Source: a bacterium (GTDB lineage: Bacteria > Coprothermobacterota > Coprothermobacteria > Coprothermobacterales > JAADFF01). Taken from it: 26,219 nucleotides of DNA. The notes beneath the pieces were generated by a model, which was not told the origin of the DNA, searched no databases, and saw only the letters and a list, made by a program, of their open reading frames with translations. Shown here one piece after another: positions 1 through 26,219 of this stretch (its first letter is position 1; each line of letters opens with the position of its first letter). A program made the position numbers and the translations under genes. The stretch is from positions 1 through 26,219 of the forward strand of contig JAMORD010000137.1 in assembly GCA_027063755.1 (NCBI GenBank), given 5' to 3'.

Positions 1-17
1 TATAAACTCTCATATGA

Positions 18-47
18 AAGGGGGGGCAAAGTTCCCCCCCTTGTTTT
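18..47 (+). terminator. Rho-independent terminator of an upstream gene
   Basis: A run of seven G (20-26), a 7-nt loop and seven C (34-40) form a perfect GC-only stem, followed by a T-rich tail (TTGTTTT). Flanking A and T residues extend the stem by two pairs. It lies just before the first gene and probably ends transcription arriving from the left of the window. Confidence 0.8.
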
Positions 48-66
48 ATATTATTGGGGGGCGTTT

Positions 67-762
67 ATGAATATAAGACAATTAATGAGGAAACATTACG
101 ATAAGGCTGTTATATCTCTTAGTGGTTTTTTTAGTGGTAATGTCCCGATCGATGAATATACACTCGTTATAGGAGTAGATATGGGAACTCATCATTTGAT
201 TGAAAAAGCTATTATCCCTCATGTAGTAATTGGTGATTTAGATTCTATATCGCACATAGATTTGCTTTCTGTATTGAAAACAAAGTATCCTCCATACTTT
301 CTTATTTCTAATTGGGACAAAGACTATACCGATGGGCAGCGTGCTATAGAGATTGTTTATACATTGGGTATTCGTCACCTAATAATTATCGGTATTATGG
401 GGGGTGAAATAGATCATTTTATGGGAAATCTTTCACTGTTTAGGATGTACAACCATCTCTTTGACGCGATGATAGGTTATACGGGATATCAGTCTATAGA
501 ACTTATAGAGGGAGAAAGAATTTATACATTACCTTATGGTATGCCGATTTCATTTGTTCCATATGATAATGAAGTTGTCTTGACACTACACGGTGTGTAT
601 TGGGAAGTTGAAAATAAGTTGTTTAAACGCAATGAGCTACCACCTATATCTAACATAGTTGTAAAGGAAGAAGTTGTAGTTAATAGTGATGGTAAGCTAT
701 GGGTTATTATTGGTCGTGAGGATAAACCTTATCTGTTAAAATACCCTCAGGAGGGAAGGTGA
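67..762 (+). CDS. thiN: Thiamine pyrophosphokinase
   Basis: This cytoplasmic enzyme transfers pyrophosphate from ATP to thiamine, giving thiamine diphosphate. The 231-residue protein has the family's motifs in order: a V-D-M-G stretch (residues 37-40) where A-D-G-G is usual, GDLDS (56-60), DKDYTD (84-89) and GGEIDH (112-117). These acidic residues bind Mg2+ and the nucleotide, and the rest matches the TPK catalytic plus small beta-sandwich layout. The ATG is preceded by a G-run (56-61) that serves as ribosome binding site. It is the first gene of a dense plus-strand operon. In Bacillus, thiN also lies close to an Asp23-type gene, fakA and recG, so the order supports the call. I see no TPP riboswitch in the short leader. 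The altered DGG motif is the only oddity. Confidence 0.88.
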   Translation: MNIRQLMRKHYDKAVISLSGFFSGNVPIDEYTLVIGVDMGTHHLIEKAIIPHVVIGDLDSISHIDLLSVLKTKYPPYFLISNWDKDYTDGQRAIEIVYTLGIRHLIIIGIMGGEIDHFMGNLSLFRMYNHLFDAMIGYTGYQSIELIEGERIYTLPYGMPISFVPYDNEVVLTLHGVYWEVENKLFKRNELPPISNIVVKEEVVVNSDGKLWVIIGREDKPYLLKYPQEGR

Positions 763-768
763 TGCGAT

Positions 769-1479
769 ATGAAAGCCATTGCCATTGTTGGAGATCATAA
801 CAGCGGGAAAACAACACTGGGTAAGAAAATTGTAAAGATACTTAAAGACAAAGGGTATGAACCTATTGTTTACAAACATACACCCCGTACAGAACACTTT
901 GCCGATGAGGGGAAGGATACAGAGCAATATTTATCGGTCGCCGATGCCGTTGTGGCTACCGGTAAAGATGCTTATGCCATTTATGTTAGGGGACATTTAC
1001 CCCTTCATAAACTATTTGCCCTGATGAGGGATCTTGGTGCAGATTTTCTTGTATACGAAGGTACACCTCAAGGACTACTTATTCCTTGGATAAAAGTTGG
1101 CACTGGTAAAGGAGATAGTCCTTATACATTGTGGTATGTTGAAGATCCTATGTCTTTTACAGATGCAGAGGTAGAAGAGCTTGTTGACGATATATTGAAA
1201 CGGGCATGGACTATTCCTATGATGCTGAATTGTGGCAAGTGTGGAGTAGACACATGTCAGGAATATGTAGATGCCATCTTATCTGGGGAAGAGAAGACAT
1301 GTGTCTTGTGGGATAGTAAAATGCGTATTATTGTTAATGGTAAGGAGGTACCACTTGTGCCATTTATTGAAAAGCTCTATCGTTCCGTTATAGAGTCTCT
1401 GGTTGATAATCTTAAAGGGGTACCTAAAGACTACAATTCTGTGGAGATTTATTTAGGGAGGGAAAGCCATGAAGATTGA
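769..1479 (+). CDS. MobB-like P-loop GTPase with C-terminal Fe-S motif
   Basis: The N-terminal part belongs to the MobB family, whose known members help attach GMP to molybdopterin. It has a P-loop GDHNSGKTT (residues 8-16), then KHT (36-38) and D-E-G-K-D-T (46-51), which match MobB positions. After about residue 150 the protein carries C155-x2-C158-x4-C163-x14-C178, the pattern of the small 4Fe-4S domain found in several redox proteins and in some archaeal MobB fusions. Start at ATG 769 follows a strong GGAGGGAAGG. The stop overlaps the next gene by 11 nt. No molybdenum cofactor or molybdoenzyme gene lies in the window, so the partner pathway is unknown, and a role in some other cofactor or redox process is equally possible. 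Confidence 0.72.
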   Translation: MKAIAIVGDHNSGKTTLGKKIVKILKDKGYEPIVYKHTPRTEHFADEGKDTEQYLSVADAVVATGKDAYAIYVRGHLPLHKLFALMRDLGADFLVYEGTPQGLLIPWIKVGTGKGDSPYTLWYVEDPMSFTDAEVEELVDDILKRAWTIPMMLNCGKCGVDTCQEYVDAILSGEEKTCVLWDSKMRIIVNGKEVPLVPFIEKLYRSVIESLVDNLKGVPKDYNSVEIYLGRESHED

Positions 1480-1801
1480 AAAATATGCTGTTATTACCCC
1501 CGAGGCAATAGCTAAATGGATAGAGAAGGATATGAAGAATGTCTATGGGGTTAAACCTGCTAGCTCATGGCATCCTTCTCAGTATATAGAACTATTTAAA
1601 GAAAAGATACATGCTTATAGACCCGGTGTGTTTGTTGGTATAGAGCATAATGTTCCAAACATTATATTGCATGTAGTGATTAGAGGAGAGATGCCCACAG
1701 CTGTAATAGTGAAGAACCTTAGAGAAATGATAGATTATACTCTTAGAAAGAAAATGGGGATCAAAAAGTATATGCTTGATATAAAACTGCATGTTTCATA
1801 G
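1469..1801 (+). CDS. Asp23/YloU-like protein
   Basis: A 110-residue protein with the fold pattern of the Asp23/Gls24 (DUF322) family: an N-terminal helix-strand segment, a central strand around residues 62-70 (I-I-L-H-V-V-I), then an amphipathic helix and a C-terminal strand with D-I-K-L-H-V. Family members are small cytoplasmic or envelope-associated proteins with no known enzymatic activity. The main support is position: it lies directly before fakA, just as yloU precedes yloV in Bacillus. It starts inside the end of the preceding gene (11-nt overlap) behind GGGAGG, so translation is probably coupled. Sequence similarity is weak, so the family call is tentative while the gene itself is solid. 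Confidence 0.6.
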   Translation: MKIEKYAVITPEAIAKWIEKDMKNVYGVKPASSWHPSQYIELFKEKIHAYRPGVFVGIEHNVPNIILHVVIRGEMPTAVIVKNLREMIDYTLRKKMGIKKYMLDIKLHVS

Positions 1802-1817
1802 CTGGAGGTGAAAAATA

Positions 1818-3410
1818 GTGAAGCCAGTGATTTCGGCTAGGGATCTTAGGGAACTGTTTATTGGAGGTATAAATGCGGTAGAAAAATATCGCGATAATAT
1901 AAATGATCTCAATGTTTTCCCTGTTCCAGATGGAGATACAGGTACTAATATGTATCTTACCCTTCAAAGTGTTAAAGCACTTATGGATAGGGAGAACCCT
2001 ACAACTTTTCCACATCTTGGAAGCGTTATATCTAGTGGTAGTTTAACAGGTGCTAGGGGAAACTCTGGTGTTATTTTATCCCAGATATTTAAGGGATTTG
2101 GTAATTATCTTAAAAAATTTAAAGAGTCCGAAATGAAACCCAGACATTTTATTGAAATGCTTGATTGTGGTAGAAAAACGGCCTATTCTTCGGTAGTAAA
2201 GCCTGTGGAAGGTACAATTCTGACACTTATTAGGAGAGTGTCTGAGGAACTGTATCCTCAGAGGGAAAAGTATGTAGATTTTGAAAATATGTTTGAAGAT
2301 TTAATAAAAGTTTCTAAGGAAACGGTAAAGTTAACCCCTACTATGCTTGATGTTTTAGCTGAGGCTGGTGTAGTAGATGCCGGGGCCTATGGACTTACGA
2401 TTTTCTTTGAGGGGATGCACTCTGTTTTAACGGGAAAAGAAGTCGTTATATCAGAAGAATTTACCCCTGAGAAGAAACCAACGCTTATGATGGAAGGAGA
2501 GAGCAAGTATCCATTTTGTACAGAGTGTTCTGTTGTCTTTAAAGATGATTTTGATTTGGAGTCTTATCTTGTTGGAGTTGGCGATTCTATTGTTATTGGT
2601 AAAGATGGAGATGTCGTTCATTTCCATGTGCACACTGACAGACCTCTTGAAGTGCTATCTGAGGTCACTAAGCATGGTCGCATTATTAAGATAAAGGTTG
2701 ACAATATGGATGCCCAGATGGAAGGGCTGATGGCAGAAGAGAAAAAGAAAGACCTTGCTATTGTTGCTGTTGCCGATGGTGAGGGATGGGCGGAGATACT
2801 GCAGGGATTGGGAGTTGATGTTATTGTTTCTGGTGGTCAGACAATGAACCCCAGTGTTAGACAACTTGCCGATGCAGTTAAACATGCTCCTGCCGATACT
2901 GTTATTCTAATGCCAAATAATAAAAATATTGTTGGTGCTGCTCATCAGGTAGATAAGATAGTTAAGAAAAATGTGTATGTTATTCCTACACATTCTATGC
3001 AAGAGGCCGTTGCTATACTTATGAATCTTGAACCGGGTATGCATCCTGACGAAATATTGCAAGTTGCCCGTGATGTAAGAGATGAGATCATTGTTGGTTC
3101 TATTACACGAGCTGTTAGGAAATCTAAGGTAAACGGAAAAGATATAAAAGAAGGGATGGCCCTTATCATTGTTGATGATGATTTACTTGATGTAGCCGAT
3201 ACCATTGAAGAAGCCTTAAAGAAGTTAGTATCTTATATGGTAGATGAAAAGGATGTATCTATGGTGTCGGTGTTTGTTGGAGAGGATAGAACTGTAGAAG
3301 AAACCGAAGAACTGCTAGAGAACATTCTTGGCGATAATAATGATGTTGACTATGAAGTGCACTTTGGGGGGCAGAAGGTTTATCCCTATATGGTGTTGGG
3401 TGAGGTGTAG
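1818..3410 (+). CDS. fakA: Fatty acid kinase FakA (DAK2/YloV family)
   Basis: FakA phosphorylates fatty acids presented by a DegV-type FakB protein, feeding exogenous or recycled acyl chains into phospholipid synthesis. The N-terminal DAK2 kinase domain (about residues 5-205) has the signature P-D-G-D-T-G-T-N around residues 37-44, where the aspartates bind Mg-ATP, and a GARGNSG segment near 79-85. The middle and C-terminal parts (about 225-530) match the FakB-interaction region of YloV proteins. At 530 residues it is close to the usual 550. It starts with GTG 17 nt after the previous stop behind GGAGGTG, and its stop shares one base with the GTG of recG. No FakB/DegV gene is present in the window. 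Confidence 0.87.
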   Translation: MKPVISARDLRELFIGGINAVEKYRDNINDLNVFPVPDGDTGTNMYLTLQSVKALMDRENPTTFPHLGSVISSGSLTGARGNSGVILSQIFKGFGNYLKKFKESEMKPRHFIEMLDCGRKTAYSSVVKPVEGTILTLIRRVSEELYPQREKYVDFENMFEDLIKVSKETVKLTPTMLDVLAEAGVVDAGAYGLTIFFEGMHSVLTGKEVVISEEFTPEKKPTLMMEGESKYPFCTECSVVFKDDFDLESYLVGVGDSIVIGKDGDVVHFHVHTDRPLEVLSEVTKHGRIIKIKVDNMDAQMEGLMAEEKKKDLAIVAVADGEGWAEILQGLGVDVIVSGGQTMNPSVRQLADAVKHAPADTVILMPNNKNIVGAAHQVDKIVKKNVYVIPTHSMQEAVAILMNLEPGMHPDEILQVARDVRDEIIVGSITRAVRKSKVNGKDIKEGMALIIVDDDLLDVADTIEEALKKLVSYMVDEKDVSMVSVFVGEDRTVEETEELLENILGDNNDVDYEVHFGGQKVYPYMVLGEV

Positions 3411-5908
3411 TGAGGCAAATTGGTCTATATAAAGAACTCAAACCTATTATGCAGAAGGTTCTTGAAAGTAAAAAATTTTCTACGGAAGATAGACAGAGAG
3501 TTATATCATTGCTTGATATATATGCCAAATATATACCTCCGGCGCTGGCCATTAGTGCGAAAAATATAGCTCATAAACTGCGTTTATGGGCTGATATGGA
3601 TAAGACAGATAGGGGAGGGACTGTAAAGTCCCTCCTTAAGTTTTTGAATATGCTGTCTGGGTACGGCGAGGCTGCAACAGGTAACGATGAAGGACTGTTT
3701 TCTGTTCAAGAGGAAGATACCGTTATAAGTAATACACTGAAGTGGCGAAAGACCTTTATTGATAAAGCTGTAAGAGATACAAAGATAAAAGAGCGCCCAT
3801 GGAAGATTGATGTCAAATATGTAAAAGGGGTAGGCCCTAAGAAGGCGAAAGCCCTAAAAGAAAAGCTTGGTGTTTCGTCTGTTTGGGATATTGCCCATTT
3901 ATTGCCTCTAAGAGTAGAACCCCGTGTTGCCAAGACAGGGATATCTCCAGATGATATGGGTAAGTTAGTGACATTAGAAGGTATCGTATCCTATATCAAA
4001 CCTGTTCCCATTAAAAGTGGACGCAAACTAACGATAGTAGCATTGAAAACATCTGCAGGGCAGATATCCATAAAAGTGTGGGGGAGTCAGTACTGGGTAA
4101 AGAATATTAAGGCCGGAGATAGAATCAAGGTTACAGGCAAACTGAAAAGAGATAGAAGTGTAGGACTTACTCTAGAGGGAGTTAATGCACATCGTGTGAA
4201 GAAAATAGATACCTCTATGTTTAGTCAAAATATAGATGTGGATACATATGATGATTTTCCCCTTGAGGCCATATATCCAACACTGGCTGAAGTGTCACAG
4301 GGGTCAATGAAAAAGATTGTTAGAAACGCTTTGCGTATGTATATGGGAGCCATTGATGATTTATTACCTTCAAGACTTGTTCGCGAGCTTGATGAAGAAA
4401 AAACATATCGTGAAAATCTTATGGCACTTCACTTTCCTCTCAGCCTTGCAGAGTGGGAAGATGCCCGTCGTGCTCTAGCACTCAGAGAGATATTTGCCAT
4501 TCAACTTGTACTTGCCTATCAAAAGAAAGAGATAAAAGGAAGCGAGGGTATATCTTACACCGTTAAACCTGAGTGGGAAGATGAATTTTTTTCCTCTCTG
4601 CCGTTTCGCTTTACCGATGACCAGATGAAAGCGTGGGAGGAGATAAAAGCGGATATGCAGAGTCCCCATCCGATGAACAGACTTCTTCAGGGTGATGTTG
4701 GTTCGGGAAAGACAGTTGTTGCCGCTCTTGCTACATATGTAGCTGCCAAAAATGGTAAACAGGTTGCTATACTTGTGCCCACCTCTGTTCTTGCTGGACA
4801 ACATTATATGGTTTTTAGAAGATATTTAGAGCCACTGGGTATAGATGTTGAACTTCTTCTTGGTTCTATGAAGACATCAGAAAAGGAAAAGATCCGTCAA
4901 ATGATACGCTCTGGTATGACCAGTGTCGTTGTGGGTACCCATGCGCTTATACAGGAAGATGTAGAATTTAGAGATTTGGGGTTTGCACTTATAGACGAGC
5001 AACATAAATTTGGCGTTATACAGAGGGCAAGTCTTCTTGCCAAGGCAAGGGATGTTATGCCTGATGTGCTCGTTATGACGGCGACGCCTATACCGAGAAC
5101 GGTTGTTATGACGGTTTATGGTGATCTTGATGTGTCTACAATCAAACAAATGCCACCGGGAAGGGCTGGGGTAAAAACTATATGGAGGCGTTCTAAATAT
5201 AGAATGCTGGTATATGCCGATGTAAAAAAGTATCTTGATAAAGGAGAACAGGCATATATTGTTGTGCCATTTATTGAAGATTCAGAATACGAGGCATTTA
5301 AAGATGTTATGTCTCTTGAACAGGTGCTTGAAATTGTTAGACAGCAGTTTAAGGAGTATCGCATAGGTGTTCTTCATGGTCGTATGACAGAAGCCGAAAA
5401 GCAAGAGGTAATGAGACAATTTAGAGACCATGAGATAGATATTCTTGTTGCCACACCGGTTATTGAGGTTGGCATAGATGTTCCCAATGCCACAGTTATG
5501 GTAATAGAAAGTGCAGATCATTTTGGTCTTGCCTCTTTGCACCAGCTGAGGGGAAGAATAGGTAGGGGTAATAAGCCTGGTGTTTGTTATCTTATTGCCG
5601 ACCCTAAGAGTGAAGAAGGAAAAAAGCGTATGGAAATTATGGTGAAGTATAGTGATGGGTTTAAGATAGCAGAAGAAGACCTGAAATTAAGAGGTCCTGG
5701 TGAGCTTATAGGTACGAGACAGCATGGTTTTTGGGGTATGAATGTTGCAGATCTTTTAAAGGATACAGATCTTATAGATCCCGCAAGAAAATTAGCATTT
5801 CAATATGTTGAAGAAGTTGATAATATAAAAGCAGATGCACCGTATCTGTGGGATTACCTTATACATGTATTTGGTAAGGATAAGATGGAACTCATAGTTG
5901 TTGGTTAG
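3410..5908 (+). CDS. recG: ATP-dependent DNA helicase RecG
   Basis: RecG reverses stalled replication forks and remodels Holliday junctions. At 832 residues it is longer than the roughly 690-residue E. coli type: about 130 extra N-terminal residues precede the usual start (V-K-G-V-G-P-K-K-A, 138-146), an extension also known from Thermotoga RecG. An OB-fold wedge domain follows (about 185-265). The helicase core has Walker A G-D-V-G-S-G-K-T (428-435), the D-E-Q-H box (529-532), T-A-T-P-I-P-R-T (557-564), then Q-L-R-G-R-I-G-R-G and the C-terminal RecG/TRG segment. The GTG start overlaps the fakA stop by one base, suggesting translational coupling. All catalytic motifs look intact. Confidence 0.95.
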   Translation: MRQIGLYKELKPIMQKVLESKKFSTEDRQRVISLLDIYAKYIPPALAISAKNIAHKLRLWADMDKTDRGGTVKSLLKFLNMLSGYGEAATGNDEGLFSVQEEDTVISNTLKWRKTFIDKAVRDTKIKERPWKIDVKYVKGVGPKKAKALKEKLGVSSVWDIAHLLPLRVEPRVAKTGISPDDMGKLVTLEGIVSYIKPVPIKSGRKLTIVALKTSAGQISIKVWGSQYWVKNIKAGDRIKVTGKLKRDRSVGLTLEGVNAHRVKKIDTSMFSQNIDVDTYDDFPLEAIYPTLAEVSQGSMKKIVRNALRMYMGAIDDLLPSRLVRELDEEKTYRENLMALHFPLSLAEWEDARRALALREIFAIQLVLAYQKKEIKGSEGISYTVKPEWEDEFFSSLPFRFTDDQMKAWEEIKADMQSPHPMNRLLQGDVGSGKTVVAALATYVAAKNGKQVAILVPTSVLAGQHYMVFRRYLEPLGIDVELLLGSMKTSEKEKIRQMIRSGMTSVVVGTHALIQEDVEFRDLGFALIDEQHKFGVIQRASLLAKARDVMPDVLVMTATPIPRTVVMTVYGDLDVSTIKQMPPGRAGVKTIWRRSKYRMLVYADVKKYLDKGEQAYIVVPFIEDSEYEAFKDVMSLEQVLEIVRQQFKEYRIGVLHGRMTEAEKQEVMRQFRDHEIDILVATPVIEVGIDVPNATVMVIESADHFGLASLHQLRGRIGRGNKPGVCYLIADPKSEEGKKRMEIMVKYSDGFKIAEEDLKLRGPGELIGTRQHGFWGMNVADLLKDTDLIDPARKLAFQYVEEVDNIKADAPYLWDYLIHVFGKDKMELIVVG

Positions 5909-5919
5909 GGGGGAAGGTT

Positions 5920-6981
5920 GTGAATATACGGTCGCTAGTGAAAAAGACACTTCTCATGGTAGAACCGTTTAGTGTAGAACCCATAGAGGGATATATAAGG
6001 TTGTCGCTTAATGAAAATCCTACACTTCCACCTATGGTAGTAAAAACGGCCTATGAAAAGGCCTGGGAGTATGTTAACAGATATACTCCTCTAGAGATAC
6101 TTGAGGAATTTAAAGATGAGGTATCCCTATACAATAATGCGTCTTCACATAACATCTTTGTTGGACCAGGTGCCGATACAATTCTTACATATATTGCCGA
6201 TGCCTTTTTATGGGAAGGTAAAGTAGCTTCTATGCTTAGGTATACATATCCAGTATATGCTGAAGAGACAATTAAACGTGGTGCTAAAATTGATTTTATT
6301 CCTATGGATGAGACATTTAGCTCTAAGTTGGAGGATATTGTAGAGCATGCCAAGAAGGCCGATGTGCTGTTTCTATGTAATCCTAATAATCCTACGGGAA
6401 ATCTTGTGATATTTACGCGTGAAGAGATGGAAGAGGTGCTAAAGGTCTCTAAAGGTATTGTTGTTGTAGATGAGGCCTATTACGAATTTTCAGGTTTTAG
6501 CGTGGCATCATTGGTGTCTAAATATGACAACCTTATTGTTGTTAGAACTTTCTCTAAGGGGTTTGCCATGGCGGGGCTCCGTATAGGCTATGCTATAACC
6601 TCTCCAGAGATTGTAGATATACTAAGTCGTGTTTCACAGCCCTATGTTGTATCTACAACATCTATGGTAGTGGCTACTGAGGCTTTGAGGTATTCTCGGT
6701 ATGCATATGAAAATGCCAGAAGGTTGAAGGATAGTCTGTATAAGATTAAACAAACTCTTATGGGAATGGGACTTAAAGTTTATCCATCTGTTACCAATTT
6801 TCTTGTTGTAGAAGCTCCACCGGGTACATGGAAAAGGCTGAGACGAAATAGGGTTCTTACAAGGCTCATATATGCTGATGTGGAAAATCGTAAGGAAGTT
6901 ATTCGTATTAGTGCTGGAGATCGTATATCTGTAAGTAAGTTTTTAAAGGTGTTTGCAGATATTGTATTGGAGGATAAATAA
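5920..6981 (+). CDS. hisC: HisC-type PLP aminotransferase
   Basis: A fold-type I aminotransferase most like histidinol-phosphate aminotransferase. It has LNENP near residues 30-34, NPNNPTG (154-160), D-E-A-Y-Y-E-F (184-190), the PLP lysine K213 in F-S-K-G-F-A-M-A-G-L-R, and R221 for the substrate carboxylate or phosphate. The 353-residue length is normal. It starts with GTG behind GGGGGGAAGG, 11 nt after recG. No other histidine genes are nearby, so it may be a standalone HisC, an aromatic aminotransferase or a CobD-like enzyme; the LNENP motif favours HisC. Its last stop base is the A of the rsmD start (TAATG), a typical coupling junction. Confidence 0.75.
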   Translation: MNIRSLVKKTLLMVEPFSVEPIEGYIRLSLNENPTLPPMVVKTAYEKAWEYVNRYTPLEILEEFKDEVSLYNNASSHNIFVGPGADTILTYIADAFLWEGKVASMLRYTYPVYAEETIKRGAKIDFIPMDETFSSKLEDIVEHAKKADVLFLCNPNNPTGNLVIFTREEMEEVLKVSKGIVVVDEAYYEFSGFSVASLVSKYDNLIVVRTFSKGFAMAGLRIGYAITSPEIVDILSRVSQPYVVSTTSMVVATEALRYSRYAYENARRLKDSLYKIKQTLMGMGLKVYPSVTNFLVVEAPPGTWKRLRRNRVLTRLIYADVENRKEVIRISAGDRISVSKFLKVFADIVLEDK

Positions 6982-7529
6982 TGCTGCGTATAATTGGTGG
7001 CAAGTTGGGAGGTAGGTATATTAAAAGTGGTTGGCATAAACAAAGTGGACTGAGGCCACTTGCGGAGGTCTTTAGAGAAGCTTTGTTTAATTCTCTGGGA
7101 TCTTTTGTAGAAGATGCCGTTTTTTTAGATGCGTTTGCTGGCACGGGAGCTGTTGGTATTGAGGCTATTAGTCGCGGGGCTAAGAAGTCTATTTTTATAG
7201 AAAAACACAGAAGGACGGCATCTCTTATAAAAAATAATCTGAAATCACTGGGTGTTAACGATAGAGCTGAGGTTATTGTTGGCGATGTTCTCAAGATATT
7301 GCCAACACTTGGTGAGGATATAGACATTGCCTTTTTTGGTCCCCCATATGATAAGGGTTTTATTCCTAAGATATATGATACCCTCTTGAGGTGGAACAGA
7401 ACACCATATCTGAAGAAGATTATTATTCAATCGTCTCCCCGTGAGTGGATAGACAATGATGCATTTCAGGTTATCAAAGACCTTAGTCGTGGCGATACTG
7501 TGCTGAAAATACTGAGATACAAGGGGTGA
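6981..7529 (+). CDS. rsmD: RsmD-family 16S rRNA (guanine-N2) methyltransferase
   Basis: RsmD methylates G966 of 16S rRNA (E. coli numbering) using S-adenosylmethionine. The 182-residue protein has the family start M-L-R-I-I-G-G-K-L-G-G-R, an R-P-L-A-E-V-F-R-E-A-L-F-N segment (25-37; usually R-P-T-x-D-R-V-R-E-A-L-F-N), and SAM motif D-A-F-A-G-T-G-A (50-57). The catalytic motif IV, normally D-P-P-Y, reads G-P-P-Y (120-123); codon 7338-7340 is GGT, one base from GAT. Either this enzyme tolerates the change, its activity is reduced, or the base is a sequencing error. It shares one base with the previous gene and is followed by the HAD gene 4 nt later. Confidence 0.85.
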   Translation: MLRIIGGKLGGRYIKSGWHKQSGLRPLAEVFREALFNSLGSFVEDAVFLDAFAGTGAVGIEAISRGAKKSIFIEKHRRTASLIKNNLKSLGVNDRAEVIVGDVLKILPTLGEDIDIAFFGPPYDKGFIPKIYDTLLRWNRTPYLKKIIIQSSPREWIDNDAFQVIKDLSRGDTVLKILRYKG

Positions 7530-7533
7530 TTGT

Positions 7534-8358
7534 ATGATTAAACTGATTGTTTCTGACCTTGATGGCACACTGCTTGATAGTAATAAGAAAGTTCCCCAGT
7601 GTCACATAGACGCTATTAAAGAGGCCCTTGATAGAGGTAAGATAGTGACATTTTTTACAGGTAGAAGTAGGCATTCGGCCCAAAGCGTGGTAGGTCATAT
7701 TAACCTTGATGTGCCTATGGTGTTTCAGAATGGGGCCATTATTACCCAAGGCTTTAGCAGAAGTGTTATTAGAAAATTGCCTCTCAGGGGAGATATTGCC
7801 CGTAGGGCATATGACCTTGCCAAGGATATGGGCATATTTTATGTATTATATACAGACTTCTTTGATGAAAAGGATATGGTAATGGAAAAACCTTATAGTG
7901 GTATGGAACTAAAAGATTACTTTGATGCCTCATCGTGGAGGCACCGTTATGGTGATATAAAATCTTACATTAAAGATGAAGTAGCTCAGGTAGCCCTTGT
8001 AGGTGATGAGGAGGCCATAAAAAGGTTGATTGAGAAATTATTTGCAGAGTTTGGTGAGCATGCCTTTTCTCCTGTGAAGACAAGGGCAGAAGAGCACGAG
8101 TCTTTCTGGGAACTGTTTGGCTATGGCACGGGGAAAGAAAATGCTTTAAAGTTTCTTATGGAGTACTTTCATGTAACCCCTGATGAGGTTCTGTTTGTGG
8201 GGGATGGATACAATGATATTGGTATTATGCAAATAGTTGGTCATCCTGTTGCTGTGTCCAATGCTCCTGATGATGTAAAAGAGCATGCAAAGTATGTTGC
8301 TCCCTCAAATGATGAGTGTGGTGTGGCGTGGGCTATTAAAAACATAGCTTTAAAATAG
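7534..8358 (+). CDS. Cof-type HAD family phosphatase
   Basis: A haloacid dehalogenase superfamily hydrolase of the Cof/YbjI subgroup (C2B cap), which dephosphorylates sugar phosphates, nucleotides or cofactors; the substrate cannot be read from sequence. Motif I is V-S-D-L-D-G-T-L-L-D with nucleophile D8 and general acid D10. Motif II is the T-G-R-S segment near residue 42, and motif IV is G-D-G-Y-N-D-I near residue 228. The cap domain lies between about 85 and 195. At 274 residues it has the usual length. It closes the first operon, 4 nt after rsmD, and is followed at once by a strong terminator. Confidence 0.87.
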   Translation: MIKLIVSDLDGTLLDSNKKVPQCHIDAIKEALDRGKIVTFFTGRSRHSAQSVVGHINLDVPMVFQNGAIITQGFSRSVIRKLPLRGDIARRAYDLAKDMGIFYVLYTDFFDEKDMVMEKPYSGMELKDYFDASSWRHRYGDIKSYIKDEVAQVALVGDEEAIKRLIEKLFAEFGEHAFSPVKTRAEEHESFWELFGYGTGKENALKFLMEYFHVTPDEVLFVGDGYNDIGIMQIVGHPVAVSNAPDDVKEHAKYVAPSNDECGVAWAIKNIALK

Positions 8359-8385
8359 AAAAGGGGGCCTGGGCCCCCTTTTTCT
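8359..8385. terminator. Bidirectional terminator between convergent genes
   Basis: A GGGGGC stem (8363-8368), a CTGG loop and GCCCCC (8373-8378), extended by A/T pairs on both sides, with a T-run after it on the plus strand and an A-run before it that serves the minus strand. It separates the plus-strand operon from the minus-strand butyryltransferase gene and can serve both. Confidence 0.88.
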
Positions 8386-8401
8386 TATAGGCTTGTTCTC
8401 T

Positions 8402-9316
8402 TTATACTTGTGCCATCTTAACGGCAAGTGCTATGGAATAGAATTTGCTTTCTGCAGAATCTGCACGGGAGGTTAGTACTACAGGTGCTGTTGCACCAAC
8501 GACGACACCGGCCATCTTTGCACCGGCACCAAATGTAAAGGATTTGTAGAGTATATTTCCAGCCTCAATATCAGGCACGATAAGAACATCGGCCTTACCG
8601 GCGACTGGAGATTCAATACCTTTGTGTCTTGCTGCCTCTTCACTGAGGGCATTATCAAGCGCAAGAGGGCCATCAACAATACAACCCTTTATTTGTTTCC
8701 TACGGTTCATAACGGCAAGTGCGGCTGCCTCAATGGTTGCTGGCATAGCTGTAGAGACAGTTTCTACTGCTGCCAGTACCGCTACTTTGGGCTCTTCAAT
8801 TTCCAATGCATGGGCTACTTTGACGGCATAGTTTATGATGGTGACCTTTTGCTCCAGTGTTGGAGCTGGAATCATGGCGGCATCACTGAGAAGGAAGAAT
8901 CTGTCATAAAGTGGTAGTTTGAAGACACCAACATGAGAAAGAAGTGCTTTTTCACCGGGACGCAACCCCCATTCTTTGTTGAGAACGGCCTTAAGAAATG
9001 TGGCTGTATGAAGAAGTCCTTTCATAACAACATCGGCTTCACCATTTCTTACGAGTTTTACAGCCTCTGCTGCGGCAGAAGCATGGTCGTTGGTGTGAAG
9101 TACCTTTATCTTTTCACCGTCTTCTGACAGACCTACTTCCTCTAATTTCTGTAGAATGGGTTCCTTTTCACCGACAAGGTAGAATGTTGCTATTCCCTCA
9201 TCAAGAGCCATTTTAACAGTTTTAATAACCTCTGTGTCGTCTGCTTGAGCAACGGCAACCCTAACAGACTTTCCTGTTTTGACTTTCGCTATGAGTTCGT
9301 CAAAGTTTTTCAACAT
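8402..9316 (-). CDS. ptb: Phosphate butyryltransferase-like enzyme (PTA/PTB family)
   Basis: Exchanges the CoA of butyryl-CoA (or another acyl-CoA) for phosphate, a step toward ATP formation in fermentation. At 304 residues it matches phosphate butyryltransferases, which are shorter than most phosphotransacetylases. Family stretches include V-A-V-A-Q-A-D-D near the N-terminus, D-V-V-M-K-G-L-L-H, L-S-H-V-G-V-F, D-A-A-M-I-P-A-P-T, and a C-terminal V-V-L-T-S-R-A-D-S-A. The ATG at 9316 is preceded on the minus strand by GGAGGGAAAGC. It is monocistronic and divergent from the hydrolase gene. No butyrate or branched-chain acyl kinase gene is next to it, so the acyl specificity and partner kinase are unknown. 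Confidence 0.85.
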   Translation of the reverse strand: MLKNFDELIAKVKTGKSVRVAVAQADDTEVIKTVKMALDEGIATFYLVGEKEPILQKLEEVGLSEDGEKIKVLHTNDHASAAAEAVKLVRNGEADVVMKGLLHTATFLKAVLNKEWGLRPGEKALLSHVGVFKLPLYDRFFLLSDAAMIPAPTLEQKVTIINYAVKVAHALEIEEPKVAVLAAVETVSTAMPATIEAAALAVMNRRKQIKGCIVDGPLALDNALSEEAARHKGIESPVAGKADVLIVPDIEAGNILYKSFTFGAGAKMAGVVVGATAPVVLTSRADSAESKFYSIALAVKMAQV

Positions 9317-9353
9317 ACGCTTTCCCTCCTTTTTAGATTAATCTACCTCTTTT

Positions 9354-9359
9354 ATTATA
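9354..9359 (-). promoter_or_regulatory. Probable -10 element of ptb
   Basis: TATAAT on the minus strand (9359 down to 9354), about 38 nt before the ptb ATG. The -35 region is poor at normal spacing, so another factor or the adjacent inverted repeat may matter. Confidence 0.45.
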
Positions 9360-9360
9360 T

Positions 9361-9378
9361 TACCCTCACAGGAGGGTA
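9361..9378. repeat. Perfect 7-bp inverted repeat in the ptb/hydrolase divergent promoter region
   Basis: TACCCTC, an ACAG spacer, then GAGGGTA. It covers the proposed -35 of the rightward promoter and directly abuts the -10 of the leftward ptb promoter. It could be an operator for a dimeric repressor controlling both genes. It has no T-run, which argues against a terminator. Confidence 0.55.
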
Positions 9379-9393
9379 GGCTGTTGCTATAAT
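9365..9393 (+). promoter_or_regulatory. Extended -10 promoter for the hydrolase-transporter operon
   Basis: A -35-like CTCACA (9365-9370), a 17-bp spacer and a perfect TATAAT (9388-9393) preceded by TGC, making an extended -10. The predicted transcript start is near 9400, about 30 nt before the GTG at 9430. Confidence 0.65.
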
Positions 9394-9429
9394 TAAACTT
9401 AGGATTTCCTTTTGAAGGGAGGCGATACG

Positions 9430-10587
9430 GTGGACGGAATAATTGAATGCCTTCCCGTTCATCAAGGCAAGCTCTATTTACAAATTACCGAGGAGATGAA
9501 GTCCTACAAGTATCTTAAACTTGTAGGAGTTACATCGTCGGGTAAAAAGGTTCCATTTAGAACGATTATTTTAGATCACACCGAAAACTATGAATTTGAC
9601 ATTCCTCCGTACCAAGCATTTAAAGAGATTTGTATCGTTTCTACTAACCTTTTTTATCACGAGCCAAGGTTGTTTTCGGTAAATCCCGATGAGCCTCTTC
9701 AGGGTCGGGATAAGAGAGAGCGTGAAGAGCGTATACCTATTGTGTTTATTCATGGGCTTTGGAGAGTAGAGCTGACTCCCCCAGATGAGAGATTTGGTCG
9801 TTGGTATTATGAGACAAAATTTCAGACATTTCTGAACTTTATTAATGCCCTTAGACCATTTAGAAACAAGGTAAAAATCTATGCTTATGTTTATCCTGCC
9901 CACTATTTACCTCTTGAGGAACATGTTCAAAATCTTATTACCCTTATGAAAAGCAGTAAAACACTTTCATCTTCACCGCCTGTCCTGATCGGGCATAGCT
10001 TTGGTGGTTTGGTGGCCCGGGAGGTTGCACGGCAGTTTCCTACCAGGAGTGTTGTGACGATAGCAAGTCCTCACAGGGGCACGCCTGTTATTGACTATAT
10101 GTATATGTCTTATAAAGATTTTAAGAGACTATGGGGTCGTATGCGTGACCTTATGATAGGCCTTTATCAGATTAGGGAAATGCTTTTTGCATCTGAACAG
10201 TTTGTTGTATCCCCAGCCCATAGGCAGTTACTATGGAGAGATGAGGCCTATGTGTGGCGGGAGAAAATACCGTTATTTACAGTTGCTCCATGGATGGAAA
10301 TAGATGTTTCTCCCGAGATTATTGCGGCTATGATAGAGGAGTCCAGAAAAAATCCTGCTTCTGTGGGTAGTTATCTATTTGCTGCAAGACTTATGGCGTT
10401 TATGGGCAAGTTTAGTGGGTATGAAAACTGGTCTAACAACGATGGAGCGGTGCCTATGGATAGTAGTAGAGAAGGGATTATAGGTGATATGGTAGAAAGA
10501 CTGCCACATATTATGGGGGACCATGAAACACCACTGAGGGCTACCGATTATTTTATTCAGCACATCTTACCTGCAGTAATTACATAA
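9430..10587 (+). CDS. Alpha/beta hydrolase, lipase-like
   Basis: A putative carboxylester hydrolase of the lipase/PGAP1-like type. The core has an oxyanion-hole H-G (108-109 in I-V-F-I-H-G-L-W), the nucleophile elbow G-H-S-F-G-G (S190), and the lipase-like V-T-I-A-S-P-H-R-G-T-P segment (209-219). A candidate acid is D338 in N-N-D-G-A, and a candidate base is H365 in G-D-H-E-T-P. About 100 N-terminal residues form an additional beta-rich region of unknown role. No signal peptide is seen, so it is likely cytoplasmic. A TTG start at 9412 is open but would include the GGGAGG at 9417-9422; GTG 9430, 7 nt after it, is the better start. A transporter gene follows 16 nt later, so the two may act on the same compound. 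Confidence 0.75.
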   Translation: MDGIIECLPVHQGKLYLQITEEMKSYKYLKLVGVTSSGKKVPFRTIILDHTENYEFDIPPYQAFKEICIVSTNLFYHEPRLFSVNPDEPLQGRDKREREERIPIVFIHGLWRVELTPPDERFGRWYYETKFQTFLNFINALRPFRNKVKIYAYVYPAHYLPLEEHVQNLITLMKSSKTLSSSPPVLIGHSFGGLVAREVARQFPTRSVVTIASPHRGTPVIDYMYMSYKDFKRLWGRMRDLMIGLYQIREMLFASEQFVVSPAHRQLLWRDEAYVWREKIPLFTVAPWMEIDVSPEIIAAMIEESRKNPASVGSYLFAARLMAFMGKFSGYENWSNNDGAVPMDSSREGIIGDMVERLPHIMGDHETPLRATDYFIQHILPAVIT

Positions 10588-10603
10588 GAAGGAGGAGTGG
10601 AGT

Positions 10604-12133
10604 ATGGGATGTAAATTTAAAATGCGTATTATGGGTTATGTTTTCAATTGTGAACAGCTGTCATGGGCTTTTTATGATTGGGCAAATTCTGGTTATTCTA
10701 CAGTTATTACAACAACTGTGTTTCCCATATATTTTCAGAATCAGATGGAGGCTTTTATCAAAAGCCGTCTTGGCGAAGATTTTAACAAGGTAAAAGAGTG
10801 GCTGTCGCAGTTTTGGGGTGGCAATAATATTGCCGATAATATAGGTGATGAGGAACTTTTGAATCAAATTAATGATGTAAAGAGCAATATGTCTGCCAGT
10901 GGTTTAAATCCTGCTGATACCGATAGATTTCTTCAATATGTCAAAGACAATAATCCTAATCTTTATCAATCCCTTGTTGAGAAGTGGAAAGAACATGTTT
11001 CGTCGGCACAAGCTTTTGCCACATTGAGTCTTATAAATTCTATTGGCACGGCCATTATGGTTGTGTTGGCCCCAATTATTGGTGCACTTGCCGATACCCT
11101 TAGTGGAAAGAAAAAATTTCTTACATTTTTTATATTGACTGGTGCTCTCTCCAGTGCTGGACTCTATTTCTTTACAAAACCTGATTTGTGGATGCTTGGG
11201 GCAACTTTGTATGTATTATCTGCCATATCTTTCGCTTCTGCTAATGTGTTTTATGATTCACTGCTTCTTGATGTGTCTCACGGTGAACCTACAGTGATGG
11301 ATATTTTGTCTTCCTTGGGTTATGCTGTGGGATACATAGGTGGCGGTATTCTTCTTATTTTATCGTTTATTGTTATCATGGTTATGCCTGACAAATCGTT
11401 GGCATCTCGTATTTCTTTCGCAATGGTAGGTGCATGGTGGCTTCTGTTCTCCATTCCTATTATTCTGTTTGTTAAAGAGAGACAGACAAATTACGATCAT
11501 AAGCTATCTATAGGTGAGGTTGTACGAAAATCATTTGGTGATTTGTGGGGCTCGTTGAAAGCTCTTGCAAAAAGCAGAGATGCTCTTCTATTTATATTGG
11601 CCTATATTCTCTATATAGATGGTGTTTCAACAATTATAAAACTATCTGCCGGTTATGGAAAATCCTTGGGGTTGGGTACGACCTCTCTTATCGGAGCCAT
11701 AGTCATGGTCCAATTTGTTGCTTTTCCGTTTGCACTTCTATATGCCTATATGGCAGACAAAATTGGTGCTAAGAAATCTATTCTTGTAGCTATAGGAGTA
11801 TATACATTTATTAGTGTTTGGGGATACTTCCTTAATAGCGTCTGGGAATTTTGGGTTATGGCATTCCTTGTAGGTACATCACAAGGTGGTATACAGGCTC
11901 TTAGTCGTTCTTTCTTTGGTAGGTTTGTTCCCGATGATAGATCTGCACAGTTCTACGGATTAATGAGTTTTACCGGTAAGTTTGCTGCTATTTGGGGACC
12001 ACTGCTGGTTGGAGTTGTGACCCGTACTACGAATAACCAGAGACTGGGTATTTTATCACTATCTGTTATGTTTCTCGCAGGTGCATTGATTATGCTAATG
12101 GTACCTGATGAACCCGAAAAAATATCTGTCTAA
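10604..12133 (+). CDS. MFS transporter of the UMF1/Atg22-like family
   Basis: An integral membrane protein with about 12 transmembrane helices and the UMF1 opening signature L-S-W-A-F-Y-D-W-A-N-S-G (19-30). Some Atg22/UMF1 relatives export amino acids; the substrate here is unknown. The core pattern is typical, including A-D-T-L-S-G-K-K-K after the second helix pair and Q-A-L-S-R-S-F-F-G-R late in the protein. Unusual is a hydrophilic insertion of about 85 residues (about 47-132), rich in N, D and E, between helices 1 and 2, probably on the outer face. ATG 10604 follows GGAGGAG. The stop overlaps the convergent minus-strand gene by 4 nt, with no terminator between them. Confidence 0.8.
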   Translation: MGCKFKMRIMGYVFNCEQLSWAFYDWANSGYSTVITTTVFPIYFQNQMEAFIKSRLGEDFNKVKEWLSQFWGGNNIADNIGDEELLNQINDVKSNMSASGLNPADTDRFLQYVKDNNPNLYQSLVEKWKEHVSSAQAFATLSLINSIGTAIMVVLAPIIGALADTLSGKKKFLTFFILTGALSSAGLYFFTKPDLWMLGATLYVLSAISFASANVFYDSLLLDVSHGEPTVMDILSSLGYAVGYIGGGILLILSFIVIMVMPDKSLASRISFAMVGAWWLLFSIPIILFVKERQTNYDHKLSIGEVVRKSFGDLWGSLKALAKSRDALLFILAYILYIDGVSTIIKLSAGYGKSLGLGTTSLIGAIVMVQFVAFPFALLYAYMADKIGAKKSILVAIGVYTFISVWGYFLNSVWEFWVMAFLVGTSQGGIQALSRSFFGRFVPDDRSAQFYGLMSFTGKFAAIWGPLLVGVVTRTTNNQRLGILSLSVMFLAGALIMLMVPDEPEKISV

Positions 12134-12906
12134 ACTATTAGGGGAGAGCCTTCAAGATAGGTTCTCCCTATTTCAATGCTTTCATCTATAGCCCTGTTGA
12201 CAAGATATATAACATCTTCGTGGTGTACTTCGCCGCCATATATCCATATTTCCCTGTTAATGTTCAGAGGATCTTTAAAAGGAATATGCCTTATACCCTC
12301 GCATAGATATGGTATACCTGCCTTGAATAGCCCATATGCAATGCTTTCAATAACTATAGGTGCATAGTCATAGAGTTTTTGGTAAAGAATCATATATTTA
12401 TATGCAGCAGAATAGTAACCAACAAGATATGGAGTCGTGCTGCTTAGATGTTGAATGCTATCTCTAATGGCTATATCTATATCATATGGTACTGTTGATG
12501 GTAGTGCCGTTGTTATCTTAAAGCCTATGAAGGGTTTTCCTATATATTCTATAAATGCTCTATCTATAGCTCTTTCCAGTTGGCCGTGTCGAATACTGTT
12601 TCTAGTACGGGCTTTTATATAAGGATGTACGATTTTGTCAAGTATATAGTGTGATGCAAATGCAATGGCGAATTCTGGGTATGATTTTCTCAAATTCTCT
12701 CCCAGGTTTTTTATAAATGTGGGGGCTATATGTTCATCGTGCAATAATTTGCTGAAGTAATATATATCCTTTTCAAAGGGAAGGTACAAAAAGATATCTG
12801 GTCCTTGACTGCCAAGAACTATGAATTTCAGGTTCTTCCTATTTAATAGTCCTAGTGCCTTTGTCGTTTTCAGCCCTACATAGCTGTGTAAGAATTCTGA
12901 TGGCAT
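12130..12906 (-). CDS. Zinc-dependent phospholipase C-like protein
   Basis: A 258-residue protein of the zinc-dependent phospholipase C family (PF00882-type), common in clostridia as a cytoplasmic or uncharacterised metal protein. Visible metal-ligand candidates are H7 near the start (E-F-L-H-S-Y), the G-S-Q-G-P-D-I-F segment, H in L-H-D-E-H, and A-S-H-Y-I-L-D-K-I-V-H-P, the H-x4-D-x3-H core of the family. No signal peptide is visible. The frame opens 33 nt upstream at 12939, but GGGGGTGA (12911-12918) sits inside that stretch and 4 nt before ATG 12906, which fixes the start. Physiological substrate unknown; real phospholipase activity is not implied. Confidence 0.72.
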   Translation of the reverse strand: MPSEFLHSYVGLKTTKALGLLNRKNLKFIVLGSQGPDIFLYLPFEKDIYYFSKLLHDEHIAPTFIKNLGENLRKSYPEFAIAFASHYILDKIVHPYIKARTRNSIRHGQLERAIDRAFIEYIGKPFIGFKITTALPSTVPYDIDIAIRDSIQHLSSTTPYLVGYYSAAYKYMILYQKLYDYAPIVIESIAYGLFKAGIPYLCEGIRHIPFKDPLNINREIWIYGGEVHHEDVIYLVNRAIDESIEIGRTYLEGSPLIV

Positions 12907-12927
12907 CTTATCACCCCCGTTTATTTT

Positions 12928-12956
12928 ATTATGCCACATGTATAGATGCTTGTTTA
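12928..12956 (-). promoter_or_regulatory. Extended -10 promoter of the phospholipase-like gene
   Basis: On the minus strand: TAAACA (12956-12951), a 17-bp spacer, and CATAAT (12933-12928) preceded by TGG. The transcript would start near 12921, 15 nt before the ATG. Confidence 0.5.
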
Positions 12957-12979
12957 GTGAGGTAATAAAATAATAGAAT
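12950..12979 (+). promoter_or_regulatory. Promoter of the duplicated unknown gene
   Basis: TTGTTT (12950-12955), an 18-bp spacer and TAGAAT (12974-12979). Its -35 box lies on the same bases as the -35 of the opposing promoter. The transcript would start near 12986, just before the GAGGGGGTGG ribosome binding site. Confidence 0.45.
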
Positions 12980-13003
12980 AAAAATGAAGAGGGGGTGGTG
13001 TCT

Positions 13004-14086
13004 ATGGGATGGATTTATGGACCTGTAAATGATGTAGAGGATATAGCTCGTATCAACTGTATTATTCGTGATGAAATGATGGTGGCAGAGTCACCAGAGA
13101 TTCTTACAGAACTAAAGAAGCGTTCCGATTATCTATGTACACTTACCCATTCGCCGTTTTGGAAGAAAAAATTTGGAGAAAAGATAGAAATGCTGAAGGA
13201 AGAGGCTATTAAGCAGAATAGGGCTACAGTGCGTCTCGCCAATATGGTAGCTAAAATAAAGGGCTGGAATAAAGAATATTCACCATGGGGTAGGGATAAA
13301 TATGCTGACTTTGAAAAGCACTTACAGGAAGTCGTTGATATGCTTCTGAAAGATATTGAAAATGCAGTGTATGAAGACTATTCTCAAGTAGAGATAGATA
13401 TTCGCAAGCTATTTTGTCAGATACGCTTTAGCATGATATACGCTGACAGTAAGGAGAAACTGTATGCTCTTAAGAAAAAGGCCGAAGTATGGGTGTTTAC
13501 AACCTTTGGAAGAATTTTTGTAATGTTCTTTAATATTGATACATTGGTAAGATTGAGAGACTTAACCATTGCAGAATTCAACAGAACTATAGATTTAGCC
13601 AATATTGTAGCCGAATATAACGGTTGGGATATTGACTTTGAATATTTCAATGAGAGTGATATGGAGCAAGAAGAAGATATAGAAGAATATATTGCTAGAT
13701 TGGAAGAGGAAGAAAAAAAGGCATCGGAATATATACCAACTGAAGCACGATATGGCGATGCAAAGGTGTTGTGGATTGTATATGAGCTTCCAGAAGTGCG
13801 TAGAGGAAAAAAGAAAAGAGCCAAGAGGATATATCTTCCTGCAGACGCCGAAGATATACGATTTGAAGGGCCGGATTGGTTTGAAACACGTTTCGGGAGG
13901 AAAGTATGGGGAGTTAAGGTAACATATACGAAGACTATTGGTCCTCGTAAGATAAGAAGAGGCGATGCAGAGATTGAAATAGGTCCTACTAAGGTGAGAA
14001 GAACCAAGATAGTTGCTCTACCAGAGGAAGTGAAATATTATGAGGTTATGGATACGCGACCTGTTGATGCCATGGCTATAGCGTAA
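13004..14086 (+). CDS. Unrecognised protein with an internal 60-residue duplication
   Basis: I do not recognise this 360-residue protein. Residues 29-88 and 148-208 are tandem copies of one helical module; both run E/D-S-x-E-x-L-x-x-L-K-K at the start and end in L-A-N-M/I-V-A-x-x-x-G-W. A linker with an E-x-x-L repetition separates them. A highly acidic, probably coiled-coil stretch follows (about 215-240, E- and D-rich), then a basic, beta-rich C-terminal domain (about 240-360) with many K-x-R-R pairs. No signal peptide, transmembrane helix or catalytic motif is apparent. GTG codons at 12995 and 12998 lie in the ribosome binding site itself, so ATG 13004 is chosen. It has its own promoter and terminator, so it is probably monocistronic. 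Function unknown. Confidence 0.8.
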   Translation: MGWIYGPVNDVEDIARINCIIRDEMMVAESPEILTELKKRSDYLCTLTHSPFWKKKFGEKIEMLKEEAIKQNRATVRLANMVAKIKGWNKEYSPWGRDKYADFEKHLQEVVDMLLKDIENAVYEDYSQVEIDIRKLFCQIRFSMIYADSKEKLYALKKKAEVWVFTTFGRIFVMFFNIDTLVRLRDLTIAEFNRTIDLANIVAEYNGWDIDFEYFNESDMEQEEDIEEYIARLEEEEKKASEYIPTEARYGDAKVLWIVYELPEVRRGKKKRAKRIYLPADAEDIRFEGPDWFETRFGRKVWGVKVTYTKTIGPRKIRRGDAEIEIGPTKVRRTKIVALPEEVKYYEVMDTRPVDAMAIA

Positions 14087-14115
14087 AAAGGTTTGTGACA
14101 TGCGAAAAATTGATA

Positions 14116-14141
14116 AAGGGGACACTGGTCCCCTTATTTTT
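14116..14141 (+). terminator. Rho-independent terminator
   Basis: An 8-bp stem AAGGGGAC/GTCCCCTT with an ACTG loop (14116-14135), followed by ATTTTTG. It ends the duplicated-protein gene and lies directly before the next promoter. Confidence 0.85.
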
Positions 14142-14143
14142 GT

Positions 14144-14159
14144 TGATACAATGACTGTA
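14144..14159 (+). promoter_or_regulatory. Extended -10 promoter for a leaderless transcript
   Basis: TGATACAAT (14144-14152) is a TGn-extended -10 with five of six -10 matches. The expected transcript start, 7 nt after the -10, falls on the A of the radC-like ATG at 14159. There is no Shine-Dalgarno sequence, and an in-frame stop at 14144 rules out a start further upstream. No clear -35 is seen, as expected with an extended -10. Confidence 0.6.
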
Positions 14160-14710
14160 TGAGACCAAGAGAAAAGACAATGAACTTTGGCACGGAGGTC
14201 CTGAGTGATGAAGAACTGTTAATGCTCTTCATTGGTAGTGGTGTAAAAGGCATGTCTGCTCGTGATATAGCCCGTGGGCTCTTGAAAGAGTTTCATTCTC
14301 TAACAGGTGTATTTATGGCTTCGCCCAAGGAACTTGTTGAAGTGGATGGGGTTGGTATTGCAGTAGCATCAAGACTTGCAGCTGTTGGTGAGATTATGAG
14401 GCGTATTGTAAGAGACCCACTACCTCAGAGGGAATATATTCTTGTACTTTGTGTAGAGGGGAAAATGGGAATAATTATTAGTGGTACAGATACGCAGGTG
14501 TTAGTAGATGAGCAAATTTCATTGTTGCCATGCAATGATGTTATTGTATATCACTATCATGCTGATGATAAATTACCATCTATTTCAGATGAATGGCTTA
14601 CTATCCATTTGAGAGGTAGAGGACTAAGAATTGTGAAGTACGAAATTATTACATCTCATATGGATGTTTATGATGTATTATCAAAAGTAGATCGTATGAA
14701 GGGGGAATAG
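14159..14710 (+). CDS. radC: Short RadC-like (UPF0758) JAMM protein
   Basis: RadC-family proteins combine a helix-hairpin-helix-like N-terminus with a JAMM metalloprotease-like domain; their cellular role is unsettled. Here the N-terminal domain is clear (about 1-85: L-S-D-E-E-L-L-M-L-F-I-G-S-G and V-D-G-V-G-I-A-V-A-S-R-L). The JAMM part is short, with H-Y-H and P-S-I-S-D, i.e. H-x-H-x6-S-x2-D instead of the usual H-x-H-x7-S-x2-D. At 183 residues it is about 40 shorter than typical RadC. The metal site may be intact but altered. It heads the second plus-strand operon and is probably translated from a leaderless mRNA. The start ATG 14159 is the only one possible before an in-frame stop. Confidence 0.75.
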   Translation: MRPREKTMNFGTEVLSDEELLMLFIGSGVKGMSARDIARGLLKEFHSLTGVFMASPKELVEVDGVGIAVASRLAAVGEIMRRIVRDPLPQREYILVLCVEGKMGIIISGTDTQVLVDEQISLLPCNDVIVYHYHADDKLPSISDEWLTIHLRGRGLRIVKYEIITSHMDVYDVLSKVDRMKGE

Positions 14711-14713
14711 GTG

Positions 14714-15493
14714 ATGAAAATAGGTTTCGCACAAATGTTGCCTAAGTTGCTTAATCTAAGTGAAAATTTGAAAAAAATAAAGGCTATGATGATTTCCGAA
14801 GACTATGATGTCTTGGTTTTTCCAGAACTCGCCACAACAGGTTATGTATTTGAAAGTATAGATGAAGTATGGAAAGTAGCTATGTCTGTTGATGAGTTGG
14901 TAGATTTTGTTACATCTGTAGCAAGACCGGGACTTGTTGTTATTGGATTTGCTGAGAGATATGGAGACAAGTTGTTTAATTCATCTGTGGCTATAACACC
15001 CGAAGGTGATTATTATCTATATAGAAAGATTCATCTGTTTGATAGAGAAAAACTGTGGTTTTCTGCTGGTAATCTCGGTTTTACCGTCTTTGACTGGAAA
15101 GGGTATAAGTTTGGCATGATGATATGTTTTGATTGGATTTTTCCTGAAGCCATGCGTACACTTGCTGTTAAAGGTGCAGATTTGGTATTACATAGTGCCA
15201 ATCTTGTACTTCCTTATTGTCAAAATGCTATGACAACAAGGTGTCTTGAGAATCATGTATTTGCCATTACTGCCAATCGTATAGGTGAAGAAAGAGGTGT
15301 GAGGTTTACCGGTATGAGCCAGATTACTGGAGTGAGAGGTGATATTCTACTGAGATATTCTCCGGATGAGGAAGGCTTGGGGTTTATTGAAGTTGATCTC
15401 TTTGAGGCAAGAGATAAGCGTATTGCTACACTCAATAACATTATGCTTGATAGAAGACCAGAATGGTATTTAGACCTGACGAGGGGGGTATAA
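14714..15493 (+). CDS. Carbon-nitrogen hydrolase (nitrilase superfamily)
   Basis: A nitrilase-superfamily amidohydrolase acting on a C-N bond outside peptides; omega-amidase or similar substrates are plausible but unproven. The catalytic triad is visible: E38 in F-P-E-L-A-T-T-G-Y, K105 in Y-R-K-I-H-L-F, and C138 in M-I-C-F-D-W-I-F-P-E. The 259-residue length fits a single-domain enzyme without glutaminase or synthetase fusion. GTG 14711 is also possible, but ATG 14714 is 8 nt from GGGGG (14701-14705) and fits the family start M-K-I-G-F-A-Q. It follows the RadC-like gene by 3 nt and precedes phosphoglucomutase by 3 nt. Confidence 0.83.
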   Translation: MKIGFAQMLPKLLNLSENLKKIKAMMISEDYDVLVFPELATTGYVFESIDEVWKVAMSVDELVDFVTSVARPGLVVIGFAERYGDKLFNSSVAITPEGDYYLYRKIHLFDREKLWFSAGNLGFTVFDWKGYKFGMMICFDWIFPEAMRTLAVKGADLVLHSANLVLPYCQNAMTTRCLENHVFAITANRIGEERGVRFTGMSQITGVRGDILLRYSPDEEGLGFIEVDLFEARDKRIATLNNIMLDRRPEWYLDLTRGV

Positions 15494-15496
15494 GAT

Positions 15497-16876
15497 ATGC
15501 CTATAAAGTTTGGGACTGATGGATGGAGAGACCTTATTGGATTTGATTACAACGCTGAGAATATCGTTCGTGTATCCAAGGCCGTTTCCCAGTATTTTCA
15601 GAAGCTTGATAAGGGGAATAGGGTATTAATTGGTTATGACAACCGTTTTATGTCAGAGGAGTTCGCACAGGTAATAGGCAGGGTATTTGATGCCGATGGT
15701 TATGAGGTTCACATATTTGAAAAACCTGTGCCAACACCACTGCTTGCCTGGACTGTTAAACATAAGGGATATGCATTGGGTATCATGCTAACAGCCAGTC
15801 ATAATCCTCATTATTATCATGGATACAAGGTAATACCGTGGCATGGTAGTCCTGCTGAAAAGGATATCACCGATGGCATACAATCTCTTATTGATTTTGA
15901 TTCACCTATTTCTGTAGAATTTCCCTATGAGAGGAAATATCTTATTCCTGTTCCCGATGATTATCTTGTTGCAGTGAAGTCTTTTGTTGGTGATATTAAG
16001 ACGGATATGCGTATTGTATACTCTGCCATGCACGGTGTGGGAGCAGGCTTTACCGATAGGGTTCTAAAATCCTATGGTCTTCATGTGTCTACCATTCGCA
16101 GTGGCAGAGATCCATACTTTGGTGGTATTATTCCTGAACCAAAACCTGAATATCTCTCTGATCTTGCCCAGATGGTTAAAGGTTTTGGAACTGTTGGATT
16201 GGCCAACGATGGTGATGCCGATAGGTTTGGACTTGTTGATGAAAATGGAAAAGTTGTCAATAATAACTGGTTTCTTGCTGCTATTGCCTGGTATCTATAT
16301 GAAGTGAAAAAGATGAAAGGAAATATTGGTCGCACCGTGGCTACAACCCATATGCTGAATAATATTGCCGAATCTTATGGCTACAGCTGTGTGGAAACAC
16401 CAGTTGGTTTTAAATGGCTGGGTAAAGAAATGAGAGAGGGCAATATCTTCTTCGGTGGCGAGGAATCTGGAGGGTTGGGCATAGCACAGCATGTGCCAGA
16501 AAAAGACGGTGTTATTGCCGATGTTATGTTTGTTCATGCCCTAACATCATTTGGTGGTACTGTATCTGAGTTTATCTCTTTCTTGCAAGAAAAGTTTGGA
16601 CCTTTTGTATATGAAAGACGAGATTATCATTTATCTCAAGAACAAAGGTCATATGTGAGAGCTATGCTGGACTCTGAGGAAATACCATCTTGGCTTGGTG
16701 ATGTAAAAGATATTATTCGTAAGGATGGCTTGAAAGTTATATGGGATGATGATTCATGGCTTCTTGTTAGGCTTTCTGGAACAGAACCTGTTATCAGGGT
16801 GTATGTTGAAGCCCATGACAAAGATAGACTTGAGGAAATCCATAGCTTGGTGGTGAAGAATGTTGTAGAAAGATGA
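15497..16876 (+). CDS. Phosphoglucomutase/phosphomannomutase
   Basis: An alpha-D-phosphohexomutase interconverting hexose 1- and 6-phosphates. All four loops are present: F-G-T-D-G-W-R (5-11), the phosphoserine loop T-A-S-H-N-P (99-104, active serine S101), the Mg loop D-G-D-A-D-R-F-G (238-245), the sugar-binding G-E-E-S-G-G (321-326), and the phosphate loop R-L-S-G-T-E-P near residue 427. GEESGG favours glucose or glucose/mannose use over GlmM. The 459-residue length is normal for bacterial PGM/PMM. ATG 15497 follows GAGGGGGG. It lies mid-operon, and the next gene begins within about ten bases. Confidence 0.92.
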   Translation: MPIKFGTDGWRDLIGFDYNAENIVRVSKAVSQYFQKLDKGNRVLIGYDNRFMSEEFAQVIGRVFDADGYEVHIFEKPVPTPLLAWTVKHKGYALGIMLTASHNPHYYHGYKVIPWHGSPAEKDITDGIQSLIDFDSPISVEFPYERKYLIPVPDDYLVAVKSFVGDIKTDMRIVYSAMHGVGAGFTDRVLKSYGLHVSTIRSGRDPYFGGIIPEPKPEYLSDLAQMVKGFGTVGLANDGDADRFGLVDENGKVVNNNWFLAAIAWYLYEVKKMKGNIGRTVATTHMLNNIAESYGYSCVETPVGFKWLGKEMREGNIFFGGEESGGLGIAQHVPEKDGVIADVMFVHALTSFGGTVSEFISFLQEKFGPFVYERRDYHLSQEQRSYVRAMLDSEEIPSWLGDVKDIIRKDGLKVIWDDDSWLLVRLSGTEPVIRVYVEAHDKDRLEEIHSLVVKNVVER

Positions 16877-16886
16877 GGTGATGTTA

Positions 16887-17468
16887 GTGTCCATTAATGT
16901 GATTGATATTTTCGCTGTGTTGTATTTGATACTTGCTGTTGTGGATGGGTGGCGGAAAGGAGTATACACACTTTTCAATATATTAGCTCTTGTTCTTGCG
17001 GGAGTATTTGCTAAGATGTGGTACGGGTTTATGTTATCGTTTCTTAATAGTGCATTTAGTTTTGAGAATATGATAGAGAAGTATGTGAATGATCTGGTTC
17101 AATCAAATTCCCAGAATTTGCACTTGTTTTCCCAATTTCTTGGTTTGAATGATCAAGCAACAATTGGTTTGGGGGATATTAGTCATAAAACAGCTGTTCT
17201 TTTGTCAATGGCTTTATCATTTATAGCAGCGTATATTGTGTTGCGTATAATTTTTCTGATTTTTACAGGAAAAGCTAATGATATGCTTTCTATGAAGTTA
17301 TTTGGTGTGCTTGTGCATCTTGTCATTGCTGTTGTGGTTATAACTGTTGTATTTGATATCTTGTGGGCTTTATCTTTTCAAATAGATGGTTTGCGTAATC
17401 TTATGCTGACTAGTAAAATATGGCCATTAGCATCGTATATTAATGCTATCCTTCTGTCGTTGTTGTAA
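16887..17468 (+). CDS. CvpA-family membrane protein
   Basis: A predicted polytopic inner-membrane protein with four hydrophobic helices and the CvpA opening pattern (V-I-D-I-F-A-V-L-Y-L-I-L-A-V-V-D-G-W-R-K-G). CvpA was linked to colicin V production in E. coli; its molecular role is unknown. The long hydrophilic loop between helices 2 and 3 (about residues 55-100) is typical. GTG 16878 and ATG 16881 are also open, but GTG 16887 is 6 nt from GAGGTG (16875-16880) and gives the usual short N-terminus. It sits between phosphoglucomutase and HtrA, so an envelope role is plausible by context only. Confidence 0.7.
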   Translation: MSINVIDIFAVLYLILAVVDGWRKGVYTLFNILALVLAGVFAKMWYGFMLSFLNSAFSFENMIEKYVNDLVQSNSQNLHLFSQFLGLNDQATIGLGDISHKTAVLLSMALSFIAAYIVLRIIFLIFTGKANDMLSMKLFGVLVHLVIAVVVITVVFDILWALSFQIDGLRNLMLTSKIWPLASYINAILLSLL

Positions 17469-17494
17469 CTATGAAATTGAGGTGTGGGAAGGGG

Positions 17495-17500
17495 TATAAT
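17495..17500 (+). promoter_or_regulatory. Candidate -10 upstream of htrA
   Basis: A perfect TATAAT about 41 nt before the HtrA start, within the only sizeable gap of this operon (17469-17540). I find no acceptable -35 at 16-18 bp, so it may be an internal promoter needing an activator or alternative recognition, or may be chance. Confidence 0.35.
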
Positions 17501-17540
17501 GTTAGCGTATCTCTAATAGCATGGTAAGGGAGGGATGGCT

Positions 17541-18698
17541 ATGAAAAACTCGGTAGGTTTAGTTCTTGTTGTGCTTATTATTTCTATATTGGCAGGTGTG
17601 CTTGGTGGTTATATGGTAGCTGATCATGCTATAGCACAATATATTGCGTCTCATGAGGCATCATTTAATGCCTCTTCATGTCAAGAGGAGCAGTCTACTT
17701 CAACACCTACTACTGTCGTTATTGGTAGCAGTACTTTGAGTATGCCTTCTTTGGCACCGCTTGTAAAAAAGGTAAGACCTGCTGTGGTGCATATTGCTGT
17801 TGTCTCTTATGTAGAGCAGTTTAGTATTTTTGGTGGCTATAGTGTTGTACCGCAGGAAGGTTTAGGGTCAGGGTTCTTTATTAAATACGATGGGAAATAT
17901 TATGTTGTTACCAATAGGCATGTTGTAAAGGATGCCGACAATGTGACTGTAAAACTTTATGATGGTTCTGCATATAAAGCCAAAGTGCTGGGAACTGATG
18001 AATGGTCTGATATAGCCGTATTGAAACTTATAGGATTTCCTACAGATAAGGATATTTACTATCTGGATTGGGGGGATTCTTCAAAGGTACAAGTTGGTGA
18101 TTTTGTCATAGCCGTTGGAAATCCATATGGATTTGATTACACGGTAACTTTTGGCATTATTAGTGGAAAAGAGAGAACGATTAACGAGGGTAATGGAATT
18201 GTTGTCTACGATGCACTTCAGACTGATGCCGCTATCAATCCGGGTAATTCTGGTGGTCCACTACTGACAATGGATGGCAAAGTTATCGGTATTAATACTG
18301 CTATATATGCTCAGGCCCAGGGTATTGGTTTTTCTGTGTCTGCTAATACCGCTAAGAAGGTTGTGGATGATATTCTGAAATATGGCTATGCTAAATGGCC
18401 GTATGTTGGTATTTACATGGTTGATGTTAATGAAGACATGAAGGAAAAACTTGACCTGCCGTTTGAGGGAGGTGTATATGTTGCTAAGGTTGTACCAGGT
18501 TCTCCCGCAGATGAGGCTGGTATTCTAAAAGGAGATATTATTGTAGCTCTCAATGGTGAAAAGATTGAAAATTCTGATACATTGGCAAGAAATATTAGAC
18601 AACACTTTAGTCCTGGTGATAAGGTGACTTTAAAGATTTACCGTGACGGGGAATACATTGAAAAGATAGTTGTATTGGGAGAGAAACCTAGTCAATAG
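17541..18698 (+). CDS. HtrA/DegP-type serine protease with PDZ domain
   Basis: A membrane-anchored S1C protease for extracytoplasmic protein quality control. One N-terminal transmembrane helix (about 5-25) is followed by a Ser/Thr-rich linker. The catalytic triad is H127 in T-N-R-H-V-V, D157 in W-S-D-I-A-V and S237 in N-P-G-N-S-G-G-P. A single PDZ domain spans about 290-380 (P-Y-V-G-I, G-S-P-A-D-E-A-G-I-L-K-G-D). At 385 residues this matches Gram-positive or Thermotoga-like single-PDZ HtrA rather than DegP with two. ATG 17535 lies directly against GGGAGGG, so ATG 17541, 6 nt downstream, is chosen. RlmH follows 11 nt later, as htrA-rlmH pairs do in Bacillus and related bacteria. Confidence 0.9.
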   Translation: MKNSVGLVLVVLIISILAGVLGGYMVADHAIAQYIASHEASFNASSCQEEQSTSTPTTVVIGSSTLSMPSLAPLVKKVRPAVVHIAVVSYVEQFSIFGGYSVVPQEGLGSGFFIKYDGKYYVVTNRHVVKDADNVTVKLYDGSAYKAKVLGTDEWSDIAVLKLIGFPTDKDIYYLDWGDSSKVQVGDFVIAVGNPYGFDYTVTFGIISGKERTINEGNGIVVYDALQTDAAINPGNSGGPLLTMDGKVIGINTAIYAQAQGIGFSVSANTAKKVVDDILKYGYAKWPYVGIYMVDVNEDMKEKLDLPFEGGVYVAKVVPGSPADEAGILKGDIIVALNGEKIENSDTLARNIRQHFSPGDKVTLKIYRDGEYIEKIVVLGEKPSQ

Positions 18699-18709
18699 GG
18701 ACGGTGAAG

Positions 18710-19174
18710 ATGGTCAGACTGATAGCGATAGGAAAGCCGAAAAAGGGTTTTGTAGCCGATGGAATAAAAGAGTTTGAGAATAGGCTGCGTCCATATGGTG
18801 TGAAGATTGAGTTTTTCAGGGAGGGCGGTATACCCCGCTCTCCCTCTCTTTATGAAGAGGTCAAACAGAAAGAGTGGAGTAGTGTCAAAAAAGTTATTAA
18901 GCCTTCAGAACATATTTTCTTGTGGGATAGCCGTGGGGAGTTATGGGATACGGATAGATTAGTAAGTTTTTTGAAAGAAAATATGATTCATAGTGGTAAA
19001 ATAACCATGATTATAGGAGGGCCTTTGGGTTTTTCGCAAAATGCTTATGATGAGGCCGAATATGTTGTTTCACTATCGCGATTTACTTTCACCCATCAGA
19101 TGGCTATTTTAATGGTGTTAGAACAACTCTACCGTGCATATAAAATTATATCTGGGCAACCTTATGCCTATTGA
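18710..19174 (+). CDS. rlmH: 23S rRNA pseudouridine1915 N3-methyltransferase RlmH
   Basis: RlmH is a SPOUT (knotted) methyltransferase that methylates pseudouridine 1915 of 23S rRNA on the assembled ribosome. The family pattern is clear: I-A-I-G-K near the start, F-L-W-D-S-R-G-E, the SAM knot loop I-I-G-G-P-L-G-F, and L-S-R-F-T-F-T-H-Q-M with E-Q-L-Y-R-A-Y-K-I near the end. The C-terminus reads P-Y-A-Y, whereas E. coli and Bacillus proteins have P-Y-H, so the terminal histidine is replaced. GTG 18704 is also open, but ATG 18710 gives the normal start and the usual length (154 residues). It is the last gene before a 160-nt gap with its own downstream promoter. Confidence 0.9.
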   Translation: MVRLIAIGKPKKGFVADGIKEFENRLRPYGVKIEFFREGGIPRSPSLYEEVKQKEWSSVKKVIKPSEHIFLWDSRGELWDTDRLVSFLKENMIHSGKITMIIGGPLGFSQNAYDEAEYVVSLSRFTFTHQMAILMVLEQLYRAYKIISGQPYAY

Positions 19175-19245
19175 GAATATTGGCGTATTTTTGATATCTT
19201 TTGAGATAAACCGAGCAAATTTGAGTATATTGAAAAAAATAAGGC

Positions 19246-19274
19246 TTGACAAAAGACAATTAATGATATATAAC
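19246..19274 (+). promoter_or_regulatory. Near-consensus sigma-70 promoter of speD-speE
   Basis: TTGACA (19246-19251), a 17-bp spacer and TATAAC (19269-19274). A symmetric TATATA-ACAG-TATATA (19267-19282) covers the -10 and the expected start near 19281; it could be an operator or simply AT-rich sequence. The 5' leader of about 57 nt shows no stable hairpin. Confidence 0.8.
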
Positions 19275-19337
19275 AGTATATAGTCAAAAATACTGAAAGT
19301 TTATGTGAGGTGAGAAAACACACAGGAAAGGAGAGTG

Positions 19338-19784
19338 ATGGAAATGATCAATACTATTGGTCGTCATTATGTTGTTGAGGCTTCTGGATGTAACCCAGAG
19401 GTTATCAATGACATGAAGAGAGTAGAAGAAATTTTAGTTCAGGCAGCAAAGCAGGCACGGGCTTCCGTGGTTACTACTGCTTTTCATAGATTTTATCCTC
19501 AGGGAGTTAGTGGGGTTGTTGTTGTCTCCGAGTCTCATATCGCCGTCCATACATGGCCCGAAAAGGGGTATGCTGCACTTGATATCTACACATGCGGTGA
19601 TCATACTATGCCAGATGAGGCAGTGAAGTATGTTCTTAAGGAATTTGGTGCAACAAGTGCCCATATTACCTATATTGTAAGAGGTCTTGAAAGTGAGGAT
19701 AAAAAGGACTTTTATCTTCATGAGCTTGAGACTAAGGAGGAGAGACTAAACAATGTCAAAGAGAAATTGGATATGGTTCTATGA
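19338..19784 (+). CDS. speD: S-adenosylmethionine decarboxylase proenzyme
   Basis: Makes decarboxylated AdoMet, the aminopropyl donor for polyamines. This is the short bacterial class (148 residues). The pro-protein self-cleaves at E65-S66 in V-S-E-S-H, S66 becoming the pyruvoyl cofactor. H71 in H-T-W-P-E and C86 in Y-T-C-G are the expected processing and catalytic residues. AAGGAG (19328-19333) precedes ATG 19338; ATG 19344 is an alternative. The last 32 nt overlap speE in another frame, where the speE ribosome binding site GGAGGAG sits inside the speD end. The C-terminal tail after about residue 125 is longer and more charged than usual. Confidence 0.92.
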   Translation: MEMINTIGRHYVVEASGCNPEVINDMKRVEEILVQAAKQARASVVTTAFHRFYPQGVSGVVVVSESHIAVHTWPEKGYAALDIYTCGDHTMPDEAVKYVLKEFGATSAHITYIVRGLESEDKKDFYLHELETKEERLNNVKEKLDMVL

Positions 19785-20700
19785 TGCCTTTGCACCGTCT
19801 GAGATTCATGTTCATGGTATATCCAAAACTTATTTTGTAGGTGAAACCCAATATCAAGTTGTTGAGGTTGTAGAAAATCCTTATTATGGCAAGATGCTTA
19901 TATTAGATGGCGATGTTCAGTCATCGTTGCTTGATGAGTTCATATATCATGAGGCTCTTGTACATCCTGCCCTTTTAGCTGTCAAGGATCCTAAGAAAGT
20001 TATGGTGCTTGGTGGTGGAGAAGGGGCAACTTTGAGAGAATTGTATAAGCATAAATCTGTTGAATATGTTACGATGGTTGATTTAGATGAAGAGGTTGTT
20101 TCTATATGCAAAGAGCATTTGCCTGAGTGGCACCAGGGGGCTTTTGATGATCCTCGTACACATCTTGTTATTGCTGATGCTGGTAAAGTTGTGAGGGAAT
20201 CTGAAAACGGGAGCTATGATGTCATTATTAGTGATCTTGTGGAACCGTTTGATATGGGACCTACATATCATCTGTTTACCAAAGAATTCTTTGATCATAT
20301 CTATAGAGTACTTGCGGATGACGGTGTGTTTGTACTTCAGGCATCTATTCTTAGAATGGGCACAATGCTTATGCATGCGGCTATTAGGAAGACCCTGCAG
20401 CAGGTTTTTCCTGTTGTCAGATCGTTTGCAGCATATGTGGGGTCATTTGATGTACCATGGTCATTTGTCATCGCTTCAAAGGGAGAGGATCCTAAACAGT
20501 GGACTATAGACCATGTTAATAATATGATAAAAGACCGTATCGTGGGCGAATTAAAGTTTTACGATGGTGAATCACATGTACATATGTTTATGCTCCCCAA
20601 ATATGCTCGTACGTATTTTGAAACGGAAGATATTCCCGTACTAACAGAGGAGACAAAGGTTAATCTTCCGTCTAAGGTTGGTATGTTGCCTCACGAATGA
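19753..20700 (+). CDS. speE: Aminopropyltransferase (spermidine/thermospermine synthase family)
   Basis: Transfers the aminopropyl group of decarboxylated AdoMet to a polyamine. The 315-residue protein has an N-terminal beta domain, G-G-G-E-G (87-91) for the nucleoside, D-E-F-I-Y-H-E (61-67) and the catalytic D161 in S-D-L-V-E-P. The block D-M-G-P-T-Y-H-L-F-T-K-E-F-F (167-180) and F-V-I-A-S resemble plant ACAULIS5 thermospermine synthases and their prokaryotic relatives more than E. coli SpeE. The usual second aspartate of the D-x-x-D-P loop is E164. So thermospermine, spermidine or an agmatine-derived product are all possible. It overlaps speD, which supplies its co-substrate. Confidence 0.88.
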   Translation: MSKRNWIWFYDAFAPSEIHVHGISKTYFVGETQYQVVEVVENPYYGKMLILDGDVQSSLLDEFIYHEALVHPALLAVKDPKKVMVLGGGEGATLRELYKHKSVEYVTMVDLDEEVVSICKEHLPEWHQGAFDDPRTHLVIADAGKVVRESENGSYDVIISDLVEPFDMGPTYHLFTKEFFDHIYRVLADDGVFVLQASILRMGTMLMHAAIRKTLQQVFPVVRSFAAYVGSFDVPWSFVIASKGEDPKQWTIDHVNNMIKDRIVGELKFYDGESHVHMFMLPKYARTYFETEDIPVLTEETKVNLPSKVGMLPHE

Positions 20701-20731
20701 TTTTTAACTAAAGCAAAACATGTGATATATT

Positions 20732-20760
20732 AAAGAGGGAGTGTTTCTCCCTCTTTTTAT
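20732..20760 (+). terminator. Rho-independent terminator of speD-speE
   Basis: A 10-bp stem AAAGAGGGAG/CTCCCTCTTT with a TGTTT loop (20732-20756), followed by more T. It separates the polyamine operon from the next transcription unit. Confidence 0.9.
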
Positions 20761-20768
20761 TTTGGTAA

Positions 20769-20774
20769 TATAAT
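20769..20774 (+). promoter_or_regulatory. Candidate -10 for the CNNM operon
   Basis: A perfect TATAAT 28 nt before the proposed small ORF, directly downstream of a terminator. No matching -35 is seen at the expected distance, where the terminator stem lies. Confidence 0.45.
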
Positions 20775-20801
20775 GGTAGAAAAATATTGGAGGTGGTTTA
20801 T

Positions 20802-20903
20802 TTGGATGATCCTCTGCCGAGTAAATGTCATGCTGCACTAATCTCTCTTGCATTAGATTCACATTTTACCTTTCTACGAGGTGATAATAATGAGTTCTTC
20901 TAA
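20802..20903 (+). CDS. Candidate 33-residue small ORF overlapping the CNNM gene
   Basis: A TTG codon 6 nt after a perfect GGAGGTG (20789-20795) opens a 33-codon frame ending at TAA 20901-20903, which overlaps the first 14 nt of the CNNM gene in another frame. The peptide begins M-D-D-P-L-P-S-K-C-H and ends N-N-E-F-F. I recognise no domain. It is not hydrophobic enough for a transmembrane helix. The strong ribosome binding site with no other use, and the overlap, suggest a real translated leader ORF that could couple translation into the membrane protein. It could also be a chance frame; length gives little statistical support. Confidence 0.4.
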   Translation: MDDPLPSKCHAALISLALDSHFTFLRGDNNEFF

Positions 20904-22230
20904 TTATGTTTCATCGGTGCTTGTGATTCTTCTTGCTCTCATATTCAATGGTATTCTTGCTGCATCTGAGATTGCTTTTGTTTCTATGAAGAGACATCGT
21001 ATAAAGCGGTTGGTGGAGGAAGGGCATAAACCGGCCAGCATTTTGGAGAAATTTTCTCAGGATACCAGCAAATTTTTCACCACTATACAATTCGGTATTT
21101 CGTTTGTTGGTTTTTTGTCCTCAATGGTAGCAGCCCAATCATTTGTAGAACCACTTGTTAGGTGGTTGAGTGATATATATCCTTATGTTTCTGTTTCACT
21201 ATTGTCTGCTGTTGTCAATATACTAATGTCCATACTTTTGACCCTGATATTTATGATATTTGGAGAGCTTGTACCAAAATCTCTTGCCTATCATATGAGT
21301 GAGAAGGTAGCGCTAAAAACTGCCTCTTTTCTTAATATTATATATACAATCTTTATGCCTCTCATTTTCTTAGTATCTTCTATTGTTAATGCTATATTGA
21401 AAAGGTTTGGGGTTAGTGAGGTTTCCTCTTATGCTGTATCCGAGGAAGATATAAGAGACATGCTTCAGATAGGTGAATCACAGGGGGTTATAGAAGAAAC
21501 CGAGAAGGAAATGATATATTCTATCTTTGAATTTGGTGATAAGGTTGTTAGAGATGTTTTTGTTCCAAGGCCTTATCTGTTTGCCATACCCATTACCAGC
21601 ACACTTGAGGAGGCTCTTGATAAACTCCTTGAATCAGGTCACTCAAGGGCACCTGTTTATGGCGATAATTTAGACGATATTAGAGGTATTGTTCATATCA
21701 AAGATGTTGTCAGAGCTATATATAAAGGAACTGGGAAATCTATAAATGATATTCTTAGAGCTCCATATTTCATTCCCGAAACATGGCCTCTGGTAAAAGC
21801 TTTTATGGAGATGCGCAAGAACAGGGTTGTCATGGCCATTGTTATTGATGAATATGGTACTGTGTCAGGTATTATTACTATGGAAGATATTCTTGAAGAG
21901 ATTGTAGGTGAGATTAGAGACGAATACGATGTAGAGGAAGACCCCATCAGAGTTATTGAGGATACTGAGGCCTATACTGTGTATGAGGTTCAAGGTATTG
22001 TATCGTTGAAAGACATAGCCGAAGAATTGGGAATAGAGCTTGATGATAAAGAAGTAGATACTATTGGAGGATTTGTAATATATAAACTGGGTAGATTCCC
22101 TAAAATCGGGGATACCATAGAAATAGAGGGGGACATAACATTAGAAGTTGCTGATGCTGACAGTAGAAGGGTGCGTAAGGTGAAGATCACTGTTCCTAAG
22201 CATAAGATTACGGGCGAACACGACTATTAG
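20890..22230 (+). CDS. CNNM/CBS-domain membrane protein (CorC-HlyC family)
   Basis: A membrane protein of the family once called hemolysin C or magnesium/cobalt efflux CorC; several homologues move Mg2+ or Na+. The CNNM (DUF21) domain spans about 5-195 with three to four hydrophobic helices and conserved F-G-E-L-V-P-K-S. A cytoplasmic CBS pair follows: first about 205-270 with D-V-F-V-P-R and S-R-A-P-V-Y, second about 275-335 ending in D-E-Y-G-T-V-S-G-I-I-T-M-E-D-I-L-E-E-I-V-G. A CorC/HlyC C-terminal domain lies at about 355-435. Total 446 residues, normal. GTG 20881 is open, but ATG 20890 is 6 nt from GAGGTG (20878-20883). The substrate cannot be assigned. Confidence 0.88.
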   Translation: MSSSNYVSSVLVILLALIFNGILAASEIAFVSMKRHRIKRLVEEGHKPASILEKFSQDTSKFFTTIQFGISFVGFLSSMVAAQSFVEPLVRWLSDIYPYVSVSLLSAVVNILMSILLTLIFMIFGELVPKSLAYHMSEKVALKTASFLNIIYTIFMPLIFLVSSIVNAILKRFGVSEVSSYAVSEEDIRDMLQIGESQGVIEETEKEMIYSIFEFGDKVVRDVFVPRPYLFAIPITSTLEEALDKLLESGHSRAPVYGDNLDDIRGIVHIKDVVRAIYKGTGKSINDILRAPYFIPETWPLVKAFMEMRKNRVVMAIVIDEYGTVSGIITMEDILEEIVGEIRDEYDVEEDPIRVIEDTEAYTVYEVQGIVSLKDIAEELGIELDDKEVDTIGGFVIYKLGRFPKIGDTIEIEGDITLEVADADSRRVRKVKITVPKHKITGEHDY

Positions 22231-22231
22231 T

Positions 22232-22262
22232 AAAAGGAAGGGGTATTCCCCTTCCTTTTTTA
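22232..22262. terminator. Bidirectional terminator between convergent operons
   Basis: A perfect 12-bp stem (AAAAGGAAGGGG paired with its complement, 22232-22259) with a TATT loop and a T-run. The stop codon of the minus-strand gene lies at its edge. It best serves the plus strand; the minus-strand T-run is shorter. Confidence 0.88.
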
Positions 22263-22955
22263 TATCTCAATAAATCCTGCCTCTTTTAACCTAAGAAGCA
22301 CAGATAATGTTTCCCTCGTACCTATACCGGAGCGTTCTGTCAGTTGTTTAACATTCTTTTTACCATCAAGCAGTGAAAAAACAAGCCAGTCAGTAAGGCT
22401 CAGTGTGCTTCCCATTGTGTCTATCATGACATTGTCAGCCAGTATTTTGGGAACGGCATCCATTGGGATTGATTCCTTGAGAAACTTTAGCTGTTCCCTA
22501 TAACGAGGCAGTTCAAGGGCAATGGTGTCAATGGGAAACTCAATTTTTTTGGGGAAGTCATCATATGTATCAAATGATACGGCCAGTTCACCCTTTTCTG
22601 CTGTGAAGAATGTTAGCACTAAATCTTCATGGTATTTTTTTTGAGCTACGCTTCTAAGGAATGGAGTTTGTACAAACAAAGGATGGTTATTTAGTATCTT
22701 TTCATACCATATGTTATGATGTTCGATAATGTCTGGAATCTTGTTGAATGGGTCAAATTTGAATAAAGAGCCATCAGAAAGCCCACCTCTTGGTGCCCTG
22801 GCTATAAAGTGCACAACATTTTTTCTAACTGGAATGAAATAGAGAAATTCTTCATCTTGGTAAATCATGTCAAATGTATCTCTCTTTGATCGGGGAAGCG
22901 TCAATGTCAGTTCAAGAGAGATTTCATTAAGCGTTGACCTTAAAATTGGTGGCAT
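22260..22955 (-). CDS. Unknown protein with C-terminal winged-helix domain
   Basis: Last gene of the GTPase cluster. The first 160 or so residues look alpha/beta with several strand-like blocks (E-F-L-Y-F-I-P-V and H-F-I-A-R-A) and match no family I know. The final 50 residues (about 180-231; L-S-L-T-D-W-L-V-F-S-L-L-D-G-K-K then E-R-S-G and L-L-R-L-K-E-A-G-F-I) form a winged-helix pattern of the type found at the ends of PATAN/DUF4388 and DUF742 proteins. No signal peptide or transmembrane helix. ATG 22955 follows AAGGAGGGG, 14 nt after the roadblock gene. By context it is probably an effector or adaptor of the GTPase; the function is inferred only. Confidence 0.65.
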   Translation of the reverse strand: MPPILRSTLNEISLELTLTLPRSKRDTFDMIYQDEEFLYFIPVRKNVVHFIARAPRGGLSDGSLFKFDPFNKIPDIIEHHNIWYEKILNNHPLFVQTPFLRSVAQKKYHEDLVLTFFTAEKGELAVSFDTYDDFPKKIEFPIDTIALELPRYREQLKFLKESIPMDAVPKILADNVMIDTMGSTLSLTDWLVFSLLDGKKNVKQLTERSGIGTRETLSVLLRLKEAGFIEI

Positions 22956-22969
22956 AATAACCCCTCCTT

Positions 22970-23356
22970 TTATAAAAGATCACCGATGATATCGGCGATT
23001 TGCGATGCATATCTTGTTAGTATTGTAACAAGTAAACTAGTATTACTTCTTTTAGATGTGATGACTGATATAAGAACTTTGTCGTTAACTTTTCTTGTTA
23101 CAAGAATTTCTTCGGATGAATAAGTAGCAGAATATTCAAAGTCGCCTGCAAGAACTCCTTCACCTATTTGCTCAGATATGGCAAATAGCGATGACACCAT
23201 TGCTGCAAGTCTCTCTTGTAGTTCAGCATCTGGTACGGTGCTCACAAGGTGGAAACCATCAACAGTAGAGACAATGGTAGCTCTTATGCCTGTTGAGGTT
23301 AACTCAATGCGCTTTAGTATTTCTGCAATTTCAGATTTTACATTATCTGGTAGCAT
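22970..23356 (-). CDS. Roadblock/LC7 (MglB-like) domain protein
   Basis: A single roadblock/LC7 domain of 128 residues. In bacteria such proteins, like MglB of Myxococcus, dimerise and act as activators or platforms for MglA/Ras-like GTPases. Visible family features are the strand I-R-A-T-I-V-S-T-V-D-G-F-H-L-V-S, the helix L-A-A-M-V-S-S-L-F-A-I-S-E-Q-I, and the strand I-L-V-T-R-K-V-N-D-K-V-L-I-S-V-I-T. It directly follows the GTPase gene (3 nt apart; the GTPase stop sits in its GGGGAGGG ribosome binding site), so the two are probably made together. Cytoplasmic; no catalytic residues expected. Confidence 0.82.
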   Translation of the reverse strand: MLPDNVKSEIAEILKRIELTSTGIRATIVSTVDGFHLVSTVPDAELQERLAAMVSSLFAISEQIGEGVLAGDFEYSATYSSEEILVTRKVNDKVLISVITSKRSNTSLLVTILTRYASQIADIIGDLL

Positions 23357-23359
23357 GTC

Positions 23360-23911
23360 TTATCCCTCCCCAGCCTTTTCCATTTCTTCAAACCATTCAA
23401 GAACAGTCTGTGCAAGTGCTATAAGAACATCTCTTACACTTTTTTTGTCAGTTGCCACACATGGCACGATCTTAATATTTGGAGGAAGTCCCATCATATT
23501 TCTAATTTTTTCTGGAGAAATGGCTCCTTCCATGTCTTGCTTGTTAGCGGCAACAACGAATGGAACAGGGGCATAAGCGGAAAATGTGCGAATAATATCT
23601 TTGGCCTTAGCTATAGATTGTGGGTCTGTACTATCTACCATAACAATATACCCAAGCATATCTCTGCTAAGGATTTCCCACATATGTTTAAATCGTGATT
23701 GGCCAGGGGTACCAAAGAGATAGAGAATAAAATCTTCATCGAGTGTTAGTTTGCCATAGTCAATAGCAACAGTTGTTGTTTCTTTAACCTTTTCTTCTGG
23801 ATTGGTAATAGGTTGATCTGTATTGACAACACCTATCTCTGATATCGTTCGGATAAATTCTGTCTTTCCAGAGTTAAACGGGCCTGTAACGACAACTTTA
23901 ATATCGCTCAT
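23360..23911 (-). CDS. Ras-like/MglA-type small GTPase (COG2229-like)
   Basis: A small GTPase of 183 residues. G1 is G-P-F-N-S-G-K-T (10-17); G2 is E-T-T-T-V-A-I-D (44-51); G3 is F-G-T-P-G-Q (66-71), where the usual D is replaced by G67 as in COG2229-type proteins; G4 is N-K-Q-D (123-126); G5 is C-V-A-T-D. This family pairs with roadblock proteins and with DUF742 winged-helix proteins in actinobacterial conservons, and MglA sets polarity in Myxococcus and Thermus. The next gene downstream is the roadblock protein, its likely regulator. No lipidation motif is seen. ATG 23911 follows a GGGGGG run. Confidence 0.87.
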   Translation of the reverse strand: MSDIKVVVTGPFNSGKTEFIRTISEIGVVNTDQPITNPEEKVKETTTVAIDYGKLTLDEDFILYLFGTPGQSRFKHMWEILSRDMLGYIVMVDSTDPQSIAKAKDIIRTFSAYAPVPFVVAANKQDMEGAISPEKIRNMMGLPPNIKIVPCVATDKKSVRDVLIALAQTVLEWFEEMEKAGEG

Positions 23912-23923
23912 AATTGTACCCCC

Positions 23924-24733
23924 CTATAACTTCTTTTTCAGTAGGTCTATGAAACGCTGAATAATACCTTTGGAATATGGTCTTTGTTTTTTTCGCTTGT
24001 TACTCCCTTTCTTAGATTGAATAATCCCCAATTTTATTAGTTCCGTGAGTTTTGCCTTTATTTCAGCCTCATCTGTATCTGGATGGTTAGCGTGTATTTC
24101 CTTTATGATATCCTTTGCTCTTTTGGTTGATGTTTTAACCATTAAGAAGATTTGCCACGATAGGTCGTCAAGTTCAGGATGCTTTACGAGTATACTGGCA
24201 GCCATTGGAGATACTTCAAGGTAGTCATCTTCGCTGCCGACAAATCTTCTAAATTCATTTTCTTTTTGTATTCTGTTTCGTACATCGTCTAGTATCTCGG
24301 AGATGTGTGTGGGAGGGAGCTTGGTAACAACATTTTCAGGTATTTTGAAATTGGGTAGAAACATAATTTTGGCATTATTCCAACCAAGCATGGTTTTTAC
24401 CTTATCCATGATAAACTGCCTGGCTGCATACACCTCTCCTGAGTTCCGTTCAAGATATTCAGCATATTCTCTCTTAGTAGCAACATCCCATTCCCTCTGG
24501 ACAATTTTGGTGAGCATGTTTTTATCAAGGTTGCGGGCATACACGATGTATTGCGCCAGAGAATTCGGAAGTTTAGATGTTAGTGCGATGGATATCCAGC
24601 CTCCTGCTATATTAATAAGACCTGCTTGGTATGTATTGGTACGGTATATCATGATAACTGCATCGCTTTGTTTTTTCTCAAGGTATGAAAGCAAATCAAG
24701 TAAACCAATGGTGTTTGTGTCCATTTTAATCAT
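23924..24733 (-). CDS. PATAN/DUF4388-like protein with winged helix and basic tail
   Basis: A 269-residue protein. The N-terminus (about 8-110; L-L-D-L-L-S-Y-L-E-K-K, G-L-I-N-I-A-G-G-W-I-S-I-A) matches the PATAN/DUF4388 type found with response regulators and GTPases. A middle helical part follows, then a winged-helix-like segment (about 175-240). The last 30 residues are strongly basic (S-K-K-G-S-N-K-R-K-K at 240-249 and L-L-K-K-K-L at the end), a possible membrane- or nucleic-acid-binding tail. ATG 24733 follows GAGGTG, and its ATGA overlaps the stop of the upstream membrane gene. Role in the GTPase pathway inferred from context. The PATAN call is by pattern only. Confidence 0.65.
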   Translation of the reverse strand: MIKMDTNTIGLLDLLSYLEKKQSDAVIMIYRTNTYQAGLINIAGGWISIALTSKLPNSLAQYIVYARNLDKNMLTKIVQREWDVATKREYAEYLERNSGEVYAARQFIMDKVKTMLGWNNAKIMFLPNFKIPENVVTKLPPTHISEILDDVRNRIQKENEFRRFVGSEDDYLEVSPMAASILVKHPELDDLSWQIFLMVKTSTKRAKDIIKEIHANHPDTDEAEIKAKLTELIKLGIIQSKKGSNKRKKQRPYSKGIIQRFIDLLKKKL

Positions 24734-25320
24734 CGCTCAGCACCTCTAAGAGTGGTTCTTTTTTTTATAAGTGAAGCAATACCGATAAAGACAGCAGCAG
24801 TAGCAGGAACGGAAAAATGCATGTAGGTACGAAATAGTACAGTAAGAATTTCATCGGTGCCTAATGCCATATACATGATGTGGGAAAGATCAAAGTCATC
24901 TCTGGCAACGATAGGTATTAGTAGATTGGAAAATAGGAGATATATGAGGACGGTGTAAGCTTTACTGGTGAAACCGACATCCATAAGTATGTTTTTTAGT
25001 GCTATTTCCGGTGGCATAAAGTTCAGACTAATAACCATGCCTACAAATAAAAGTAGACCACCAAGAGTTGTTTTCAACATACTCCAAGGACTAAGCGTGG
25101 TAATGGGATATGCGAGAATAAAGATTTTGATTATAAGTGATACATTGAAAAATGTTTCTGTGGAGAATCCACTAAATATGTATGGTAGTTCCCAGAGGAT
25201 GACAACTACAGCATGAATGGCACCAGCAGGTATCATCCACAAACTTCCCCACAATATAAGGGCATAAGTATATAACATGCCAGTTGATAAATGACCAAAC
25301 ATATTTTGTATTCCTCTCAT
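24730..25320 (-). CDS. Unknown polytopic membrane protein
   Basis: First gene of the GTPase cluster: about five or six hydrophobic helices in 196 residues (first pair about 13-48, others near 58-80, 85-105, 120-140 and 165-190) and a basic C-terminus (K-K-R-T-T-L-R). I recognise no family. The frame extends to an ATG at 25404, but that start has no ribosome binding site and adds an ill-fitting 28 residues that overlap the divergent helicase gene. An extended -10 lies exactly 7 nt before ATG 25320, giving a leaderless transcript, so 25320 is chosen. Stop and next start overlap (ATGA). It may anchor the GTPase module to the membrane; this is inference. Confidence 0.62.
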   Translation of the reverse strand: MRGIQNMFGHLSTGMLYTYALILWGSLWMIPAGAIHAVVVILWELPYIFSGFSTETFFNVSLIIKIFILAYPITTLSPWSMLKTTLGGLLLFVGMVISLNFMPPEIALKNILMDVGFTSKAYTVLIYLLFSNLLIPIVARDDFDLSHIMYMALGTDEILTVLFRTYMHFSVPATAAVFIGIASLIKKRTTLRGAER

Positions 25321-25336
25321 GTTTGTTATTATACCA
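25318..25336 (-). promoter_or_regulatory. Extended -10 promoter, leaderless, of the GTPase cluster
   Basis: On the minus strand TGGTATAAT (25336-25328), then seven bases AACAAAC, then ATG at 25320. The expected transcript start falls on or next to the A of the ATG. A weak TTGGTT lies 16 bp upstream of the -10. No Shine-Dalgarno sequence precedes this ATG. Confidence 0.62.
25327..25332 (+). promoter_or_regulatory. Candidate -10 of the helicase gene
   Basis: TATTAT on the plus strand (five of six), lying on nearly the same bases as the opposing -10. Predicted start near 25339, directly before GGAGGG (25340-25345). The -35 is weak. Confidence 0.4.
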
Positions 25337-25356
25337 AGTGGAGGGATAAAACCAAG

Positions 25357-26219
25357 ATGATAAACAATATATTGAAAAATATTCCTGTAGACGGTATAAA
25401 GCATTTATATATTGATAACACTATTTTAGATACTGTGCCTAACGACATATACCCATCACTACATTATAGATATCTTTATGATTACCAATATGATGTTGTT
25501 AATGCTATTTTAGAGCATAATGTATTTGTTAGTGCTCCTACAGGCAGTGGGAAGACACTATCCTTTGCCCTTGCATATGCCCGTATGAGGGAGAATAGCC
25601 CCGAGGCTACTATGCTTGTTATATATCCTCGTAAGGCATTAGCAAGAGACCAAATGCTTGCCCTGAGTGATATTTTTGGTCATATTCCCCATATGGAAAC
25701 TGTTAAGATAATGGCTTATGATGGTGATGTTTCATCACTTCAGAAGAGAGAAGCATTGCTTGGAGCCGATGTTATTGTGTCTAATTTTTATGGTATACAT
25801 GTCTATTTAGCCAATCATGGTGCGTGGGCAAGGTTTTTATCAAAGCTATCTCTTGTTGTGATAGATGAAACTCATTTGTACTCTGGAGTGTTTGGCACCC
25901 ATGTTTCTTATGTTATTCGTAGGCTTAGGAGACTGGCATCGCTGTATGGGGCGGCGCCTAAGTTTCTGCTACTATCTGCTACAGTTTCAGAACCTGATAA
26001 ATCGGGTGAGCTGCTTGTTGGTTTACCGTTTGTATCTGTAGAAGTCCCTGGTTTGTCTATGTACTCTAAAGATTTATATTTTCTGACAACATCTTCTGGA
26101 AAGGAGAGACGACTCCTTATATCTCTTGTACAGCAGCTTATAGATTACGGATATAGGGGTATGGTGTTTTTTAACTCCCGTGAGGAGATGGAGCGCATTT
26201 ACTATGCTATGAAGGGGAG
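25357..26219 (+). CDS. MrfA/YprA-type DEAD/DEAH helicase, partial
   Basis: The first 287 residues of a superfamily 2 helicase cut by the window edge. Visible motifs are Q44 with nearby aromatics (Q-motif), Walker A A-P-T-G-S-G-K-T (60-67), motif Ia Y-P-R-K-A-L-A-R-D-Q (90-99), D-E-T-H (170-173), S-A-T (207-209) and the start of domain 2 (G-M-V-F-F-N-S). The block I-D-E-T-H-L-Y-S-G-V-F-G-T-H followed by I-R-R-L-R-R-L is typical of the MrfA/YprA (COG1205) group, DNA-repair helicases usually followed by a cysteine-rich C-terminal domain that lies beyond this window. ATG 25357 is 11 nt after GGAGGG, rather long but the only candidate. Confidence 0.85.
   Translation, partial: MINNILKNIPVDGIKHLYIDNTILDTVPNDIYPSLHYRYLYDYQYDVVNAILEHNVFVSAPTGSGKTLSFALAYARMRENSPEATMLVIYPRKALARDQMLALSDIFGHIPHMETVKIMAYDGDVSSLQKREALLGADVIVSNFYGIHVYLANHGAWARFLSKLSLVVIDETHLYSGVFGTHVSYVIRRLRRLASLYGAAPKFLLLSATVSEPDKSGELLVGLPFVSVEVPGLSMYSKDLYFLTTSSGKERRLLISLVQQLIDYGYRGMVFFNSREEMERIYYAMKG

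Follow-up and report, generated by a model that had tools for sequence, protein, structure and literature searches.

A predicted operon of an MglA-family GTPase, a roadblock protein, two PATAN-like HTH proteins and a small membrane protein

Five minus-strand genes at positions 22260 to 25320 of the 26,219-nucleotide stretch of DNA analysed here (the window) form a predicted operon that is under strong purifying selection and has the order membrane protein, PATAN-like protein, small GTPase, roadblock protein and HTH protein. The reading that we prefer, with somewhat more confidence than doubt, is that the set acts as a membrane-associated GTPase switch of the MglA family, built on a unit that is common in Chloroflexota, namely, the GTPase with its PATAN/DUF4388-HTH partner. 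The MglA/MglB-PATAN module as such is already known; what appears to be new, judging from the sequence comparisons, is the genus-specific membrane gene and the presence of two PATAN-HTH paralogues.

Operon layout, conservation and distribution

The positions of the genes and of the elements flanking them are given in Table 1. Genes 1 and 2 overlap by 4 nt and are followed by gaps of 12, 3 and 14 nt. The source genome (1.5 Mb in 251 contigs) has one close relative, the sister genome, in which all five genes are found in unchanged order (loci L002/L031/L056). Substitutions between the two genomes are concentrated at third codon positions, with nonsynonymous changes in 1 of 128 codons of the roadblock gene, 4 of 183 of the GTPase gene, 9 of 231 of gene 5 and 21 of 269 of gene 2; the core of the membrane gene is the most variable of the five (35 of 196).

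Table 1. Features of the five-gene operon and its flanks, in window positions
Feature	Position	Strand	Basis
Gene 1, small membrane protein, 196 aa	24730..25320 (ORF extendable to 25404)	-	
Gene 2, PATAN/DUF4388-like protein with HTH and basic C-terminal tail	23924..24733	-	
Gene 3, Ras-like small GTPase, MglA family	23360..23911	-	Pfam and motifs
Gene 4, roadblock/LC7 (MglB-like) protein	22970..23356	-	Pfam
Gene 5, second protein that looks PATAN-like, C-terminal HTH, without tail	22260..22955	-	
Putative promoter TTGGTT-17-TATAAT, between gene 1 and the divergent helicase gene	25321..25356	-	By eye
Hairpin terminator, also serving the convergent CNNM gene	22232..22259	.	

The putative promoter was spotted by eye in the alignment of the two genomes, and a scanner scored it below its threshold. 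Because the 39 nt upstream of position 25320 are nearly unchanged in the sister genome (1 base different) and the TATAAT ends 7 nt upstream of the ATG, translation of gene 1 most likely starts at 25320 rather than at 25404; its message is possibly leaderless. At the place of the terminator, the sister genome has a hairpin with another stem sequence.

The sequence-only reading had described five tightly packed genes on one strand with a membrane gene in first place and no kinase, a COG2229/MglA-type GTPase and a roadblock protein. All of this holds: the open reading frames (ORFs) are confirmed, and neither the five genes nor their two neighbours encode a kinase. It had also treated the five genes as a unit whose members should not occur apart in related genomes, which is right for the membrane gene and the full set, so far seen in just two genomes, both of the same genus, and wrong for the GTPase and PATAN-HTH pair, which is widespread without the other three genes. 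Within the phylum, the GTPase, the roadblock protein, gene 5 and the membrane gene are present in two of nine genomes, those of the window and the sister. A search of the phylum for an empty insertion site found the CNNM gene in most genomes, with no shared neighbours and no clean empty site.

The gene 1 product has about five hydrophobic segments and a basic C-terminal end (KKRTTLRGAER), and it matches no Pfam or NCBIfam family. No homologue outside the genus was found among 290 genomes spread over bacteria, and none that is credible among 350 genomes of the phylum of genome G067, where the best E value was 0.012 and the matches were short or lay inside longer frames.

Three other loci (L063, L067 and L072) encode two small membrane proteins directly upstream of a DUF4388-GTPase pair. 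These genes differ from gene 1, yet occupy its position, and the one tested (L067:3720-4286) matches DUF5698 and DUF2179.

The GTPase, its relatives and the roadblock protein

The gene 3 product scores over the Pfam cut-off and carries the motifs GPFNSGKT (G1), TTT within ETTT (G2), GTPGQ within FGTPGQ (G3), NKQD (G4) and, at G5, CVATD. MglA groups 2 to 5 are described as having GTPGQ in G3 and a Thr replacing the intrinsic Arg finger in G2 (PMC4316618); FGTPGQ and ETTT are present both in this GTPase and in its relatives, in agreement with membership in these groups. Group 2, the MglA proteins of conservons, has NxFD as the G4 and DAR as the G5 box, and some group 1 and group 5 genes lie near PATAN genes (PMC4316618). 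The canonical [NT]KxD form of G4 and an occasional PATAN neighbour mark group 5, and here G4 is NKQD and a PATAN-like gene lies 12 nt upstream. The GTPase is therefore probably a member of group 5, and not of group 2, a placement made by motif rather than by tree. Compared with the MglA group 5/MglB systems described by Wuichet and Sogaard-Andersen (2014; PMC4316618), the window has a pair of PATAN-HTH proteins and a membrane gene of its own in a single operon.

When 84,980 species genomes were scanned for the GTPase, 80 loci were kept: the sister and 79 Chloroflexota proteins, the latter being the nearest relatives with 52-60% identity. In a tree, the two sequences of the window genus fall next to the sampled Chloroflexota sequences and not among them; their stem is long and the support is rough. 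On this basis a recent transfer of the GTPase from Anaerolineae was rejected. Recoding of TAG in the GTPase matches at L003 and L004 was also rejected, the TAG sitting at the gene edge.

The gene 4 product matches Robl_LC7 (E 4e-7, 30 bits against a Pfam cut-off of 23). It keeps the Asp-Gly pair of groups 2 to 5, its VDG aligning with the Chloroflexota roadblocks, and is encoded by the only roadblock gene found in the source genome; by sequence it is a probable regulator of the GTPase. Six Chloroflexota loci have a roadblock gene in the vicinity of this GTPase, and related roadblocks, with about 20% identity, occur in 66 of the 350 genomes of the phylum of G067. At loci L069, L079, L080, L083 and L133, a roadblock gene is found near a V4R-type protein close to the DUF4388-GTPase pair, some of them with a response regulator as well.

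The PATAN-like HTH proteins

Of 79 loci with an annotated GTPase, 76 (75 of them Chloroflexota) have an ORF on its strand as the next gene upstream; two of the three exceptions start at a contig end, and the third has a small opposite-strand ORF in between. The three upstream partners tested reach DUF4388 at E values of 5e-24 to 8e-29. The Chloroflexota partners have in common DUF4388, an HTH and, at the C-terminus, a tail resembling SLVNRLIxRIRSL. A tail pattern composed after inspection of the partner sequences is matched by 74 of the 75 Chloroflexota partners.

The gene 2 product has an HTH at about residues 175-243 and a basic C-terminal tail (SKGIIQRFIDLLKKKL). It matches neither PF14332 (DUF4388) nor any other Pfam family over the cut-off. 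An hhalign comparison with the DUF4388-HTH family gives a weak but co-linear alignment that takes in the tail (E 0.006 with a probability of 6%, against E 0.18 for the reversed control). This alignment, the gene position, the tail and the structure model together indicate that gene 2 is the counterpart of the Chloroflexota DUF4388-HTH protein. The DUF4388-HTH and GTPase pairs of Chloroflexota (Anaerolineae) resemble the window genes in the close GTPase, the PATAN-HTH gene directly upstream and the equally placed tail, whereas they are without the membrane gene and the second PATAN-HTH protein and have a roadblock gene adjacent or near in few loci.

Residues 242-269 of gene 2, after the HTH, carry a net charge of +10. 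In the tail, helical amphipathicity is highest at about 100 degrees but not significant (permutation p 0.07), so that binding of the tail to the membrane is only a guess.

The source genome encodes a second, clear DUF4388 protein of 349 aa with a long C-terminal extension (L191, G000:C159:1667-2716), whose gene neighbours are serS and a gene for an SRP-type GTPase. Similar DUF4388 proteins are found in other genomes of the phylum, with two in tandem in L140.

Gene 5 likewise has no match to PF14332 or to any Pfam family over the cut-off. Its residues 88-231 align with the DUF4388-HTH family by hhalign (E 1.5e-7; reversed control, 0.37), and a direct hhalign comparison of genes 2 and 5, with two sequences each, gives no signal. 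The structure models of genes 2 and 5 (pLDDT 77 and 79, pTM 0.63 and 0.75) both contain a PATAN core (strands, helical insert, further strand and long helix) plus an HTH; the alignment behind them was that of the Chloroflexota family, a choice that may bias the fold in favour of PATAN, chiefly in residues 1-87 of gene 5. Judging from its model, this N-terminal region of gene 5 looks PATAN-like.

The PATAN helical insert (profile A3 positions 48-109) weakly matches PilB in its N-terminal part (E 0.1-0.18), which may reflect a shared motif.

The sequence-only reading had placed a PATAN-like protein second in the operon and seen related winged-helix segments at the ends of two proteins. The first point is sustained by the evidence given for gene 2, the Pfam model not being reached, and the second by the alignment of both HTH ends with the DUF4388-HTH family. 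As a correction, the N-terminus of gene 5 is not unrelated to gene 2, since both proteins look PATAN-like, and the wing of the HTH is complete in neither protein. The gene 5 HTH comprises residues 161-231, and the protein stops right after the first wing strand; in the relatives of gene 2, the HTH runs on into a proline-rich linker. Both HTHs are near neutral in charge, that of gene 5 having a net charge of -2 and a neutral recognition helix, against an average of +2 for the Chloroflexota HTHs.

The best eight entries of a fold comparison with gene 5 are all NPRL2/NPRL3 (Npr2/Npr3) proteins of GATOR1 or SEA, with Z scores of 9.4-10.9 and 1.6-2.0 A over 68-71 residues, followed by entries at Z <=8.0. 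The likeness is to the HTH only, the N-terminal domain of gene 5 being barely covered by the fold search. For gene 2, NPRL2 ties with unrelated HTH proteins at Z of about 7. With Foldseek, neither the gene 2 nor the gene 5 model has a match at an E value of 0.001 or lower, and a sequence search of PDB chains gives no NPRL2/3 match. Since one common domain type is concerned and no sequence link was found, the NPRL2/3 likeness is a lead only. Because the HTHs are without a complete wing and that of gene 5 fits NPRL2/NPRL3 best, they are predicted to bind protein likelier than DNA.

These observations bear on a transcriptional switch, in which the PATAN-HTH proteins would bind DNA and the state of the GTPase would set their retention at the membrane or release to promoters. 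The HTH segments do show weak matches to MarR/TrmB-type HTH families and the region after the gene 2 HTH is strongly basic, a DNA-binding complex has been hypothesised for CvnC8/CvnD8 (PMC8510531), and an HTH output has been proposed for the partners of group 3 MglA proteins (PMC4316618). However, the incomplete wings, the charge of the gene 5 HTH with its neutral recognition helix and the best fold matches being NPRL2/NPRL3, not DNA-bound regulators, speak against it, and we consider a transcriptional switch unlikely, if still a serious competitor.

Proposed mechanism and remaining alternatives

In the membrane-associated switch that we prefer, the membrane protein would receive an input and relay it to the gene 2 product; the basic tail of this product would rest on the membrane or bind the GTPase. 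A dimer of the roadblock protein would make the GTPase turn over its nucleotide faster. The PATAN-HTH paralogues would serve as scaffold and effector, with their HTHs as protein-binding modules. By analogy, the switch may act on type IV pilus activity: PATAN response regulators act on PilB in cyanobacteria, where PixE binds PilB1 (PMC7690835), and the source genome carries pilB, pilT and pilC genes, which together make pili a candidate output. As T2SSE-family ATPases (pilus/secretion type) are found in nine of nine genomes of the phylum and the module in two, pili are not the obvious target.

Another explanation is a prokaryotic polarity module of the MglA/MglB kind, in which the PATAN proteins would position type IV pili at a cell pole. 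MglA and MglB set polarity elsewhere (PMC4316618), and the binding of PATAN response regulators to PilB1, the three pil genes and the weak contact of the PATAN family profile with the PilB N-terminus agree with such a role, but the module is not linked to pilus genes in the loci inspected, and relatives without it have T2SSE-family ATPases too. We hold this explanation to be improbable as well, and as worth keeping in view as the transcriptional one.

The GATOR1 complex, which contains NPRL2 and NPRL3, acts on Rag GTPases, and the Rag-Ragulator system likewise combines small GTPases with roadblock partners. In a bacterial counterpart of Rag-Ragulator-GATOR1, the PATAN-HTH paralogues would form a membrane-tethered heterodimeric regulator of the GTPase, with an HTH sharing ancestry with that of NPRL2/NPRL3. 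The likeness is, however, limited to about 70 residues of one domain, and NPRL2 and NPRL3 are longin-HTH proteins (PMC3521125), starting with a longin domain. We regard such a counterpart as very doubtful.

Kinship with the conservons (CvnABCD), which the sequence-only reading had suggested and for which the equal list of parts speaks (a roadblock, an HTH protein, a small GTPase and a membrane component), would make the operon a conservon minus its kinase plus a membrane protein, and is hardly credible given that it is without the histidine-kinase-like CvnA, that NKQD and CVATD differ from the group 2 G4 and G5 boxes (PMC4316618), that DUF742 is not matched by genes 2 and 5 even with E values of up to 1 and that the closest GTPases come from Chloroflexota, where they are paired with DUF4388.

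Most MglA GTPases of group 5, like the PATAN proteins encoded near them, have been little characterised, and DUF4388 is hardly mentioned in the literature searched. The window brings together, in one compact operon, a full candidate set, with an input, a switch, a regulator and a pair of proteins for scaffold or effector roles, and the C-terminal tail, kept in about 75 Chloroflexota relatives, provides a concrete handle on the partner's mode of action.
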